This document shows positions 1 through 64,000 of a DNA stretch of 64,000 bases, piece after piece. The stretch's first letter is position 1; each line of letters begins with the position of its first letter. The DNA is from Mycobacterium senriense (GTDB lineage: Bacteria > Actinomycetota > Actinomycetes > Mycobacteriales > Mycobacteriaceae). Both the position numbers and the translations under genes were made by a program. The notes under the pieces are model-generated. The model worked only from the letters and a program-made list of their open reading frames with translations. It ran no database searches and was not told the origin of the DNA. Location: assembly GCF_019668465.1 (NCBI RefSeq), contig NZ_AP024828.1, positions 2,046,001 to 2,110,000 on the forward strand, in the 5' to 3' direction.

Positions 1-146
1 CCGATCAGGTGGCGCAATACGTGGAGGCTGGGGCCACCTGGGTCAGCGTCTGTGACATCCTGCCGCTCATCCTCGACCCCGCGGACGCACAACTCGGACA
101 GCACAGGAACCTCGAAGTCTGTGCCCGCTTGAAGAAACACGGATGA
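1..146 (+). CDS. C-terminus of a luciferase-like (LLM) F420/flavin-dependent oxidoreductase, partial
   Basis: The frame starting at base 3 is open from the window edge to TGA at 144-146, giving about 47 residues that include VEAGATWVSVCDILPL and end in CARLKKHG. The pattern of a helix, an AGATWV strand and then a D-Lpl-LDP stretch is typical of the last barrel strand and helix of luciferase-like monooxygenases, common in mycobacteria as F420 enzymes. The stop codon overlaps the ATG of the next gene by 4 nt, so the two are probably translationally coupled. The family assignment rests on the short tail only and could be wrong. Confidence 0.5.
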   Translation, partial: DQVAQYVEAGATWVSVCDILPLILDPADAQLGQHRNLEVCARLKKHG

Positions 147-1120
147 CGCGGAGGATGAGCAAGCAGTATTCCTACGACGACGAGGGCAGCCACGAGCCGG
201 CCAGCGACGATCCCGACTGGCAGGAAAGTGTGTTCGTGCACTGGTATGACCGCGCCGCCGGGATCGGCGGAGTCAGCCGGATCGGCCACGAACCGAACCG
301 ACCGGACGGTGGCCGGTCAGCCTTGCACTGCTTCGTGGCCACCACCGACGGTACCCGCCTTCGTCGCAACGATTTTCAACTTCCCTTCGAGCCGGCCGCA
401 TCACCACGCGGATTTCGCTCCGGCGGCTCGGAGTGGCATGTCGACGCTGGAGCGCCCAGGCTGGTGATCAATGAACCCGGCGTACACATCGACTTGCGCA
501 TGGACAACTTCTATCCGCTGACTGACTTCTTCCCGCCCCAGGGGAGCATGACTGAGGATTTCGCCAAGGACCACTACGAGACGTCGGGTCGTATCCGCGG
601 CAGCGCCCGCCTCGATGGCCGGAGTTTCGACGTTGACGGGATGTACCATCGCGACCACTCGTGGGGTTTACGCAAGGCGACGACCCTGAAGAGCCACCGG
701 TGGATCTCTGGAACCTTTGGCCCGGATCTGTCTTTCGGTTCAATCATCTGGCATGCCGCCGACGAGTCGATGGTCAGGGTCGGCTACCTCGTCCGCGACG
801 GAGAGGTCAACTACGCGGCTGACGTTGACGCTGTGACGTTTCTCGAGCCCGATGGTTTGACGCACCGTGGCGGCGAAGTCCGCTGGTGGATGCCCGACGG
901 AGATGTCTTCGAGCTTCGGGCCGAACCCGTCGACGCCGTCGTGGCCCAGCTGCACAACGCCTATTACGTCGACTCCATCTGCGACGTCCGATTTCCCGGG
1001 GGCGGCGACCGCTGGGGGATTTGCGATTTCGAAATCAGCAACAACGCTCGATTAGGGACCGCGCCCGTCGGCACTTCAATCAACGCTGCGCTCGCCAGCG
1101 GTCTGACGAAAAGGCAATGA
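143..1120 (+). CDS. DUF7064/hydroxyneurosporene-synthase-like (CrtC-like) lipocalin-fold protein
   Basis: 325 aa with no signal peptide and no transmembrane segment. The middle holds GMYHRDHSWGLR, a DHSWG-R motif shared with CrtC/AttH-like beta-barrel proteins and the DUF7064/7065 proteins often found beside fatty-acid or terpenoid catabolic genes. The later region (GEVRWWMPDGDVFELRAEP) fits the second beta-barrel half. The start is the ATG whose ATGA overlaps the upstream stop. It sits between an LLM oxidoreductase and a PEP-utilising protein, so a role on a hydrophobic substrate is plausible. The true reaction is unknown. Confidence 0.65.
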   Translation: MTRRMSKQYSYDDEGSHEPASDDPDWQESVFVHWYDRAAGIGGVSRIGHEPNRPDGGRSALHCFVATTDGTRLRRNDFQLPFEPAASPRGFRSGGSEWHVDAGAPRLVINEPGVHIDLRMDNFYPLTDFFPPQGSMTEDFAKDHYETSGRIRGSARLDGRSFDVDGMYHRDHSWGLRKATTLKSHRWISGTFGPDLSFGSIIWHAADESMVRVGYLVRDGEVNYAADVDAVTFLEPDGLTHRGGEVRWWMPDGDVFELRAEPVDAVVAQLHNAYYVDSICDVRFPGGGDRWGICDFEISNNARLGTAPVGTSINAALASGLTKRQ

Positions 1121-1200
1121 CCATGAGCGCCTTCGATCAAAATCGCCGCGGATGCCCGCTCGGACCGAGGCGACGACTAGCACGGACGCGAACGCTATGA
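1117..1200 (+). CDS. Possible 27-aa micro-ORF bridging two genes
   Basis: ATG at 1117 overlaps the previous stop by 4 nt and the frame runs to TGA at 1198-1200, encoding a short Arg-rich peptide (MTMSAFDQNRRGCPLGPRRR then seven more residues). I recognise no homology. Its interest is positional: it is one link in an unbroken chain of ATGA/GTGA overlaps from 143 to 1298. It may be translated only to carry ribosomes forward, or it may be chance. Confidence 0.25.
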   Translation: MTMSAFDQNRRGCPLGPRRRLARTRTL

Positions 1201-1301
1201 CTGAGGTGATGCCCTCTACCGCAGCAGGTTTTGTCACCGAGAAAACTATGTCGACGTTCCGAAATATTCAGCAGCACGCTGCGCGGGGGATTGTCAGGTG
1301 A
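1197..1301 (+). CDS. Possible 34-aa micro-ORF coupled to the PEP-utilising protein
   Basis: ATG at 1197 overlaps the preceding micro-ORF stop (ATGA), and its own TGA at 1299-1301 overlaps the GTG start of the next gene (GTGA). The peptide begins MTEVMPSTAAGFVTEKTMS. No domain is visible. The double overlap suggests translational coupling; alternatively this is decayed intergenic sequence that happens to stay open. Confidence 0.25.
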   Translation: MTEVMPSTAAGFVTEKTMSTFRNIQQHAARGIVR

Positions 1302-2908
1302 CGCGGGTAAGCGACATGCTCAAGACACTGGACACGGTTGATCCGCGTATCGGGGTGCGGTGGACCACCGGCAACATTGCCGAGGCTTTTCCCGGCGTGT
1401 TCACCCTGTTTGGCATTACGTTCGCGTTTGAGCCGATGGAGATGTCATTCCGGCGTCTTTTCGTCGACCTGGGGGTCTTCGCCCGTAACGAGCTGCGGGT
1501 GCCCGAGGACGTTGAGGACTGCTTCCTCACGGTGTTCTCCGGTTGGGGCGCAGGGAATATCGACAAATTCCGCGAAATCGCCAATGTCATGCCGGGGACT
1601 ACCGCAAAAGCCGTCGAGCAGCAGCTTTTCGGGTATGCGCGGCCTGAGACCGTCGACGAGAACAGCCGGAAGCGCTACCCGGCGATCATCGTGAAAGCCC
1701 CGCGCTGGATGCTGCGCACCCCCAAGCGGCATAACGCGATGTTCGCCGAGCTCCGAAGATGGCGGCTCGACCAGCTGTCGAGGATCCCCCATCTCGACGA
1801 AAAAGGTTGCTTGGCAGTGCTTGCCGGGTCGCGGCGCCGCTTCGAGGACATGATGAAGATTCACATGGGCGTTGCGATGATCAGTTCCTCGATCGCCGAG
1901 AAGGTCGCTGCTGCTGCTGCCGCCGCCGGTAAGCCGGGACTGGAAGCCCAACTGCTCTCCGGCGTCAGTTCCGATGAAAACGAGGTCGCACACGATCTGT
2001 GGGCGTTGGCGCACAACCAGATAACGATCGGCGAATTCACGGACCGACACGGCTACCACGGCCCGAACGAGGGTCAGTTGATCGGCGTCACGTGGCGCGA
2101 GAACCCCGCTCCCGTCCTGGCGCGCCTTGACGACTATCGGGCGATTGACGCCGCAAGCCCGCGTGTACCACGCAACCGCAGCGCCGCGCAAGCGAGCGCC
2201 CGCCAGCGGGCGCTCGCCGAATTGTTGGCCACGACTCCTAGATTCAAGCGTCGCCTCACTGCCATGATCGTCAAGCTGGCGGCCCGTTTCCTCGCTCTGC
2301 GGGAACAGGGTAAAGCCGGTTACCTGCTCACCTACGACGTGGCCCGTGCGACGGCTCGTAGGCTCGGTGCGTTGCTCGTCGAACGCGGCATCATCGCCGA
2401 CTCTGAGGATGTTTTTCACCTCTCGTATCACGACCTGGTAGCTGGAATCTCCGGCGATCAGCGTGCCGCGGTCGCCGATCGGGTGGCGCAGTACGCCGAA
2501 CGTCAAGGTATTCGGCTGCCCAAGGCATGGTCCGGCAGCCCGGAGATCACCAAACTCGCAACGGTTACCGGCGAACTGCTCGACGTCGGAGGGATAGTGG
2601 CCGGCGTGGCCGCCAGCGGCGGCATCGCCGAGGGGCGGGCGCGGGTGGTGCGTGACCCCGGCGACGTAGACATCGACGACGGTGACATTCTCGTGTGCGA
2701 AACCACCGACCCGTCCTGGGTGTCACTGTTCCTGGTGGCAGGGGCTGTGGTGACCGACCACGGCGGCATGCTCAGCCACGGCCCGATCGTCGCCCGCGAG
2801 ATCGGCATACCGTGTGTCTGCGGTACCGAGACCGGCAGTCATCGCATATCTGACGGTGCGCTGCTCCGGGTCAACGGCAATGTCGGCACCGTCGAAGTGA
2901 TCGGGTGA
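1298..2908 (+). CDS. PEP-utilising enzyme, swivelling-histidine domain protein lacking the ATP-grasp half
   Basis: 536 aa. The C-terminal ~90 residues are a clear PEP-utilising mobile domain: GGIAEGRARVV, then DPSWVSLFLVAGAVVTDHGG, then MLSHGPIVAREIGIPCV with the phosphorylatable His near residue 494. The preceding ~400 residues are helical and resemble the linker/middle region of rifampin phosphotransferase and PEP synthase-like proteins. The N-terminal PPDK ATP-binding domain found in the full ~860-aa enzymes is absent. It may need a separately encoded ATP-binding partner, none of which is in view, or act by another mechanism. The GTG start is chosen for the 4-nt overlap with the upstream ORF. 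Confidence 0.75.
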   Translation: MTRVSDMLKTLDTVDPRIGVRWTTGNIAEAFPGVFTLFGITFAFEPMEMSFRRLFVDLGVFARNELRVPEDVEDCFLTVFSGWGAGNIDKFREIANVMPGTTAKAVEQQLFGYARPETVDENSRKRYPAIIVKAPRWMLRTPKRHNAMFAELRRWRLDQLSRIPHLDEKGCLAVLAGSRRRFEDMMKIHMGVAMISSSIAEKVAAAAAAAGKPGLEAQLLSGVSSDENEVAHDLWALAHNQITIGEFTDRHGYHGPNEGQLIGVTWRENPAPVLARLDDYRAIDAASPRVPRNRSAAQASARQRALAELLATTPRFKRRLTAMIVKLAARFLALREQGKAGYLLTYDVARATARRLGALLVERGIIADSEDVFHLSYHDLVAGISGDQRAAVADRVAQYAERQGIRLPKAWSGSPEITKLATVTGELLDVGGIVAGVAASGGIAEGRARVVRDPGDVDIDDGDILVCETTDPSWVSLFLVAGAVVTDHGGMLSHGPIVAREIGIPCVCGTETGSHRISDGALLRVNGNVGTVEVIG

Positions 2909-3056
2909 TACACCCAATAAGAGTGTTCCTGCTCGTGATGCGTGACGTCGCCCAGTCTTGCCGTGTATGCGGTTGAAGGGCGGCCGCGAGGTAAGACGCT
3001 TCGACTTGAGCTGTGGCGGGGTTAAACCGCCGGACCGCCACCGCGCGCCACTGTTC

Positions 3057-3076
3057 GACTTCTCCGGCGAGAAGTC
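3057..3076 (+). terminator. Perfect 8-bp hairpin, candidate terminator of the first operon
   Basis: GACTTCTC, loop CGGC, GAGAAGTC: an uninterrupted 8-bp stem with a 4-nt loop about 150 nt after the PEP-utilising gene. It is followed by CAAAGTGTC rather than a U tract, as is usual in mycobacteria. No gene is visible in the rest of the 2909-3235 gap; a second weaker stem (GGCGG...CCGCC) lies near 3015-3035. Confidence 0.45.
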
Positions 3077-3223
3077 CAAAGTGTCTTAACGCTGTTCGTC
3101 GCTCGCTTCGGTTTCACATGAGATCTGTGCTCAAGACCCACCCCAAACACGCTGAGGAACCACCCCATCCGCCGACTTGAATGGACTGAGGCAGGACCGG
3201 TTCAGCATTTTTTGAGTCTATGT

Positions 3224-3235
3224 TAAATTATAGGA
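3224..3235 (+). promoter_or_regulatory. -10 element for a leaderless thiolase transcript
   Basis: TAAATT at 3224-3229 is followed by 6 nt and then the GTG at 3236, placing the transcription start on the start codon itself. The local A/T content is far above the surroundings. GGAG directly abuts the GTG with no spacer, so it is badly placed as a Shine-Dalgarno. An imperfect palindrome CTAT...ATAG flanks the box and could be a repressor site. Confidence 0.6.
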
Positions 3236-4387
3236 GTGACTGAAGCCTTTATCGTTGATGCAGCTCGTACACCTGTGGGTAAGCGCGGTGGTGGATTCGC
3301 TGACGAGCACCCGGCCGACATGGCCGCCCACGTGATTCGTACTGTCGTCGATCGACACGACATCGACCCCGAGTCGATCGATGACGTCATCCTGGGCTGC
3401 CTGGACAACATCGGTTCCCAGGCCGGCGACATCGCGCGGACAGCGGCTCTTGCGGCTGGCCTGCCCGAGTCGGTTCCCGGCGTCACGATCGACCGCCAGT
3501 GTGGATCGGCCCAGCAAGCCTTGCATTTCGCCGCGCAAGGCGTGATGAGCGGCACTGCGGACCTGATCGTCGCGGGCGGCGTGCAGAAAATGAGCCAGTA
3601 TCCAATATTGTGCGCTTTCGGCGCAGGTGAGCCCTTTGGCGCGAGCGATCCATGGACCGGATGCCGGGGATGGGAGGCCCGGTTCGGCACTCAGGAGATC
3701 TCACAGTTCCGCGGTGCGGAGATGATCGCCAGTCAGTGGAAGCTCAGCCGTGAGGACAACGAGAAATTTGCGTTAACCAGCCACCAGCGCGCCGTGGCAG
3801 CTATTGCCGACGGCCGATTCACAAGGGAAATAACGCCGTATGCGGGCGTCACGGTGGACGAGGGGCCACGCGCCAACACCTCACTGGAGAAGATGGCGAG
3901 CCTGCCGACCCTGATTGAGGGCGGGGTGCTGACTGCGGGCGTGGCCAGTCAGATTTCCGATGGGGCGGCAGCGCTGCTGATCGCATCGGAGGATGCCGTC
4001 AACAGGTTCGGACTGACACCGCGGGCGCGAATTCACCACATGTCCGTGCGTGGCGCCGACCCGGTGATCATGTTGACTGCTCCCATTCCGGCTACCCGGC
4101 ACGCACTCAAGCGAACGGGACTCTCGATCGACGACATCGATCTCGTCGAGATCAACGAGGCTTTTGCACCTGTGGTGCTCGCCTGGCTGGCAGAACTCGA
4201 GGCAGACCCGGACCGGGTCAACGTCAACGGTGGTGCGATTGCTCTGGGCCACCCCCTCGGGTGCACCGGCGCCCGCTTGATGACCTCGCTACTGCACGAG
4301 CTGGAACGCACCGGCGGCCGCTACGGACTGCAGACCATGTGCGAGGGCGGCGGCCAAGCCAATGTCATGATCATCGAGAGGCTCTAG
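3236..4387 (+). CDS. Thiolase (acetyl-CoA acyltransferase)
   Basis: 383 aa, the normal length for the family. The nucleophilic Cys is C89 in IDRQCGSAQQA; NEAFAPV, the GGAIALGHPLGCTGAR histidine motif and the C-terminal CEGGGQANV cysteine are all present, so the active site looks intact. Thiolases cleave 3-ketoacyl-CoA with CoA, or condense two acyl-CoAs, in the cytoplasm. The acyl-CoA dehydrogenase begins 3 nt downstream, so the pair probably works in beta-oxidation of a specific acyl chain. GTG start, probably leaderless. The substrate cannot be read from sequence. Confidence 0.93.
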   Translation: MTEAFIVDAARTPVGKRGGGFADEHPADMAAHVIRTVVDRHDIDPESIDDVILGCLDNIGSQAGDIARTAALAAGLPESVPGVTIDRQCGSAQQALHFAAQGVMSGTADLIVAGGVQKMSQYPILCAFGAGEPFGASDPWTGCRGWEARFGTQEISQFRGAEMIASQWKLSREDNEKFALTSHQRAVAAIADGRFTREITPYAGVTVDEGPRANTSLEKMASLPTLIEGGVLTAGVASQISDGAAALLIASEDAVNRFGLTPRARIHHMSVRGADPVIMLTAPIPATRHALKRTGLSIDDIDLVEINEAFAPVVLAWLAELEADPDRVNVNGGAIALGHPLGCTGARLMTSLLHELERTGGRYGLQTMCEGGGQANVMIIERL

Positions 4388-4390
4388 GCG

Positions 4391-5563
4391 GTGCGCCGAA
4401 CACTCTACGGCCCTGACCATGAGGCCTACCGCGAAACGGTCAAGGAGTTCTTAGCCCGAGAAGTGGTCCCGTGCCAACATGATTGGGACCGAGACCACCG
4501 GATCGACCGCGACGTGTTCGCCCACGCAGCCAAAGCGGGCATCTACGCTTTGGAGGTGGACGGGCGGTACGGGGGTGCCGGTGAACACGACTACCGCTAC
4601 CGAATGGTGGTCTGCGAGGAGATCGCCCGAATCAACGCTTTGTCGTTCGGCTTGACCATCAGCCTCCAAGACGACCTCGTGCTGCACTACCTCCTCGATC
4701 TCACGTCTGAGGAACAGAAACAACGTTGGTTGCCGGGCTTCGCCTCCGGCGAATTGATCGGCGCCCTCGCTATGACGGAACCGGGTGCCGGCAGCGATCT
4801 CCGAGGGATCCGCACGAGCGCTCGCCGCGACGGCGAGCACTGGGTTCTCAACGGGCAGAAAACGTTCATTTCCAGTGGGATCATGGCCGACCTCATCGTG
4901 GTAGCCGCTTGCACCGATCAAGAGGCGGGCTCGCGAGGCTTCAGCTTGTTCGTAGTCGAGCGCGAAACCCCAGGATTCAGACACGGACGCCAGCTGGACA
5001 AGATCGGGCTACCGGCCCAAGACACTGCCGAATTATTCTTCGACGACGCCCGCGTTCCAGTCGAAAATCTGCTCGGCAAGGAAGGCAGCGGCCTCCAATA
5101 CTTGATGAGCCATTTGCCGCGCGAGCGATTAGGTGTTACGGCACAGGCTATCGCGACCACACGCGCAATATTCGACCTCACGGTCGAGTATTGCCGACAG
5201 CGCAAGGCATTCGGTCAGCCGCTGACCGCAAAGCAACACATCCGCTTCGAACTGGCAGAGATGTCAACGGAGCTCGATATCGCGGAAGCCTACGTCGACA
5301 AATCGGTAGAAGCGTTCAACGCGGGTGAACTTTCGCCAGTTGATGCGGCAAAAGGCAAGTGGTACGTCAGCGAGCTTCAACACCGCCTTATCGACCGGTG
5401 TCTGCAACTCCACGGCGGATACGGCTACATGCTTGAATACCCCGTTGCTCGAGCGTATCTCGACACCCGAGCGCAGACTATCTATGGCGGCACGACGGAG
5501 ATCATGAAGGAGCTCATCGGCCGCGAGATCGCCGGCTCGGACCCGACTTCCAAACGGAGATGA
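4391..5563 (+). CDS. Acyl-CoA dehydrogenase (FadE-type)
   Basis: 390 aa, typical FAD-dependent acyl-CoA dehydrogenase. It has AMTEPGAGSDLRGI (FAD/substrate binding), YCRQRKAFGQPL and the C-terminal LHGGYGYM and IYGGTTEIMKELIGR motifs. The C-terminal motif has Gly where MCAD carries its catalytic Glu; the base is more likely the Glu of LPRERLG, as in long-chain and isovaleryl-CoA dehydrogenases. It introduces the alpha-beta double bond in acyl-CoA. It is 3 nt downstream of the thiolase and surely co-transcribed with it. GTG start. Confidence 0.93.
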   Translation: MRRTLYGPDHEAYRETVKEFLAREVVPCQHDWDRDHRIDRDVFAHAAKAGIYALEVDGRYGGAGEHDYRYRMVVCEEIARINALSFGLTISLQDDLVLHYLLDLTSEEQKQRWLPGFASGELIGALAMTEPGAGSDLRGIRTSARRDGEHWVLNGQKTFISSGIMADLIVVAACTDQEAGSRGFSLFVVERETPGFRHGRQLDKIGLPAQDTAELFFDDARVPVENLLGKEGSGLQYLMSHLPRERLGVTAQAIATTRAIFDLTVEYCRQRKAFGQPLTAKQHIRFELAEMSTELDIAEAYVDKSVEAFNAGELSPVDAAKGKWYVSELQHRLIDRCLQLHGGYGYMLEYPVARAYLDTRAQTIYGGTTEIMKELIGREIAGSDPTSKRR

Positions 5564-5584
5564 AGTGACGCCGTTTTAGTCTCG

Positions 5585-5872
5585 GTGTCCGCGGCCTGCG
5601 TCGCTGCCACTGGCGAGCGGCTCGACGGGCGTACTGAAACTTTGCCGTGGCGGGGTGACGTTGCCCCCGCTACGGCAATGCATATGCTGATCAACGGCGT
5701 TGAAGCCCGTCGTGCGGCGCAGACGGCGACCGAAGTTGCCGTGCGGGAGGCTCGCTCAATGGATTGGACGTGGGATCGCATCTCGCTCGCACTGGACGTA
5801 AAGCCAGACGGCGAAGCGATACGCCGCAGGTCCGGCTCCCGAGGAGAAGAGCTCATGAGTGACCTCGCCTGA
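5585..5872 (+). CDS. Small HTH-like hypothetical protein
   Basis: Up to 95 aa from GTG 5585; an internal ATG pair near 5680 gives a shorter form of about 64 aa that begins just before the recognisable part. The C-terminal half (ARSMDWTWDRISLALDVKP) resembles the SW-x-IA-x-LGV helix-turn-helix of small mycobacterial DNA-binding proteins. It lies 21 nt after the acyl-CoA dehydrogenase on the same strand. The N-terminal ~30 residues look poorly conserved, so the shorter form is more likely. Function unknown. Confidence 0.45.
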   Translation: MSAACVAATGERLDGRTETLPWRGDVAPATAMHMLINGVEARRAAQTATEVAVREARSMDWTWDRISLALDVKPDGEAIRRRSGSRGEELMSDLA

Positions 5873-5941
5873 AGCTGCAATGGCAGCCGCCGACAATCAA
5901 AGTATCAGCAAACCGACCAAAGTCGTTTTCGCTCAAGAGGT

Positions 5942-5953
5942 TATACTACGGAT
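5942..5953 (+). promoter_or_regulatory. -10 element TATACT for a leaderless SDR transcript
   Basis: TATACT at 5942-5947 is followed by exactly 6 nt and then the GTG at 5954. No Shine-Dalgarno precedes the GTG. This is the standard arrangement of a mycobacterial leaderless mRNA. No clear -35 hexamer is visible. Confidence 0.65.
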
Positions 5954-6703
5954 GTGACTCGGCAGAAGATCCTTATCACCGGTGCGAGTTCCGGCCTGGG
6001 TGCCGGTATGGCCCACGCGTTTGCGGCCAAGGGACGCGACCTGGCACTGTGCGCTCGGCGTACCGACCGGCTCGCTCATCTCAAAGATGAACTCGTGCAA
6101 CAACATTCTGATGTAAGAGTTGCCATCGCGGCGTTGGACGTCAACGATCACGAGCAGGTGCCGAAGGTGTTCGAGGAGCTGTCGGATGCACTCGGCGGCA
6201 TCGACCGGGTGATCGTCAACGCCGGCATCGGCAAGGGTGCACGCCTGGGGTCGGGCAAACTGTGGGCCAACAAGGCGACTCTCGAGACCAACTTGGTGGC
6301 GGCGCTGGTGCAGATCGAGACTGCGCTGCAGATGTTTCATGAGCAAGGATCGGGGCACCTGGTGTTGATTTCCTCGGTGCTCGGCGTCAGGGGAGTGCCG
6401 GGCGTGAAGGCGTCTTACGCGGCCAGCAAGGCTGGGTTGAGTTCGTTGGGCGAAGCGTTGCGCGTCGAGTATGCGCGTGGGCCGATTAAGGTTTCGGTGA
6501 TAGAGCCCGGTTATATCGAGTCGGAGATGACCGCCAAGTCGCAGAGCACAATGTTGATGGTGGACAACGAGACTGGGGTCAAGTCATTGGTTTCGGCGAT
6601 CGAGCGCGAGCCGGGACGGGCGGCGGTGCCCTGGTGGCCCTGGGGGCCGATGGTGCAACTCATGCGGGTACTGCCGCTGCCGCTGATCAAGCGCTTTGCG
6701 TAA
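5954..6703 (+). CDS. Short-chain dehydrogenase/reductase, Rv0484c-like
   Basis: 249 aa. It has the N-terminal cofactor motif ITGASSGLGAGMA, NAGIG, catalytic Ser in LISSVLG, and YAASKAG with Tyr/Lys. The CARRTDRL segment after the second strand suggests NADP(H). The C-terminus (PWWPWGPMVQLMRVLPLPL) is hydrophobic and proline/tryptophan rich, a feature of a conserved mycobacterial SDR that I recall as Rv0484c. The substrate is unknown, probably lipid-like. It appears monocistronic; only decayed sequence follows. Confidence 0.88.
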   Translation: MTRQKILITGASSGLGAGMAHAFAAKGRDLALCARRTDRLAHLKDELVQQHSDVRVAIAALDVNDHEQVPKVFEELSDALGGIDRVIVNAGIGKGARLGSGKLWANKATLETNLVAALVQIETALQMFHEQGSGHLVLISSVLGVRGVPGVKASYAASKAGLSSLGEALRVEYARGPIKVSVIEPGYIESEMTAKSQSTMLMVDNETGVKSLVSAIEREPGRAAVPWWPWGPMVQLMRVLPLPLIKRFA

Positions 6704-6715
6704 CGCTTGGCGAAG

Positions 6716-6862
6716 TCGCTGCAGTATGACGAAATGCGGATGCCAAACCAAGTCTATGTGGCGCGGACATTGGATGCCGCCGTGCGGGGAGCTGCGCTGG
6801 CCCACGGCCCGGGTCGCATATACGTCGTGGAACCGTTGGGCGTACTCGAGGACGATCCCTTC
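6716..6862 (+). pseudogene. Remnant of a rifamycin ADP-ribosyltransferase (arr-like)
   Basis: The frame reads SLQYDEMRMPNQVYVARTLD, then AAVRGAALA, then GPGRIYVVEPLGVLEDDP. This matches the central part of Arr enzymes (N-HVY-TATLDAA-WGAELA and GRGRIYIVEP-GP-EDDPN). The N-terminal third and the C-terminal NPTRSYRS region are missing, and the frame runs on into sequence antisense to the HadAB gene. It is about 50 of the usual ~140 residues. It is a decayed fragment with no expected activity. Confidence 0.65.
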
Positions 6863-6952
6863 GCTGCAGCTCGACAGACGCGCGGGCTCTGTACGCGACT
6901 GGGTTGTTGCTCAAACGCTTGTCACAAACTCGTTTTGAGCGTCATCCGCAAG

Positions 6953-7984
6953 TCAGCTGAAGCGGACGTTCAACGTCGCCAAGCCGAAGATCTTTCGGCC
7001 GTTGGATTTCGCGGCGACGATGATGACACCGCTGCGGGTTGCCGGGTCCAGCGATTTGATCCGGCCGCTGTATTCGATGTCCGCACCTCCGGTGGCCGAC
7101 ACGATCGCGGGCTGGGACAACCGCACCGCGTAGCGGGTAACCGCGCCGGGGTCACCCGACCATGCGGAGGCGAATCCGGCACCCAAACCCATGGTGAGCA
7201 TTCCGTGAGCGATCACGTCGGGCTGCCTTGCCAGCTTGGCGACGTTCTCATCCCAGTGCAGCGGATTGGCGTCACCGGCCACGCCGGCGTAGTTCACCAG
7301 GTCGCCGCGGGACAGCCGGGCATGGTGCACCGGTAGCTCGTCGCCGACCTTCAGGTCATCGAAGGAGGGCGTCCCGGGGATGCGGTCCGCGCCTCCTTGG
7401 GCGATCCGAACCTCGCCCGCGGGGCGGACGGTCTTGCGGTAGGCCGCCTCGGAGGTGTCGATACCGGTGAGGTTCACGTCATGCATCACCACGTTCTCCG
7501 CGGCCTTCAGCATCGCCGGATCGACGTCCTCAGCCGTGACTCCGACGACGGTGGTGTGCATGGTGTGCACCCGCTCGCCGGCAGAGTCCGTAAAGGTGTT
7601 GGTTACGGTGATCAGATCCCTGCCCGCGATTCTGCGCACCGATGACAGCTCGACGTCCGTGTGCAGTTCGTCGCCCGCCACGATCGGCCGGTGCTGCTCG
7701 AAGACTTCTTCGGTCTGCAGATACATGTCGTAACCGACGACCACCGATTCGAACAAATGCCGATTGGCGACCATGCCGGGGATCGACGTGAACGTCAGCG
7801 GGGCCACCAGGCCCGAATACCCCAGCTTCGCGGCGGCGGCGACATCCCAGTGCGCGGGATGGTAGTCCTGCACTGCGCGGGCGTACTCGCGCACCTTCTC
7901 GCTGGCGACCCGGTAGATGCCGTCAAGTTGGTAGTAGTGGCCGACGCGTGATTCGAGCGTTGACGTTTCTGCTGCTGCGGCCAT
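6953..7984 (-). CDS. Fused HadA/HadB-type (3R)-hydroxyacyl dehydratase (double MaoC hot-dog)
   Basis: 343 aa from the ATG at 7984. The N-terminal half (HPAHWD, GLVAPLTFTSIP, FEQHRPIVAGDEL) is a HadA-like non-catalytic hot dog. The C-terminal half (DLKVGDELPVHHARLSRGDL, YAGVAGDANPLHWDENVAK, VIAHGMLTMGLG) carries the hydratase motif with the Asp/His pair. Such fusions dehydrate 3-hydroxyacyl-ACP or hydrate enoyl-CoA in lipid metabolism. Longer upstream frames reach 8254 but cross the divergent promoter region and show no conserved residues. Confidence 0.85.
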   Translation of the reverse strand: MAAAAETSTLESRVGHYYQLDGIYRVASEKVREYARAVQDYHPAHWDVAAAAKLGYSGLVAPLTFTSIPGMVANRHLFESVVVGYDMYLQTEEVFEQHRPIVAGDELHTDVELSSVRRIAGRDLITVTNTFTDSAGERVHTMHTTVVGVTAEDVDPAMLKAAENVVMHDVNLTGIDTSEAAYRKTVRPAGEVRIAQGGADRIPGTPSFDDLKVGDELPVHHARLSRGDLVNYAGVAGDANPLHWDENVAKLARQPDVIAHGMLTMGLGAGFASAWSGDPGAVTRYAVRLSQPAIVSATGGADIEYSGRIKSLDPATRSGVIIVAAKSNGRKIFGLATLNVRFS

Positions 7985-8145
7985 GAATTTGTTCAACTTC
8001 CTAGCGAGGTGGTCACGCGAGACGGACCAGAGCACACTAGCGCGGGCATCGTAGGGTGTCGGCGCCGGCGAACGGGACAATGCAAAGAACGCAGCGTTGG
8101 CCGGTTGATCACGTGGCGGATACCTGGTCATGTCACCGTGCTCAT

Positions 8146-8619
8146 GTGCGAGCGGAACCGTCGACCGGCCAATCACGCCTGGCCGGCCGGTTCCATACCT
8201 GGTGTGAGGCGTTCGTCGGGCGGTTGCCGTTCGGGGTGGGGGCGCTCGTCGCACCGACGTTTGTGGGCTTTTGTGTGATCAACGGCTTCACCTTCGGCGT
8301 TGATCTGACGATCCTCACGGGTCTGCGTGGCGTGCTCGGCCTCCCGGTGCCGATCGCGGTCACGGCTGCCTACGTCTGCGCGTTCGCGCTCAGCTACGTG
8401 CTCAATCGCACGTTCAATTTCCGGTCCCACGCACCGGTCGGGCCGCAGGTAATGACCTACGTCGTGGTGGTCGTCGTCAATTACTCGGCCTTCATCCTCG
8501 GGATGACCACCGCGCTGGCTGCCATTGGAGTGCAGTATCAGCTGTCGCGGCTTGCGGCGGGCATGTGTGAAGCGGTGTACATGTACAGCGCGATGCGGTG
8601 GGTGGTGTTCCGCCGCTGA
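8146..8619 (+). CDS. GtrA-family membrane protein
   Basis: About 157 aa with four hydrophobic segments and the GtrA signature in order: a first helix ending in DLTILTGL, then FALSYVLNRTFNFRS, two more helices, and a C-terminal R-VVFRR. GtrA proteins are proposed to help flip polyprenyl-linked sugars for cell-wall or lipid glycosylation. The GTG at 8146 is chosen because the earlier in-frame GTG at 8056 adds an unconserved stretch. The region upstream is shared with the divergent HadAB gene. The exact start is uncertain. Confidence 0.75.
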   Translation: MRAEPSTGQSRLAGRFHTWCEAFVGRLPFGVGALVAPTFVGFCVINGFTFGVDLTILTGLRGVLGLPVPIAVTAAYVCAFALSYVLNRTFNFRSHAPVGPQVMTYVVVVVVNYSAFILGMTTALAAIGVQYQLSRLAAGMCEAVYMYSAMRWVVFRR

Positions 8620-8700
8620 ACTGCGCGCCGGCCGCACTTGTTGGCCGAGGTGTGGCCCGCGCGTGACCTGACCGCGACGGCGACGAAGGACGCTCGACAC

Positions 8701-8985
8701 GTGACGCTAATCGCGGTCATCGCCGCACTCGCGACAGCTGCCTGCACCGGCTACTACTTCGGGCGGCGCGCGGCCTCGACGCCGACGAGCTGGAGAAAGC
8801 GAACGAGCCGGATCGCTCTGGGCAGGCAGGCCATCAACCTGCTCGCGATGATCACCGCGCGCCGGATCCAGCAGCGCTTCCGGGCCGAGCGCATCGTCGC
8901 CGACGTGGCCGCCAGATACGGGCTGAGAGTCGTTGCGCCGCCCCAATTTCGCCGCGGCCGTGCGGTGCGTGTGCGGTCCTATTAG
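8701..8985 (+). CDS. Small membrane-anchored basic protein
   Basis: 94 aa. One N-terminal transmembrane helix (TLIAVIAALATAACTGYYFG) is followed by a strongly basic tail (RRAASTPTSWRKRTSR ... RIQQRFRAERIV). GTG 8701 is preceded by GAAGGA. It lies 81 nt after GtrA on the same strand. No domain is recognised; the basic tail on the cytoplasmic side suggests binding to acidic lipid or partner proteins. Confidence 0.6.
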   Translation: MTLIAVIAALATAACTGYYFGRRAASTPTSWRKRTSRIALGRQAINLLAMITARRIQQRFRAERIVADVAARYGLRVVAPPQFRRGRAVRVRSY

Positions 8986-8996
8986 TGTGCATTGGC

Positions 8997-9737
8997 ATGG
9001 CTGCATTGCAGGACAAAGTCGCTCTGGTGACCGGAGCATCGTCGGGCCTGGGCGCCGAAACGGCGAAGTTGTTTTCCCGCGAGGGCGCAACGGTTTTCGG
9101 TGTAGGTCGCGATGTCGACCGCTTGCGCGATGTGTTCGCCGGCGTCGAACGCGGCGGATTCGCGTCGGTGGACATCGGATCGGTGCGGGCTTGCCGGGAT
9201 GCGGTCGAGCACTGCGTCCGTGACTTCGGCGGCCTGGACGTCCTCGTCAATGTCGCGGGGCGCCACCAGATGCGCCGGACGGAGTCGATGACCGACGACG
9301 ATTGGGAACAAGACCTCGCGGTGAACCTCAATGGGCCGTTCTACCTGTGCAGGGCCGCGCTGCCGCATCTGCTGGAGCGCGGCGGGAACATCGTCAACGT
9401 CAGCTCCATCGCCGGTGTCGAGGGGCAGGCGTATTCGGCCGGCTACTGTGCCGCCAAGCACGGCCTGATCGGTCTCACCCGTGCTTTGGCGGTGGAATAC
9501 ACCGCGGATCGGTTGCGCGTCAACGCGGTATGCCCCGGCGGCATGCTCACGCCGCAGATCGAACAGTTCAGCGCGCCAGAGGATCCCAACTACGACCTGA
9601 TCATGCGCACAGCCTCACCACGCGGCATGATGCAGCCCCTTGATGTCGCCAACGTGATCGCCTTCCTCGCCAGCGATGCCGCGGCCGCGGTCCACGGCGC
9701 CGTCTATCGCGTCGACAACGGCAAGGGCGCCGGCTAG
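8997..9737 (+). CDS. Short-chain dehydrogenase/reductase (classical SDR)
   Basis: About 246 aa from ATG 8997. It has VTGASSGLGAETA (cofactor loop), NVAGRHQ, catalytic Ser in NVSSIAG, YCAAKHG with Tyr/Lys, and PGGMLTP. Nearly all classical SDR features are present, including the C-terminal FLASDAAAAVHGAVYRVDNG substrate and dimer region. The substrate is unknown. It converges with the DUF5134 gene, whose stop is only 7 nt away. Confidence 0.88.
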   Translation: MAALQDKVALVTGASSGLGAETAKLFSREGATVFGVGRDVDRLRDVFAGVERGGFASVDIGSVRACRDAVEHCVRDFGGLDVLVNVAGRHQMRRTESMTDDDWEQDLAVNLNGPFYLCRAALPHLLERGGNIVNVSSIAGVEGQAYSAGYCAAKHGLIGLTRALAVEYTADRLRVNAVCPGGMLTPQIEQFSAPEDPNYDLIMRTASPRGMMQPLDVANVIAFLASDAAAAVHGAVYRVDNGKGAG

Positions 9738-9744
9738 CAGATCG

Positions 9745-10398
9745 CTACCAGACGAGCGCGTCGAACATGAGCGCGGTGCCGGCGGCGGTGGACGCCTGAT
9801 ACAGCGGTTCCCACCACACCACTCGCGCGGTGGTCGGCACCCGGTGCATCCGGCGTTCGCCGACGAACCGGTAGGACCAGTACAGGGCCACGGCGGCGAA
9901 CGCCGCCACCCCGATGCAGTTCGCCGCGGAGACCCAGGAGATGGCGGTCGTGGCCGGGGGCATGTCGTGTGAGGGCAGCTTCATGCCGGGCATGTCCATG
10001 ACCGGCGAATCCGGTTGTGAGTGCGGGAGTATGGAAACGCCCCGCACGGCCCCGCTCATCAGCGCGTACATCCACGCCATCGCCGCCATCATCACCGCGT
10101 AGTAGCAGGTTTTCAGTCGCTGACGTGATGCCGGAGATGCCCAGACCGCAACGCCCACAAACCAAAGGCCGGCCACCAGAAAAAAGAGCGCCGGACCGAT
10201 TGCCGGCAGGTCAAGCCCAACGCGCCACACCATCAAGACCATCGCCACCGACATCGTCAGATGCAGCAGGTGAGTCAGCCGGCCCGTCCACCGATCATGT
10301 TGTGCAACAGTGAGGTACGCGTACATGGCGATGCTCATGCCGAACAGAACGGTGACAGCCCAGCGCAGCCCCGGTTCGCCGATCATGGCCTGCAACAT
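9745..10398 (-). CDS. DUF5134 membrane protein with a Met-rich extracytoplasmic loop
   Basis: 217 aa from ATG 10398, preceded by AGG. There are six or so hydrophobic helices in the order expected for DUF5134 (WAVTVLFGMSIAMYAYLTV, MSVAMVLMVWRVG, ALFFLVAGLWFVGVAVWA, CYYAVMMAAMAWMYALM, WVSAANCIGVAAFAAVALYW, and a weak C-terminal one). The loop between helices 4 and 5 reads MDMPGMKLPSHDMPP, a Met/His cluster like those of copper-handling proteins. A copper-repressor-like palindrome lies upstream. An in-frame ATG at 10443 would add 15 residues. The copper role is inferred. Confidence 0.7.
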   Translation of the reverse strand: MLQAMIGEPGLRWAVTVLFGMSIAMYAYLTVAQHDRWTGRLTHLLHLTMSVAMVLMVWRVGLDLPAIGPALFFLVAGLWFVGVAVWASPASRQRLKTCYYAVMMAAMAWMYALMSGAVRGVSILPHSQPDSPVMDMPGMKLPSHDMPPATTAISWVSAANCIGVAAFAAVALYWSYRFVGERRMHRVPTTARVVWWEPLYQASTAAGTALMFDALVW

Positions 10399-10474
10399 CG
10401 TGACCTGACGAATATCGTCTGCCCCACCCAGCCCCGAACCCATGCCGCGCCCATGGCGCCACCGTACCCCTACG

Positions 10475-10489
10475 GGGTATTTGAGCCAA
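10475..10489. promoter_or_regulatory. CsoR-like Cu(I)-repressor operator
   Basis: TACCCCTACGGGGTA: perfect 6-bp arms around a 3-nt centre. It closely resembles Cu(I)-CsoR operators, which consist of TACCC and GGGTA arms around a short centre. It is 77 nt upstream of the ATG at 10398 of the Met-rich DUF5134 gene and about 160 nt upstream of the divergent flavoprotein gene. It may therefore control either or both. Confidence 0.6.
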
Positions 10490-10649
10490 CCATAGTCGAG
10501 GGTGTCGGCGAGGAGCCGGCAGCCCAGCCCGCGCAGCGGGGGTGCGGTAACGGTTCGGGCACGTTTCAATCACCTCCCGACACGTCGTGCGGCACCACGC
10601 ATCACGTGACTGACAATTCGGGGCATGACGCAATCGCGGGAGTCCGACG

Positions 10650-12083
10650 ATGGCGCGTGAGTTCTCGCGGCAGACGTTTCTGCGGGGCGCCGTCGGCGCG
10701 TTGGCTACCGGAGCGGTCCTCGGCGCACCCCGGGTCGCCGCCGATCCCAGGGCTACCGGTTGGGAGGGTCTATCCACTGCCCTCGGCGGGAAGGTACTCC
10801 TTCCCGACAGTCCTCAATTCGCCGGAGCCAAGCAGGTTTTCAATACCAACTACAACGGGCTGACACCCGCGGCGGTAGTCACCCCGACGTCGGCGGCCGA
10901 CGTCCAAAAGGCGATGGCCTTCGCCGCCGCGCACAACCTCAAGGTCGCCCCGCGCAGCGGCGGACACTCCTACATCGGCGCGTCGACCGCCAACGGCGCC
11001 ATGGTGCTGGACCTGCGACAACTGCCCGGGGACGCCAATTACGACGCCGCCACCGGACAGGTGACGGTGACGCCGGCGACGAGCCTGTACACGATGCACC
11101 GGACGCTGGCCGCGGCCGGCCGCGGCATCCCAACCGGTACATGCCCGTCGGTCGGCGCCGCGGGACACGCGCTCGGCGGCGGCATGGGAGCCCAATCCCG
11201 GCACGCCGGCCTGCTCTGCGATCAGTTGACGTCGGCGTCGGTGGTGCTGCCCAGTGGCCAGGCGGTCACCGCGTCCGCCGCCAGCAACCCGGACCTGTTC
11301 TGGGCACTGCGCGGTGGCGGTGGCGGCAACTTCGGCGTGACGACCTCGCTGACCTTCGCCACGTTCCCCACCAAGGACGTCGACGTCGTCAACCTCAACT
11401 TCCCGCCACAGTCGTTCGCGCAGGTCCTCGTCGGGTGGCAGAACTGGCTTCGCACCGCCGACCGCAGCAGCTGGGCGCTGGCGGACGCCACCGTCGACCC
11501 GATGGGCGTGCATTGCCGGATCCTGGCGACCTGTCCGGCCGGGTCGGGTAACAGCGCTGCGGCCGCGATCACCCAGGCGGTGGGACTGCAGCCATCGGGT
11601 ACCGAGAACCACACCTTCAACTACATGGACCTGGTGAATTATCTGGCCGTCGGCAACCTCAACCCCTCACCGCTGGGGTACGTCGGAGGGTCCGACGTCT
11701 TCGCCACCGTCAACGCGGGGGTGGCGCAGGGGATCGCCGCGGCGGTCAATGCCTTTCCCCGCGGTGCCGGCCGGATGCTGGCCATCATGCACGCGATGGA
11801 CGGCGCCCTCGCCACGGTGGCGCCCGGCGCCACCGCCTTTCCATGGCGCCGGCAGTCGGCGCTGGTGCAGTGGTACGTGGAGACGGGCGATCCCGCGGCC
11901 GCGACCAACTGGCTCAACACGGCACACCAAGCGGTGCAACAGTATTCGGTCGGCGGCTATGTGAATTACATCGAGGCGAACCAGCCGCCGTCGCGATATT
12001 TCGGCCCAAACCTGTCCCGGCTGAGCGCCGTACGGCAGAAATACGATCCCGGCCGCGTCATGTACTCGGGGCTGAACTACTAG
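10650..12083 (+). CDS. Exported BBE-like FAD-dependent oxidoreductase
   Basis: 477 aa. The N-terminus FSRQTFLRGAVGALATGAVL resembles a Tat signal with one of the two arginines replaced by Gln, followed by PRVAADP as a likely cleavage region. The PCMH-type FAD domain contains RSGGHSY (H106) and GTCPSVGAAGH with C165; the ~60-residue spacing matches enzymes that bind FAD bicovalently through His and Cys. The C-terminal NYIEANQPPSRYFGPNLSRL and KYDPGRVM are the BBE tail. Such enzymes oxidise alcohols or sugars with O2. The substrate is unknown. GGGAG precedes the ATG. Confidence 0.85.
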   Translation: MAREFSRQTFLRGAVGALATGAVLGAPRVAADPRATGWEGLSTALGGKVLLPDSPQFAGAKQVFNTNYNGLTPAAVVTPTSAADVQKAMAFAAAHNLKVAPRSGGHSYIGASTANGAMVLDLRQLPGDANYDAATGQVTVTPATSLYTMHRTLAAAGRGIPTGTCPSVGAAGHALGGGMGAQSRHAGLLCDQLTSASVVLPSGQAVTASAASNPDLFWALRGGGGGNFGVTTSLTFATFPTKDVDVVNLNFPPQSFAQVLVGWQNWLRTADRSSWALADATVDPMGVHCRILATCPAGSGNSAAAAITQAVGLQPSGTENHTFNYMDLVNYLAVGNLNPSPLGYVGGSDVFATVNAGVAQGIAAAVNAFPRGAGRMLAIMHAMDGALATVAPGATAFPWRRQSALVQWYVETGDPAAATNWLNTAHQAVQQYSVGGYVNYIEANQPPSRYFGPNLSRLSAVRQKYDPGRVMYSGLNY

Positions 12084-12194
12084 CCGCCGAACGCCCGCGG
12101 ACGCGGCTGCCGTGGGACGCCGATCACCCGATGATTAGCCCGGCTTCGCACTGGGTACCTCCAGTGTGTCTGTGGCGAGTTAAGGGGTTGGCGA

Positions 12195-12365
12195 ATGGCA
12201 GTCGAGCACGGTCGTGCACGGTGCCCCCGTTGCATGGCGTGGGCGCAGTACCGGTTTCTTGAGCGCGATGACGACAAGCTCGAGTATCAGGTGCATTGCG
12301 ATGCGTGCGGGAACCTGTACTCCGAGGTGACCATCGCGTCGTCGGTCACCACGCCGGCCGCCTGA
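12195..12365 (+). CDS. 56-aa zinc-ribbon protein
   Basis: ATG 12195 to TGA 12363-12365. Two CxxC knuckles, CPRC at residues 10-13 and CDAC at 35-38, are separated by an aromatic/acidic stretch (AQYRFLERDDDKLEYQVHC), which fits a single zinc ribbon binding one Zn. The tail is Ser/Thr/Ala-rich. It lies upstream of the Crp-like regulator on the same strand with 163 nt between. Function unknown; a nucleic-acid or protein-binding role is usual for such ribbons. Confidence 0.7.
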   Translation: MAVEHGRARCPRCMAWAQYRFLERDDDKLEYQVHCDACGNLYSEVTIASSVTTPAA

Positions 12366-12528
12366 ATGGCTCATCCACCTCTCATTCCACGCTGAGGCGG
12401 CGGGCGCGACCTGCCACGTTACGGAACCGCACCCTCGTGTAAGGTCTGGACCGCGAGCCAAGACGCCCCCACTCCGGAGCAGCGCCTAGTGCGCGCAACG
12501 CCGTGCGAAACGCGTTGAAAGGGGCGGC

Positions 12529-13206
12529 GTGAAAGAGGTATTGGCGCGAGCCGGCATCTTCCAGGGGATCGCTCCCGATGCGGTCGATGCGTTGGCTCGC
12601 CACCTGCAGCACGTATCGTTCCCGCGCAGGCGAACCGTCTTCGTCGAGGGCGAGCTCGGTGACGACCTCTACGTCATCCTGTCGGGCTCAGTGAAGATCA
12701 GTCATCAGACGACCGACGGTCGCGAAACCGTCTTCGCGGTGCTGGGCCCCGGGGACGTGTTCGGTGAGCTTGCGCTGTTCGACCCAGGCCCGCGAACCTC
12801 GACGGTGATCACCTTGACCGAGGTGGAAGCCGTGCGGATGGACCGGCACGCATTGCGTACCTGGATCCTCGAACGCCCCGAAATCGCCGAGCAGCTGTTA
12901 CGGGTGTTGGCACGCCGACTCCGACACACCAACAACACGCTGTGCGACCTGATCTTCACCGACGTCCCCGCCCGGGTGGCCAAGCAAATCCTTGATCTGG
13001 CAATGCGATTCGGTACCAGCAATGGGGGCTCGGTGCTGGTCGAGCACCACCTCACGCAGAAGGAACTCGCGCAACTCGTGGGGTCCTCGCGGGAAACGGT
13101 CAATAAGGCGCTATCGGACTTCACCCAACGCGGATGGATCCGGCAACAGGGCAGGGCCCTCATCATCGACCAACCCGCGAAGTTGGCCCGCCGCGCAAGG
13201 GCTTAA
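12529..13206 (+). CDS. Crp/Fnr-family cAMP-type transcription regulator (Crp paralogue)
   Basis: 225 aa, the same length and architecture as mycobacterial Crp. The N-terminal cNMP domain holds GELALFDPGPRTSTV (phosphate-binding cassette with Gly-Glu and Arg-Thr/Ser) and RRLRHTNNTLCDL in the dimer C-helix. The C-terminal winged helix has LTQKELAQLVGSSRETVNKAL as recognition helix. It is very close to Rv3676-type Crp, but residues such as the Cys in TLCDL and the C-terminus differ. It is more likely the second Crp seen in many non-tuberculous species than the main one. GTG start after GAAAGGGG. Its stop overlaps the stop of the convergent VOC gene. Confidence 0.88.
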   Translation: MKEVLARAGIFQGIAPDAVDALARHLQHVSFPRRRTVFVEGELGDDLYVILSGSVKISHQTTDGRETVFAVLGPGDVFGELALFDPGPRTSTVITLTEVEAVRMDRHALRTWILERPEIAEQLLRVLARRLRHTNNTLCDLIFTDVPARVAKQILDLAMRFGTSNGGSVLVEHHLTQKELAQLVGSSRETVNKALSDFTQRGWIRQQGRALIIDQPAKLARRARA

Positions 13207-13640
13207 CGCCCCACGTGACCCAAGGGGACGGGCGCCGGCATCAGGACGATCGTCCAGCCGTCCGGGTCGAGAAACGCGATCGCACCGTTGCGACCCCACC
13301 ACGGGTTGTCGAGCGCGACCTCCTCGGCTCCCGCGCCGCGGCACCTGGTCGCGACAGCCTGCTGCGCGTCAGCCGAGTCGAAGTAGAACACCAGCAGGTT
13401 CTCCCGCGTGGGCGCGGTTCCGTCGATGCCGTCGCGATGGGCCACGTATTCGATGTTGTATTGATCGCCGGGCAGGCCGAACATGACGACCGCCCATTCG
13501 CCGTCATCCGCGAAATGCAGCTGAGGCAAACACAATACGCCCCTGTAGAACTCGGCCATTCGCTCCAGCCGGGCGGTGGGGCGGGCAACCCGCACCTGAA
13601 CGGCAGGCATCGCCGCCGGCCACGAACCGACACTCGGCAT
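13203..13640 (-). CDS. VOC/glyoxalase-like protein
   Basis: About 145 aa from ATG 13640. It shows the paired beta-alpha-beta-beta-beta layout of the vicinal oxygen chelate fold: MAEFYRGVLCLPQLHF in the first half, and VALDNPWWGRNGAIAFLDPDGWTIVLM at the end, with metal-ligand positions His/Glu-like in LHFADDG and the final strand. It follows the alpha/beta hydrolase by 44 nt on the same strand. Substrate unknown. Its TAA overlaps the TAA of the Crp gene on the other strand. Confidence 0.8.
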   Translation of the reverse strand: MPSVGSWPAAMPAVQVRVARPTARLERMAEFYRGVLCLPQLHFADDGEWAVVMFGLPGDQYNIEYVAHRDGIDGTAPTRENLLVFYFDSADAQQAVATRCRGAGAEEVALDNPWWGRNGAIAFLDPDGWTIVLMPAPVPLGHVGR

Positions 13641-13684
13641 CTCAGCATCTGGCCCTTTCTCGAACGCGTAGCCCAGTTCACGCC

Positions 13685-14581
13685 CTAGGTGATCGACCAG
13701 AACTCCAACAGGGTCCGCAACGTCGCCACCAGGGGGAGCGGTTGGTCCAGCATGGGATGGTGGCCGGCCAGGGCCAGCTCCACGAACGGGCCACGGAGCT
13801 GAAGCAGGGAACGGATCCGTTCGGCCATCTCGGGCGGCACCAATCCGGCTTCGCAGCGCAAATACCCCACGCGGCAACGCATCGCGGCCAGCATGGTCTC
13901 TAACGACTCCTCGTCGGCGGGCGTCGGTTCGAAGAACTCACCGCCGAAGATCGCCGGGTCGAACTTCCAAATCCATCCTTCGTCGGTCCTGCGCACCGAC
14001 TCGCCCGCGATGTGCTCTCGGACGTAGGGCAGGATCAGCTCCTGCGAGGGCACGGCCGTAAAGCGGGCCAGGATCTCATCTTTCGTCCGGTAGTGGTTGT
14101 GTTTGCGCCTGCGTAGTCGCCCTTCCTCCGGCGCACGCTCCCACAACGGCGAGTCGATCACCAGCATGCTGTTGATCTGCTGGCTGTAGTGCATCGCCGC
14201 CGTGGACACCACCCAGCCGCCCATGCTGTGGCCGATGATCGTCGGCCGTCCGGCGGGGCCGGCGGCTGCCGCCGCCGCCATCACTTCGCTCGCCCAGATT
14301 TGCAGGTCGTAACTGCCACGCGCTTCGCTGTCACCGTGCCCGGACAGATCCGGCGCGATCACCCGATGGGTACGGGAAAAGAACGGCGCGACGTGATCCC
14401 ACCACCCTGAATGCGCTCCGCCACCGTGGACGAGCACCACCGGAGGTTGGTCCGCATCGCCCCAGACGCGCAGGTGGATGCGGCAACCGTCAACGTCGAC
14501 ATCGCAGTGGTCCGGTTTTTGATCGAGCGCTGTGGTGAACCAGGATGGTGTAACAGGTACCAGGCGCGAGCGGGAAAACAG
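13685..14581 (-). CDS. Alpha/beta hydrolase, probably starting at a non-standard CTG
   Basis: The conserved part shows VVLVHGGGAHSGWWD (oxyanion strand), a GHSMGGW nucleophile elbow (Ser), an acidic residue in LVIDSPLW and a late His in LAGHHPML, so the catalytic triad is intact. The first ATG/GTG in frame (14440) begins at the third beta-strand and would remove strands 1-2. The frame stays open upstream and encodes DHCDVDVDGCRIHLRVWGDA, which looks like the missing strands. A perfect AGGAGG lies 7 nt before an in-frame CTG at 14581, giving 298 aa. Hydrolase substrate unknown; it is grouped with the VOC gene. Confidence 0.78.
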   Translation of the reverse strand: MFSRSRLVPVTPSWFTTALDQKPDHCDVDVDGCRIHLRVWGDADQPPVVLVHGGGAHSGWWDHVAPFFSRTHRVIAPDLSGHGDSEARGSYDLQIWASEVMAAAAAAGPAGRPTIIGHSMGGWVVSTAAMHYSQQINSMLVIDSPLWERAPEEGRLRRRKHNHYRTKDEILARFTAVPSQELILPYVREHIAGESVRRTDEGWIWKFDPAIFGGEFFEPTPADEESLETMLAAMRCRVGYLRCEAGLVPPEMAERIRSLLQLRGPFVELALAGHHPMLDQPLPLVATLRTLLEFWSIT

Positions 14582-14588
14582 TTTCCAA

Positions 14589-14594
14589 CCTCCT
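14589..14594 (-). promoter_or_regulatory. Strong AGGAGG ribosome binding site that fixes the CTG start
   Basis: CCTCCT on the plus strand reads AGGAGG on the minus strand, 7 nt before the CTG at 14581. No ATG, GTG or TTG lies in frame near it. This is the main reason for moving the hydrolase start upstream of 14440. Confidence 0.55.
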
Positions 14595-14674
14595 GAGGAT
14601 TCAAACGCTTTGTCTAGATTCAGGTTTCGCTCGAGGTGGCCAAGAGCGGGTCGCCCGGACGGGGAGTACGAAAT

Positions 14675-15043
14675 TCACGAATTCGTCTCGGCCAGCCGCA
14701 CCGTGACGGTTACCGCTCCCTTTGCGTCCCGCGTGGCGACGGCGTGACCGGCGTGCTCGGTATCGTCAAGCCGCAATGTCAGGGGCCCACCGGCGTCGAG
14801 GAAGTTCCGCCACCAGGTCTTCACGTCAGGCATGTTGACGCTGATGACGATGTCGCCACCGGAACGGCGGTAGGCGACCGGGATGCTGTACGTGCGTCCG
14901 GACCGTCGCCCCGTGTAGGTCAGCATCGTGATGTTGCGATTGATCAGCCGGCCGAAGCGGCGCGAGTTGGCCAGAGCGGCTATCGGCGCATTGAAAACAG
15001 GCGCGGCTCGCATCAGGAGGCGGCCAAGGTTGTTGGGACTCAC
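14675..15043 (-). CDS. Deazaflavin(F420)-dependent nitroreductase-family protein
   Basis: 122 aa, GTG start at 15043. It has RNITMLTYTGRRSGRTYSIP, then DIVISVNMPDVKTWWRNFL, the split-barrel motif of the Ddn/DUF385 family that binds F420H2 or heme/fatty acid. The length is slightly short for the family (about 140-150) because the N-terminal helix is compact. Members reduce nitro-compounds, quinones or enones. It stands alone between the hydrolase and the zinc-finger gene. Confidence 0.8.
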   Translation of the reverse strand: MSPNNLGRLLMRAAPVFNAPIAALANSRRFGRLINRNITMLTYTGRRSGRTYSIPVAYRRSGGDIVISVNMPDVKTWWRNFLDAGGPLTLRLDDTEHAGHAVATRDAKGAVTVTVRLAETNS

Positions 15044-15176
15044 GTTGAAAGTATCGCAGCAAATACCGGCGAGCGGTCGACCGTTGGAATTCGACGTGAT
15101 GTCGCCCCGTTACCCATCGAGGTAGCATCCCGCGCAGATGCTCCAGCGGCTGCCATAAACGAGGAAGGGGGCGCTG

Positions 15177-15530
15177 ATGACTGCTCCTGTCGATCCTTCG
15201 GTGCCGCCCAGCGGTATGGGCTGCGTCGAGTGCGATGAGGTCGGTGGTTGGTGGGTGCATTTACGGCGCTGCGCCGCTTGCGGGCACATCGGTTGCTGCG
15301 ACGACTCGCTGTCTCGTCATGCGACCAAGCACTGGCAGCAGACCGGGCATCCGATCATCCGGTCGTTCGAGCCCGGTGAGGACTGGTTCTGGAACTACGA
15401 GGCCAACGACTATTACGACGGCCCGGAGCTGGCGCCACCCCAGTGCCGTCCCGAGGCCCAGTCGGTCCCCGGGCCACGCGGGCGCGTCCCGCATAACTGG
15501 TTCGAGCTGCTCCGCCATCGAGACGGCTGA
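15177..15530 (+). CDS. UBP-type zinc finger protein
   Basis: 117 aa. CVECDEVGGWWVHLRRCAACGHIGCCDDS followed by HATKHWQQTGHPIIRSFE (shown here only as landmarks) is the ZnF-UBP pattern: CxxC, CxxC, C and two or three His ligands. The rest, EDWFWNYEANDYYDGPELAPP, is a conserved actinobacterial extension. In eukaryotes the domain binds the ubiquitin C-terminus; bacterial function is unknown. GAGGAAGGGGG precedes the ATG. Confidence 0.85.
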   Translation: MTAPVDPSVPPSGMGCVECDEVGGWWVHLRRCAACGHIGCCDDSLSRHATKHWQQTGHPIIRSFEPGEDWFWNYEANDYYDGPELAPPQCRPEAQSVPGPRGRVPHNWFELLRHRDG

Positions 15531-15734
15531 CGCGCTGGTCCCGGAAAGCCTTGCGTGGCGGGTGCGTTGATCCCGGTTTAAGCTGCTAATCCCGATACCA
15601 CGCGAAAGGCGTTCTCCGATGCCAGCGATCGATCACGGCTCGCCGTTGGTATTCCCCCATTTCATCGTGTACGTCATCGCCGATCAGCCTGGTCGTGTGC
15701 GGTCCCGGCATGGTGATCGCCCGCAGCCGATTCA

Positions 15735-17348
15735 ATGGTGATCCAGGATCGAGAACGTGCCGGTGCCGATCAGCCGTCGGCCTGGGCACCCCTTCGCAAC
15801 CGCGTGTACCGCAGCCTGTTCATCGCACAGCTGGCCTCCAACGTCGGCACGTGGATGCAAAGTGTTGCGGCCCAATGGTTCCTGGTGGAAAAGCACAGCA
15901 GCGATGTCATCGTGGCACTGGTCCAGACCGCAAGCCTCGGACCGACACTTGTATTGGGCCTGTTCGCGGGCGTACTGGCCGATCTGTTCGACCGCCGGCG
16001 GTTGCTGTTTGTGCTGCAGTCCTACGCGGTGCTGGTGGCCCTGGCGTTGGCGGTCCTGACCTACCTGGGCCGGATGACCCCCACGTCGTTGCTGATGTTC
16101 ACCGTGGCCATCGGCTGCGCGTCCGCACTGGCCGGGCCGGCCTGGCAGGCCATCCAGCCCGAGGTCGTCCCACGCGAACAGATACCGGCCGCCTCGACCC
16201 TGGGCAGCGTCGCGGGCAATGCCGCCCGAGCGATCGGACCGGCTATCGGTGGTGTCGTGGTCGCCTTATCCGGACCCGCGGCAGCCTTCGCGATCAACGC
16301 CCTGTCATTCGCGGGAATCATCGTCGCCCTGGTGGCGTGGAAACGACCGAAGCAATTCGCCCCGCTGGAGCGAGAGCATTTCGGCCACGCCATCCTGACC
16401 GGACTGCTCTTTGTCAACAATGGCCCCATTTTCCGCAGGATCCTGTTGCGCGCAGTCCTTTTCCTTTTCCCGGCGTCGGCCGTGCTGGCTCTGTTGCCGG
16501 TCGCCGCGGCACACCGATGGCACCTGGGTGCCGGCGGCTACGGCATGGCGCTTGCGGCGATCGGCATGGGGGCCGTGCTTTCCGTGGCGTTTGCCTCACG
16601 ATTACACCGGAGGTTTTCCGACAACGTGCTGCTCGCCGGCTCCGCGGCCGTATACGGGTTGGCGCCACTGGCGGTGGCCTGGCTACCGTTCGTCGTGGCC
16701 ACACCTATTTTGGTGCTGTCCGGCATGTCGTGGCTGATCACCTTGACGACGCTGAACGCCGCGGCCCAGCTCTCGTTGCCACGCTGGGTGCGCGCTAGGG
16801 GCCTGGCGTTATATCTGCTTTTCGCGACGGGATCTCAGGCGATCGGCTCCTACGTCTGGGGTGCGGTGGCCACGCGGGCTGGGTTGCACATTGCGCTGAT
16901 CGGGTCGGCGGTGGTGCTCGGCGTTGTTGCCCTCAGCGTGTTCGTCCTGCCGTTGCTGCCCTGCACCGGGACGCTGAGCGTCGACGTTTCCAGCGCCTGG
17001 CCGTCGCCCACACTCGTGTTCGAACCATCTCCCGCGGACGGGCCGGTACTGGTCACCGTTCGCTACCAGGTTCCGCCCGGGAATCTCGACGATTTCACCG
17101 ATGCGATGCGCGCAGTCAGACAGTCGCGACTACGCACCGGCGGCCACAGTTGGCGCCTGTATCACAGTGTCGGACAACCGGATACGTTCCTCGAGAGATT
17201 CACGGTCCCGTCCTGGACCGAATTTGAGCGCCAGCGCACCGAGCGTTGGCTGGAATACGACACCGATGGCGTCACCAGGGCGATCGGCTATACCGTCGAC
17301 CGCACGCGACGGCACGAGTACTATCTCGCGCTGCGCCTGCGCCGATGA
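15735..17348 (+). CDS. MFS exporter (EntS/MFS_3 type) with a C-terminal ABM-like domain
   Basis: 537 aa. Residues about 20-410 form 12 helices with the MFS motif GVLADLFDRRRLLF between helices 2 and 3. The C-terminal ~110 residues (PVLVTVRYQVPPGNLDDF, SRLRTGGHSWRLYHS, FLERFTVPSWTEFERQ) form a ferredoxin-like domain found in many MFS_3 proteins. The family exports siderophores or drugs. It is alone on its strand; the LysR gene converges on it. Substrate unknown. Confidence 0.85.
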   Translation: MVIQDRERAGADQPSAWAPLRNRVYRSLFIAQLASNVGTWMQSVAAQWFLVEKHSSDVIVALVQTASLGPTLVLGLFAGVLADLFDRRRLLFVLQSYAVLVALALAVLTYLGRMTPTSLLMFTVAIGCASALAGPAWQAIQPEVVPREQIPAASTLGSVAGNAARAIGPAIGGVVVALSGPAAAFAINALSFAGIIVALVAWKRPKQFAPLEREHFGHAILTGLLFVNNGPIFRRILLRAVLFLFPASAVLALLPVAAAHRWHLGAGGYGMALAAIGMGAVLSVAFASRLHRRFSDNVLLAGSAAVYGLAPLAVAWLPFVVATPILVLSGMSWLITLTTLNAAAQLSLPRWVRARGLALYLLFATGSQAIGSYVWGAVATRAGLHIALIGSAVVLGVVALSVFVLPLLPCTGTLSVDVSSAWPSPTLVFEPSPADGPVLVTVRYQVPPGNLDDFTDAMRAVRQSRLRTGGHSWRLYHSVGQPDTFLERFTVPSWTEFERQRTERWLEYDTDGVTRAIGYTVDRTRRHEYYLALRLRR

Positions 17349-17428
17349 TGACTTTAGCGGCGCTGCGGAGTCGGGGAACCGGTTGAACGACGGAAACCAT
17401 TGGTGGCAGGCAATTTAGGCACCGCACG

Positions 17429-17463
17429 CCGAGAATGCGGCGTCCGCCTTCGGCATTTCTCAG
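17429..17463. terminator. Imperfect hairpin between convergent genes
   Basis: GAGAATGC is answered by GCATTTCTC (one bulged T), with a GC-rich GGCGTCCGCC mini-stem inside. It lies between the MFS stop (17348) and the LysR stop (17581) and could end both transcripts. A 10-nt tandem duplication (AATCGGTTCG twice, 17544-17563) is also in this gap. Confidence 0.35.
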
Positions 17464-17580
17464 GCCACGATGCGAGTATCGATACGCTGATTCTTCCGGC
17501 CGTGCAGACCCCGGACGGTGGCCGCGACGTCAGGAAGCGGTGAAATCGGTTCGAATCGGTTCGACGCCGGGCCTGGCGGA

Positions 17581-18432
17581 TCAGGCTGCGGCGGCCAGTA
17601 AGTCGCGTACCGCGCTGTCGACGGTGCCCAACAGGTCGGGGTCGACGCCGGTACGACCGCGAACCAGTATCGAGGCGCTGTTGGCGGACGGCAGCCCCTC
17701 GGCCGGGCTGAGCCCGTCGGGGAACTTGCCGATCATCGGCAACAGTGCCACGCCGAGCCCCGACCGCACCGCCGCGTAGAGGCCGGACAGATCGCCGCAC
17801 TCAGCGGCGATCTCGTACTCGATGTGGTGGTTTTCCAGAATTGCGAAGGCCGGCTCGCGCAATGTGCACGGCTCGGCGAAGATCACCAGCGGCAGCGGCT
17901 CTCGCGGGGAAATCGTCAGCGTGCGCGCTGAAACCCATTGCAACCGCACCAATCCCGATGCGTTGGCGCGATCCAGACCCGCCCCGTCCAGCATGATGGC
18001 CAGATCGACCAAACCGCGATCGATCGAGTCGGCCAGCGACACGTTGCGGTCGAGCCGGAAGCGCACGCGCAGCTCGGGGAGTCGCTCCCGCAACACGCGG
18101 GACAGGCCGGCCAGCATCACATCGGCGCCGTGTTCGGTGGCGCCGATGGTCAGGACCTTGTGTTCGGTGGCACCCAGGTCGTCGAGCGCGGTGTCGTGCG
18201 CGGCCAATATCGTACGGGCATGCCGCAGTGTCTTCTGGCCGACCTCGGTGAAGACGACCCCGCGTCCCGAGCGTTGCACTATCGGTTCGCCGACCACAGC
18301 TTCGATCCGGCGCAGATGCTGGCTGACCGCGGATTGGCTCAGGTGTAGCGCGGCGGCGGCACGGTGGAAGCCCCCGCAGTCGGCGACGGCGACAAGGCTG
18401 CGCAGCGGAGCGATATCGAGCACCTGGGCCAT
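17581..18432 (-). CDS. LysR-family transcription regulator
   Basis: 283 aa. The N-terminal winged HTH is LRSLVAVADCGGFHRAAAAL then HLSQSAVSQHLRRIEAVVG; the rest is a two-lobed co-inducer domain. It is somewhat shorter than the usual ~300. It is divergent from the EamA transporter, the classic arrangement for a LysR that controls its neighbour. On the minus strand TATAGT (18444-18439) is 6 nt before the ATG, so its own mRNA is probably leaderless and its promoter lies inside the shared control region. Confidence 0.9.
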   Translation of the reverse strand: MAQVLDIAPLRSLVAVADCGGFHRAAAALHLSQSAVSQHLRRIEAVVGEPIVQRSGRGVVFTEVGQKTLRHARTILAAHDTALDDLGATEHKVLTIGATEHGADVMLAGLSRVLRERLPELRVRFRLDRNVSLADSIDRGLVDLAIMLDGAGLDRANASGLVRLQWVSARTLTISPREPLPLVIFAEPCTLREPAFAILENHHIEYEIAAECGDLSGLYAAVRSGLGVALLPMIGKFPDGLSPAEGLPSANSASILVRGRTGVDPDLLGTVDSAVRDLLAAAA

Positions 18433-18520
18433 AGCAGCACTATAATGCGATCAGTGTTACTAATCAATCGTCCTGTTCATCACTCGGATCATCGTCCCTG
18501 GTACCAAGACCGATAAGGTT
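18433..18520. promoter_or_regulatory. Shared control region between LysR and the EamA transporter
   Basis: It contains the leaderless LysR promoter (TATAGT, minus strand) and TGCGATCA at 18446, repeated at 18522 at the edge of the transporter gene. The stretch is A/T-richer than its neighbours. LysR proteins bind T-N11-A boxes in such intervals; the repeated TGCGATCA is a candidate half-site. Confidence 0.45.
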
Positions 18521-19525
18521 GTGCGATCAATCATGATCGCCAATAATCGTTGGACTGCGTCGGTCGACCACGCGAACATGGGTGTCATGTCTTTGCCGCG
18601 CATGCCTGCGACCACCGCCACGGCGGTGACGTTCTTTTACGCGCTCGGATATCCCATCGGCACGCTGGCGGTGACGGCGATGACGCCGATGGCCGCCTTG
18701 GTGCTGCGGTTTAGTTTGGCCGCAACGATTCTGGCGATCTGGTCCCTGATGGCGAGGGCCCGCTGGCCGCGCGGAATGCAATTCGGCCACGTCTTGGTGA
18801 CCGGCCTGCTGATCCAGGGCGTTCAGTTCTGTTGCCTATACGAGGCCGTTCAGCTCGGGGCGCCGGCGGTGCTCTGCGCGGTGGTGATCGCCATGAACCC
18901 GGTGGTTACCGCGATCCTGGCGGCGATGTTCCTTCGGGAATCACTCGGTCCGTTGCGCGTGATTGCGCTGGTGCTCGGCGTCGTCGCGGTGCTGGCCGCC
19001 TGCTCGCACAGGCTGATGAGCACCCGCGGCGCCGACCCTGTCATCGCCTTGCTTGTCGTTGGGCTGGTTGGCCTTTCGGCGGGCGGTGTCTATCAACAGC
19101 GATTCTGCAAAGGTGTCGACTTCCGGGCGATGAGTGCGATGCAGAATGCCGTTGGTTTGATACCCGCGTCGGCACTCGCGATGATCACGCCGTTTACCGT
19201 GCACGATGGCGTCAAGGCGGTGATCGCGGTCAGCGGCATGGTGTTGTTGAATGCCACCCTGGCGGTGAGCCTCTACGTGCGTGCCATCAACACCCACGGC
19301 GCGACGGCGGTCGCGATGCAGTTCGCCGTCATCCCCGCGGTGGCCGGAGTGCTGTCGTGGATCATCCTGGACCAACGTCCCGACGAAGGCATTGCGGTCG
19401 GTCTGGTGCTGGGCGGACTCGCGTGCTGGATCAACACCCGGGCATCCGGCCGGCGACGAGCATCGAGCGCGAGCACGCCCGCCGCCACGCTGCCGCAGGT
19501 CGAGCTGCAGGACGCGCCGCTTTGA
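18521..19525 (+). CDS. EamA/DMT-superfamily transporter
   Basis: 334 aa with ten hydrophobic helices in two EamA repeats (VTFFYALGYPIGTLAV..., LLVVGLVGLSAGGVYQQ...). It is likely an exporter of amino acids or small metabolites under the divergent LysR. The GTG at 18521 lacks a good ribosome site; ATG 18578 or 18587, just before the first helix, are equally plausible starts. The C-terminus is an Arg/Ser/Ala-rich cytoplasmic tail. Confidence 0.82.
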   Translation: MRSIMIANNRWTASVDHANMGVMSLPRMPATTATAVTFFYALGYPIGTLAVTAMTPMAALVLRFSLAATILAIWSLMARARWPRGMQFGHVLVTGLLIQGVQFCCLYEAVQLGAPAVLCAVVIAMNPVVTAILAAMFLRESLGPLRVIALVLGVVAVLAACSHRLMSTRGADPVIALLVVGLVGLSAGGVYQQRFCKGVDFRAMSAMQNAVGLIPASALAMITPFTVHDGVKAVIAVSGMVLLNATLAVSLYVRAINTHGATAVAMQFAVIPAVAGVLSWIILDQRPDEGIAVGLVLGGLACWINTRASGRRRASSASTPAATLPQVELQDAPL

Positions 19526-19635
19526 GATCTTGCCCGCCTCCGGCTGAGAGCTCCTGCCGATAGGCTTGTCCACCATCCGCCCATCCGCCGCAGCCGGTCT
19601 GTGACAATGCACCCTGCGGAACATTCAACGGAGGC

Positions 19636-20361
19636 GTGGTGAACTCGGACAGCGGGCAGCGTATCGGATCGGGGTGGGTAGCGGGGACGGTGGCAGCCCT
19701 TGCGACGGCGGCCGCATTCTGCCCTGCGATTGCCCGCGCCGACGTGCAATTGTGTAATCCGGCGAGTGTCGATGCGAATCAAATGTGCCATTTCGATGCC
19801 TCGGGGCCACTATCGGACATCAGCATGGTGTTTCCGGCCAACTATCCCGATGAACAGGCGATGGTCGGATATTTGACCAAGGTCAACGACGATTTCGGCA
19901 ATGCCCGCGGACCGCTGAATACGTTGAAATCGCCGACTGCGCTGAAGGTTACCGGCACGCGATACAGCTCGGGTCCCCAACCGACCGGTACCCAGTCCGT
20001 GGTCACCGAGGTCTATCAGAACCTCGGCGCCGCTCATCCTCTGGTGTGGTACAAGTCCTTCAACTACAACCTGGCCAATCAGCAGCCGATCGCCTTCGAT
20101 TCCTTGTTCCAGCCGGGAACCCAACCGCTGCAGACCATCTTGCCGATCGTGCAGAAGACATTGGCCGACCGGTACCGTGCTGCCGTCTCGATTCCGCCGG
20201 CCACCGGACTGCAGCCTGGGAACTACCAGAGCTTCGCGATCACCGATGACGCGATCGTGTTCTTTTTTGACCAAAACGCGCTGCAGCCGGCGATGGAGGC
20301 TACGCAAGTCTCGGTGCCACGCAGCGCGATCGCGTCAATGATCAGCCCGGGCATCGCCTAG
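19636..20361 (+). CDS. Secreted RsiV/MPT64-like (DUF3298) protein
   Basis: 241 aa. A signal peptide (WVAGTVAALATAAAFCPAIARA, quoted in part) ends in ARA|DV. The mature part has two early Cys (VQLCNPAS, NQMCHFD) likely forming a disulfide, then a DUF4163/DUF3298 arrangement: YKSFNYNLANQQPIAFDSLF and PGNYQSFAITDDAIVFFFDQ. This matches the family of mycobacterial secreted immunogens related to MPT64 and to RsiV. Function unknown. Start is GTG 19636 or 19639, with GGAGG just upstream. Confidence 0.8.
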   Translation: MVNSDSGQRIGSGWVAGTVAALATAAAFCPAIARADVQLCNPASVDANQMCHFDASGPLSDISMVFPANYPDEQAMVGYLTKVNDDFGNARGPLNTLKSPTALKVTGTRYSSGPQPTGTQSVVTEVYQNLGAAHPLVWYKSFNYNLANQQPIAFDSLFQPGTQPLQTILPIVQKTLADRYRAAVSIPPATGLQPGNYQSFAITDDAIVFFFDQNALQPAMEATQVSVPRSAIASMISPGIA

Positions 20362-20394
20362 CCGGGCGATAGTGGTGCAACTGCGGGAGGCGTC

Positions 20395-20832
20395 ATGACA
20401 AGCGGCGACCAGCGAGCCGACGAACAAGCCATTCGTGCGCTCGTCGATCAGCAGGTAAAAGGTTGGGCCGCAGGCGATCCAGTGGCCTACGCCAGCGTCT
20501 TCACCGCCGACGCCGACTACATCACCTTTCTGGGCAGCCATTACACGGGGCGCGACGCGATCACGGCGTCGTATGTTCCGCTGTTCCGACGGCTCCTCAA
20601 AGGAACCCGGCTGCTCATAGACATCACCGAAGTACGATTTCTCACCCCCGATGTCGCACTGGTCCACGCGAACGCGTCGGTGATCAAAGGGGTGCGACGG
20701 CGTAATCGGCGCAGAGCCCGCGTGAACACCAGTGTCGCCGTTCGGACAGACGGCCGCTGGCAACTCACCGCCTCGCAGAACACCACACACCGGCGGGTCG
20801 CTGAAGCACTGATGGCTAAATTGTTTTCCTGA
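20395..20832 (+). CDS. SgcJ/EcaC-type SnoaL-like protein
   Basis: 145 aa NTF2-like fold: IRALVDQQVKGWAAGDPVAYASVFTAD at the start, and FLGSHYTGRDAI then DGRWQLTASQNTTH at the end, matching the DUF4440/SgcJ family. Members are small cytoplasmic proteins, sometimes enzymes of natural product tailoring. GGGAGG precedes the ATG by 6 nt. The next same-strand gene is a pseudogene, so no functional partner is evident. Confidence 0.8.
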   Translation: MTSGDQRADEQAIRALVDQQVKGWAAGDPVAYASVFTADADYITFLGSHYTGRDAITASYVPLFRRLLKGTRLLIDITEVRFLTPDVALVHANASVIKGVRRRNRRRARVNTSVAVRTDGRWQLTASQNTTHRRVAEALMAKLFS

Positions 20833-20861
20833 TCATTGCCGCCCGACTAGCGTTGTGTGTC

Positions 20862-21383
20862 ATGAGGGCGCGAATGGCGACACCGCAGGATGCCGGTGCG
20901 GTGGCCGAATCTATCTGCCCTATGTGCATGACACGGCAATTTCCTTCGAGGTGACGCCCCCCGATGTCGAAGAGATGCGGTTGAGGATCACCACAACGCT
21001 CGCGCGCTTGCCGTGGCTGGTCGTCACCGATGACGAGCGCGTCAAGGGGTTTGCCTATGCGAGCCCGTGAGTCGATTCACCGCCAGGGGCACGGCCGCCG
21101 GCTCTACGCCGCCTTGTTCAATGTGCTTGTCGCGCAGGGCTATATCAACGCCTACGCGGGGATCGCGCTACCCAATCCCGCCAGCGTAGGGCTGCACGAG
21201 GCGTTGGGATTCACACCGGTTGGCGTCTTCCACGGCGTGGGCTTCAAGCACGAAACATGGTGGGACGTCGGCTGGTGGCATCGCCGGCTGGTCGACCCGC
21301 CCCCGGTCCCACCCGAGCCGCTGCCCTGGTCCCGGCTGTCCGATCAGGCCCTGGACGCAGCGCTCGCGGCGCACACCCGGTAG
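20862..21383 (+). pseudogene. Broken phosphinothricin-type GNAT N-acetyltransferase
   Basis: Three frames together spell a MnaT/PAT-like acetyltransferase. MRARMATPQDAGAVAE is read from 20862. After one missing base near 20907 the next frame reads IYLPYVHDTAISFEVTPPD through VKGFAYASP and hits TGA at 21068. The third frame resumes at RQGHGRRLYAALFNVL and runs to 21383 with LHEALGFTPVGVFHGVGFKH. About 15 residues of the usual core are lost at the second junction, including part of strand 4. The acetyl-CoA loop (QGHGRRLY) survives but the protein cannot be made intact. Confidence 0.8.
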
Positions 21384-21586
21384 CGGGAGGATCGCATCGA
21401 TGACCACGCTGCCTCAAGGTGTTCTCGGTGCTGCGTCCGGAATTCGGCGGAGCGTAACGCAGTTGGGCATCTGATGACCACGGGTACAACGCTGCGCCCA
21501 GCAGTGCGTGGAAGGCCCGCTAGCTGCGCGATTCCGGTCGTCTACCGATCGCCCGGACAGTCGCCGCTGCGGCTACGGTGATCTGT

Positions 21587-22849
21587 ATGCCGTCGGCTAG
21601 CCGCTCGTCCGCAGATCAGGTAAGGCGGCGCCCGAAGGACCGGAAGGTCCAGATCGCCCGCGCCGCCACCGATGCGTTCAGCGAGTTGGGCTATCACGCG
21701 GTCAGCATGGAGAACATCGCGGCGCGGGTGGGAATCTCCGCGGCCGCGTTGTACCGCCACTCGCAGGGCAAATACGACCTGTTCCGCGACGTCTTCCTGG
21801 CGCTGGGGCAGCAACTCGTCGACGCCACGGCCTTCGCGGACGCTTTGCCCGCCGATGGCGATCCCGAGGAACAACTCCACGCGCTCACGGCTGCGCTCAT
21901 CGACACCACGATCGTCAACCGCACCGCCGGCGGACTGTATCGGTGGGAGGGCCGCTACCTGCGTGGCGATGATCAGCGCGCTCTGGCCGAACAGATCAAA
22001 CTGATCAACCGCCGCCTGCAGCGTCCGCTGATGCGGCTGCGGCCGAAATTGACGTCGCGGCAACGCTGGATCTTGTCGGCGGCCACCCTGAGTGTCATCG
22101 GCAGCATCACCGATCACCGGTCCCGCCTGGGTAATGCCGAGATCCGCGCGGCGCTGGCCGATATCGCCACGGCGGTGTTGCAAGCCGAGTTGCCGAGCCA
22201 GCGCGGTCGCGGATCCGAGCAGCCGCGGTCGTCGACGCTGACCAGCGCCGCCGGAAGTTATGAGCTTCTGTTGCACGAGTCGATGCGCCTGTTCAATGAG
22301 CGCGGCTATCGCGAAACCGGAATGGAAGACATCGCCGCAGTGGTCGGCATACCGGTCGCCAGCATCTATCAGTACTTTCCGGGAAAGGCCGCCATCCTGG
22401 CGGTCTATTACCGGCGCGCCGCCGACCAACTCTCCGGCGACCTGTCCAGCATCCTGGCCACCAACGCCGACCCGGAACAGGCGCTCGCGCAACTCATCGA
22501 GGCCTATGTCACCCGGTCATTCGCCAACCCCGAACTGGCCTGCGTGTACTACACCGAGCGTCACAACCTGCCCGACACAGACGCGGTGCTGCTCTACAAC
22601 ATTCAGCGCTCCACCGTCGAATCCTGGGCCAGCCTCGCCGTCGCGGCCAACCCCGAGCTCACCCTGGGCCGCGCCCGCTATGCCGTGCACGCCGCGTTCG
22701 CGCTCGCGGTGGACACCGGCCGCCTGGTCTACCCCAACACCAGTGCGGCCGCGAGCCTCACGGTGCGCCGGCTGATGGAGGTCACGGTGCTGGGACGACC
22801 GGCAGCGCCAGCGCGTCATGGCTCCCGGGGCGGCCGGCAGCGGCACTGA
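21587..22849 (+). CDS. Double-headed TetR regulator (two TetR domains in tandem)
   Basis: 420 aa from ATG 21587. TetR HTH 1 spans about residues 20-65 (MENIAARVGISAAALYRHSQ), with a ligand domain to ~200. A second full TetR unit starts near residue 225 with HTH 2 (MEDIAAVVGIPVASIYQYFP) and its own ligand domain. Both recognition helices look functional, so one chain could mimic a TetR dimer or bind two operators. TACGGT lies 7 nt before the ATG, suggesting a leaderless mRNA. No co-directional target gene is adjacent. Confidence 0.85.
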   Translation: MPSASRSSADQVRRRPKDRKVQIARAATDAFSELGYHAVSMENIAARVGISAAALYRHSQGKYDLFRDVFLALGQQLVDATAFADALPADGDPEEQLHALTAALIDTTIVNRTAGGLYRWEGRYLRGDDQRALAEQIKLINRRLQRPLMRLRPKLTSRQRWILSAATLSVIGSITDHRSRLGNAEIRAALADIATAVLQAELPSQRGRGSEQPRSSTLTSAAGSYELLLHESMRLFNERGYRETGMEDIAAVVGIPVASIYQYFPGKAAILAVYYRRAADQLSGDLSSILATNADPEQALAQLIEAYVTRSFANPELACVYYTERHNLPDTDAVLLYNIQRSTVESWASLAVAANPELTLGRARYAVHAAFALAVDTGRLVYPNTSAAASLTVRRLMEVTVLGRPAAPARHGSRGGRQRH

Positions 22850-23046
22850 CAGGGCTTTGGGGGGCTAAGCCTCAGCCGGAGAATGAACTCTCCACTTGCT
22901 AGTCGGACATTCGCCTCGCTGGAGCACCCAGGGCGGTCGAACGTCTCGTTCCGGCAAGGTATCTCCGTAATGGATCGCGGTTCGTGGGCGCTGCCGATCG
23001 GTGGATGGCACTACCGAATCGTGTGAACCGGCATTAACATAGTTGC

Positions 23047-23271
23047 ATGCTCGCCAGGATTCGCACACTCCTGGAGTATCAGTTGACCATCGCCGAACTG
23101 CTAGGTCTGGCCATACTGCTGGGAACCCCGTACCTGATCGTCGGCGTGATCTGGTCGAGCACCCACACCCAGCATCTGCACGACATGCACGGCGCCGATC
23201 TGGTGGTGTCGTTCCTCGGCTCGATCGTCTCATGGCCGGTGCTGCTTTTCGCCAACGTGTGCATGACCTAG
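23047..23271 (+). CDS. Small membrane protein (two helices)
   Basis: 74 aa. A leading amphipathic stretch (LARIRTLLEYQLT) is followed by two hydrophobic helices (LLGLAILLGTPYLIVGVIW and LVVSFLGSIVSWPVLLFANV) with a His-rich loop HTQHLHDMHG between them. TAACAT at 23035-23040 is 6 nt before the ATG, so the mRNA is probably leaderless. The start and length fit a conserved mycobacterial small membrane protein. Function unknown; the His cluster might bind metal. Confidence 0.65.
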   Translation: MLARIRTLLEYQLTIAELLGLAILLGTPYLIVGVIWSSTHTQHLHDMHGADLVVSFLGSIVSWPVLLFANVCMT

Positions 23272-23405
23272 GCGGCTCGTGTGGGCAACGGCGGCCCATG
23301 GCCACCGGCGGCCGGCGCCATCAGAATCCGCGGCGCAATCCCGAACCTCGAGCAGACGATGGCTGAACGGAGTCAAAAACCTTGCAAATAACTATTTTTC
23401 GATGA

Positions 23406-23573
23406 CTACCGCGTGCTCTCGTCGGGAAGGTCGTGTCGAGATTGGTGCAATCCGGGGCCGTCTGGATCTTCGTCCTGGTGATCGAGTTGTTCCTGCAGCT
23501 TGCGCTGTTCTTCGGTTGCCTTCCGGGCGTCCTCGGGCGCAGCGGGCGGGTCGAAGTTGACTTGCTGATCCAC
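23406..23573 (-). CDS. 55-aa acidic, charged small protein
   Basis: GTG at 23573, with AGGAG 6-7 nt upstream, to TAG at 23406. The product starts MDQQVNFDPPAAPEDARKAT, has a Glu/Gln/Lys-rich helical middle (EEQRKLQEQL) and ends in an acidic, disordered tail (DHQDEDPDGPG). There is no hydrophobic segment. The good ribosome site and biased composition argue for a real gene. Function unknown. Confidence 0.6.
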   Translation of the reverse strand: MDQQVNFDPPAAPEDARKATEEQRKLQEQLDHQDEDPDGPGLHQSRHDLPDESTR

Positions 23574-23687
23574 CGAGATCTCCTCTGAACGTCTGCTCTA
23601 CTTTTAGGCAGGATCTCCCGAAAGACGGGCCCCGAAACCCGGGCAATCTTGACTGTGCCGATCGCGCTGCTCACGGCGCCGGGGAAC

Positions 23688-24476
23688 TCAATATTGCTTG
23701 ACCACCGCCCGCGGTGCCGTTCGCCATCTTCTGCTCCCGTTGTCCTGCTGACGGGGCGGTTCAAGGAGCAATACTGCCAGCCCGTCGAGCAGCACCGGAC
23801 GCACCCAGTCGCCCAGTTCGATCACCTCGCCCGAGCAGGGCCGGCGGTGCATCGCGTCGCGAGCGAGGTCGATGGGCGCCATCGCGAAAACCGTCTCGAC
23901 GGTAGCCTGGTCGGGCAGTTTGCGGATGCCGGGCAAAGTGATGAACAGCCCGTCGTTGCCGGACAGGTGCAGTCCGACTGCCGCGAATGCGCCGGTCGTG
24001 CCCTCGCGGGTACCGCCGTGTCCGGACAGATGCATACCCAGGGCCGCCGCGAGCTCACGGGCTTCGTTGGGATGCAACACTTCTCGCTTGGCGCGGCGAC
24101 CGAATTCGATCAGTCGTGGCGCGGCATCGGCGAGTTCGCCCGGGACGACGACGGCAAGCCCGGGGTCGGCATCGGGAGGGCATACCCGTTCCAGGAATTG
24201 CCCGGCGAGTTCGATGATCCCGGTTCGCACCGCGTGCGGATCGCCGTCGGGGCTCCGCCAGGCCAGGCACGCGCTCGAGTTGTGGGACGTATACGGGATG
24301 CGGTCGTCGACGAGCAGCTGATGACGCGTGGCGCCCGCGGGGGAGCCGAGGCCCGCCGCTTGCAGCTCGTGGAGCAGGGCCCGGGCTCGCCGACCCGTGC
24401 CGGGCGTGTAGGGGTTGTCGGTGTCGTCGATGCCGATCAGCAGGTCCACCTCGGCCAGCGCGGTACGGCCGGTCAT
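23688..24476 (-). CDS. TiaS-like protein (GIDDTDN motif), truncated relative to archaeal enzymes
   Basis: 262 aa. LLIGIDDTDNPYTPGTGRRARALL near the N-terminus is the hallmark of the tRNA(Ile2) agmatidine synthetase (TiaS) family, and SSACLAW and LHPNEARELAAALGMHLSGHGGTREGTTGAFAAVG (landmarks) match its next region. Archaeal TiaS is ~420 aa with an OB fold and a zinc ribbon; both are missing. Bacteria use TilS/lysidine, so agmatidine synthesis is unlikely. Its ATG overlaps the lipoprotein stop by 4 nt, hence a common operon. An unknown nucleotide-using reaction is the safest reading. Confidence 0.6.
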   Translation of the reverse strand: MTGRTALAEVDLLIGIDDTDNPYTPGTGRRARALLHELQAAGLGSPAGATRHQLLVDDRIPYTSHNSSACLAWRSPDGDPHAVRTGIIELAGQFLERVCPPDADPGLAVVVPGELADAAPRLIEFGRRAKREVLHPNEARELAAALGMHLSGHGGTREGTTGAFAAVGLHLSGNDGLFITLPGIRKLPDQATVETVFAMAPIDLARDAMHRRPCSGEVIELGDWVRPVLLDGLAVLLLEPPRQQDNGSRRWRTAPRAVVKQY

Positions 24477-24898
24477 GGATTGATCACCAGGTCAGTGACG
24501 TCGCGAACCCACTGATCACGGCCGAGTTTTGCACCGGTGAGCTTGAGTGTGTTGCGTTTGGTGAAGCCGAGAATGGTCTGATCGTCGAGCTCGGCCGCCG
24601 CCAGGGTCTGGGCCGGATCGCGGCCCTCCACCCGCACCCTGATGACGCCGGTCGCGCCCGCGGCATCGAGGATCGAATGCACGCTGGGTCCTTTCTGGAC
24701 CTGTGCGCCGTGTGATTGCCGCGTCGCGACCTCCACCTGAGGGAGCTGCTGAAGCCGCGAAATGGTGAATCGTTGCAGCACTTGGTGGTTCTCCTGCACG
24801 ACGAGTTGCAGCTCGGTCTCCGGGCCGCCGCACGCGACGAGCCAAGCACTCAGGACCAGGACCGCAATCATGCGAGCCAGACGCTTATTGCTGCGCAT
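24473..24898 (-). CDS. Lipoprotein with a reduced molybdopterin-oxidoreductase-like fold
   Basis: 141 aa. Signal peptide RMIAVLVLSAWLVACGG with lipobox LVAC, so the mature protein starts at Cys and is anchored in the outer leaflet. The rest resembles the small SUOX/YedY-like module: a start strand, then PSVHSILDAAGATGVIRVRVEG, DQTILGF, and WVRDVTDLVINP at the end. The Cys that binds the molybdenum centre in true members is not visible, so binding is doubtful. It is the first gene of a two-gene operon with the TiaS-like gene. Confidence 0.65.
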   Translation of the reverse strand: MRSNKRLARMIAVLVLSAWLVACGGPETELQLVVQENHQVLQRFTISRLQQLPQVEVATRQSHGAQVQKGPSVHSILDAAGATGVIRVRVEGRDPAQTLAAAELDDQTILGFTKRNTLKLTGAKLGRDQWVRDVTDLVINP

Positions 24899-24957
24899 TT
24901 ACGGATCCCATCCTGTGAATACGCCGAAAATAAGGATCAGTGTAGGGCCTGGCGCTT

Positions 24958-24969
24958 TATGATCCCCGC
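24958..24969 (+). promoter_or_regulatory. -10 TATGAT for the leaderless membrane-PE-PPE operon
   Basis: TATGAT at 24958-24963, then 6 nt, then ATG 24970. No Shine-Dalgarno precedes the ATG. This would be the start of one transcript covering the membrane protein, PE and PPE genes. Confidence 0.6.
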
Positions 24970-25551
24970 ATGACCGTGATGCAGCGACCGGCGGCCGCGC
25001 CGAGTGTCGTCCGGGAGGTGGCGTTCCCGCTGCTAGCGGTCGCCGTCATCGTCGCCTCCACGGATATCCGGATTCCATTGGGCCTGCCGGGACACCGCGG
25101 GTTGATCTGGCTGACCATGCTGGTGGCGGTTGCGCTGGTGACGGCGCGGCGCGAGACGGTGCTAGCGGTCGGTGCGACGTCATCGATCGCGACGTTGCCG
25201 ATGCACGGGTTGAGCGATCCGTTGTGGAGCAGTCGCTATGTGGCCGCCGCCGCGTTGCTGTATGCCGTGGTTTTCCTTCCTATGGTGCGGGTGCGCCGAT
25301 GGTTGCTCGCGATCGCAGCCGCGCCCATTCACCTTGTCGCGCTTGCCAGTTCGATGTTGTCGTGGCACTCCGGAGCCAACCTGTCAGCCTGGGCATCGAA
25401 CGGGATGCTCGAGCGGGCAGGCTGGCATCTGGTTTTCGGGTTTGTAGCCGGCCTGCTCGCCTGGGTGGTGGCACTTTGTCTGGGTCGGCCGCCGTCGGTT
25501 CGGGCCGGCGCATTTTTTGACGCAAGCCGATACAAGGAGCGGCCGCTATGA
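24970..25551 (+). CDS. Integral membrane protein, first gene of a PE/PPE operon
   Basis: 193 aa with about five hydrophobic helices ([80 protein letters not shown]). No transport or enzyme motif seen. Its TGA overlaps the PE start (ATGA), so it is tightly coupled to the PE/PPE pair; it might assist their export or anchoring. This association is unusual, since PE/PPE pairs more often lie beside ESX genes. Confidence 0.7.
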
Positions 25552-25853
25552 CGCTGCGAGTTATTCCCGAGGGCCTGGCCGCGACCAGCGCGGCGGTCGA
25601 CGCGATCACCGCTCAGCTGGCGGCGGCGCATGCGGCCGCGGCCCCGGTGGTCTCGGTGGTGGTTCCGCCGGCGGCCGACCCCGTATCCCTGGCGGCCGCC
25701 GCGGTGTTCAGCGAACGCGGCAGCCAGCATTCGGCCGCGGCGGCCAAGGGTGTCGAAGTCTTGGGACGGGCCGGGTTGGGGGTGAGTCTGGCCGGCGTCA
25801 ACTACGTCGCCGGCGATACGGCGGCCGCGTCGACCTATCTGGGCGCAGGCTGA
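25548..25853 (+). CDS. PE family protein
   Basis: 101 aa, the length of a PE domain alone. It has [40 protein letters not shown] (the P-E region with degenerate PE) and a C-terminal helix ending [18 protein letters not shown] with a YxxxD/E-type signal (YVAGD) for type VII secretion. It probably forms a heterodimer with the PPE protein encoded 2 nt downstream. It overlaps the upstream membrane gene by 4 nt. Confidence 0.93.
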
Positions 25854-25855
25854 TC

Positions 25856-27550
25856 ATGACCGCGCCGGTGTGGATGGCCCTTCCGCCAGAAGTGCACTCG
25901 ACGCTGCTGAGCAGCGGCCCGGGGCCGGGCCCGCTGCTGGCGGCCGCAGCAACCTGGACATCGTTGAGCACCCAATACGATTCGGCGGCAACCGAATTGA
26001 CGGCCGTGCTGAGCGGATCCGTCCCGGTCTGGGATGGCCCGACCGCCGACAGGTACGTCGCCGCCCACATGCCATATCTGGCATGGCTACAACTGGCCGG
26101 CGCGTTGAGCGCCGAGGCGGCCGCCCAACATCAAGGGGTGGCCACCGCATACACCGCCGCACTGGCCGCAATGCCGACTCTGCCGGAACTGGCGGCCAAT
26201 CATGCGACCCACGCAGCTTTGGTGGCGACGAATTTCTTTGGGGTCAACACGATTCCGATCGCGGTCAACGAGGCCGACTACGCGCGGATGTGGACTCAGG
26301 CGGCCACCACCATGACCACCTACCAGGCGACGACCGAAGCCGTGCAAATGAGCAGCGTCGCCGGATCGGGAACCGGAGGGAAGGCCGGTACCGGAAGCGG
26401 GTCGGGCACGGGAGCGGGCACCGGCACTGGCACCGGAACAGGCACGGGCACCGGAACGGGCACTGGCACCGGCACGGGCACCGGAACGGGCACTGGCGCC
26501 GGAGCGGGAAGCGGCACCGGCGGTGGGACCGGTGCGGGTGGCGGCGGTACGGGTTCCTTTCAGCTGCCCACCCCCGAAGAGATCTGGGAAATGCTGTTCG
26601 GGCCCGACGGTGAGCAGATCCCCGGTCAGGGCCAGCCGAACTGGAGTCCGTCGGAGTACCTGCAGAACCTCGGGAACTTCTTCAACGGCAACGCTCAGGC
26701 CGTGGCCTGGCTCCAGCAGAACCTGTCGGGTCTGCTCAATCCCTCCCAGTTCCCGGCGCTGATCAACTATTTCATCGCGTGGCAGACCTACCGGATCATC
26801 AACTGGACCATCCGGACGCTGCGGTTCATCCTCCAGGAGCTGCCGCTGCTGCTGCAGGTCGGCTTGAGCCTGTCCATCACCAGCCTGGGAGGGCTGGCCG
26901 GTCTGGCGGGCCTGGCCGGGTTGGCCGGGTTGGCCGCCCCAGCGAGCGTCCCCGCTCCCGCTGCCGTGCCTCAGCCCGCCGCGGTGGGCGTGCAACCGCC
27001 GGCGGTGTCGGCCGCTCCGGCGATGGCTCCGATGGCCCCGACCAGCCCGGCGGTACCGACGACATCGGTGGCGTCGACCCCTGCACCCGTAGCCTCCGCG
27101 ATCACCCCGCCGACGACTCCGCCCATACCCCCGGCCCCGGTGACCGGAGCCGAGGGCTTCGGCTACCTGGTGGGCAGTGTCAGCCTCGGCATGGAATCGA
27201 AGGCGCAAACCCGGGCCAGAAGCGGGCTGGCCGTCGGGCAGACGGCAGCATCGGCGGCCGGCGTCGCGGCGGTCGAGCAGGAGCAGGGACGCTCCCGCCG
27301 GCGTCCGCGATCGGTCGTCGACCCCGGCTACCGCTACGAATTCATCGAGACCGACGACGAAGCAGTCGCGGTCGCATCGACAGTGCCGGATCGGTATCGC
27401 CCCTCGGACACCGGCGGATCGATACAGGGTTTCACCGGCACGCTACCCAAACCGGACGTGCGGGCTTCGGGCCTGATCACGTTGGCCGGCAAAGAATCCG
27501 GTGACGGCGCCCGTATGCCGATGCTCCCGGAGAGCTGGGACGGCCGGTAG
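25856..27550 (+). CDS. PPE family protein, PPE-PPW-like C-terminus, with a Gly-Thr repeat
   Basis: 564 aa. The PPE domain (residues ~1-175) has [12 protein letters not shown] (PPE) and an [18 protein letters not shown]-x-G-like region. A low-complexity (GT)n/(GTG) linker follows, then a hydrophobic region ([20 protein letters not shown]), a Pro/Ala/Val-rich segment, and a C-terminal domain with [37 protein letters not shown] and PMLPESW, which matches the PPE-PPW type (GFxGT...PPW-like tail). Exported with its PE partner through an ESX system. ATG at 25856, 2 nt after the PE stop. Confidence 0.9.
26365..26555 (+). repeat. Gly-Thr coding repeat inside the PPE gene
   Basis: The DNA alternates GGC/GGA/GGG and ACC/ACG/ACA/ACT codons with a 6-nt basic unit and longer 12-18-nt repeats such as GGCACCGGCACGGGC. 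It encodes an unbroken run of about fifteen Gly-Thr dipeptides flanked by Gly-Ser/Gly-Ala variants. The synonymous variation shows it has been diverging as well as expanding. Such tracts change length by slippage. Confidence 0.85.
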
Positions 27551-27574
27551 GCTGCCCCGCCCTCCGTGGCGCGG

Positions 27575-29297
<1,723 letters not shown>

Positions 29298-29455
29298 GCC
29301 GATCTCCTCCCTGCGTCCTGCGCGCATTTAGTTAGCGTATTTAAGTGACTCCTCGACTGTACTCCTTGGCGCGCGGGCCACCGGTCCGAGCGGCGCCGAC
29401 CGTGCAGGCGAGCCCCGGGGAATGCAGCGGTAGCGCTCGGGTGTTCGCTGTAGGT

Positions 29456-29878
29456 ATGGCTGATGAGATCGAAATGAGCCCGCGGGGTTGGGTGCGCGAC
29501 CAGACCGAACAGATTTTGAGTCAGGGCACCACCGATGGAGTCGAGGTTTTCGATCGGCCTATCGTTCTGCTGACCGTCACCGGGGCGAAGTCCGGCAAGC
29601 AGCGCTATGTCCCGTTGATGCGGGTCGAGAAGGATGGCCGCTACGTCATTGTCGCGTCGCACGGCGGCGCCCCGGAGCATCCGGTTTGGTACTTCAACCT
29701 GAAGGCGAATCCGGCGGTGACGCTGCAAGACGGCGACAAGGTTCTCGCGTTGACGGCTCGCGAGCTCGAGGGAACCGAACGCGAGCAGTGGTGGCAGCGT
29801 GCCGTTGAGGCGTTTCCCCCCTACGCGGAATACAAGGCGAAGACGGCGCGGCCGATCCCCGTTTTCGTCCTGGAGTAA
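29456..29878 (+). CDS. Deazaflavin-dependent nitroreductase-family protein (Ddn-like)
   Basis: 140 aa from ATG 29456. It has VEVFDRPIVLLTVTGAKSGK, YVPLMRVEKDGRYVIVASHG, then HPVWYFNLKANPAVTLQDGDK, the F420H2-binding split-barrel signature including the conserved GA-SGK and N-L. It is close in length to M. tuberculosis Ddn, Rv1558 and Rv3178. Likely reduces quinones or nitro-compounds with F420H2. A longer frame from 29345 adds unconserved residues. Confidence 0.85.
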   Translation: MADEIEMSPRGWVRDQTEQILSQGTTDGVEVFDRPIVLLTVTGAKSGKQRYVPLMRVEKDGRYVIVASHGGAPEHPVWYFNLKANPAVTLQDGDKVLALTARELEGTEREQWWQRAVEAFPPYAEYKAKTARPIPVFVLE

Positions 29879-29966
29879 CCGCTCTAGGTCCCGTGGGCGC
29901 CGCACCGGCGCTGAATCCCGAAAAAATTTGCATTCGATATGCACCCGGCTCGTCCGGTTGACCCCT

Positions 29967-29996
29967 TATACGTGCCCACCTACCTTCGAACGTATA
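29967..29996. promoter_or_regulatory. Inverted repeat upstream of SulP
   Basis: TATACGT (29967-29973) and ACGTATA (29990-29996) are perfect 7-bp arms 16 nt apart. TTGACC at 29958 could be a -35. A smaller palindrome TGCAT...ATGCA lies at about 29930-29944. The region has no gene; the repeat is a candidate operator for the SulP gene 138 nt downstream. Confidence 0.4.
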
Positions 29997-30133
29997 GGCC
30001 AGGCATGTCCCGTGGAACAATGACGTTCGGGTATGTAATCGCCTGCGCTGCACGGATTTACGCGTTTACGGTATGCCGTGACCGGGTGGATATCGAAAAG
30101 CCCACCGTCGATGACCAATTCAGGGGAGGGCCA

Positions 30134-31750
30134 GTGCAACACGTCAAACCGCCAGAGCCGCAGGGCATGGAGGATGGCGCTCCGTCTCGACGAGACCGGG
30201 TGCGTGAGGTCCTGCAATACGATCTGCCGGCGTCGTTGGTTGTCTTCTTGGTGGCGCTGCCCTTGTCGCTCGGGATCGCGATCGCCTCGGACGCGCCGGT
30301 TCTCGCCGGCCTGATTGCAGCGATCGTCGGGGGAGTCGTCGGTGGATGGATCGGCGGATCGCCGTTACAGGTCAGTGGCCCGGCGGCCGGGCTGACCGTT
30401 GTTGTCGCCGAACTCGTCTCCCAGTTTGGCTGGGCGATTACATGTTTCATCACCGTGATCGCCGGGATCCTACAAGTCCTGTTGGGGTTCAGCCGAATTG
30501 CCCGCGCCGCCCTGGCGATATCACCGGTGGTGGTGCACGCGATGCTGGCCGGCATCGGCATCACGATTGCGCTGCAACAGGTGCATGTGCTGCTGGGCGG
30601 CGCCTCGAAGAGCTCGGCCTGGAGCAATGTCACCCAACTGCCGGCTCAGATTCTCGGCGCTCATCGGCCGGGGCTAGTGCTGGGCCTGCTCGTGATCGCC
30701 ATTCTGATCTCCTGGCGCTGGGTTCCGGCCCGGGTGGCCAAGATTCCCGGCCCACTCGTCGCGATCGTGGTGGTCACTGCCATTTCAGTGATCTTCCCGT
30801 TCGACGTATCCCGCATCGCGCTGGACGGCTCAGTGCTCGATGCGCTGCGGCTTCCCTCGCTCCCGCACGGGAATTGGGGAGCTGTCGTCATCGCCGTCAT
30901 CACCGTCACCTTGATCACCAGCGTGCAGAGCCTGCTGACGGCGGTATCGATCGATCGCATGCACACCGGCGCGCGAACCGACTTCAACCGCGAGCTGATC
31001 GGGCAGGGCGCGGCGAACATCGCGTCGGGCGTCATCGGCGGCCTTCCCATCGCAGGTGTCATCGTGCGCAGCGCCGCCAACGTGAATGCCGGCGCCAAGA
31101 CGCGCGCCTCGACGATCATGCACGGCGTCTGGATACTGCTGTTCGCCGTACCCTTCGCGGGACTCGTCGAAAGGATCCCCACCGCCGCGCTTGCCGGACT
31201 GCTCATCGTCATCGGCATCGAGCTGTTGAAGCCCGCACACATCGAAACCGCTTTGCGTAACGGCGATCTCGCCGTGTACTTGGTGACCGCGGTTTGCGTC
31301 GTGTTCCTCAACCTGCTGCACGGCGTGATGATCGGCCTGGCGCTGGCCGTCGTCGTGACCGGATGGCGCGTGGTGCGGGCCAGGATCGAGGCCGAGCCGG
31401 TTGGCGACGGGTGGCATGTCGTCGTCGAGGGCGCGTGCACCTTCCTGGCGCTGCCCCGGCTGACCGGAGTCCTGGCGTCCGTACCCGAACGCACTTCGGT
31501 CACCATCCACCTGCTCACGAATTATTTGGATCACGCGGCGCACCAGGCGATCAGCGACTGGCAACGCCGGCACTGTGCTACCGGCGGGCAGGTTCATGTT
31601 CGCGACACGGTCGACCCGGATGACTCTGACGCCCTGGCCACCAGCGGCCTCATGGAATCCGTTGGCCCCGCCGGGAAGTCCTCGAAGGCCAACCGCCGTA
31701 ACGTGCACCTGAGTCTGGTCGAGGAGTTGTCCGCCGCAGGGGCCAAGTGA
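30134..31750 (+). CDS. SulP-family inorganic anion transporter
   Basis: 538 aa from GTG 30134, preceded by GGGGAGGG. It has ten or more helices with the SulP signatures SLGIAIASDAPVLAGLIAAI, GSPLQVSGPAAGLTVVV and DFNRELIGQGAANIASGVIGG (landmarks), then a short C-terminal STAS-like region. The C-terminal carbonic anhydrase domain present in Rv3273-type fusions is absent. Likely moves bicarbonate or sulfate. No partner gene is adjacent. Confidence 0.88.
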   Translation: MQHVKPPEPQGMEDGAPSRRDRVREVLQYDLPASLVVFLVALPLSLGIAIASDAPVLAGLIAAIVGGVVGGWIGGSPLQVSGPAAGLTVVVAELVSQFGWAITCFITVIAGILQVLLGFSRIARAALAISPVVVHAMLAGIGITIALQQVHVLLGGASKSSAWSNVTQLPAQILGAHRPGLVLGLLVIAILISWRWVPARVAKIPGPLVAIVVVTAISVIFPFDVSRIALDGSVLDALRLPSLPHGNWGAVVIAVITVTLITSVQSLLTAVSIDRMHTGARTDFNRELIGQGAANIASGVIGGLPIAGVIVRSAANVNAGAKTRASTIMHGVWILLFAVPFAGLVERIPTAALAGLLIVIGIELLKPAHIETALRNGDLAVYLVTAVCVVFLNLLHGVMIGLALAVVVTGWRVVRARIEAEPVGDGWHVVVEGACTFLALPRLTGVLASVPERTSVTIHLLTNYLDHAAHQAISDWQRRHCATGGQVHVRDTVDPDDSDALATSGLMESVGPAGKSSKANRRNVHLSLVEELSAAGAK

Positions 31751-31763
31751 CCGCCCGGCGCGG

Positions 31764-32621
31764 CTACTTCAGGTCGGCGGCGACCTGCTCCAGGGCGGCG
31801 AGGTGTTCGCCGACATTCGCGAAACCGGCCTTCATGGTGTTCACCGAAAGATGGGTGGCGCCTGCGGCTTTCCATGCTGCGATCGTGTCGGCGAGCTTGT
31901 CGCGGTCTTCGATCCAGCTGACCCGGCCTTCCATTCCCAGGCTCTTCGGGTCGCGACCGGCCGATTCGGCCGCGCGGTTCACCTGTTCGAGGGCGTGATC
32001 GAGGCCGGGGCCGGGACCCAGCATCGGAAACCAGCCATCGCCGAGGCGACCGGCACGTTCGTACGCGCGATCGGAGGCCGCCCCGAACCACACCGGTATC
32101 GGGCGCTGGGTGGGCAGCGGGGCCAGGCCGGCCGCGGTCACCGTGTGGTACTTGCCGACGTAGGTGACCGACCGTTCGGTCCACAGCTTGCGCATCACCT
32201 CGACCTGTTCCTCGGAGCGCCTGCCGCGGTTGGTGAACGACTCTCCGAGCGCCTCGTACTCAACGGCGTTCCAGCCCAATCCGATTCCGAATCGGAAGCG
32301 ACCGCCCGTGAGCACATCGACCTCGGCGGCCTGCTTGGCCGCCAATACCGTTTGGCGTTGCGGCAAGATGATCACCCCGGTGACGAGTTCCAGCGAGGTG
32401 ACCGCGGCCAGGTAGCCGAACATGACGAACGGTTCATGAAAGGTCGAGTCGATGTCGTAGGGCCCCTGAAAGCCGTGGTGCACCGTCGGGTCAGCGCCGA
32501 CGACGTGGTCGTAGGCGAGGATGTGCGTGAACCCGAGCTCGTCGACGCGCTGACCGTACGTGCGGAGCACAGCGGGGTCCGAGCCGAGCTCGGTTTGCGG
32601 AAAGACGACTCCAATGCGCAT
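31764..32621 (-). CDS. LLM-class F420-dependent oxidoreductase
   Basis: 285 aa from ATG 32621. It has MRIGVVFPQTELG, LGFTHILAYDHVVGAD, GVIILPQRQTVLAAKQAAEV, RFGIGLGWNAVEYEALG and PVWFGAASDRAYERAGRLGD, the luciferase-like TIM barrel with the F420-type subfamily markers (TIGR03619-like). It converges with SulP 14 nt away. Substrate unknown. Confidence 0.87.
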   Translation of the reverse strand: MRIGVVFPQTELGSDPAVLRTYGQRVDELGFTHILAYDHVVGADPTVHHGFQGPYDIDSTFHEPFVMFGYLAAVTSLELVTGVIILPQRQTVLAAKQAAEVDVLTGGRFRFGIGLGWNAVEYEALGESFTNRGRRSEEQVEVMRKLWTERSVTYVGKYHTVTAAGLAPLPTQRPIPVWFGAASDRAYERAGRLGDGWFPMLGPGPGLDHALEQVNRAAESAGRDPKSLGMEGRVSWIEDRDKLADTIAAWKAAGATHLSVNTMKAGFANVGEHLAALEQVAADLK

Positions 32622-32775
32622 TGGCTGTGCAACCACGCCGCACCAGGTTTACTTCCCGTGCAACAAAGGCGGAGCGCAGCCATCGGCACGGCAAATGTTT
32701 CGGGGGCGGTGTCGTCTTCTCGCCTCTGGCGCAAGTGGTCGCTCGAAGCGACGGTTCTGGTGTGGTACCCGGGGA

Positions 32776-32868
32776 ATGACCGACACCGCCGGGCTGATCA
32801 ACCACGACCGTCGGCGGGATATTCCACTGCCGGATGAGCGCGCCCGTACCGGCTTCAGGATGATGTAG
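32776..32868 (+). CDS. Possible 30-aa ORF before the 2-hydroxyacid dehydrogenase
   Basis: ATG 32776 to TAG 32866-32868, 2 nt before the next GTG. The product starts MTDTAGLINHDRRRDIPLPD. GGGGA directly precedes the ATG, too close for a good ribosome site. The near-contiguity with the next gene suggests an upstream or leader ORF; it may also be chance. Confidence 0.25.
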   Translation: MTDTAGLINHDRRRDIPLPDERARTGFRMM

Positions 32869-32870
32869 TC

Positions 32871-33836
32871 GTGACGGCGAACAGGGTCAGTGGGGTGCTG
32901 AGAGTCGGCGAGATGGAGCCGACGTTCGAACAAGAGCTGGCTGCGCGTTACGCGATTCCGAAACTGCCCGACGGACCCGCGCGAACGCAGTTCCTAACCG
33001 AGCACGGCGCCGGTGTGCGCGTGCTGGTGACATCGGGATCGCCCGGGGTCGATGCCGCCACCATCGCGGCGCTGCCCAACCTGAAAGCCATCGTCAACAA
33101 CGGGGCCGGGGTCGATCTGATCGACCTGGACGCGGCGAAGCGCCGCGGCATCGGCGTGAGCAACACCCCCGACGTGCTGTCGGACACGGTCGCCGACACG
33201 GCAGTGGGCCTGATCCTGATGACACTGCGCCGTTTCGGTGCCGCCGATCGCTACGTGCGCGCCGGTCGATGGGCGCGGGACGGTGAGTTTCCCTATGCCA
33301 GAGATGTCAGCGGCCTGCAGATCGGCATTCTGGGACTGGGCCGGATCGGTTCGGCGATCGCGACCCGGCTGCTCGGATTCGACTGCGCCATCGCCTATCA
33401 CAGCCGCCACCGCGTCGAGGGATCGCCATTTCGCTATGCGACGTCGCCCATGGAGCTGGCCGAGTCGGTCGACGTCCTGGTCATCGCCACCACGGGCGAC
33501 GCCAACGCGCACAAGCTGGTCGACCGTGCGGTGCTGCAGGCCTTGGGTCCCGAGGGTTACCTGATCAACATCGCGCGGGGCAGCGTCGTCGACCAGGACG
33601 CGCTGGTGGAATTGCTGGCCGCTGGGGAACTGGCGGGCGCGGGCTTGGACGTCTTCGCCGAAGAACCGCAGGTACCGGCCGAATTGTTCGACCTGGACAA
33701 CGTGGTGCTTCTCCCGCATATCGGCAGCGCCACCGCGCGAACCCGGCGGGCCATGGCACTGCTGGCGATCCGCAATCTCGACAGCTACCTCGAAACCGGC
33801 GAATTGGTCACACCCGTCCTGCCGCCGCGCCGTTAG
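32871..33836 (+). CDS. D-isomer-specific 2-hydroxyacid dehydrogenase (glyoxylate/hydroxypyruvate reductase-like)
   Basis: 321 aa. The catalytic domain has NLKAIVNNGAGVDLIDLDAA; the NAD domain has GILGLGRIGSAIATRL, then NIARGSVVDQDALVELL (Arg), LAGAGLDVFAEEP (Glu) and LLPHIGSAT (His), so the R-E-H triad is complete. It reduces 2-keto acids with NAD(P)H. GTG start. Substrate not predictable. Confidence 0.9.
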   Translation: MTANRVSGVLRVGEMEPTFEQELAARYAIPKLPDGPARTQFLTEHGAGVRVLVTSGSPGVDAATIAALPNLKAIVNNGAGVDLIDLDAAKRRGIGVSNTPDVLSDTVADTAVGLILMTLRRFGAADRYVRAGRWARDGEFPYARDVSGLQIGILGLGRIGSAIATRLLGFDCAIAYHSRHRVEGSPFRYATSPMELAESVDVLVIATTGDANAHKLVDRAVLQALGPEGYLINIARGSVVDQDALVELLAAGELAGAGLDVFAEEPQVPAELFDLDNVVLLPHIGSATARTRRAMALLAIRNLDSYLETGELVTPVLPPRR

Positions 33837-33954
33837 GATCTGCTTGAATGCGGCTCGTCGCCTTGACCTGGCGATTCACGACGGCTATTCATCTGTGGCC
33901 GAAGCGATACTCGCGAAGGTTATTGCCCCATCCGCATCTGGGTATGCGGCTGTT

Positions 33955-34413
33955 ATGAGTCCACTACTGCCGGAGACTGCCACGCCGGTGCGGCTGACGC
34001 TTGCCGGCACAGCCCGCCCCGATACGGCGGCGGAGTGGCGGCGGGCGCTGCAACGGTGGCTGCAACAAGAGGTGCGCGCGCCGGAAGAGATTCGTGAGGA
34101 CGTCGTTCTCGGGGTGAACGAGGCGCTGGCGAATTGTGTTGAGCACGCCTACCGCTCGCATGGCCAGGTCGGTGCCATGAAACTTCAGGCCAGCTACGAC
34201 CCCGACGCCGAGTCGATCCGCGTGTGCGTCAGCGACCGCGGCAACTGGCGGAAGCCTTCGTCCAGGCACTCCAGCGACCCCCACGCGTCGCGCGGCATCA
34301 TGCTGATGCACGGCCTGGCCGACCACTGCACCATCCATGCCCGTCCCAACGGCACCAGCGTCTACCTGGATTACGCGACCGACGCCCAAGCCGCCGCTCA
34401 TCACCAACGTTGA
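33955..34413 (+). CDS. RsbW-like HATPase_c protein (anti-sigma factor/serine kinase type)
   Basis: 152 aa from ATG 33955; a longer frame to TTG 33844 lacks conservation. Bergerat fold motifs: N box DVVLGVNEALANCVEHAYRS, G1 box VCVSDRGNWRKP (degenerate DxGxG, as in RsbW), and G2 box SRGIMLMHGLADHCTI. Anti-sigma kinases of this type hold a SigF-like factor. No anti-anti-sigma gene is adjacent, so its partner is elsewhere. Confidence 0.82.
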   Translation: MSPLLPETATPVRLTLAGTARPDTAAEWRRALQRWLQQEVRAPEEIREDVVLGVNEALANCVEHAYRSHGQVGAMKLQASYDPDAESIRVCVSDRGNWRKPSSRHSSDPHASRGIMLMHGLADHCTIHARPNGTSVYLDYATDAQAAAHHQR

Positions 34414-34432
34414 AGCCGTGGGATCGCCTGGG

Positions 34433-35650
34433 TCAGGCGCCTGATCGCGCCGACGGCGTGAACTTGACCGGCATCTTCTCCAGCCCGCTGACAAAGTTCG
34501 CCGGACGCACCGGCAGCGGATCCGTGGACGCCAGCCGCATATCCGGCAGGCGTTTGAGCAGGCGCTCGAGCATCATCGACAGCTCCAAGCGCGCCAGCTG
34601 ATTGCCCAGACAGAAGTGGGTTCCGAACCCGAAGGCCAGATGATTGTTGGGGTATCGGTCGATGCGGAAGTTCTCCGGATCCCCGAACACCGCCCCGTCG
34701 AAGTTCGCCGATTCGAACAGCAGGATGATCTTCTCGCCCTGCTTGAGCTGTGCACCGTGAAACTCCAGGTCGGCGGTCACGGTGCGGGCCATGTTCTTGA
34801 CCGGGGCGGTCCATCGCAGCATCTCCTCGATCGCGTTGGGCAGCAGCGCCACGTCATTGACCAGCTGCTGATGCTGTTGCGGGTGCCGCAGTATTTGCGC
34901 GGTACCGCCGGACAGCGTGTGTCGAGTGGTCTCGTCGCCGCCGATCAGGAGTAACAACACCTCGGTGACGATCTCGTGGTCGGCCAGCTTTTCCCCGTCC
35001 ACCTCGGCATGCACCAACACGCTGACCAGGTCATCGGTCGGATCCGCCTTGCGCGCCGCGATCATGCCCGTCATATATTCGGTGTACGCGGCGAACGCAT
35101 CCACCGAGACCTGGAAATCCTTCTCTGCGGTCGTGCTGCTGAGCAAGGTCACCATGTCGTCGGACCAGCGAAGAAACATCTGGCGCTCCTCCGGAAGCAC
35201 CCCGAGCATGTCACCGATCACCGCCATGGGAAGCGGCGCGGCGAGATCCCAGACGAAGTCGCACTCGCCCCGTTCGCAGACGTTGTCGATGAGCGCATCG
35301 CACAGCGCTCCGATCGAGCGCTCCCTGTCCTTGACGCGTTTGCGGGTAAAGCCCGCGTTGACCAGCTTGCGTCGCAGCAGATGCGCGGGGTCATCCATCG
35401 CGATCATCATCGGGGGAGCGTCCTGGTCCGGTCGGATACCGCCGGCGTTGGAGAACAACTCCGGCGCACGCTCGGCGTCGATCACTGCTTGGTAGCTTGC
35501 CGCGGCCGCCAGGCCATTGCGGTCCCGAAAGACCGGTTCGTTCTCACGCATCCATTGATAGACCGGCCGCGAATCTCCCGCGTAGAAGGCCCCGTCGGTC
35601 AGATCAACGTCGGGCCGTAGCTGGCTGCGCGTATCGATGGTGCTTGGCAC
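34433..35650 (-). CDS. cyp142: Cytochrome P450, CYP142 family (cholesterol/cholestenone 26-hydroxylase)
   Basis: 405 aa. I helix GGDETTRHTLSGG, ExxR in AIEEMLRWTAPVKNM, and the heme loop AFGFGTHFCLGNQLARLEL with the axial Cys. Long blocks (ELFSNAGGIRPDQ, DDPAHLLRRKLVNAGFTRKR, PLPMAVIGDMLGV, NFVSGLEKMPVKFTPS) are almost those of M. tuberculosis CYP142A1, which starts cholesterol side-chain breakdown. ATG 35650; an in-frame start ~10 residues later is possible. It is not next to other cholesterol genes here, and I found no KstR box in the 35651-35879 gap. Confidence 0.88.
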   Translation of the reverse strand: MPSTIDTRSQLRPDVDLTDGAFYAGDSRPVYQWMRENEPVFRDRNGLAAAASYQAVIDAERAPELFSNAGGIRPDQDAPPMMIAMDDPAHLLRRKLVNAGFTRKRVKDRERSIGALCDALIDNVCERGECDFVWDLAAPLPMAVIGDMLGVLPEERQMFLRWSDDMVTLLSSTTAEKDFQVSVDAFAAYTEYMTGMIAARKADPTDDLVSVLVHAEVDGEKLADHEIVTEVLLLLIGGDETTRHTLSGGTAQILRHPQQHQQLVNDVALLPNAIEEMLRWTAPVKNMARTVTADLEFHGAQLKQGEKIILLFESANFDGAVFGDPENFRIDRYPNNHLAFGFGTHFCLGNQLARLELSMMLERLLKRLPDMRLASTDPLPVRPANFVSGLEKMPVKFTPSARSGA

Positions 35651-35879
35651 GGTCCACCCTTCTCCCGCCGGCGCTGGATTACCGTGGACCTTACAGTAGG
35701 CGATGTGGTATTCCCCACAAAAGGCTGCGCCCGGGGGCGGTACGAATCGGGGCAGCGAACGGTTCGGCGCCAGGCCGGCACACCGCGTGTGGCACAGCTA
35801 ACGCCTAGCGCCGCGGCAGGACGCCCGAGAAATGGGTATATGACCCTTTCTCCGGTCATTCAACTGCGAGGAATCCATC

Positions 35880-36701
35880 ATGAACCAGACCATCCAACGA
35901 CAGCTCGGCAAAACCGACAGTCCGATCGAGGACGAGCTCGAAGACGCCTTCAGCAGGATGTTGAGCGAGGGAACCCAGCGGCTGCACCGCAGCTGGCGCG
36001 GTGTGCTGGTCACCGGCTTTTTCGGGGGCACCGAGGTAGCCCTCGGCGTGCTCGCTTATCTGTCCGTTCTGGACGCCACCCACCGACCCCTGCTGGCCGG
36101 ATTGGCGTTCTCCATCGGCTTTTTGGCCCTGCTGCTGGGTCGCAGCGAGCTGTTCACCGAGGGCTTCATCATCCCGGTCGTCACGGTCGCGGCCAAGCGC
36201 GCCAGCCTCGCGCAGCTACTCAAGCTATGGGGCGGCACCATGTTCGCCAATCTCGTCGGTGGCTGGACGATCATGTGGATGATCATGACGGGCTTTCCCG
36301 AATTGCATTCGCAGACGGTCGAATCCGCGACCCACTTCGCTGCCTCGCCACTATCGGCACAGAGTTTCTGTCTGGCCGTGCTCGGCGGAATGGTGATCAC
36401 GTTGATGACCCGGATGCAACACGGCACCGACTCGGTTCCAGCCAAGATCGCCGCAGCCATAGCGGCGGCATTCCTGTTGGCCGGGTTGCGATTGTTCCAT
36501 TCAATCCTGGATTCCCTGCTCATCTTCGGCGCGCTCGTCACCGGGAAAGCTCCGTTCGGCTATCTCGATTGGCTGGGCTGGTTCAGCTACACCGTCGTCG
36601 GCAACCTGGTGGGCGGCTTACTGTTTGTGACGCTGCTGCGGTTGCTGCGCAGCAAGGATCGACTAGAGGAAGAGCGTGCCGAAGCCGCCGTCCCCGCCTG
36701 A
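35880..36701 (+). CDS. Formate/nitrite transporter-family (FNT) protein
   Basis: 273 aa, six helices. GFFGGTEVALGVLAYLSVL and LLLGRSELFTEGFIIPV (the FNT FTExF-like pore region), then MFANLVGGWTIMWMIM and VGNLVGGLLFVTLLRLL. The cytoplasmic N-terminus (SPIEDELEDAFSRML) is typical of the actinobacterial subgroup. Likely exchanges small monocarboxylates or nitrite. GAGGA precedes the ATG. Confidence 0.85.
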   Translation: MNQTIQRQLGKTDSPIEDELEDAFSRMLSEGTQRLHRSWRGVLVTGFFGGTEVALGVLAYLSVLDATHRPLLAGLAFSIGFLALLLGRSELFTEGFIIPVVTVAAKRASLAQLLKLWGGTMFANLVGGWTIMWMIMTGFPELHSQTVESATHFAASPLSAQSFCLAVLGGMVITLMTRMQHGTDSVPAKIAAAIAAAFLLAGLRLFHSILDSLLIFGALVTGKAPFGYLDWLGWFSYTVVGNLVGGLLFVTLLRLLRSKDRLEEERAEAAVPA

Positions 36702-36778
36702 GCGGTGGGCGTTCAGGTCGGCGGAACGCCGCATCGACGACTCGCACACGAGCGATTCATCGAGCGACACAACGCGTC

Positions 36779-38149
36779 TCAGATGCCGGCGATGAGCTCC
36801 AGATCTTTCAAGGAGGCCTCGAGGTGGCCGAGCATCCGCTGCAGGTGCGGGACGCTGCGGCGGCATCCGACCAGACCGAAGTCGAGGTTGTCCGCGTTGT
36901 TGGTCACGGTGATGTTGACCGCCTGACCGTCGAGTGGGATCGACAGCGGATAGTTGCCGTCTAATCGTGCCCCGCGCCAATACAATTGATCGGGGTTACC
37001 GGTCGATACGTTCGAAATGACAATGTTGAACGGCGGGGAGCCCGCGGACAGGTAGCCCGGGACCAGACCGAAGAACAGCCCCCCGATGTTGAAGGCGGAC
37101 AACGCCAGTTGCTGCACCGGAGGTAGCTGCCAGAACACCTCTTTGGTCTCGCGGATGGACGCGCTGATCGTCTCGAGACGCTTCGCCGGGTCGTCGAGAT
37201 CGGTTGCGAGATTGCATAGGAAGGTCCCGACGTTGTTCCCGCTTCGGTCGTCGTCGTCTTTGCGCAGATTCACCGGCACCATGGCGGTCAGTGGCGCGTC
37301 CGGCAGGGCGTTCTGATCGAGGAGATAGGCGCGCAGGGCCCCCGCGGACATGGCGAGTACGACGTCGTTGACCGTCACACCGGTGGCCGCCTTGACCGCC
37401 TTGATGCGCTCCAGCGAATAGGATTGGGCCGCAACCCGCCTGGCACCGCCGATCCGCACGTTGAACATGGAGCGCGGCGCCCGGAACGGCAGGGTCAGTT
37501 GTTGTTCGAGCAGCGCCGCGCGCGCGAGTTTGAGTGTGGACGGCGCCAAGCCGAACGCCGAACCCGCGGTGCGGCCGAGCCGGTTGAAGAGGGACGGCTG
37601 GTGTCGCCGCCCGCTGCGCTTGCGTGGCCCCAGGCTCCACGGAACCCGCACCTCATCATCGTCGGGATCGGACGTGAAGGCGCGCTGCACCAAGCGGAGT
37701 GCCGACACGCCGTCCATGAGGGAGTGGTGATACTTCGTGTAGACCGCGTACCGCCCGTCCTGCAGGCCTTCGACGAGGTGCGCCTCCCACAGCGGACGGT
37801 GCCGGTCGAGCAGGCTGCCATGCAGGCGCGACACCAACTCGAGCAAGTCGCGGACTCGGCCGGGTTCGGGAAGCGCGGACCGGCGAAGGTGATAGTCGAG
37901 CTCGACGTCCTTGTCGAAAGACCACGCGACGTTGGTGATCCCGCCGAAGAAGGCCGGACGCTTACGGAACGGCGGCTGCACGTCCGTGCACTCGAGCATC
38001 GCCTGATATGACTCGCGCACGAAATGGGGACCGGCATCCTCCGGGGGTTCGAAGAGCTGCAGCGAGCCCACGTGCATCGGGTGTTCGCGTGACTCGCCGA
38101 TGAGGAACAACGCGTCCGTCGGTGATATCGGTTCCATGGTCGTTCCCAT
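36779..38149 (-). CDS. WS/DGAT wax ester synthase/diacylglycerol acyltransferase
   Basis: 456 aa from ATG 38149 (ATG 38137 also possible). The active-site HHxxxDG is KYHHSLMDGVSAL near residue 140; SPTDALFLIGESREHPMHVG at the N-terminus, LTAMVPVNLRKDDDDRSGNNVGTF (landmark) and the C-terminal NVSTGNP and LSIPLDGQAVNITV are standard for Tgs-type proteins. It makes triacylglycerol or wax esters for storage. It is divergent from the MTHFR gene across a small inverted repeat. Confidence 0.92.
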   Translation of the reverse strand: MGTTMEPISPTDALFLIGESREHPMHVGSLQLFEPPEDAGPHFVRESYQAMLECTDVQPPFRKRPAFFGGITNVAWSFDKDVELDYHLRRSALPEPGRVRDLLELVSRLHGSLLDRHRPLWEAHLVEGLQDGRYAVYTKYHHSLMDGVSALRLVQRAFTSDPDDDEVRVPWSLGPRKRSGRRHQPSLFNRLGRTAGSAFGLAPSTLKLARAALLEQQLTLPFRAPRSMFNVRIGGARRVAAQSYSLERIKAVKAATGVTVNDVVLAMSAGALRAYLLDQNALPDAPLTAMVPVNLRKDDDDRSGNNVGTFLCNLATDLDDPAKRLETISASIRETKEVFWQLPPVQQLALSAFNIGGLFFGLVPGYLSAGSPPFNIVISNVSTGNPDQLYWRGARLDGNYPLSIPLDGQAVNITVTNNADNLDFGLVGCRRSVPHLQRMLGHLEASLKDLELIAGI

Positions 38150-38190
38150 TCCCTCCGCTGTGCCTTCCGTCCAGCACACGCCCCCTTCGT

Positions 38191-38216
38191 ATTAGCCACC
38201 CGCGGGCATTGCTAAT
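38191..38216. promoter_or_regulatory. Inverted repeat between WS/DGAT and MTHFR genes
   Basis: ATTAGC (38191-38196) and GCTAAT (38211-38216) are 6-bp arms 14 nt apart. They lie in the region with the putative -10 of the WS/DGAT gene (TAATAC on the minus strand) and so may bind a repressor. The regulator is not identified. Confidence 0.4.
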
Positions 38217-38300
38217 CGCGAATGAGCATTCGGACTTCGCGGTCGGTCACAGTGCTTGTGTGGGCGTGTGCGTGGGTATTGACGCTCAAGGAGGTAGGAA

Positions 38301-39281
38301 ATGCCGGCGGATTCGGGTTGTCCCAAGCGGATGGAGTTCGGCCCGTGCGGCGGTGTGCGGCCGGACGGCCGGTGCGAGATGCTCCCGAAGCCGTGCGCTT
38401 TCGACGACGTGGTGCTGTGGTCGGGCCATCGACCCGCGCCCCGTCGCGTGCCCGCTCCGCTGGTGCTCACCGACTTCAGCGCCACCCCGTTCAATCCCGA
38501 CGACATCGCGATGACGGCGAACATTCTGGCACCCGGGTGCGACGCCGTCCTCGTCGGCGAGCACCAGAACAAGCCCGACTTCCCGCCCACCCTTATGGCG
38601 TCGCTGCTGCTCGACGCCGGTGTGACGCCGTGGATCACGTTGTCGTGCCGCGACCGCAACCGCGTGGTCCTCGAGCAGGAGTTGCGGGGATTGCGCAGCA
38701 TCGATGTCGACACGGTGTTGTGCGTGACCGGAGACGGACGCGGATATGACGTGCGCCCAGACGTCACGCAGACCTTCGACCTCGACGGGCCCCGGCTGGT
38801 TTCGCTGGCCGCCTCGGTCGGCATGACCGCGGCGGTCCCCGAGACGCCCACCGCGCCGCCCGTGCAACGGAGACCGGCTCGCCTGGTCGAGAAGCAGCAC
38901 GCCGGGGCGAGCCTGGCCGTCCTGAATCACGTGCCTTCGCCCGACATGGTCGCCGACTTCATGACGACAGCGCGATCGGTCGGCTTGACGATCCCGGTGA
39001 TCGCGGCGGTGGCGGTGTTCACCGACAGCATCTCGGCGGCGGTGCTGGAAGGCTTGCCCGGACTCGAGCTCGATCCCGTTGTGATGCAACAGGTTTTGAG
39101 TGCGCCGGATCCGGTGACCGCCGGGATCGCGGCGGCGGTGAGCGAAGCCCGGGCGCTGTTGGCGATTGAGGGCGTCGAGGGCGTCAACGTCTCGGGGCTG
39201 GCGTCCGCGTCGGGTCCTCGCATCGGTGCGGAGATCAAGGCGGAGGTCGGTCGTCGGGTCCGGGCGGAGGCGGCGCCGTGA
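38301..39281 (+). CDS. Methylenetetrahydrofolate reductase-like protein with the Cys-rich C-domain moved to the N-terminus
   Basis: 326 aa. The first ~35 residues (CPKRMEFGPCGGVRPDGRCE then KPCAF) match the small Cys-rich MTHFR C-terminal domain normally found at the other end of two-part archaeal/bacterial proteins. After it comes a TIM barrel of MTHFR type: LTDFSATPFNPDDI, VGEHQNKP, TLSCRDRNR, CVTGDG, then HVPSPDMVADFM. It probably reduces methylene-THF or a related pterin cofactor. AGGAGG lies 8 nt before the ATG. A SAM methyltransferase follows 48 nt later. Confidence 0.8.
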   Translation: MPADSGCPKRMEFGPCGGVRPDGRCEMLPKPCAFDDVVLWSGHRPAPRRVPAPLVLTDFSATPFNPDDIAMTANILAPGCDAVLVGEHQNKPDFPPTLMASLLLDAGVTPWITLSCRDRNRVVLEQELRGLRSIDVDTVLCVTGDGRGYDVRPDVTQTFDLDGPRLVSLAASVGMTAAVPETPTAPPVQRRPARLVEKQHAGASLAVLNHVPSPDMVADFMTTARSVGLTIPVIAAVAVFTDSISAAVLEGLPGLELDPVVMQQVLSAPDPVTAGIAAAVSEARALLAIEGVEGVNVSGLASASGPRIGAEIKAEVGRRVRAEAAP

Positions 39282-39329
39282 CTCGCGTCTCCGACGGTGC
39301 AGAGTGCGGCGATGGGGAGGGACGGCACG

Positions 39330-40085
39330 ATGACTGATGCGATGGAGGCCGAGTTCGATACCGTCGCCGAGTGGACCGCGCAGGTCGCCGCGGAACTCGG
39401 GCCGGACTACCACCTACCCGCCGGCTGCCGGGGAAGCGGGAGTCCCGCGGCGCTCGACTGGCTGATCGAGGGGATGGAGCTGGCGGCCGATGCCACGCTG
39501 CTGGACTCGGGCGCCGGTGTCGGGGGTCCCGCCGCCTACGCCGCCCGGTCCGGCGCGGTGCGGCCTGTGCTCGTGGAACCCGAAACGGGTGCCTGCCGCG
39601 CGGCGCGCAAACTGTTCGGCTTTTCGGTGGTGTGCGCATCGGGATCGGCCCTGCCGATGAGGGACGCGAGTGTCGACGCCGCCTGGGCGTTGGGCGTGTT
39701 GTGCACGACGCCGGATCAACTCGAGTTGCTCACGGAGTTGCGCCGCGTCGTGCGGCCTGGAGGGCGCATCGGGTTACTGGTGTTCGTCGCACACCGGGAT
39801 GTACCGTCAAATTGTCTGGAAGGCAATCACTTTCCGACGCCAACCGGATTGCGCGAGCTGTTGGCCGGGGCATCACTTGACGTCGAGCAGCGGCTCGGCA
39901 CCGCCGCCCTTCCGCCGATCGACGACACGTGGAACGCGCGTCTCGATACCGTGGAGAGCGTCCTCGGCGACCGACACGGACACACGGAGGCATGGCAGTT
40001 GGCCGAACGTCAAAGCTCGACGATCGGGGACCTGCTCGGAGATGGAACCTTGACCGGCGAGCTGTTGGTGCTCCGTCACGCTTGA
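39330..40085 (+). CDS. SAM-dependent methyltransferase
   Basis: 251 aa from ATG 39330, preceded by GGGAGG. Motif I is TLLDSGAGVGGPAAYAARSG, with LVEPETGACRAARKLF after it, GSALPMRDASVDAAWALGVL, and LRRVVRPGGRIGLLVFV. It is a Rossmann methyltransferase of the Methyltransf_11 type. It follows the MTHFR-like gene in one unit, linking methyl-THF and SAM chemistry. Substrate unknown. Confidence 0.85.
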   Translation: MTDAMEAEFDTVAEWTAQVAAELGPDYHLPAGCRGSGSPAALDWLIEGMELAADATLLDSGAGVGGPAAYAARSGAVRPVLVEPETGACRAARKLFGFSVVCASGSALPMRDASVDAAWALGVLCTTPDQLELLTELRRVVRPGGRIGLLVFVAHRDVPSNCLEGNHFPTPTGLRELLAGASLDVEQRLGTAALPPIDDTWNARLDTVESVLGDRHGHTEAWQLAERQSSTIGDLLGDGTLTGELLVLRHA

Positions 40086-40188
40086 GCGATCCGGCGACAC
40101 CACGTCAGTCGCGAAGCGCCGCGAGGATCCCTACCCGCCCGCGTCGGCCTCGCCCCGCAACACCGTGATGTCCAGGTGACGGCGGCCG

Positions 40189-40824
40189 CTAACGCCCGGT
40201 GGCCTGAAAGATGACCCGGCGGGCGATCTGTACCGCATGGTCGGCGAAGCGTTCGTAGAAGCGGCCCAACAGGGTGGCGTCCACGGCGGCGGCGACCCCC
40301 TGCGTCCTCTCGGGATCCATCAGCAGCGCCAGCAGCCGGTGGTGCAGCTCGTCCATCGCGTCGTCGTCGTGGCGAATCTGGGCCGCCCCCCGGGGGTCTT
40401 GCGACACCAGCACCTGCCGCGCCCCGAGGGCCAATGCCTCGGCCGCCTCACCCATGGCCGCGACGTAGGGCCGCACCTCGGCGGAAACGGCCGGATAGGG
40501 GTGACGGCGGCGGGCGATCTCGGCGATGTGCACGGCCAGCTCGACCATCCGTCGCGCATCCGCTGCGATACGGATAGCGCTGACGACCGCGCGCAAGTCG
40601 GTGGCGACCGGCGCCTGCAACGCCAACAACGCGAACGCCGTCTCCTCGACGTGTGCCTCGAGGGCGAGGACGCTGCCGTGGCGGGCGATGACAGATTCGG
40701 CCGTCGTCAGATCGGTTTCCAGCAGCGCCTCGCTCGCCTGTGAAATCGCCTGGGCGGCCATCGCGCACATGTCGGCGAGCTGATCGGTCAGCGTGTCCAG
40801 CTGCTGGTGGAAACCGGTCCTCAT
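40189..40824 (-). CDS. phoU: Phosphate-specific transport system accessory protein PhoU (PhoY-like)
   Basis: 211 aa from ATG 40824 (an upstream ATG gives 220). The two-domain all-helical PhoU fold is evident: DQLADMCAMAAQAISQASEALL, EETAFALLALQAPVATDLRAVVSAI (landmark), RMVELAVHIAEIARR and FYERFADHAVQIARRVIF, with the conserved E/DxxxD metal motifs. PhoU/PhoY links Pst phosphate uptake to the phosphate two-component system. It is separate from any pst gene here. Confidence 0.9.
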   Translation of the reverse strand: MRTGFHQQLDTLTDQLADMCAMAAQAISQASEALLETDLTTAESVIARHGSVLALEAHVEETAFALLALQAPVATDLRAVVSAIRIAADARRMVELAVHIAEIARRRHPYPAVSAEVRPYVAAMGEAAEALALGARQVLVSQDPRGAAQIRHDDDAMDELHHRLLALLMDPERTQGVAAAVDATLLGRFYERFADHAVQIARRVIFQATGR

Positions 40825-40899
40825 CTTCACTGAATAACCCGCCACCGCCAAATAAACGTGCCCGCGCAGAACGGCAGAAATTCGTAACGGGTTTACCCG

Positions 40900-42294
40900 C
40901 TAGCGGATGTCCTCGGCGAGCGCGCGAGCCTCCCGCTCGGTTTCGACGGCGGGCCCGGAGCCGGGCAACGGCTTGCCGGCGACTTCAGGGGTGAACAGCA
41001 ACGTGATCGCCCCCACCACGCCGGCGAAGATCAACATGTAGGCCGGCACCATCACGTTGCCGGTGCCCGACACCAGCGCCTGGGCGATCAGCGGCGTGAT
41101 GCCGCCGACGAGGGAGATCGAGATGTTGTACGAAATCGCCAGCGATCCGTAGCGCACGTTGGTGGGGAACAAGGCCGGCAGCATGGCCGGCCCGGTGCTG
41201 TCGAAGCACAGTTCCATCATGCCGATCAGCAGCACGCCGATGAAGATCACCGGGTATACGCCGCCGAAGCGGATGAGCAGGAACGCCGGGATGGAGGCAC
41301 CGATCAGCAGGACGCACCCCGTCCACATGATGGGTTTGACGCCGATCCGGTCGGACAAGGCGGCGACGAGCACCACGGTGACCATCAGGATCGCCAGCGT
41401 CGACACGATCATGACCAGTCCGGCGGTGCGCCCGACGCGCACGAACAGTCTGAGGTAGGTCGGCAGATATCCGGTGAGCATGAAGTCGGCGACCTGGGAG
41501 GTCAGCACCAGCGCAGCGCAGATCAGCATCGGGCGCCACTGGGCCGCGACCGTGCGCAGAATTTGCTGCGATCCTTGGCCGCCCGACCCGGGCGCCCCGT
41601 CGTTCGCGCTCTGGTAGGCGGAGGATTCCTTGAGCCGAAGCCGTAGGTACAGGGCGACCAGGCCGAAGGGCAGGCCCAGCAACAGCGGAATCCGCCAGCC
41701 GTACGTCAGCATGGCGTCGTCCGGCAGCCAGGTCTGTAGGCCGGTCACCAGCAACCCGGCGAGGACGAATCCGACCAGGTTGCCCATCGGCAAGAAGCCG
41801 ACCATCATGCCGCGTTTGTGGTCGGGGGCCTGCTCGACGAGATAGGTCATCGCACCGACGTACTCTCCGCCGGTCGACAGGCCCTGAAAGATTCGCGCGA
41901 TGACGAGCAGGATCGGCGCCCAGACACCGATGGTGCTGTAGGTGGGCAGCAGGCCGGTCATGGTGGTGCTCACCGTCATCATGAGGATGGTGACCACCAG
42001 CACCCGGTGCCGCCCGATGCGGTCGCCCAGCGGGCCGAAGATGAATCCGCCGAGCGGGCGCACGACGAACGCCGCCGCCAGCGTGCCGAAGGTCGCGATG
42101 AGGTGGACGCCGCTGACGCTCTTGCCGGGGTAGAACACCTGGGCGATCGTGGTGGCGATATAGCCGTAAACCCCGAAGTCGTACCACTCCATGAAGTTTC
42201 CGATGGCGGTACCCATTATGGTCTGCCGCATCGCCGGATCGGCGACCCTGATGTCTTTACGGGCCCATTTTTTCCGGCGGCGTCGAATACCCAT
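40900..42294 (-). CDS. MHS-family MFS proton symporter (ProP-like)
   Basis: 464 aa from ATG 42294, 12 helices. The MHS markers GTAIGNFMEWYDFGVYGY and GPLGDRIGRHRVL (motif A), then ARIFQGLSTGGEYVGAMTYL and DHKRGMMVGF are all present. It imports osmolytes or carboxylates with H+. It faces PhoU on the same strand with a 75-nt gap. Substrate unknown. Confidence 0.9.
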   Translation of the reverse strand: MGIRRRRKKWARKDIRVADPAMRQTIMGTAIGNFMEWYDFGVYGYIATTIAQVFYPGKSVSGVHLIATFGTLAAAFVVRPLGGFIFGPLGDRIGRHRVLVVTILMMTVSTTMTGLLPTYSTIGVWAPILLVIARIFQGLSTGGEYVGAMTYLVEQAPDHKRGMMVGFLPMGNLVGFVLAGLLVTGLQTWLPDDAMLTYGWRIPLLLGLPFGLVALYLRLRLKESSAYQSANDGAPGSGGQGSQQILRTVAAQWRPMLICAALVLTSQVADFMLTGYLPTYLRLFVRVGRTAGLVMIVSTLAILMVTVVLVAALSDRIGVKPIMWTGCVLLIGASIPAFLLIRFGGVYPVIFIGVLLIGMMELCFDSTGPAMLPALFPTNVRYGSLAISYNISISLVGGITPLIAQALVSGTGNVMVPAYMLIFAGVVGAITLLFTPEVAGKPLPGSGPAVETEREARALAEDIR

Positions 42295-42529
42295 CGAATG
42301 ATGGCTTACCCGAAACATTCCCGGGACGAACCGGCGGGGTCGGGTGATAGGACCTTTCTCCGGGTTACCCGCAGACCCCCGAGATCATCCCCCCGGGCCA
42401 CGGGCGGACGTGATTGGTTCCGGAAAACTCCAGCTAGGCGCGCGTCGCCGCCGCCGCGGACGACGACAGCGCGGCGCCGCCGGAACAGAATCAGTTATTC
42501 GCGTCACGTCCGCTCGTTCGCGGCGTGGT

Positions 42530-43105
42530 TCATTGGCCTTTCAAGCTCCCGATGCGCAGCGAGAAGTCGGCGGCTTTGGACGGCGGCGAGTCCTCGAACT
42601 GCTCGACGTAGGCCTGGGGGTCACGATCGGTGATCGGCAGCCCCTCGGTGGTCGGGTGCTCGGCCATGAACTCGCTGTATTGACGTCCGAGCGCCTCGCG
42701 AAGCCCGATGGGGGCGGTGCGGCGAAAGTCCGACAGTCCTTCGCGTTCCTCCTCGGCCATGTGGTCGTCGTTCGCCACCCGGGTACGCCCAACGGCGGCC
42801 CACCACTGTTCGCTGCCCAGCGCGGCGGCGTTGGCGTCGCGCACACCGTCGCGGATGTCGTTGTGATCGCCGATCGCGTCGAGGGTCTCGCCCTCGGCGT
42901 CGTCACCCCCGCGTATCAGCAACTGCGGGTAGAAGATTTTTTCTTCGATGTAGGCGTGCACGTCGAGCTTGTTGGCGAGCGGACCCCATACCCGCTTGAG
43001 CGCGCCCGGGTCGTCGGGGCGTTGGGCCTGCAGATCGTCCAGGCGCGCGAACTGTTCGCGGAACCACTCGTGGTCGGCCAGGATCAACCTGGTGATATCT
43101 GCCAT
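42530..43105 (-). CDS. Hemerythrin HHE domain protein
   Basis: 191 aa. The four-helix HHE ligands are visible: LADHEWFREQF (H), HAYIEEKIFYP (HxxxE), GDHNDIRDG (H) and NDDHMAEEEREGL (HxxxE), so a diiron O2- or ROS-sensing centre is likely. The C-terminal ~60 residues are a mixed tail found in related mycobacterial members. GGGAGG precedes the ATG on the minus strand. Confidence 0.88.
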   Translation of the reverse strand: MADITRLILADHEWFREQFARLDDLQAQRPDDPGALKRVWGPLANKLDVHAYIEEKIFYPQLLIRGGDDAEGETLDAIGDHNDIRDGVRDANAAALGSEQWWAAVGRTRVANDDHMAEEEREGLSDFRRTAPIGLREALGRQYSEFMAEHPTTEGLPITDRDPQAYVEQFEDSPPSKAADFSLRIGSLKGQ

Positions 43106-43453
43106 CGGAGAGTTCCGCCTCCCTGGATCCCGGTCCGTCGGGGCTTACCCCGTTTACCAGCTGAGGTAACAACCCGACGCGGGATCCGTCAACCGGGTTT
43201 CTCTCCCTGGCGTACGGCCGTTGACCGAGGTGCTCCGCGCCGCAACGGAATCACCAATTTGACGCACGTGTAAGCCCTTTGATGATCGTGGGCCGCCGGT
43301 GTCACCGCCGGCGCGGTGCCCGCCGGCGCCACGCCCTGAACAGGAACTCGCCGGGAGGGCGCGGTTATCCGGGCGGATACACTGGGGCGGTCAGTTCGGC
43401 GATCAGCTTCGATCGCACCCGTAGACCAACACGAATCAGTCAGAGGTTGTGCC
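43106..43453. other. 348-nt intergenic control region between hemerythrin and CMAS genes
   Basis: Two divergent promoters must lie here. Near the hemerythrin gene the minus strand has GGTAAACGGGGTAA, resembling part of a SigF promoter but without a correct -35. Near the CMAS gene TACACT (about 43378) could be a -10 giving a ~65-nt leader, with AGAGG before the TTG start. GC-rich inverted repeats (GCCGCCGGTG...CACCGCCGGC) occupy 43290-43340. No ORF with coding character is seen. Confidence 0.4.
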
Positions 43454-44338
43454 TTGTCCGACAAACCCGGTGATGCCGTCAGCTTGGAACCGCATTTCGA
43501 GGACGTACAAGCGCACTACGACCTGTCCGACGAATTCTTCGCGCTCTTCCTGGACCCGACGCGGACCTACAGCTGCGCCTATTTCGAGCGCGACGATATG
43601 ACGCTGGAAGAGGCGCAGTACGCGAAGGTCGACCTCTCGCTGGGCAAGCTCGGGCTGCAGCCTGGCATGACATTGCTCGACATCGGGTGCGGGTGGGGCA
43701 CCACGATCGTCCGCGGCCTGGAGAACTACGACGTCAACGTCGTCGGCCTCACGCTCAGCCGCAATCAACAGGCACACGTGCAGCGCCGGCTGGACAGCCA
43801 TCCCTCGGCGCGGTCCAAGCGCGTGCTGCTTCAGGGCTGGGAGCAGTTCGACGAGAAGGTCGACCGGATCGTGTCGATCGGCGCCTTCGAGCACTTCGGG
43901 CGCGACCGGTACGACGAATTCTTCAAGAAGGCCTACGAGGCGCTACCGGCCGACGGCGTCATGATGCTGCACACCATCATCAAGCCCAGCGACGAGGAAT
44001 TCGCGGAGCGCGGGCTGCCCATCACCATGACCAAGCTGCGCTTCATGAAATTCATCATGGACGAGATCTTCCCGGGCGGAGACCTGCCGCAGGCCAAGGG
44101 CGTCGTGGAGCACGCCGAGCGGGCCGGCTTTGGTGTGAAGCTGATTCAGCCGCTGCGCCTGCACTATGCCCGCACCCTCGACACCTGGTCGGCGGCGCTC
44201 GAGGCGCGCCGGGACGAGGCCATCGCGATTCAGTCCGAAGAGGTCTACGACCGGTACATGAAGTACCTGACCGGATGCGCGGACCTGTTCCGCGAGGGCT
44301 ACACCGACGTCGCGCAGTTCACCCTGACCAAGGGATGA
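43454..44338 (+). CDS. Cyclopropane mycolic acid synthase family methyltransferase
   Basis: 294 aa. It has VQAHYDLSDEFFALFLDP, YSCAYFERDDMTLEEAQYAK, motif I LLDIGCGWGTTIVRG, GLTLSRNQ, RIVSIGAFEHF, HTIIKPSDEE, and KLRFMKFIMDEIFPGGDLP, all standard for CmaA/MmaA/PcaA enzymes that add cyclopropane or methyl-branch groups to mycolates. The member cannot be fixed further from sequence. TTG start after AGAGG; the first ATG would delete 50 residues of the SAM domain. Confidence 0.92.
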   Translation: MSDKPGDAVSLEPHFEDVQAHYDLSDEFFALFLDPTRTYSCAYFERDDMTLEEAQYAKVDLSLGKLGLQPGMTLLDIGCGWGTTIVRGLENYDVNVVGLTLSRNQQAHVQRRLDSHPSARSKRVLLQGWEQFDEKVDRIVSIGAFEHFGRDRYDEFFKKAYEALPADGVMMLHTIIKPSDEEFAERGLPITMTKLRFMKFIMDEIFPGGDLPQAKGVVEHAERAGFGVKLIQPLRLHYARTLDTWSAALEARRDEAIAIQSEEVYDRYMKYLTGCADLFREGYTDVAQFTLTKG

Positions 44339-44428
44339 CGCACTAACCGCCGGAGAGTCCGCTCGAAACGTACTGAGCGACAACGGCTTTGATCGGGCGT
44401 AGCGTCGTCGCACCGCGCGCGCCGTTCG

Positions 44429-45874
44429 TCACACCGGGAGCCCTTCCGATGCGTTGGACTCGCTCTGCACGCCGGTGCTCGCGGGCTTGCGGCGAAGGTC
44501 CTCGCTGACGTCGTCGAGCGCCAGTCCGGCCGGTTCGCGCACCAGGACGGTCGTGGCGATCCCTGCGGCGTAGCAGCAGAAGCCCAACAACGTCACCGCA
44601 CGTAACCCGGCGCCGCTGAGCAGGAGCGGCACAAACAGAGCACCTAGGAAGGCCCCGACTTTCGCGATGGCCGAAGAAAGCCCGTGAAAGGTACTGCGAA
44701 CGGCGGTGGGGTACGACTCGGCCGCGAGAAGCATCGTCGTGTAGTTGGGTCCGAAAGCGACGCCGAACAAAGACATGCCGAACACGATCGCGAACGGCAC
44801 TACCGAGGCGCTGATGACGGGGAAGACCGTTATCAACAGCATCGCCAACGCGCAGATACCGAATCCGAGTGCCTGCAGCACGCGTCGGGGCATGCGGTCG
44901 AGCACCAGCAGGCCGGCGATCGCTCCGCCGAGACCGAAACAAATGACCAGGACCGCGTTGAGGGCGATGTTGGACACCACGCTGCCGTGGGGCGCGATGT
45001 GCTTGATCAGCAAGGGTTGGCTGACGTAGCTGCCGTAGACGGCGACATTGAAGAAGAACCAGCTCCCGGCGGTGCCCAGCAGGATGGTGAGGACTTTCCG
45101 ATTGGACAGGCCGATCTTGGCGGCTGGAGTCGCGGCAACGGTGGGCGAAGTGAATGTCGCACGCGATTGGGCAAACGCCGCAAAGTCTTTCAGCGCCTGC
45201 CGTTCGTCACCACGTTCGGCGGTCCAGCGCGGCGACTCGGGCATGTGACGACGCTAATACAGCACCAGCAGAGACGGGATCACTCCCATCCCGAGTATCA
45301 GCCGCCAGGCGATGTGATCGGGAACGCCGACGGCCAGTACCAGGAGGCTGACCAGATAGGCGACGACCTGACCGAACACATAGAAGATGAAGGTCAGCCC
45401 GACCAGTTGACCGCGGTTTCGCCGGTTCGCGTATTCGGCCATGATGACGCCGCTGGCGGGATAGTCGCCTCCGATCCCGATTCCCAGTATCAGCCGCGCG
45501 ACGACCAGGACAGTGAAGTTGGGAGCGAACGCGGAGAGCAATGCCCCGACAATCATCAAGACCGCTTCAAAACCGTAGACACGCCGCCGGCCGAGCATGT
45601 CGCCGAGACGCCCGAAGGCGATGGCGCCCAACGCAACTGCCAACAGTGTCGAGCTCGTCAGCATCGAAATCTGCCCGCCGGTGAGATAGAACTGCGGAGT
45701 GGTCAGCAGGGTTACCGTACCGATGACGTTGAGATCGTAGGAGTCCGTGAAGAATCCGGCGCCGGCGGTCGCCGCCGCCTTGAAGTGGAAGATGTCGAGC
45801 TTTGCGTCGTCGATCGACCTGACGACACCGACCTGTGCCGGCCCAACATCGTGCCGGCTCCCCGAACTTGTCAT
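44429..45874 (-). pseudogene. MFS transporter (PHS-like) interrupted by one in-frame amber codon
   Basis: From ATG 45874 the frame encodes an MFS N-half (GFFTDSYDLNVIGTVTLL, GRLGDMLGRRRVYGFEAVLM, GIGIGGDYPASGVIMAEYA) to LVLY, then TAG at 45256-45254, then in the same frame RRHMPESPRWTAERGDERQA and a normal C-half to 44429. The join LVLY*RRHMPESPRW is exactly where PHS-type symporters have L-x-R-x-x-MPESPRW. So a single nonsense change, from CAG, TTG or a similar codon, splits a 481-aa protein. Reinitiation at ATG 45244 would give only the C-half. The gene is divergent from the GntR-phosphonatase unit and was likely its transporter. Confidence 0.85.
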
Positions 45875-46001
45875 GATAAGTACGGTCCAACACGCACCAG
45901 AGGCAAGTCAACGGCGTACCGTTCTTTTCGGCTATGTTCAATATCCGTTAACCACAAGTGGGTTCGGTGCTCATCGGGCCGGATCTATTAGCGTCAGCAT
46001 G

Positions 46002-46014
46002 TATAGTCAAGTGC
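46002..46014 (+). promoter_or_regulatory. -10 TATAGT for the leaderless gntR operon
   Basis: TATAGT at 46002-46007, 7 nt, then ATG 46015. No Shine-Dalgarno precedes it. It lies within the 140-nt divergent region shared with the MFS gene, where the GntR protein probably binds. Confidence 0.6.
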
Positions 46015-46779
46015 ATGGCAGTGGCGCTGCACGAAATGATCGCCGACAGCCTGCGGGAGCAGATCCGGGCCGGAGAGCTGCCCGTGGGTGCTGAGCTTCC
46101 GTCGGAATCTCAGCTCTGCGACCGGTGGAAGGCGTCACGCGGACCCGTGCGCCAGGCGCTGGCGGCGCTGCGCGCCGAAGGAGTCATCGCCGGCGGTCGC
46201 GGGAAACGGCCGGTCGTCCGCACGACTTCGATCGGCCAGCCGTTCGACACGCTGCTGTCTTACTCCGCCTGGGCCCAATCGATCGGGCGCAAGCCCGGAC
46301 AGCGCACGCTCGAATTGGCCTTGCGCCGAGCGGATCAACACGCGGCCTCGGTGCTCCAGATCGACGAGGGGGCGCCGGTCGTGCAAATGTTGCGGTTGCG
46401 CTACCTCGACGGCGAGCCCGCGATGCTGGAACGCGCGACGTTCGTCGCGGACGTGGGTCGCCGGTTGTTCGACTTCGATTGCGACTCAGGGTCGTTGTGG
46501 GCTTACCTGTTGTCGCAAGGGGTGCGGTTCTCGACCGCTTCTCACGTCATCGACGCGATCGCGGCCGACCCCGTCGACTCTGCGCATCTCTCTGTGGCGC
46601 AAGGTGATCCGCTGCTAAGGCAGCAGCGGATCACCCGAGGAGTCAGGGGCGAGATCATCGAATACCACGACGACCGGTATCTGCCTTCCATGGTCAGCTT
46701 CACACTGGAGAACACCCTGGACGCGCGCTGCGCCCTCGCCCGAAATGCCAAGCCCGGGGCGGAGGCGGACGCCCGATGA
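46015..46779 (+). CDS. GntR-family regulator (HutC/PhnF-like)
   Basis: 254 aa. The winged HTH is LHEMIADSLREQIRAGELPVG, then LPSESQLCDRWKASRGPVRQAL. The C-terminal UTRA ligand domain (MLRLRYLDGEPAMLERATFV, VRFSTASHVIDAIAAD, LLRQQRITRGVRGEIIEYHDDRY, landmarks) is that of the HutC/PhnF subfamily, whose members often control phosphonate or amine catabolism. It overlaps the phosphonatase gene by 4 nt and presumably regulates the divergent transporter too. Confidence 0.88.
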   Translation: MAVALHEMIADSLREQIRAGELPVGAELPSESQLCDRWKASRGPVRQALAALRAEGVIAGGRGKRPVVRTTSIGQPFDTLLSYSAWAQSIGRKPGQRTLELALRRADQHAASVLQIDEGAPVVQMLRLRYLDGEPAMLERATFVADVGRRLFDFDCDSGSLWAYLLSQGVRFSTASHVIDAIAADPVDSAHLSVAQGDPLLRQQRITRGVRGEIIEYHDDRYLPSMVSFTLENTLDARCALARNAKPGAEADAR

Positions 46780-47483
46780 GCGCCCGGCTCGAGCTGGCCG
46801 TACTGGACATGGCCGGCACCACCATTGACGAGGGACAGCAGGTCTACCGGGTTCTGGCTGAAACGGCGGTCGCCTATGGCGCAACACCGTCACCGGCCGA
46901 CATCGCTCGCTGGCACGGGGCGGCCAAACACGAGGCGCTGCGTGCGCTGCTCACCGGACCCGGTGGTGAGCCCCCGAGTGCGGACCTGCTGGACACGGTG
47001 GTCGCCGATTTCCGTTCCCGGCTGACGGCCGCCTACGCGATCTCGCCGCCATGCCCGCTGCCCGGTGTTACCGACGCGATGGCCGTGCTGCGCTCCGCCG
47101 GCATCCGGGTCGCGCTCACCACCGGGTTCGATCGCGACATCGTCGACTCACTGATTTCCGCTTTGGGCTGGGACGGCGATTCGGTGGCGGACGACGTCGT
47201 TTGCGGCAGCGACGTGGCGGCCGGGCGCCCGGCGCCCTTCATGATCTTCCGGGCGATGGAGAACCTCGGTGTCGTCGGCGTGGACCGCGTGCTCATCGCC
47301 GGAGACACCCCGCGTGACCTGCAAGCCGGAACCAACTCCGGCGCGGCGTTCGTCGTCGGTGTCCTGTCCGGGGCCGGGGACGCGGTCGAACTCGGCAGGC
47401 ATCGGCACACCCATCTGGTCGCGTCGGTGGCCGACCTGCCCACGCTGCTCGAGCTGCGCAACGCGGCGGCCAGCCCCGCGTGA
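46776..47483 (+). CDS. Phosphonatase-like HAD hydrolase (PhnX-related)
   Basis: 235 aa. The N-terminal HAD motif is LDMAGTTIDEG, the DxAGT form specific to phosphonoacetaldehyde hydrolase and its sister family, with nucleophile D11. The cap domain has WHGAAKHEALRALL with K51, aligning with the Schiff-base lysine of PhnX (Lys53 in Bacillus cereus). VAAGRPAPFMIF has Arg in place of the usual HAD motif 3 Lys, and IAGDTPRDLQAG gives the last Asp. All features that allow C-P bond cleavage of a 2-oxoethylphosphonate are present. It is joined to its neighbours by 4-nt overlaps. Confidence 0.85.
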   Translation: MSARLELAVLDMAGTTIDEGQQVYRVLAETAVAYGATPSPADIARWHGAAKHEALRALLTGPGGEPPSADLLDTVVADFRSRLTAAYAISPPCPLPGVTDAMAVLRSAGIRVALTTGFDRDIVDSLISALGWDGDSVADDVVCGSDVAAGRPAPFMIFRAMENLGVVGVDRVLIAGDTPRDLQAGTNSGAAFVVGVLSGAGDAVELGRHRHTHLVASVADLPTLLELRNAAASPA

Positions 47484-48562
47484 TGCAGCCGACGCCATCG
47501 CCCCAAAAGGCCGCCGTCAGGATCGACCACACCTTGGCGGCCGTGTGGCGGGGCGGCGCCGACATCGCGGTGGAATCGGTGACCGTGCCCCCGCTGGGGC
47601 CCGGTGATGCGTTGGTGCGAGTCAGGCTTGCCACGGTGTGCGGTAGCGACAGACTTACGGTGAGCGGACGGCGCCAACAGCCGTGCCCGTCGATCCTCGG
47701 CCACGAGACCGTCGGTGAGATCGTGGCGCTGGGCACCGGTGAGCCACGGGCCGTGGATGGACGGTCGTTGCGCGTGGGTCAACGCGTCATCTGGAGCGTG
47801 ACGTGGCCGTGCGGCACCTGCGACCGGTGCCTGGCCGGCGTCACGGCGAAGTGCCGGGTGGTGCACAAGGCCGGCCATGAGGCGCTGAACTCCGAATGGG
47901 CGCTGTCCGGTGGGTACGCCCAGCACGTGCTGCTCCCGCGCGGCTTGCCCGTTGCCGTGGTCGACGACGACCTCATGGATTCGGTCGCCGCACCTGCGTC
48001 GTGTGCTACGGCGACGGTCATGGCCGTTCTCGAACGCGCGGGAAGCCTGGCCGGCCGACGAGTCATTGTGCTCGGCGCCGGCATGCTCGGGCTGACCGCG
48101 ATCGCCGCCGCCGTGTCTGCAGGCGCTTCCGTGGTGACCGCGGTCGATCCGGCCGCGGCCAGAAGGCAGTTGGCACGGCGATTCGGCGCTACCTCGGTGC
48201 GGGATTCGGTCGGCGGCGCCGACGCGAGCGACATCTTGCTGGAATTCTCCGGCGTACCGGATGTCCTGCAAGACGGGCTGGCAGGCCTCGACGTCCAGGG
48301 GATAGCCGTCCTCGCCGGCTCCGTCGCACCGAATGCGGCCGTGGCGGTCGACGCCGAGTCGGTGGTACGCCGTCAACTGTCCATCCTCGGCGTACACAAT
48401 TACGAACCGCGACACCTGGCAGCGGCACTGACCTTTTTGCACCGAACGTGCGAGCGCTTCCCGTGGCACGAGTTGGTCGCCGACCCCGGATCACTCGACG
48501 ACCTCGGCGCCCTGCTGGTCGCGTCCGCGGGACCTGTGCCGCGATACTCGATCGCCCCTTGA
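47480..48562 (+). CDS. Zinc-dependent alcohol dehydrogenase, phosphonate-associated type
   Basis: 360 aa. It has CGSD (catalytic Zn Cys), GHETVGEIVALG (His-Glu), the structural zinc lobe CGTCDRCLAGVTAKC, then HALNSEWALSGGYAQHV-like region and Rossmann GAGMLGLTAIAAAVSAGAS. This is the MDR architecture of the dehydrogenases found next to phosphonatase-like genes (TIGR03366-type). It probably interconverts a phosphonate alcohol and aldehyde. GTG 47480 overlaps the upstream stop; ATG 47483 is equally possible. Confidence 0.82.
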   Translation: MMQPTPSPQKAAVRIDHTLAAVWRGGADIAVESVTVPPLGPGDALVRVRLATVCGSDRLTVSGRRQQPCPSILGHETVGEIVALGTGEPRAVDGRSLRVGQRVIWSVTWPCGTCDRCLAGVTAKCRVVHKAGHEALNSEWALSGGYAQHVLLPRGLPVAVVDDDLMDSVAAPASCATATVMAVLERAGSLAGRRVIVLGAGMLGLTAIAAAVSAGASVVTAVDPAAARRQLARRFGATSVRDSVGGADASDILLEFSGVPDVLQDGLAGLDVQGIAVLAGSVAPNAAVAVDAESVVRRQLSILGVHNYEPRHLAAALTFLHRTCERFPWHELVADPGSLDDLGALLVASAGPVPRYSIAP

Positions 48563-48681
48563 CAAAGGAGATCACGCCAGGTCTGGGTTTACCGCCCCAG
48601 ATCCCCGGGTAATTCCACCGCAACAACCTGATTCGGTGGGTGCCGGTTTCCTTCGGCGCAACGCCGCTGGAAGGACCGACA

Positions 48682-49197
48682 GTGAGCGCCAAACACCGCA
48701 TGCCCGAGTCACCGGAGCAAATGCCGACATCGACCGATCACGGTCAGCGGCGCGTCCTGTCCGGCGCTGCGAAGGTGTGCGACATCATCTCCGCTTCGCT
48801 GTTGTGTGCCGCCTGCCTGACAGCGTTGGTGCTCAACGTCGGCCAGCACGAGAAGCGCAGTGTCGCCGCCAGTCTCGAGCCGCCGGCCATCTCGCAGCCG
48901 GTCAGTCAGGAAGGCACAGTGGTGGCCGTGTCGGCGGACTCGGTGACCATGCGCGGCGCGGACGGCCACATCCAGACCTACCACTTCACCCCGAACACCA
49001 CCGTCGTCACGCATGGCGCCCGCCAACCCATCACCGCCGCGCCGCATTTCACGATCAACGACAAGGTCATCGTGGTCGGGACTATCGAGGGCGGTACGGC
49101 ACTGGCCACCGCGGTGGCCTACCGCGGTGCGGGGCACGGCGAGGCTCCGCCGATGGATAACCTTGACGGCCAAGCGGTTTCGGCCGGCGCCGCCTGA
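48682..49197 (+). CDS. Single-helix membrane protein with DUF5666-like barrel
   Basis: 171 aa from GTG 48682 (AAGGA 7 nt before). A cytoplasmic N-terminus with SAKHRMPESPEQM is followed by one transmembrane helix (SASLLCAACLTALVLNVGQ). The extracytoplasmic part has EGTVVAVSADSVTMRGADGH, FTPNTTVVTHG and NDKVIVVGTIEGGTALATAV, a small OB-like barrel as in DUF5666. Function unknown, perhaps surface binding. Confidence 0.6.
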   Translation: MSAKHRMPESPEQMPTSTDHGQRRVLSGAAKVCDIISASLLCAACLTALVLNVGQHEKRSVAASLEPPAISQPVSQEGTVVAVSADSVTMRGADGHIQTYHFTPNTTVVTHGARQPITAAPHFTINDKVIVVGTIEGGTALATAVAYRGAGHGEAPPMDNLDGQAVSAGAA

Positions 49198-49309
49198 GGG
49201 TCCACTGCGGCACCTGCGTTTCATCAACCGCCTGCGTCAACCGGGCGCCGCCGGCCGCCGGCATGCGCGCTCGGCCTAGTCTGGTAGCGATCCGGACACA
49301 GGAGGCGCC

Positions 49310-49663
49310 ATGGGCGGGCACGAAGCAAAGATGATCATCTTGTCGACCGACGACCTGGATGAGTCGATCCGGTTTTACAGCGAGACCTTGGGCATGCCAC
49401 TGAAATTTCGCGATGGTGCGCACTTCGCGGCCCTCGACGCGGGCCCGGTCACGCTGGCGCTGGCGACCGCGGTCGACCACCCCATCCCCGGGCAGGTCGT
49501 GGTCGGCATCAAGACCACGGACGTCGATGCGGCTGCGAAGGCCGTCGAGGCCAGCGGCGGCGGCATCGTGAAGGGCCCCTATGACGATGCCCATGAACGA
49601 CGCGCCGTGGTCTACGACAACAAGGGCAACGGCTTGGTGTTCTACAAGCCATTGGCCCGATAG
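49310..49663 (+). CDS. VOC/glyoxalase-family protein
   Basis: 117 aa. It has IILSTDDLDESIRFYSETLG, the first beta-alpha-beta half, and YDDAHERRAVVYDNKGNGLVFYKP, the last. Metal-binding positions are partly replaced (Ile, Asp), so it may be a non-catalytic binding member. AGGAGG lies 6 nt before the ATG. No partner gene. Confidence 0.82.
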   Translation: MGGHEAKMIILSTDDLDESIRFYSETLGMPLKFRDGAHFAALDAGPVTLALATAVDHPIPGQVVVGIKTTDVDAAAKAVEASGGGIVKGPYDDAHERRAVVYDNKGNGLVFYKPLAR

Positions 49664-49695
49664 GAGCGCCGTACTCCGGAAGTGCCGGTGCGCGT

Positions 49696-49962
49696 TTACT
49701 TTCCGGTGCGCTCGCGATGTTTACAGCCCGGCCAGCAGCAAGGCCGGCGCTTGCCCTCTTCCAGCTCCTCCTGGGTCCGGCGGATGCGGCGTTCCCGGGT
49801 CGCCGGCTGCTTGGCATCCTCGACCCAACAGATGAACTCGTTTCGGGCCAGCGGCGTGATGTCACGCCAGGCGGCGAGCGCGGTCGGGTTGCCGATCAGC
49901 GACTCGAGCAGGTCCGCAGGCAATTTGTGCACGACGCCGCCGGGCACGCGCCGGCCGCTCAT
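49696..49962 (-). CDS. YdeI/OmdA-family small protein
   Basis: 88 aa. DITPLARNEFICWVEDAKQP, then TRERRIRRTQEELEEGKRRPCC, with a Cys/His tail (CCWPGCKHRE), matches the OmdA domain (YdeI-like). In bacteria such proteins are of unknown function. It overlaps the SCO6745-family gene by 4 nt and is co-transcribed with it. The Cys-rich tail suggests metal binding. Confidence 0.78.
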   Translation of the reverse strand: MSGRRVPGGVVHKLPADLLESLIGNPTALAAWRDITPLARNEFICWVEDAKQPATRERRIRRTQEELEEGKRRPCCWPGCKHRERTGK

Positions 49963-50852
49963 CGGCTGACCAAATGCGCGCTGTCGTCGTGTAGTTCGTC
50001 GCGGCGCAATGTCATCGGGGTGAGAGCGGGGACGTCACCGCCCGCGACCACGGCGCGGGTGATCGGGGTGAGCGCCTGAAACAGCGTCTCCACCTCGTCG
50101 TCGCTCAGCGCGTCGAGCGCGGACAGGGCCAATGCGTCGGTGGTCAATTCGATGTGGTCCTTCAATTCCCGTCCGGCCGGGGTCAGTGTTCCGTCGTCGT
50201 CGAGCAACCCACGCTCGGCAAGCCGTTGCTCGTGGTGACGCCACGTGGTCTCGTCGTAGTCGCGGGTGCGGGCGATGTAATCGCGAGAGACGTTGCCCGC
50301 CGCCGCGTGTAAGACGTTGGACTCGCGGCCGGGGATGCCGGCCGCGGCCAGCACCGCCACGTGCCCGTCACCGCGCTGCTCGCGCAGCAGCGTCGTGGCG
50401 TGCCACAGCGCGGACAGCGGGTCATCCGGCCAGGGCAGCGCCAGGTTCGCGGCGAACAGCGGACGCGCGTCGAGCGGAGCATGGCACGCCGCCCGGCCCG
50501 CCAATTCGGCTGCAACGCGGATGTTTTCATCCGAGCCCAGGCCATAGCGACGCAGCGCGGCCACCGCGGACTCCTGTCGGGCCTGCAACGCGGCCTCCGG
50601 ACCCGCGATCTCCCATGCCGCCGGCAATGCCTTGGCGACCCGTTCGGGTGCGAAGTTGTAGAAGATCGCGCTGACCACCTCGCGGGGCGCCGCACCCAAC
50701 GGTGCCGAGCGGGCGGCGAAATAGCCCATCCAGAAACCCCGGTAGCCCAGCGCGTCCAACGCCGCTCGCGCCTCCGGCGCGAAATAGGTCACCGCGTGCA
50801 CCGGCTCATAGCGATCGAAGAAGCGTCGAGCCAACGCGGGTTGTCGTCGCAT
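49959..50852 (-). CDS. SCO6745-family helical protein
   Basis: 297 aa from ATG 50852. FFDRYEPVHAVTYFAPEARAAL, LGYRGFWMGYFAARSAPLG, then PREVVSAIFYNFAPERVAKALP and TWRHHEQRLAERGLLDDDG, with ALDALSDDEVETLF at the end. This matches the actinobacterial SCO6745/SalK-like family, all-helical with a winged-helix-like end. Function unknown. An OmdA gene is fused by a 4-nt overlap. Confidence 0.78.
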   Translation of the reverse strand: MRRQPALARRFFDRYEPVHAVTYFAPEARAALDALGYRGFWMGYFAARSAPLGAAPREVVSAIFYNFAPERVAKALPAAWEIAGPEAALQARQESAVAALRRYGLGSDENIRVAAELAGRAACHAPLDARPLFAANLALPWPDDPLSALWHATTLLREQRGDGHVAVLAAAGIPGRESNVLHAAAGNVSRDYIARTRDYDETTWRHHEQRLAERGLLDDDGTLTPAGRELKDHIELTTDALALSALDALSDDEVETLFQALTPITRAVVAGGDVPALTPMTLRRDELHDDSAHLVSR

Positions 50853-50919
50853 GCTCGCAGTTAACCACTGGCGCCGGCCACCACCAAGCACGGACCCGCG
50901 GCCCAGCAGGCACCTCGCC

Positions 50920-50931
50920 TAGGCTCGAGAA
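50920..50931 (+). promoter_or_regulatory. -10 TAGGCT for a leaderless NUDIX transcript
   Basis: TAGGCT at 50920-50925, 6 nt, then GTG 50932. No Shine-Dalgarno. The same TAGGCT hexamer stands 7 nt before the ABC ATPase start (61854-61859). Confidence 0.55.
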
Positions 50932-51651
50932 GTGACCATCCCTTATGACCAGCCATTGCGCGAGCGGATTCGGAACAACCTGGCCGGCCACCACCGCCGC
51001 GCGGTAACCGATCCGACGAAGCGGCACGCAGCCGTAGCGGTGGTACTGGTCGATTCGGAGGTGGGGGAGGACCGGGTCGATCCGGTGTCGGTGGACGAGT
51101 GGAACGCCGGGCGTCCGATGCCCGCTGCCCATCTGGACGGTCGCATGGTCGACGTGTCCGGCGGCGCCGCTTTCTTGCTGTGCCGCAGGGCATCTCGGCT
51201 CAACACACATGCGGCGCAGTGGGCACTGCCCGGCGGCCGCCTCGATCCGGGCGAGACGGCGGTCGACGCGGCGCTGCGGGAATTGCGCGAGGAGGTCGGT
51301 ATCGAGCTGTCCGATTCGACCGTGCTGGGGTTGCTCGACGACTATCCCACCCGGTCCGGGTATGTGATCACCCCGGTGGTGGTCTGGGGAGGGGGACGGC
51401 TCGAGCTTCGACCGGCGCCCGACGAGGTCGTGGCCGTGTACCGGGTGGGGCTGCACCAACTCCAGCGCGACGACTCGCCGCGATTCGTCACCATTCCGGA
51501 AAGCCCGCGACCGGTCGTGCAGATCCCGCTGGGCAATGACCTCATCCACGCCCCGACCGGCGCGGTGCTGCTGCAATTGCGTTGGCTGGGTCTGGAAGGG
51601 CGAGCCGACCCGGTGGGTGAGTTGGAACAACCGGTCTTCGCCTGGAAGTAG
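50932..51651 (+). CDS. NUDIX hydrolase
   Basis: 239 aa. The Nudix box GX5EX7REUXEEXGU is intact from GGRLDPGETAVD to LREEVGIEL (about residues 102-124). The long N-terminal part (VTDPTKRHAAVAVVLVDSEVGE, SGGAAFLLCRRASRL) is the CoA-pyrophosphatase/MutT-like pre-domain. It probably hydrolyses a nucleoside diphosphate derivative such as a CoA or NAD(P) compound. GTG start, leaderless. Confidence 0.88.
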   Translation: MTIPYDQPLRERIRNNLAGHHRRAVTDPTKRHAAVAVVLVDSEVGEDRVDPVSVDEWNAGRPMPAAHLDGRMVDVSGGAAFLLCRRASRLNTHAAQWALPGGRLDPGETAVDAALRELREEVGIELSDSTVLGLLDDYPTRSGYVITPVVVWGGGRLELRPAPDEVVAVYRVGLHQLQRDDSPRFVTIPESPRPVVQIPLGNDLIHAPTGAVLLQLRWLGLEGRADPVGELEQPVFAWK

Positions 51652-51685
51652 CCATCGCCCACCGCCTCTCGCAGGGCAGCCGAGG

Positions 51686-52441
51686 TCAGCGTTGGTCCGG
51701 CGTCCCGAACAGCGACGCCGCCAATTCGATCAGCGATGTGCCCGAGGCGTCCCAGGCGCCCGCGGGCGTCGGGTCGGCCGGCAGGCCCGGCCCGTATTCC
51801 GCCGGGCGCGCGACGAAACCGGTGGCCAAGCCGCTGGCCTGGGCCGCCTCCAGGTCGGAGGGGTGTGCCGCCACCAGCATCACCTCACCGGGTTCCAGGC
51901 CCAGCAACTGCGCGGGCGCCCGGTACGCACGCGGGTCGGGCTTGAAGGCCTTGCTGACATCCGAACCGAGCACCACATCCCACGGCAGGCCCGCGTACTT
52001 CGCCATATCGACCAGCAGCCCGGTGTTGCCGTTGGACAGCGGCCCGACGATCACGTGCCGCTTCATGGCCTGGATGCCTTCGACGCTGTCCGGCCACGGC
52101 GGCAGCCAGCGCCATGACCGGGCCAGGTCGTCCACCTCTCCGCCGGGCAGCGCCTCGGCGCCGACGCCGAACTTCTCGAACGATGCGAGCAGGTTCTCTC
52201 GATGCAAGACGTCCAGCGACACAAATTCCCGGCGGCCCGAGCGGACTTCGGCCATCGACGGGAGGTAGTGACCGCGCCACTCCAGCGCAAATGCGGCGGC
52301 ATCGAGGCTGAGCTGGTGGCGGTGCGCGAAATGCCCTACCGAGGCCGCGATCCCGGAACGCCAGTCGACGACCGTACCGAAGGTGTCGAACAAAACGGCA
52401 CGCACTGCGCGGCCGGTCGAGGGCGAGCGGTAATCGGTCAT
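51686..52441 (-). CDS. Haloacid dehalogenase type II (L-2-haloacid dehalogenase-like)
   Basis: 251 aa. LFDTFGTVVDWRSGIAA (nucleophile Asp in FDTFGT), GPLSNGNTGLLVDMAKYAG and SDVSKAFKPDPRAYRA (Lys), then MLVAAHPSDLEAAQASGL. This is the type II haloacid dehalogenase layout (DTFGT, S/N, K, D). May dehalogenate 2-haloacids or be a general HAD phosphatase. Nearby genes give no context. Confidence 0.85.
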   Translation of the reverse strand: MTDYRSPSTGRAVRAVLFDTFGTVVDWRSGIAASVGHFAHRHQLSLDAAAFALEWRGHYLPSMAEVRSGRREFVSLDVLHRENLLASFEKFGVGAEALPGGEVDDLARSWRWLPPWPDSVEGIQAMKRHVIVGPLSNGNTGLLVDMAKYAGLPWDVVLGSDVSKAFKPDPRAYRAPAQLLGLEPGEVMLVAAHPSDLEAAQASGLATGFVARPAEYGPGLPADPTPAGAWDASGTSLIELAASLFGTPDQR

Positions 52442-52534
52442 CGCCTCAGGCTAACGCCGCGCGCGGCGGCGCGGTCGGGCGGCGACACGTAATCTCGCCG
52501 TTGAGGATTGCAACTTCACCGAGAGGGCGTGGCA

Positions 52535-53585
52535 ATGCCGGCTTCCGACGTACGCCGATACGTGATCGTTGGCGCCGGCGCCATCGGCGGCACCCTGGGC
52601 GGATTGCTGGCGCGCGCAGGAACTTCCGCCGTCTTGGTCGCCCGGGGCCGGCATGCCGAGGTGCTGGCGGCCGCCGGTTTGACACTGAGGACGCCCGACG
52701 GCACGTTCCACACCCGTCTCGGTCGCGACGCGGCCCGAGCAGGTGCACCTGACCGAGCGCGACGTGCTGGTCTTCACGACGAAAACGCAGCAACTCGATG
52801 GTGCCCTGCAGGAGTGGGTGGACCGGCCGGTACAGGGGACGAACGGCACCGCGGGCGAACTGCTCCCGGCGATGACTGCGCTCAATGGTGTTGCCGCCGA
52901 GGAGAAAGCGCTTCGGTACTTCGCGCGCGTGTTCGGCATCTGCGTGTGGTTGCCGGCCGTACACCTGGAACCCGGCGAAGTGATCGTGCGGTCGTGGCCG
53001 ATCGCCGGCCAGTTCCACCTCGCACGGTGGCCTGCGGCGGTCACAACCGCGGCCGATGCCGACCTGTTGACCGGCGTCGCCGAGACCTGGAGCGCGGCGG
53101 GCATCCGCACCCGCGTCACGCCCGATGTCGCGCCCTGGAAATACAACAAGCTACTGAGCAACCTGGGAAATGGGGTGGGGGCGCTGACCGCCGGAGCGAC
53201 CGATGCCGGCGAGATCCTGGCCGCGCTACGTGCCGAGGGCGAAGACGTGTTGCGCTACGCCGGAATCGAATTCGTCTCCTTCGAAACCTCGAAAGCGGTG
53301 CGTGCCGACGGACCGACCATCCGTCCGATTCCCGGATGGGACAACGGGTCGAGCAACTCCACCTGGCAGTCGTTCACCCGCAATACCGGCAACGTGGAGA
53401 CCGACTTCTTCAACGGCGAGATCGCCCGGATCGCACGCCGCAATGGCATCGAGGCGCCGCTGAATGCCGCCGTTGCGCGCGCGGTCCGCGTCGCGGTGCG
53501 CGAGGGTGCGGGGCCGGGGCACTACTCGGCGGCGCACCTGGCGCAAATGTTGGGAATCGACGCGAGCGCCGCATCGCCGACCTGA
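52535..53585 (+). pseudogene. Ketopantoate reductase-family (PanE/ApbA) gene with one frameshift
   Basis: ATG 52535 gives the NADP-binding half: VIVGAGAIGGTLGGLLARAG to TLRTPDGTFHT. Near 52715 an extra C in a C run (CACACCCGTC instead of CACACCGTC) throws the frame off. The +1 frame continues VATRPEQVHLTERDVLVFTT through APWKYNKLLSNLGNGVGAL (catalytic Lys and Asn) and HYSAAHLAQ to TGA 53585. Together the parts make a normal ~350-aa ApbA-like protein. The gene is intact but for one base. Confidence 0.82.
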
Positions 53586-53634
53586 TCGGGACGCGATGCG
53601 CCGGACCGGCGCGCGCCGTACCATATCGTTAGCC

Positions 53635-54570
53635 GTGCGAACGAAAGTGCGGCGGCTCAATCGACGATTGGAGGCCGTTGTGGCCCGAAGTGCCGGCGAC
53701 ACCTGGGATATCGTGACGAGTGTCGGCTTCACCGCGTTGGCCGTTTGCGCGGCGCGTGCCCTCGACGCGGCGCTGCGGCCGCCGCTGGCGAACGACGCGT
53801 ATGCCGCGGGCTTCGTCGCTGCTGCCGGTGAGCCGAATCTGATTGCGGCAGTTGACAATGCGGACATGAGTAGCGCCGCGGCGTTCAACGCGCAGTGGGT
53901 GGGGGTGCGGACGCGGTTCTTCGACGCGTTCTTCGCTGATGCCAGTCGAGCCGGAACGCGCCAGGCGGTGATCCTGGCGGCGGGACTGGATTCCCGGGCG
54001 TATCGGCTGGAATGGCCCGCCGGACATACGATTTTCGAGGTCGACCAACCGCGAGTGCTCGAATTCAAGCAGCATGTCCTCGACCGGCAGGGTGCCGTAC
54101 CGTCGACGCGGCGCGTCACCGTCGCAACCGACTTACGCGACGACTGGGCGGGTGAGCTGATTGCGGCGGGGTTCGACCCCGGCCAACCGACGGCATGGGC
54201 CCTTGAGGGCTTGCTGCCGTATCTGCCTGGGGCGGCGCAGGATGCGCTGTTCGACAAGCTGCACCGCCTGTCGGCTGTCGGTAGCCGCCTGGCCGTCGAG
54301 CTCGGACCGGCGCCCGGTGAAGTGCAGGAGTTCGCCGACAACGTCCCCACCATCAGCCAAGACACCGGCCAGCCGGCCGTCGCCAACCTGTGGTACGACG
54401 ATCCGCGCACGGACACCAAAGACTTTCTGGCCCAGCATGGTTGGCAGGTCACGGCCGTCGACCTGGTCGACAAGGCGGCCACCGAGTATGGACGGCCCTT
54501 TCAGGAGTTGCCCGTGGTCTTCGACCGGTTGATGCGCACTAAATTCTTCACCGCCGTCCGCGAAGGCTGA
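53635..54570 (+). CDS. S-adenosylmethionine-dependent methyltransferase, TIGR00027/Rv0146-like
   Basis: 311 aa from GTG 53635. It has SAGDTWDIVTSVGFTALAV, VRTRFFDAFFAD, AVILAAGLDSRAYRL, IFEVDQPRVLEFK and DLRDDWAGEL, the same family as the 28398 gene, with which it shares nearly all motifs. TATCGT is 5 nt before the GTG, so the mRNA may be leaderless. Substrate unknown. The genus carries many paralogues. Confidence 0.9.
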   Translation: MRTKVRRLNRRLEAVVARSAGDTWDIVTSVGFTALAVCAARALDAALRPPLANDAYAAGFVAAAGEPNLIAAVDNADMSSAAAFNAQWVGVRTRFFDAFFADASRAGTRQAVILAAGLDSRAYRLEWPAGHTIFEVDQPRVLEFKQHVLDRQGAVPSTRRVTVATDLRDDWAGELIAAGFDPGQPTAWALEGLLPYLPGAAQDALFDKLHRLSAVGSRLAVELGPAPGEVQEFADNVPTISQDTGQPAVANLWYDDPRTDTKDFLAQHGWQVTAVDLVDKAATEYGRPFQELPVVFDRLMRTKFFTAVREG

Positions 54571-54709
54571 CCGACGAGCGATCTCTGTGGCTGTCATGTG
54601 ACGGACGCTCGTTGTTCGTCCTTTGGTCACCAAGGGGCGGACTGGCTCTGCGAACCTTGACCAACGCATCGGGACCGACGTGTCTCGGCGCCTTGAGGAA
54701 AGGGCCGCC

Positions 54710-57685
54710 ATGACAGAACACTTGCGCGCTTACAACAGTCTCTGGCAGGTCCGCAGCGACTCGTGGTGCCGGCTCGAGGAGGCCGCTGACCGGCTGACCC
54801 GCCCAACCACTACCGGAGATCTCAAAGACAAATGGGCGGGCGCCTGCCAGGAGCTCCTGGCACGCCTGAGCACCCTGGAGCCGTACTGGGCGTATCCGGG
54901 TGCACCCCAATTCGCGCGTATCCAAAGGCTTTTCGCGGCTGGCAGCTATGACAAGTTCGCGCAGGCGGTCGGGCAGATCAACCGGGCACTGACCACCGAG
55001 TCCTACCGCTCAGGGGACGTGGACAACGCCGGCGCTGACGAGCTGGACATGTTCCCTTCCGACCCGCGGCAACTCCTCGAGCATCAACCCGCGACGCAGC
55101 GCGACCGGCCGTATTTCGAGGTGCTCGTCGTGGAGAAGATGACCGAAGAGCAGGAGCGGGCGCTGCGCAACGAGGTTCGTAAATGGCGACGGCCCGACGA
55201 CGAATTCGTCTACGAGCTGGTGGTGGTGTCCAGCGGGGATGAGGCCCTGATTGCGGCACGGCTGAACGTCAACCTGCAGGCGGTGGTGATCCGCCGGCGC
55301 TTTTCCCACCAATCGACCCGGGACCTCTCGGCGCTGTCAGAATTCGTCGACACCGCGGTGTCGGATGAGTTGAACGATCACCAGTCACCCGAAGAGCGCG
55401 CGCAGATCCTGGCGCTCTCGCTGGCGAAATTGCGGCCCGAACTGGACCTCTATTTGATGACCGAGATCGAGGTGGAAGACATCGCCGGGCGACTGGGCCA
55501 GTACTTCCGCCGGGTGTTCCACGCCCGCGAAGGCATGCTCGAGCTGCACCTGTCCATCCTGCAGGGCGTGGCCGCGCGCTACCGCACACCATTTTTCAGC
55601 GCCCTCAAGCAGTACAGCCACCGCCCGACAGGTGTCTTTCACGCGCTCCCGATTTCGCAGGGCAAGTCGATCGTCAACTCCCACTGGATCAAGGACATGG
55701 TGGGTTTCTACGGCCTGGACGTGTTCATGGCCGAGACATCGGCGACATGCGGTGGCCTGGACTCGTTGCTCGAGCCGACCGGCCCCCTGCGCGAGGCCCA
55801 ACAACTCGCGTCGCAAGCCTACGGCTCGCGCCACACCTACTTCGTCACCAACGGAACGTCCACGGCGAACAAGGTTGTCACCCAAGCGCTGGTGGCACCG
55901 GGCGACATCGTGCTGCTCGACCGCAACTGTCATCAGTCGCATCACTACGGGATGATGCTGGCCGGCGCGAATGTCGTTTATTTGGACGCGTATCCGCTCA
56001 ACGAGTACTCGATGTACGGCGCGGTGCCGTTGCGGGAGATCAAATCGAAGCTGCTGGCGCTGCGGCGCGCCGGCAAGCTCGACCGGGTCAAGATGATGTC
56101 GCTGACCAACTGCACCTTCGACGGGGTCGTCTACGACGTAGAGCGGGTCATGCAGGAGTGCCTCGCCATCAAGCCCGATCTGGTCTTCTTGTGGGACGAG
56201 GCGTGGTTCGCCTTCGCGCGGTTCCACCCTGTCTACCGCACCCGCACGGCGATGGCCTCCGCGCGGGCATTGCGCGAGCGGCTCCAGGATCCCGAGTACC
56301 TGAGCCGCTACGAGGAGCAACTGGCCGCCGAGTCCGCCGACCCACCCTCCGACGACGACCTCCTGGACCGTCGGCTGCTCCCGGATCCCGCCCGGGCCCG
56401 GGTACGGGTGTACGCGACCCAGTCGACGCACAAGACGCTCACCGCGCTGCGGCAGGGATCGATGATCCACGTCTTCGATCAAGATTTCGACCAGAAGGTC
56501 GCCGAGCCGTTCCACGAGGCCTACATGGCGCACACGTCGACGTCGCCCAACTACCAGATACTCGCGTCGCTGGATCTCGGCCGCCGTCAGGTGGCGCTGG
56601 AAGGCGTCGAACTGGTGCAGCGGCAGATCGAAAACGCAATGCAGCTACGCGATGCCATCGACAACCACCCACTGCTGAGCAAGTACATGCGCTGCCTGCG
56701 CACATCGGACCTGATCCCGGAGGAGTACCGGCCATCGGCTATCGCCCAGCCGCTGCGCTCCGGCCTGCGCAACATGATGGCGGCCTGGGGTCAAGACGAG
56801 TTCGTGCTGGATCCGTCCCGGATCACGTTGTTCATCGGGCTCACCGGCTATGACGGCGACACCTTCAAGCGTCAGCAGCTGATGGACCGCTACGGAATCC
56901 AGATCAACAAGACGTCGCGCAACAGCGTGTTGTTCATGACCAACATCGGCACCACCCGCAGCTCGGTTGCGTTCCTGGTGGAAGTGCTGGTGAACATCGC
57001 CCGCGAGCTGGATCAGAATATCTCCGAGATGAGCCTCGGAGAACGCGAGCATTTCGAGCGCGCGGTCTTTCGCCTCACCGAAATGTCCTTGCCGCTACCG
57101 AATTTCAGCGGATTTCATCCCGCATTCCGGGATCACAGCGGAACCGAACCGACGCCCGAGGGAGATGTGCGCCGCGGGTTCTACCTGTCCTACGACGACA
57201 CCAACTGCGAATACCTCACCGGCGAGCAGGTCGTGGAGAAACTGGATGCGGGCGTCGACGTCGTGTCGGCGACCTACGTAACGCCCTACCCGCCGGGATT
57301 TCCGGTCCTGGTGCCCGGGCAGGTGTTCAGCCGGGAGATCCTGCAATTCATGCGGGATCTCGACACCCCCGAGATCCATGGCTATCTACCGGATTTCGGC
57401 TACCGCGTCTACACCGAGAAGGCCATCGAGATGGTCAGCCAGTCCGTCGGCCGGGCGTCCAACGGCGACCGCCTCGCGGACACCGCGCCCGCTCCCGCGT
57501 CAGGGAAGGCGCCGAAGAAAAAGTCGGCGAAGCGCGACAACCCCGACCGGGGCGGCAACCTCCCCGAGGTCGGGCACGACGAACTGCTGGGCCGACAGCA
57601 GCCCGGCGATGGCCTGACCGCGCCCGTCGCGCCAAGCGGAAACGGTGTCCCCGAGGTGGGGGCGGACGAACTCACCGGCGGGTAG
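54710..57685 (+). CDS. Ornithine/lysine/arginine decarboxylase (PLP-dependent, Rv2531c-like)
   Basis: 991 aa. N-terminal response-regulator-like wing domain (residues ~130-250), then the PLP domain: GVFHALPISQGKSIVNSHW (near), FVTNGTSTANKVVTQALV, FLWDEAWFAFARF and the Schiff-base Lys in YATQSTHKTLTALRQGSM, then TSPNYQILASLD and a C-terminal domain to ~930. It decarboxylates a basic amino acid, giving an amine and raising pH. The tail is Lys/Ala/Pro-rich and repeats PEVGxDEL twice. It ends inside the PadR gene on the other strand (14-nt overlap). ATG after GAGGAAAGGG. Confidence 0.92.
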   Translation: MTEHLRAYNSLWQVRSDSWCRLEEAADRLTRPTTTGDLKDKWAGACQELLARLSTLEPYWAYPGAPQFARIQRLFAAGSYDKFAQAVGQINRALTTESYRSGDVDNAGADELDMFPSDPRQLLEHQPATQRDRPYFEVLVVEKMTEEQERALRNEVRKWRRPDDEFVYELVVVSSGDEALIAARLNVNLQAVVIRRRFSHQSTRDLSALSEFVDTAVSDELNDHQSPEERAQILALSLAKLRPELDLYLMTEIEVEDIAGRLGQYFRRVFHAREGMLELHLSILQGVAARYRTPFFSALKQYSHRPTGVFHALPISQGKSIVNSHWIKDMVGFYGLDVFMAETSATCGGLDSLLEPTGPLREAQQLASQAYGSRHTYFVTNGTSTANKVVTQALVAPGDIVLLDRNCHQSHHYGMMLAGANVVYLDAYPLNEYSMYGAVPLREIKSKLLALRRAGKLDRVKMMSLTNCTFDGVVYDVERVMQECLAIKPDLVFLWDEAWFAFARFHPVYRTRTAMASARALRERLQDPEYLSRYEEQLAAESADPPSDDDLLDRRLLPDPARARVRVYATQSTHKTLTALRQGSMIHVFDQDFDQKVAEPFHEAYMAHTSTSPNYQILASLDLGRRQVALEGVELVQRQIENAMQLRDAIDNHPLLSKYMRCLRTSDLIPEEYRPSAIAQPLRSGLRNMMAAWGQDEFVLDPSRITLFIGLTGYDGDTFKRQQLMDRYGIQINKTSRNSVLFMTNIGTTRSSVAFLVEVLVNIARELDQNISEMSLGEREHFERAVFRLTEMSLPLPNFSGFHPAFRDHSGTEPTPEGDVRRGFYLSYDDTNCEYLTGEQVVEKLDAGVDVVSATYVTPYPPGFPVLVPGQVFSREILQFMRDLDTPEIHGYLPDFGYRVYTEKAIEMVSQSVGRASNGDRLADTAPAPASGKAPKKKSAKRDNPDRGGNLPEVGHDELLGRQQPGDGLTAPVAPSGNGVPEVGADELTGG

Positions 57686-58277
57686 CGGCCCGGCGCCGTG
57701 ACCGCCCGGTGCGCGCGGCGCCGGCCGACAAGCGGGCGTCGACGATGCTCAGCGCGCGTTCGGCCCATCGAATGTTCTCCTCTTCAAACGAGATTCCACG
57801 CGTCAGCGTCAGGTACGGGCCAACTCGTTCGGCCTGGGCGAGGTAGTCCTCTTCGCTACGGCCGTCCAGCATTCGCGTCCGCAACCGTTCGTAGCGTTGC
57901 ACTTTGGCGCTCGCCCAGTCCCGTCGTTCGCGAATGAATTCGCGGACGGCGTCGACGTCTCCGGCGTCGGCGGCCTGGACCTTGACCAGCAATTCATCAC
58001 GGATGACCGACGGCTTCGGTGCTCTCGCCGTGAACTGCCGGATAGCATCACGGCCGGCGTCGGTCAGCGAGAACATGCGCTTGTTGGGCCGGCGTTCTTG
58101 CTGCACGATCCGGGCCTGGATGAGACCCTGCTCGGCGAGCCGGTCGAGTTCGCGATACAGCTGCTGCGGGGTGGCCGGCCAGAAGTTCGCGACCGAGGCA
58201 TCGAAGTCTTTGGCCAGGTCGTACCCGGATGATTCGCCCTCGAGCAGGGCGGCCAACACCGCGTCACGCAGCGACAT
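57672..58277 (-). CDS. PadR-family transcription regulator
   Basis: 201 aa. Winged HTH at the N-terminus: MSLRDAVLAALLEGESSGYD, YRELDRLAEQGLIQARIVQQ, ERRPNKRMFSLTDAGRDAI; then a long coiled C-terminal domain (Vir_act_alpha_C-like) for dimerisation. It responds to phenolic or drug-like ligands in characterised members. It is divergent from the SnoaL/LLM pair across two candidate operators and its 3' end overlaps the decarboxylase gene. Confidence 0.9.
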   Translation of the reverse strand: MSLRDAVLAALLEGESSGYDLAKDFDASVANFWPATPQQLYRELDRLAEQGLIQARIVQQERRPNKRMFSLTDAGRDAIRQFTARAPKPSVIRDELLVKVQAADAGDVDAVREFIRERRDWASAKVQRYERLRTRMLDGRSEEDYLAQAERVGPYLTLTRGISFEEENIRWAERALSIVDARLSAGAARTGRSRRRAATRR

Positions 58278-58295
58278 CGATCGATGCTACAACGA

Positions 58296-58325
58296 TGCGA
58301 TTATTCAACAAAGTGATTAATCGCA
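58296..58325. promoter_or_regulatory. Inverted repeat, candidate PadR operator 1
   Basis: TGCGATTA (58296-58303) and TAATCGCA (58318-58325): perfect 8-bp arms 14 nt apart, beginning 18 nt upstream of the PadR ATG (minus strand, 58277). It fits autoregulation. Confidence 0.55.
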
Positions 58326-58370
58326 CTCTGGACATCGGGTGGCGGGCGCCCTAGCGTCGATCCCACCTAC

Positions 58371-58382
58371 TCAACTAGTTGA
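58371..58382. promoter_or_regulatory. Perfect 12-bp palindrome TCAACTAGTTGA, candidate operator 2
   Basis: The 12-mer is a perfect palindrome located 16 nt before the ATG of the SnoaL-like gene. A possible -35 TTGACT overlaps its right arm. The two palindromes together bracket the divergent promoters and are probably bound by the PadR protein or a second regulator. Confidence 0.55.
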
Positions 58383-58398
58383 CTATGCGAGGTCACCG

Positions 58399-58821
58399 AT
58401 GCACCCGTTCCGCAAGGCCGTCGAGGAGCGCGACGAGAAGCGCATCCAGGCGATGCTGGCCGACACCGTGGTGTTCACCAGCCCGGTGGCGTTCAAGCCC
58501 TACGTCGGCAAGCCGATCACCGCCGCCATCCTGCGCGGCGTGTTACGCATCTTCGAGGACTTCCACTACATCCGCGAGATCCACGACCCGAGCGGGCGCG
58601 ATCACGCCTTCGTATTCGAGACCGGGATAATCGGGGCGCCGGGGGTGAAGATCACCGGCTGCGACTTCCTGCACTTCGACGACGACGGTCGGATCGACGA
58701 CTTCATGGTGATGGTGCGGCCCCTGTCAGGCGCGACAGCGCTTTCCGAGGCGATGGGTGCCCAGTTCGATCGCATCCAGCAGGAGGCGCTCGAATTGGCC
58801 AATCAATCCGGTAGCGCGTAG
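58399..58821 (+). CDS. SnoaL-like/NTF2-fold protein
   Basis: 140 aa. RKAVEERDEKRIQAMLADTVVFTSPV, YIREIHDPSGRDHAFVFET, then CDFLHFDDDGRIDDFMVMVRPL, a typical SnoaL barrel with the conserved H-D-D-x-G-I. It probably binds or transforms a small hydrophobic substrate. GAGG precedes the ATG. Five nucleotides downstream is the F420-dependent LLM enzyme, so the two likely act on the same compound under PadR. Confidence 0.82.
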   Translation: MHPFRKAVEERDEKRIQAMLADTVVFTSPVAFKPYVGKPITAAILRGVLRIFEDFHYIREIHDPSGRDHAFVFETGIIGAPGVKITGCDFLHFDDDGRIDDFMVMVRPLSGATALSEAMGAQFDRIQQEALELANQSGSA

Positions 58822-58826
58822 AAGTA

Positions 58827-59870
58827 ATGACCATGCGGATTGGGCTGAGCATCAATTATGCGGGCGGGTTCAAGGACGTGGCCGCCGAAGTGGCCGACCT
58901 CGAGCGCGCCGGACTGGACATTGTCTTTGTCCCCGAGGCGTATTCGTTCGACGCGGTGAGCGCGCTGGGTTACCTGGCCGCGAGCACCGAACGCGTCGGG
59001 TTGGCCTCGGGCATCCTGCAGCTGTACACCCGGACCCCCACGCTGACCGCGATGACGGCGGCCGGCCTGGATTACGTCTCCGACGGCCGGTTCACCCTCG
59101 GCCTGGGCGCCTCCGGCCCGCAGGTCATCGAAGGCTTCCATGGTGTTCCCTACGATGCACCGATCGGCCGGACTCGCGAGGTCATCGAGATCTGTCGGCA
59201 GGTGTGGCGGCGCGAGACCGTGCAACATCAGGGCAAGCACTACACGATCCCGCTGCCCACCGACCGGGGAACCGGGCTGGGTAAGCCGCTCAAGCTGATC
59301 AATCAGCCTGTCCGCGAGCGCATTCCGGTGCTGGTGGCAGCGCTGGGGCCCAAGAACGTCGAACTGGCGGCCGAGATCGCCGAGGGCTGGCAGCCGATCT
59401 TCTATCTGCCAGAAAAGGCGCAGGACGTGTGGGGGGATGCTCTGGCCGCCGGCCGGGCCAAGCGCGACCCCGACCTGGGTGAGCTCGACATCTATGCCGG
59501 CCCCGTGCTGGCGATCGGTGAAAACGTGGAGCCGCTAAGGGAGTTCGTCAAACCGCACCTGGCGCTTTACATCGGTGGGATGGGCGCCAAGGGCAAGAAT
59601 TTCTACCACGCCCTGGCCACAAAATACGGCTACGGCCCCCAAGCCGACCGGATTCAAGAGCTTTACCTGGCCGGTGACAAAGACGGCGCCGCCAAGGTGG
59701 TGCCCGACGATCTGGTGCGAGACGTCAACCTGATCGGTAGCCGCGAATTCGTCAAGGAACGCCTTGCGGCGTTCCGCGAGGCGGGGGTGACCACCCTCAA
59801 CGTGGCGCCCATTGCGTCCACGACGGCTGAGCGGATCAAGCTGATCGAGACGCTGCGCCAATTGGTTTGA
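58827..59870 (+). CDS. LLM-class F420-dependent oxidoreductase (TIGR03559/Rv3520c-like)
   Basis: 347 aa. GLSINYAGGFKDVAAEVADLE, RAGLDIVFVPEAYSFDAVSAL, GILQLYTRTPTLTAMTAAGLD, then RFTLGLGASGPQVIEGFHG and PVLVAALGPKNVELAAEIAE, the luciferase TIM barrel with the F420 subgroup markers. It is coupled to the SnoaL gene 5 nt upstream. Likely oxidises or reduces a secondary alcohol/ketone or enone; the substrate is unknown. Confidence 0.9.
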   Translation: MTMRIGLSINYAGGFKDVAAEVADLERAGLDIVFVPEAYSFDAVSALGYLAASTERVGLASGILQLYTRTPTLTAMTAAGLDYVSDGRFTLGLGASGPQVIEGFHGVPYDAPIGRTREVIEICRQVWRRETVQHQGKHYTIPLPTDRGTGLGKPLKLINQPVRERIPVLVAALGPKNVELAAEIAEGWQPIFYLPEKAQDVWGDALAAGRAKRDPDLGELDIYAGPVLAIGENVEPLREFVKPHLALYIGGMGAKGKNFYHALATKYGYGPQADRIQELYLAGDKDGAAKVVPDDLVRDVNLIGSREFVKERLAAFREAGVTTLNVAPIASTTAERIKLIETLRQLV

Positions 59871-59893
59871 TCGCCGCCGCTGAGCCCGGCCGA

Positions 59894-61111
59894 TCACTCC
59901 TGCCGGTGACTGTCCCGTCGTAACCGCACCGCTCTGGCGACCGCCGTCACCGACGCCAGCGCCGCCATCACCGACAGGATCACGACCGAGGCCGCGGACC
60001 CGACGGTGGCCAGGAACAGCGGCAGCGCGAAGCCGATGTACGTAACGACGTAGAACACCCCGGTCAGCGCGCCGCGCAGGTGCGGCGGCGCGGCGGCCTC
60101 CAGGTCGATCAATCCTTCGCGCAGGCACAGCCCCGACGCGCAGCCGAGGGCAAGCAATAGCGGCAGGCCCAGCGCCGGGGTCAGCGTGGGCGGCGCGATC
60201 GCGGCGGTCGCGTAGCCGAGCGCGGCCAGCACCGCACCCGCCGTTCCGGCCTGCGGGCCCCACCGCAGCGCGCGGGCCAGTATCTGCACGACGCCGCTGA
60301 CACCGTTGACGATCAGGGTGGCCGTGCCCGCCGCCATCGGGGCCGCGAGCGCCGTATGCAACCGGGTGGGGATGGTGACGAATCCCAGTGTCGCCGAGGC
60401 GTACACCCACGGCGCGAGCGGCATGGCCCAACTCAGGGCCCGGCTGAATCCGTTCACCGCCGGGGCCACCCGTACCGAGTCGTAGTGCGTCGCCGTTCCG
60501 GCCACGTCGGTGCGCCTTGCCGTGACCGCGACGGCCGACACTGCCAGCACGACGATGGCGGCGGCGACACCGAACGACACCCGGATGCCCGATCGTCCGG
60601 CCAACACGATGAACCCGCCGGCGAAGGGCCCGAGGGCGAAGCCGGCGGTCAGCACCGCTCCGGCGGTCGCGGCACTCGCGGAGCCTCTCAGATCCGAGGC
60701 CCATGCGGTGCACGAGCTGATGGCCAGGCCCACACCGATCCCGACGATCAGGCGACCCACCAGCAGAGCGCCCGTGTGCTGGGACAGCAGCATCACCGCC
60801 GTCCCCAACAGGGCGGCCGACGAGCCCGCGAGCGCCACCGGCCGGCGGCCGAGCGGGTCCGACGCGCGACCGCCCACGAGCAACCCGGGCAGCAGCCCCA
60901 GCGCGTAAATGCCGAAGATCCCGTCGAGCACGGCCGTGCTGAGGTGCTCGGTGTCGCTGATCACCGGCATCAACCCGACGAAGTGGTTGGCGACCCACCC
61001 CGTGGCCAGCAGCAGCGCCAACACGCTGACGAACAGCGCCTGGGTCCCCGCCGGCTCGCGTGTCGACCGGGCACCGCCACGGTGGCCGGTGCGCACATTC
61101 GGCGAGGTCAC
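59894..61111 (-). CDS. MFS transporter
   Basis: 405 aa, 12 helices with motif A GLLVGGRASDPLGRRPVALAG, DxxGR at helix 2-3, and LIVGIGVGLAISSCTAWASD (antiporter-like helix 5 region). It looks like a DHA1-type drug/metabolite exporter. GTG start at 61111. It is alone on its strand and converges with the LLM gene. Confidence 0.85.
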   Translation of the reverse strand: MTSPNVRTGHRGGARSTREPAGTQALFVSVLALLLATGWVANHFVGLMPVISDTEHLSTAVLDGIFGIYALGLLPGLLVGGRASDPLGRRPVALAGSSAALLGTAVMLLSQHTGALLVGRLIVGIGVGLAISSCTAWASDLRGSASAATAGAVLTAGFALGPFAGGFIVLAGRSGIRVSFGVAAAIVVLAVSAVAVTARRTDVAGTATHYDSVRVAPAVNGFSRALSWAMPLAPWVYASATLGFVTIPTRLHTALAAPMAAGTATLIVNGVSGVVQILARALRWGPQAGTAGAVLAALGYATAAIAPPTLTPALGLPLLLALGCASGLCLREGLIDLEAAAPPHLRGALTGVFYVVTYIGFALPLFLATVGSAASVVILSVMAALASVTAVARAVRLRRDSHRQE

Positions 61112-61356
61112 GGATCTCCTCTCCTCCCGAACTCAGAGTGCATGCGCGGCCGACCGACGATGGTAGAACGCGGTGTCACCTGGGCGGTTATTCCCGCTGG
61201 AGGCGATCACACCGCGTTAGACACCTCGATGTCACTTGAATTTCGCCGTCCAACGCGCGCCTGCAAACACGGCGAGCGCGGGTTCGGATGCCTCTTCGGG
61301 GTTTGAAATCAGGCGATTTGGTGTACTGGTACCACTACTCGCACCCAGGAAGGCAA

Positions 61357-61638
61357 ATGATGAAGTACATTGCGGCAGCCACGATCGCGATCTCCGTCTT
61401 GCTGTCCAGCGCGTGTTCGGCCTCACAGGTCATCAACACCGGCGGCGACACGAAGTGCAAAGATTTCACGACGCAGGACGAGAAGAAGCAGAACGACGAA
61501 GTCAGCAAGATGCTCAAAGACAAGAGCGGTGCCGACCCGACCAATGTGGAGATTTCCGCAACGCGGCTCTCGGCGATGACGTACTGCCAGACGCTCGGCA
61601 AGCCCGACACCAAGATCTCCGAGGCGCCACACGGCTGA
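61357..61638 (+). CDS. HdeA-like acid-stress lipoprotein
   Basis: 93 aa. ATIAISVLLSSACSASQ gives a lipobox (SSAC). The mature part has TKCKDFTTQDEKKQNDEVSK and MTYCQTLGKP, with two Cys placed to make the single disulfide of HdeA, and many charged residues. HdeA is a periplasmic chaperone that unfolds at low pH. In mycobacteria related lipoproteins are surface-exposed. AGGAAGG precedes the ATG pair (61357/61360). Confidence 0.7.
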   Translation: MMKYIAAATIAISVLLSSACSASQVINTGGDTKCKDFTTQDEKKQNDEVSKMLKDKSGADPTNVEISATRLSAMTYCQTLGKPDTKISEAPHG

Positions 61639-61866
61639 CGGCCGCCGGGTCGCGCAGCCGGTTCCCGATTGGGAGCCGGGCCGGACGCAATCGCCAACGG
61701 CGTAGCCGGAATTCGCGGCGAGCGACGTGATGGTGGCCACTACTGCGCGACCCCGGGTGCAAATCTGCAGTTGGCCCGAGTTCATCGGGCGGACCAGGGC
61801 CGCGATTGAAATCATGACCACCTGAAAACCTTCCCGCCCTGTCGGGAGCTTCCTAGGCTGCGCGGG

Positions 61867-62658
61867 GTGATATCGACCAGCCCGGCGCCGGCACGTGTGT
61901 CACTTCGCGGCGTCAACCGCACGTTCGGAACGCACACCGTGCTGCACGACGTCGACGTCGAGATCGAGCCCGGCGAGGTCGTCGCACTGCTCGGGTCTTC
62001 GGGCAGCGGCAAATCGACGCTGCTGCGACTGATCGCCGGCCTGGACCTACCCACCGGTGGACGGATCGAGATCGATGGCGTATCCGTCCGGGGGATCGAC
62101 CCGCGCTGCGCCGTGGTGTTCCAGGAACCCCGCCTACTGCCCTGGCGGTCGCTGTCGGCCAACGTCGAGTTCGGCCTGACACCGGGCAAAGTCCGGTCGA
62201 AAGGCTCTGCGGCAGTGCAGCATTGGCCGGACGTCGTCGGCTTGACCAAATTTCGCGATCATTATCCGCGGCAAGTGTCCGGGGGTATGGCGCAACGTGC
62301 GGGCCTGGCCCGGGCCCTGGCCCGGCGCCCCAGCGTTCTGCTGCTCGACGAGCCGCTGGCCGCCCTCGATGCGCTGACCCGCCTGCGCATGCAGGATCTG
62401 CTCGACACGGTGCAGCAAGAGGCCGGTACCACGACGGTGCTGGTGACGCACGACGTGGACGAGGCGGTGATTCTCGCCGACCGGGTGCTGATCCTGCGCG
62501 CCGAGGCGACCGGCGGCGCCCGCATCGTCGCGGAATTCGACATCCCGATTCCCAAGCCACGCGACCGCGGTGACCCGCGTGTATCACCGCGCTGCGCGAC
62601 CAGCTGTTGGACGAACTCGGCGTCCCCCGACGCGGTGGTGCCACCGTGTCGTCCGTGA
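61867..62658 (+). CDS. ABC transporter ATPase (SsuB/TauB type), C-terminus frameshifted
   Basis: 263 aa as read. Walker A GSSGSGKST, Q-loop VFQEPRL, signature VSGGMAQRAGLARAL, Walker B VLLLDEP, H-loop LVTHDVDEAV: complete nucleotide-binding domain. After DIPIPKPRDRGDPRV the read product turns to RCATSCWTNSAS and ends at 62658. In the next frame ITALRDQLLDELGVPRRGG continues to TGA 62682-62684, which overlaps the next GTG by 4 nt, as expected of an Ssu operon. One base is missing near 62580. The loss affects only the last ~27 residues. GTG 61867 is probably leaderless (TAGGCT 7 nt before). Confidence 0.85.
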   Translation: MISTSPAPARVSLRGVNRTFGTHTVLHDVDVEIEPGEVVALLGSSGSGKSTLLRLIAGLDLPTGGRIEIDGVSVRGIDPRCAVVFQEPRLLPWRSLSANVEFGLTPGKVRSKGSAAVQHWPDVVGLTKFRDHYPRQVSGGMAQRAGLARALARRPSVLLLDEPLAALDALTRLRMQDLLDTVQQEAGTTTVLVTHDVDEAVILADRVLILRAEATGGARIVAEFDIPIPKPRDRGDPRVSPRCATSCWTNSASPDAVVPPCRP

Positions 62659-62680
62659 TCGATGAGGAGGCGAAAACCTC

Positions 62681-63648
62681 GTGAAACGGCGGTATCTGAC
62701 GACAATGGCGATGACCGCCGCAGTGGTCATCGCGGCGTCCGCCTGCTGTTCGAGCAACGGCACGGCGACGGCGAAGGACCTCCACCTGGACTACGCCTAC
62801 TACAACCCGCTGAGCCTGGTCATCCGCGATCAGCACCTGCTCGAAAAGCAGGGTTACAACGTCACTTGGGTGCTGTCGCAGGGCAGTAACAAGGCCAATG
62901 AGGGACTACGGTCAAAGGCGCTGGACTTCGGCTCCACCGGCGGTTCCCCCGCCCTATTAGCGCGGGCCAACGGCACGCCGATCAAGACCGTCGACGTATA
63001 TGCCAGGGGGAGTGGACGGCGCTGGTTGTCGCCAAGAACTCACCCATCAACTCCGTGGCTGATCTGAAGGGCAAAAAGGTCGCGGTCACCAAGGGGACCG
63101 ACCCCTACTTCTTCCTGTTGCAATCGCTTGCGACAGCCGGGCTTTCGCCCGCTGACATCGAGATCGTCAACTTGCAGCACGCCGACGGCAAAACCGCACT
63201 GGAGCGCGGCGATGTCGACGCGTGGTCGGGGTTGGACCCGTTCATGGCCGAGACGATTCAGCAGCAGGGTTCCCGCATCATCTACCGCAACCCCGATTTC
63301 AATTCCGGCGGTGTCTTGAACGTGCGCGAGGACTTCATCACCGCCCATCCGGATTCCGTCCAGTTGGTGGCCAATACCTACGAGGAGGCCCGCAAGTGGG
63401 CAACGAAGCACCCGGCCGAGCTGGCGGCATTGCTGGCCTCGCAGGCGAAGGTACCGCTGAGCGTGGCGCAAGAGGAGTTGGGCCGAACGGCATTGGACAT
63501 CTCACCGGTGCCGGACGATTCGCTGCGCGCGGTGCTGACCAGGGTGGTGCCGCTGGCCGTGGCGGACGGCGATATCAAATCCGAGGACGCCGGCCGCAGC
63601 GCACTGAGCACACTGTTCGAGCCGAAATTCGCTCAGCAAGCACACTGA
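62681..63648 (+). pseudogene. ABC substrate-binding lipoprotein (SsuA-like) with a one-base frameshift
   Basis: GTG 62681 reads a lipoprotein signal (AAVVIAASACCSSNG), then DLHLDYAYYNPLSLVIRDQH, QGYNVTWVLSQGSNKANEGL, FGSTGGSPALLARANG to VYARG. There a G run of five (63006-63010) is one short; the frame is lost. The next frame spells WTALVVAKNSPINSVADLKG, KKVAVTKGTDPYFFLLQSL and on to TGA 63648. A single G restored would give a normal ~323-aa sulfonate/nitrate/taurine-type binding protein. Confidence 0.85.
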
Positions 63649-64000
63649 CGCCCAAGACCGGGCGGCTGGCTAAGTTGCCGCTCGTGCTGGTCGGGCTGAT
63701 CGTCCCGGTACTGCTGCTGGTGATCTGGCAGCTTGCCACGGCGGTTACCGGTTTTTTCGCCGCCAGCCAGCTGCCGCCTCCCGCCGATGTGGTGTCCGCA
63801 CTAAGCGGCCTACTTCGGCACGGCGAACTGTGGACACACCTCGAGGCCAGTGGTTCGCGGGTGTTGGTCGGCTACCTGGCCGGCGCCGGCGTCGCCCTGG
63901 TGCTGGGTTCACTGGTCGGCCTCTCGGTCACGGTGCGCAGGCTGCTGGCTCCCACCCTGGGCGCCTTCCGGACCGTGCCGTCCTTGGCGTGGGTGCCGTT
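63645..64000 (+). CDS. ABC permease (SsuC-like), truncated by the window end
   Basis: The frame from 63645 runs open to the edge: KLPLVLVGLIVPVLLLVIWQ, then QLPPPADVVSALSGLLRHGEL and YLAGAGVALVLGSLVGLSVT, RRLLAPTLGAFRTVPSLAWVP, the start of an SsuC/TauC permease (EAA-loop region would follow). The upstream stop TGA overlaps a CTG (63645), while TTG 63675 and GTG 63684 are the first standard starts but come right at helix 1. It completes an ATPase-binding protein-permease operon. Confidence 0.8.
   Translation, partial: MTPKTGRLAKLPLVLVGLIVPVLLLVIWQLATAVTGFFAASQLPPPADVVSALSGLLRHGELWTHLEASGSRVLVGYLAGAGVALVLGSLVGLSVTVRRLLAPTLGAFRTVPSLAWVP

What the first reader, a model, noticed from the sequence alone, without database searches (positions are those of the whole stretch)
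44429..48562. Phosphonate-aldehyde-like catabolic unit with a failing transporter
A leaderless GntR (PhnF-like) gene, a phosphonatase-like HAD hydrolase and a zinc alcohol dehydrogenase are chained by 4-nt overlaps, and a divergent MFS carrier shares their control region. The hydrolase keeps DxAGT (D11), the cap Lys (K51) that forms the Schiff base in PhnX, and Arg for the motif 3 Lys, so C-P cleavage chemistry is possible on a 2-oxoethylphosphonate or related aldehyde. The dehydrogenase would make the aldehyde from an alcohol. Unlike Pst/Phn systems there is no ABC transporter or C-P lyase. This could be a compact, undescribed mycobacterial route for a hydroxy-alkylphosphonate.
Basis: partly seen in the sequence, partly recalled or inferred. 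Interest (0 to 1): 0.75.

Follow-up and report, generated by a model that had tools for sequence, protein, structure and literature searches.

The report
Likely hydroxyphosphonate-degrading gene set
A mycobacterium carries a regulator, an alcohol dehydrogenase and a carbon-phosphorus-bond hydrolase that together probably free phosphate from a hydroxylated phosphonate, and related gene sets in other bacteria swap enzymes and transporters in a way that points to the substrate.

Summary
GntR, HAD hydrolase and zinc dehydrogenase genes overlap by 4 nt each, and a divergent MFS gene is cut by one in-frame stop. The hydrolase and dehydrogenase pass the NCBIfam cut-offs of TIGR03351 (PhnX-like) and TIGR03366 (HpnZ), already proposed for phosphonate catabolism; I found no paper testing either.

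New here is the pattern of neighbours. Of 105 TIGR03351-type loci in the genus, 101 lie beside this dehydrogenase or a TIGR03364 flavoenzyme, the family of PbfD1, shown in print to make phosphonoacetaldehyde (PAA) from amines but not to oxidise 2-hydroxyethylphosphonate (HEP). The dehydrogenase accompanies PhnDCE or the window's MFS type in 38 of 39 loci, and aminoethylphosphonate-type PhnSTUV or another MFS in 0 of 51.

Best reading: the dehydrogenase oxidises a hydroxyphosphonate, most likely HEP, to PAA; the hydrolase cleaves it to acetaldehyde and phosphate. Substrate and chemistry are inferred. Against it: the mycobacterial PhnDCE studied in print moves phosphate, 17 of 55 dehydrogenase loci lack a nearby hydrolase, and fold comparison alone does not single out PhnX. 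A new variant of a known kind.

The parts
46015..46779 (+). GntR/UTRA (HutC type) regulator, 254 aa, PhnF-like but below the PhnF cut-off
   Evidence: Pfam GntR + UTRA; TIGR02325 103.4 bits against a cut-off of 156.8
46776..47483 (+). HAD hydrolase, TIGR03351 PhnX-like, 235 aa; D11, K51, T116, R151, D177
   Evidence: 268.7 bits (cut-off 218.9); TIGR01422 PhnX 100.6 (cut-off 220), not met; residues; model pLDDT 87.6
47480..48562 (+). Zinc alcohol dehydrogenase, TIGR03366 HpnZ_proposed, 360 aa; C54/H75/E76, four Cys 111/114/117/125, GRR 63-65, D223 (zinc and cofactor roles recalled from the ADH superfamily)
   Evidence: 415.7 bits (cut-off 328.1); conservation; model pLDDT 85.0
45254..45874 (-). 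N-terminal piece (206 aa) of the divergent MFS carrier, ends at an in-frame stop
   Evidence: an intact relative (L066) is nearest to TIGR00887 phosphate:H+ symporter, 223.9 bits, far below its cut-off of 610.3
44429..45244 (-). C-terminal piece (271 aa) of the same MFS carrier
46000..46011 (+). Conserved TGTATAGTCAAG with a -10-like TATAGT just before the GntR start; candidate promoter/operator
45866..45881 (.). Near-palindrome ACTTGTCATGATAAGT (14 of 16 symmetrical) over the MFS start; candidate operator; within 3 changes in 14 of 16 loci, absent from L026 and L075

Best explanation
A substrate-induced phosphorus-scavenging set. The divergent MFS carrier (intact in relatives) imports a hydroxylated phosphonate, most likely 2-hydroxyethylphosphonate (HEP). 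The NAD-type zinc dehydrogenase oxidises the alcohol to phosphonoacetaldehyde (PAA). The PhnX-like hydrolase forms a Schiff base through K51, attacks phosphorus with D11 and releases phosphate and acetaldehyde. The GntR protein represses the divergent promoters from conserved sites until a ligand binds its UTRA domain. Shown: gene order, family membership, residues, conserved DNA elements, neighbour statistics. Inferred: every chemical step, substrate identity, transport and regulation.
For: (1) Family scores over cut-off for HAD and ADH. (2) Catalytic Asp, cap Lys, Thr and Arg align with five annotated PhnX proteins. (3) 101 of 105 genus TIGR03351-type loci lie beside a TIGR03364 flavoenzyme or the TIGR03366 ADH; the paper on PbfD names PbfD1, which makes PAA, as a TIGR03364 member (PMC10590968, passages). 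On a Pararhizobium plasmid a TIGR03364 gene overlaps a true PhnX, so the partner hydrolase of that flavoenzyme can be PhnX itself. (4) In 13 of 15 loci outside the genus, and in Nonomuraea, the window-type HAD lies by a TIGR03364-like flavoenzyme, often with a divergent GntR or phosphonate-type ABC genes. (5) ADH follows transporter type: 38 of 39 loci with PhnDCE or MFS_A, 0 of 51 with PhnSTUV or MFS_B. (6) The assayed flavoenzymes did not oxidise HEP (data not shown there), so an alcohol would need another enzyme. (7) HAD-MFS_A-ADH in a second, colinear form in six genomes; the two of these HADs put in the tree lie in the other lineage. (8) 46 of 55 ADH-bearing genus genomes have a TIGR03351 HAD over cut-off (51 with sub-threshold hits) against 39 of 193 without the ADH. 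(9) No PhnJ in the genome, E. coli control positive.
Against: No activity is known to me for TIGR03351 or TIGR03366. 17 of 55 ADH loci have no HAD nearby: 15 with PhnDCE, one with only the MFS (G100), one alone (G149); four ADH-bearing genomes (G020, G100, G149, G238) have no TIGR03351 HAD at 202 bits or more. The Microlunatus HAD (L072) falls inside the ADH-paired HAD group but has neither ADH nor flavoenzyme mapped beside it. A review (PMC7866108, passages) says M. smegmatis PhnDCE moves phosphate, not phosphonate, which weakens PhnDCE as a sign of the substrate. PhnX His56 (recalled numbering) is Ala or Val in all TIGR03351-type rows but one, which has Gly. The structural comparison ranks other HAD phosphatases beside or above PhnX. 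The carrier is interrupted in this strain. Counts are not independent of phylogeny.
Confidence: 0.57

Rival explanations
1. The ADH acts after the HAD: it reduces or oxidises the acetaldehyde released, and the HAD's substrate is a phosphonate aldehyde made elsewhere.
For: ADHs commonly act on acetaldehyde (established knowledge).
Against: FAD-HAD loci with PhnSTUV or MFS_B would release the same acetaldehyde yet carry the ADH in 0 of 51; ADH stands with PhnDCE and no HAD in 15 loci; no known PAA-making enzyme family was recognised in the window's set.
Confidence: 0.13
2. Same chemistry, another hydroxyphosphonate (for example 2-hydroxypropyl-, 3-hydroxypropyl- or 1,2-dihydroxyethylphosphonate), with the HAD acting on the matching aldehyde or ketone.
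For: TIGR03351 is a separate clade from PhnX (100/99) with a changed cap, so the substrate may differ from PAA; the ADH pocket is untested.
Against: PbfD-type partners are shown in print to yield PAA, so PAA is the simplest shared intermediate.
Confidence: 0.18
3. Not phosphonate: the HAD is an ordinary phosphatase and the ADH a sugar- or polyol-type dehydrogenase; PhnDCE in mycobacteria marks phosphate supply.
For: Fold comparison gives other HAD phosphatases equal or higher rank; mycobacterial PhnDCE reported as a phosphate carrier (PMC7866108).
Against: Cap Lys kept in every TIGR03351-type row but one (L182); AEP-type PhnSTUV and TIGR03364 neighbours in many loci (35 and 72 of 105).
Confidence: 0.1

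Closest known systems
TIGR03351 PhnX-like + TIGR03366 HpnZ (NCBIfam proposed phosphonate-catabolism families)
   Same: Both proteins pass the curated cut-offs
   Different: The families are hypothetical equivalogs without an assayed member that I found; the GntR-HAD-ADH/MFS layout and the transporter rule are described here
PhnWX hydrolytic pathway (PhnX, TIGR01422)
   Same: DxAGT, cap Lys, Thr and Arg positions; same proposed C-P cleavage
   Different: Score 100.6 against 220; separate clade; no PhnW in the set; alcohol oxidation in place of transamination
PbfD-PhnX / FAD-HAD sets (TIGR03364, N-methyl-AEP and AEP oxidase)
   Same: Oxidoreductase + PhnX-type hydrolase + transporter; same HAD family and, outside the genus, a related GntR (53-59% in loci L170, L171, L174, L180)
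   Different: Zn-ADH replaces the flavoenzyme; MFS_A or PhnDCE replaces PhnSTUV
PhnX with iron ADH PsrA (TIGR03405 Phn_Fe-ADH), Agrobacterium plasmid
   Same: Phosphonatase, alcohol dehydrogenase and transporter gene close together
   Different: Unrelated ADH family, LysR-type regulator, protein annotated as PhnX

Membership tests
TIGR03351 PhnX-like | NCBIfam cut-off 218.9 bits | tested here: met
   268.7 bits
TIGR03351 PhnX-like | DxAGT, cap Lys, Arg in place of motif 3 Lys (features recalled from the family comment) | tested here: met
   D11, K51, R151
TIGR01422 PhnX (PAA hydrolase) | NCBIfam cut-off 220 bits | tested here: not met
   100.6 bits; outside the PhnX clade
TIGR01422 PhnX (PAA hydrolase) | PAA hydrolysis | not testable with these tools
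   needs an assay
TIGR03366 HpnZ | NCBIfam cut-off 328.1 bits | tested here: met
   415.7 bits
TIGR03366 HpnZ | Zinc ADH ligands (positions recalled) | tested here: met
   C54, H75, E76 and C111/C114/C117/C125 invariant in 51 sequences
PhnF (TIGR02325) | NCBIfam cut-off 156.8 bits | tested here: not met
   103.4 bits
TIGR00887 phosphate:H+ symporter | NCBIfam cut-off 610.3 bits | tested here: not met
   intact relative L066 223.9 bits; the window's pieces 116.1 and 100.5
C-P lyase pathway | PhnJ in the genome | tested here: not met
   no PF06007 match; E. coli control positive

The most novel reading that the evidence does not exclude
A dedicated oxidise-then-hydrolyse route for HEP: a zinc HEP dehydrogenase plus a PhnX-like hydrolase, assembled more than once by swapping the amine oxidase of FAD-HAD sets for an alcohol dehydrogenase together with a matching change of transporter. 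It would release phosphate and acetaldehyde from HEP, instead of the ethylene made by C-P lyase.
Probability: 0.45. Interest if true: 0.68.

Novelty: new variant of a known kind. Interest (0 to 1): 0.52.

Why it matters
HEP is a natural phosphonate; the degradation I read of in print is by C-P lyase with ethylene as product (PMC5649143, passages). The phrase 'hydroxyethylphosphonate dehydrogenase' had no occurrence in the held library, 'hydroxyethylphosphon' has none in a 2023 review of phosphonate degradation (PMC10574752), and PbfF was tested for HEP oxidation and excluded (PMC12366243, passages). The neighbour pattern gives two 'proposed' families, TIGR03351 and TIGR03366, a concrete and cheap test, and shows how one hydrolase might be re-aimed by changing the oxidoreductase and the carrier.

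Tried and rejected
Rejected: 'mycobacteria only' (name Streptomyces and Kitasatospora). Rejected: fold search as proof of function; PhnX ranks among many HAD phosphatases. Weakened: ADH as acetaldehyde disposal. TIGR01422 over 149 genomes of the phylum gave nothing at 1e-50, but no control rang, so absence is not shown. TIGR03364 in the own genome: none over cut-off, and no control rang over cut-off. Own genome has another PhnD-type protein over cut-off with PhnE-like sequence, so a second ABC system of unknown substrate exists. Structural neighbours of the ADH model are assorted zinc dehydrogenases and do not tell the substrate.

Weak rows: in L025 the MFS match is only 42% and lies downstream, so MFS_A with ADH is 19 clear loci plus this one. 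L192's matched MFS span holds a stop at codon 6 of 483, just after the HAD match end, which I take to lie before the gene's start. The first gene caller missed genes; counts rest on the tblastn maps, with 'beside' meaning midpoints within 6.5 kb. In one search the duplicate copies L067, L069, L070, L071, L073 and the non-genus L072 were dropped before counting; the 105 loci are the 96 over-cut-off places listed, 6 listed places at 202-214 bits, and 3 named records (L065, L066, L068) that were not scored. Two 'otherHAD' rows were misread or partial and were dropped. Of 8 contrast rows, 6 looked mistranslated (wrong strand); that contrast is not used. Papers: PMC10590968, PMC12366243 (section 7 and passages), PMC10574752, PMC5649143, PMC7866108: passages only; the others: search listings.
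Full report
What is there. The window lies in a 5.83 Mb genome; its nearest named relatives found are Mycobacterium colombiense records (HAD 92 and 94% identical; a third record under that name 82%). At 46015-48562(+) three genes overlap by 4 nt: GntR/UTRA regulator, HAD hydrolase, zinc dehydrogenase. A divergent MFS gene starts 140 bp away and is cut by one in-frame stop into pieces of 206 and 271 aa. The matched MFS span is free of stops in all 16 other loci at 70-100% identity (4 are second copies, one genome's match is cut by a contig end), so the break is peculiar to this strain or an error of its assembly. dN/dS in comparisons with eight relatives is 0.09-0.31 for every gene, both MFS pieces included: the set has been under selection, and the break, if real, is recent.

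Families. HAD: TIGR03351 268.7 bits (cut-off 218.9); PhnX TIGR01422 100.6 (cut-off 220). ADH: TIGR03366 415.7 (cut-off 328.1). GntR: PhnF TIGR02325 103.4 (cut-off 156.8). An intact MFS relative (L066) is nearest to the phosphate:H+ symporter model but far under its cut-off. The HAD sequence's best solved relatives are PhnX structures. Aligned with five annotated PhnX proteins it keeps Asp, Ala-Gly-Thr, the cap Lys, the Thr-Gly and Gly-Arg-Pro motifs and D177; one TIGR03351-type row (L182), which also lacks the flavoenzyme neighbour, has lost the Lys. The tree separates PhnX from TIGR03351 (100/99) and makes the six ADH-paired HADs tested, plus the Microlunatus row L072 that has no ADH mapped beside it, one fork (100/100) whose nearest rows are flavoenzyme-paired HADs (89/84). 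An AlphaFold2 model (pLDDT 87.6) has the common HAD fold; Foldseek puts a PhnX first but VIA-align places other phosphatases level or ahead, so fold is no proof. The Lys position was judged by alignment; I had no model coordinates. The ADH keeps the zinc ligands in 51 homologues and, across three operon types, a CGSD-x-HTV-x-GRR signature in 27 of 30 rows (the window itself has Leu for the His, L032 and L238 differ in the GRR part); the basic GRR is a candidate phosphonate contact (inference).

Neighbourhoods. In 248 genus genomes, 85 have a TIGR03351 HAD over cut-off and 55 have an ADH at E <= 1e-70; 46 of those 55 are also HAD-positive (51 with sub-threshold hits), against 39 of 193 without the ADH. 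I mapped 105 non-redundant HAD loci of the genus. With PhnSTUV (AEP-type): 35 loci, flavoenzyme 34, ADH 0. With MFS_B (glycerol-phosphate-transporter-like): 16, flavoenzyme 16, ADH 0. With PhnDCE: 19, flavoenzyme 13, ADH 18. With MFS_A (the window's type): 20, flavoenzyme 0, ADH 20. None of these transporters mapped: 15 (flavoenzyme 9, ADH 3, neither 3). In all, 101 of 105 have a flavoenzyme or the ADH; the exceptions are L105, L112, L116, L185. The transporter-ADH link is 38 of 39 against 0 of 51; the Fisher value is not a true probability because relatives are not independent. HAD-MFS_A-ADH also occurs as one colinear row in six genomes (L192-L197); the two of these HADs put in the tree (L192, L196) fall in the other main lineage: a second assembly of the same three functions. 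From the ADH side: 17 HAD+MFS_A, 15 PhnDCE only, 12 flavoenzyme+HAD+PhnDCE, 6 HAD+PhnDCE, 3 HAD only, 1 MFS_A only, 1 none; 13 of the 15 PhnDCE-only genomes have a HAD over cut-off elsewhere. Outside the genus a search of 394 genomes of the class found a close relative of the window's HAD in 15, two of them of the genus; the flavoenzyme lies by the HAD in 13 of 15 mapped loci (not L072, L182) and in Nonomuraea, often with a divergent GntR or phosphonate-type ABC genes. Five HAD/ADH pairs in the homologue lists share contig lengths (936276, 378826, 271337, 208153 and 51628 bases), four of them named Streptomyces or Kitasatospora, which suggests the pair there; I did not fetch those contigs.

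Mechanism. PbfD1 is annotated as a TIGR03364 member (PMC10590968, passages): PbfD enzymes oxidise N-methyl-AEP and AEP to PAA, which PhnX cleaves, and did not oxidise HEP. On a Pararhizobium plasmid a TIGR03364 gene overlaps a PhnX gene that passes the PhnX cut-off. If TIGR03351 does in actinomycetes what PhnX does there, its substrate is PAA, and exchanging an amine oxidase for an alcohol dehydrogenase together with the carrier points to the matching alcohol, HEP. A similar neighbourhood with an unrelated iron ADH (TIGR03405) is seen on an Agrobacterium plasmid. Each chemical step is inferred.

Control region. TGTATAGTCAAG lies before the GntR start in all 16 loci aligned, the window included (13 exact, 3 with one change), and occurs exactly once in the genome. 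A 16-bp near-palindrome overlaps the MFS start and is kept within 3 changes in 14 of 16 (not L026, L075); L025, whose divergent gene is not the MFS, has it as a perfect palindrome. Part of it codes the MFS start, so coding could explain some of the conservation. Both are candidate operators; binding is untested.

Against. No assay of either family was found (five terms; four papers listed, one of which holds 'phosphonatase-like hydrolase', seen in the listing only). The M. smegmatis PhnDCE is described as a phosphate carrier that does not move phosphonate (PMC7866108, passages). 17 of 55 ADH loci lack a HAD nearby, and four such genomes lack one altogether at 202 bits or more. The PhnX His after the cap Lys is absent in TIGR03351-type rows, though also in the annotated Bacteroides PhnX. 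Other hydroxyphosphonates fit nearly as well as HEP.

Verdict. A real, conserved set; likely hydroxyphosphonate catabolism; the families were already proposed, while the layout, the transporter rule and the HEP prediction are new to me and I saw them in none of the listings of my searches or the passages I read.

Noticed in passing
40900-42318 (-): A second MFS carrier of the metabolite/H+ symporter type (nearest ProP, 397 bits, below cut-off) lies close by; 30% to the window's MFS N piece.
   Followed up: no
43454-44338 (+): Cyclopropane mycolic acid synthase family methyltransferase, 495 bits (cut-off 390), beside the 3' end of the broken MFS.
   Followed up: no
L192-L197: Colinear HAD-MFS-ADH sets in six genus genomes, a second layout of the same three functions.
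   Followed up: partly
L028, L029, L032, L228-L237, L239, L240: PhnDCE-ADH without a HAD nearby in 15 genus genomes; G020 and G238 have no TIGR03351 over cut-off at all, so the aldehyde's fate there is unexplained.
   Followed up: partly
L243 4780-5907: Iron-containing ADH PsrA (TIGR03405) near PhnX and an ABC binding protein on an Agrobacterium plasmid: a possible unrelated counterpart.
   Followed up: partly
L182 1422-2129: A window-type HAD relative that has lost the cap Lys and has no flavoenzyme or ADH mapped beside it; a natural control for the Lys.
   Followed up: no
51686-52441 (-): Another HAD-like reading frame (251 aa, DTFGT motif), apart from the set.
   Followed up: no
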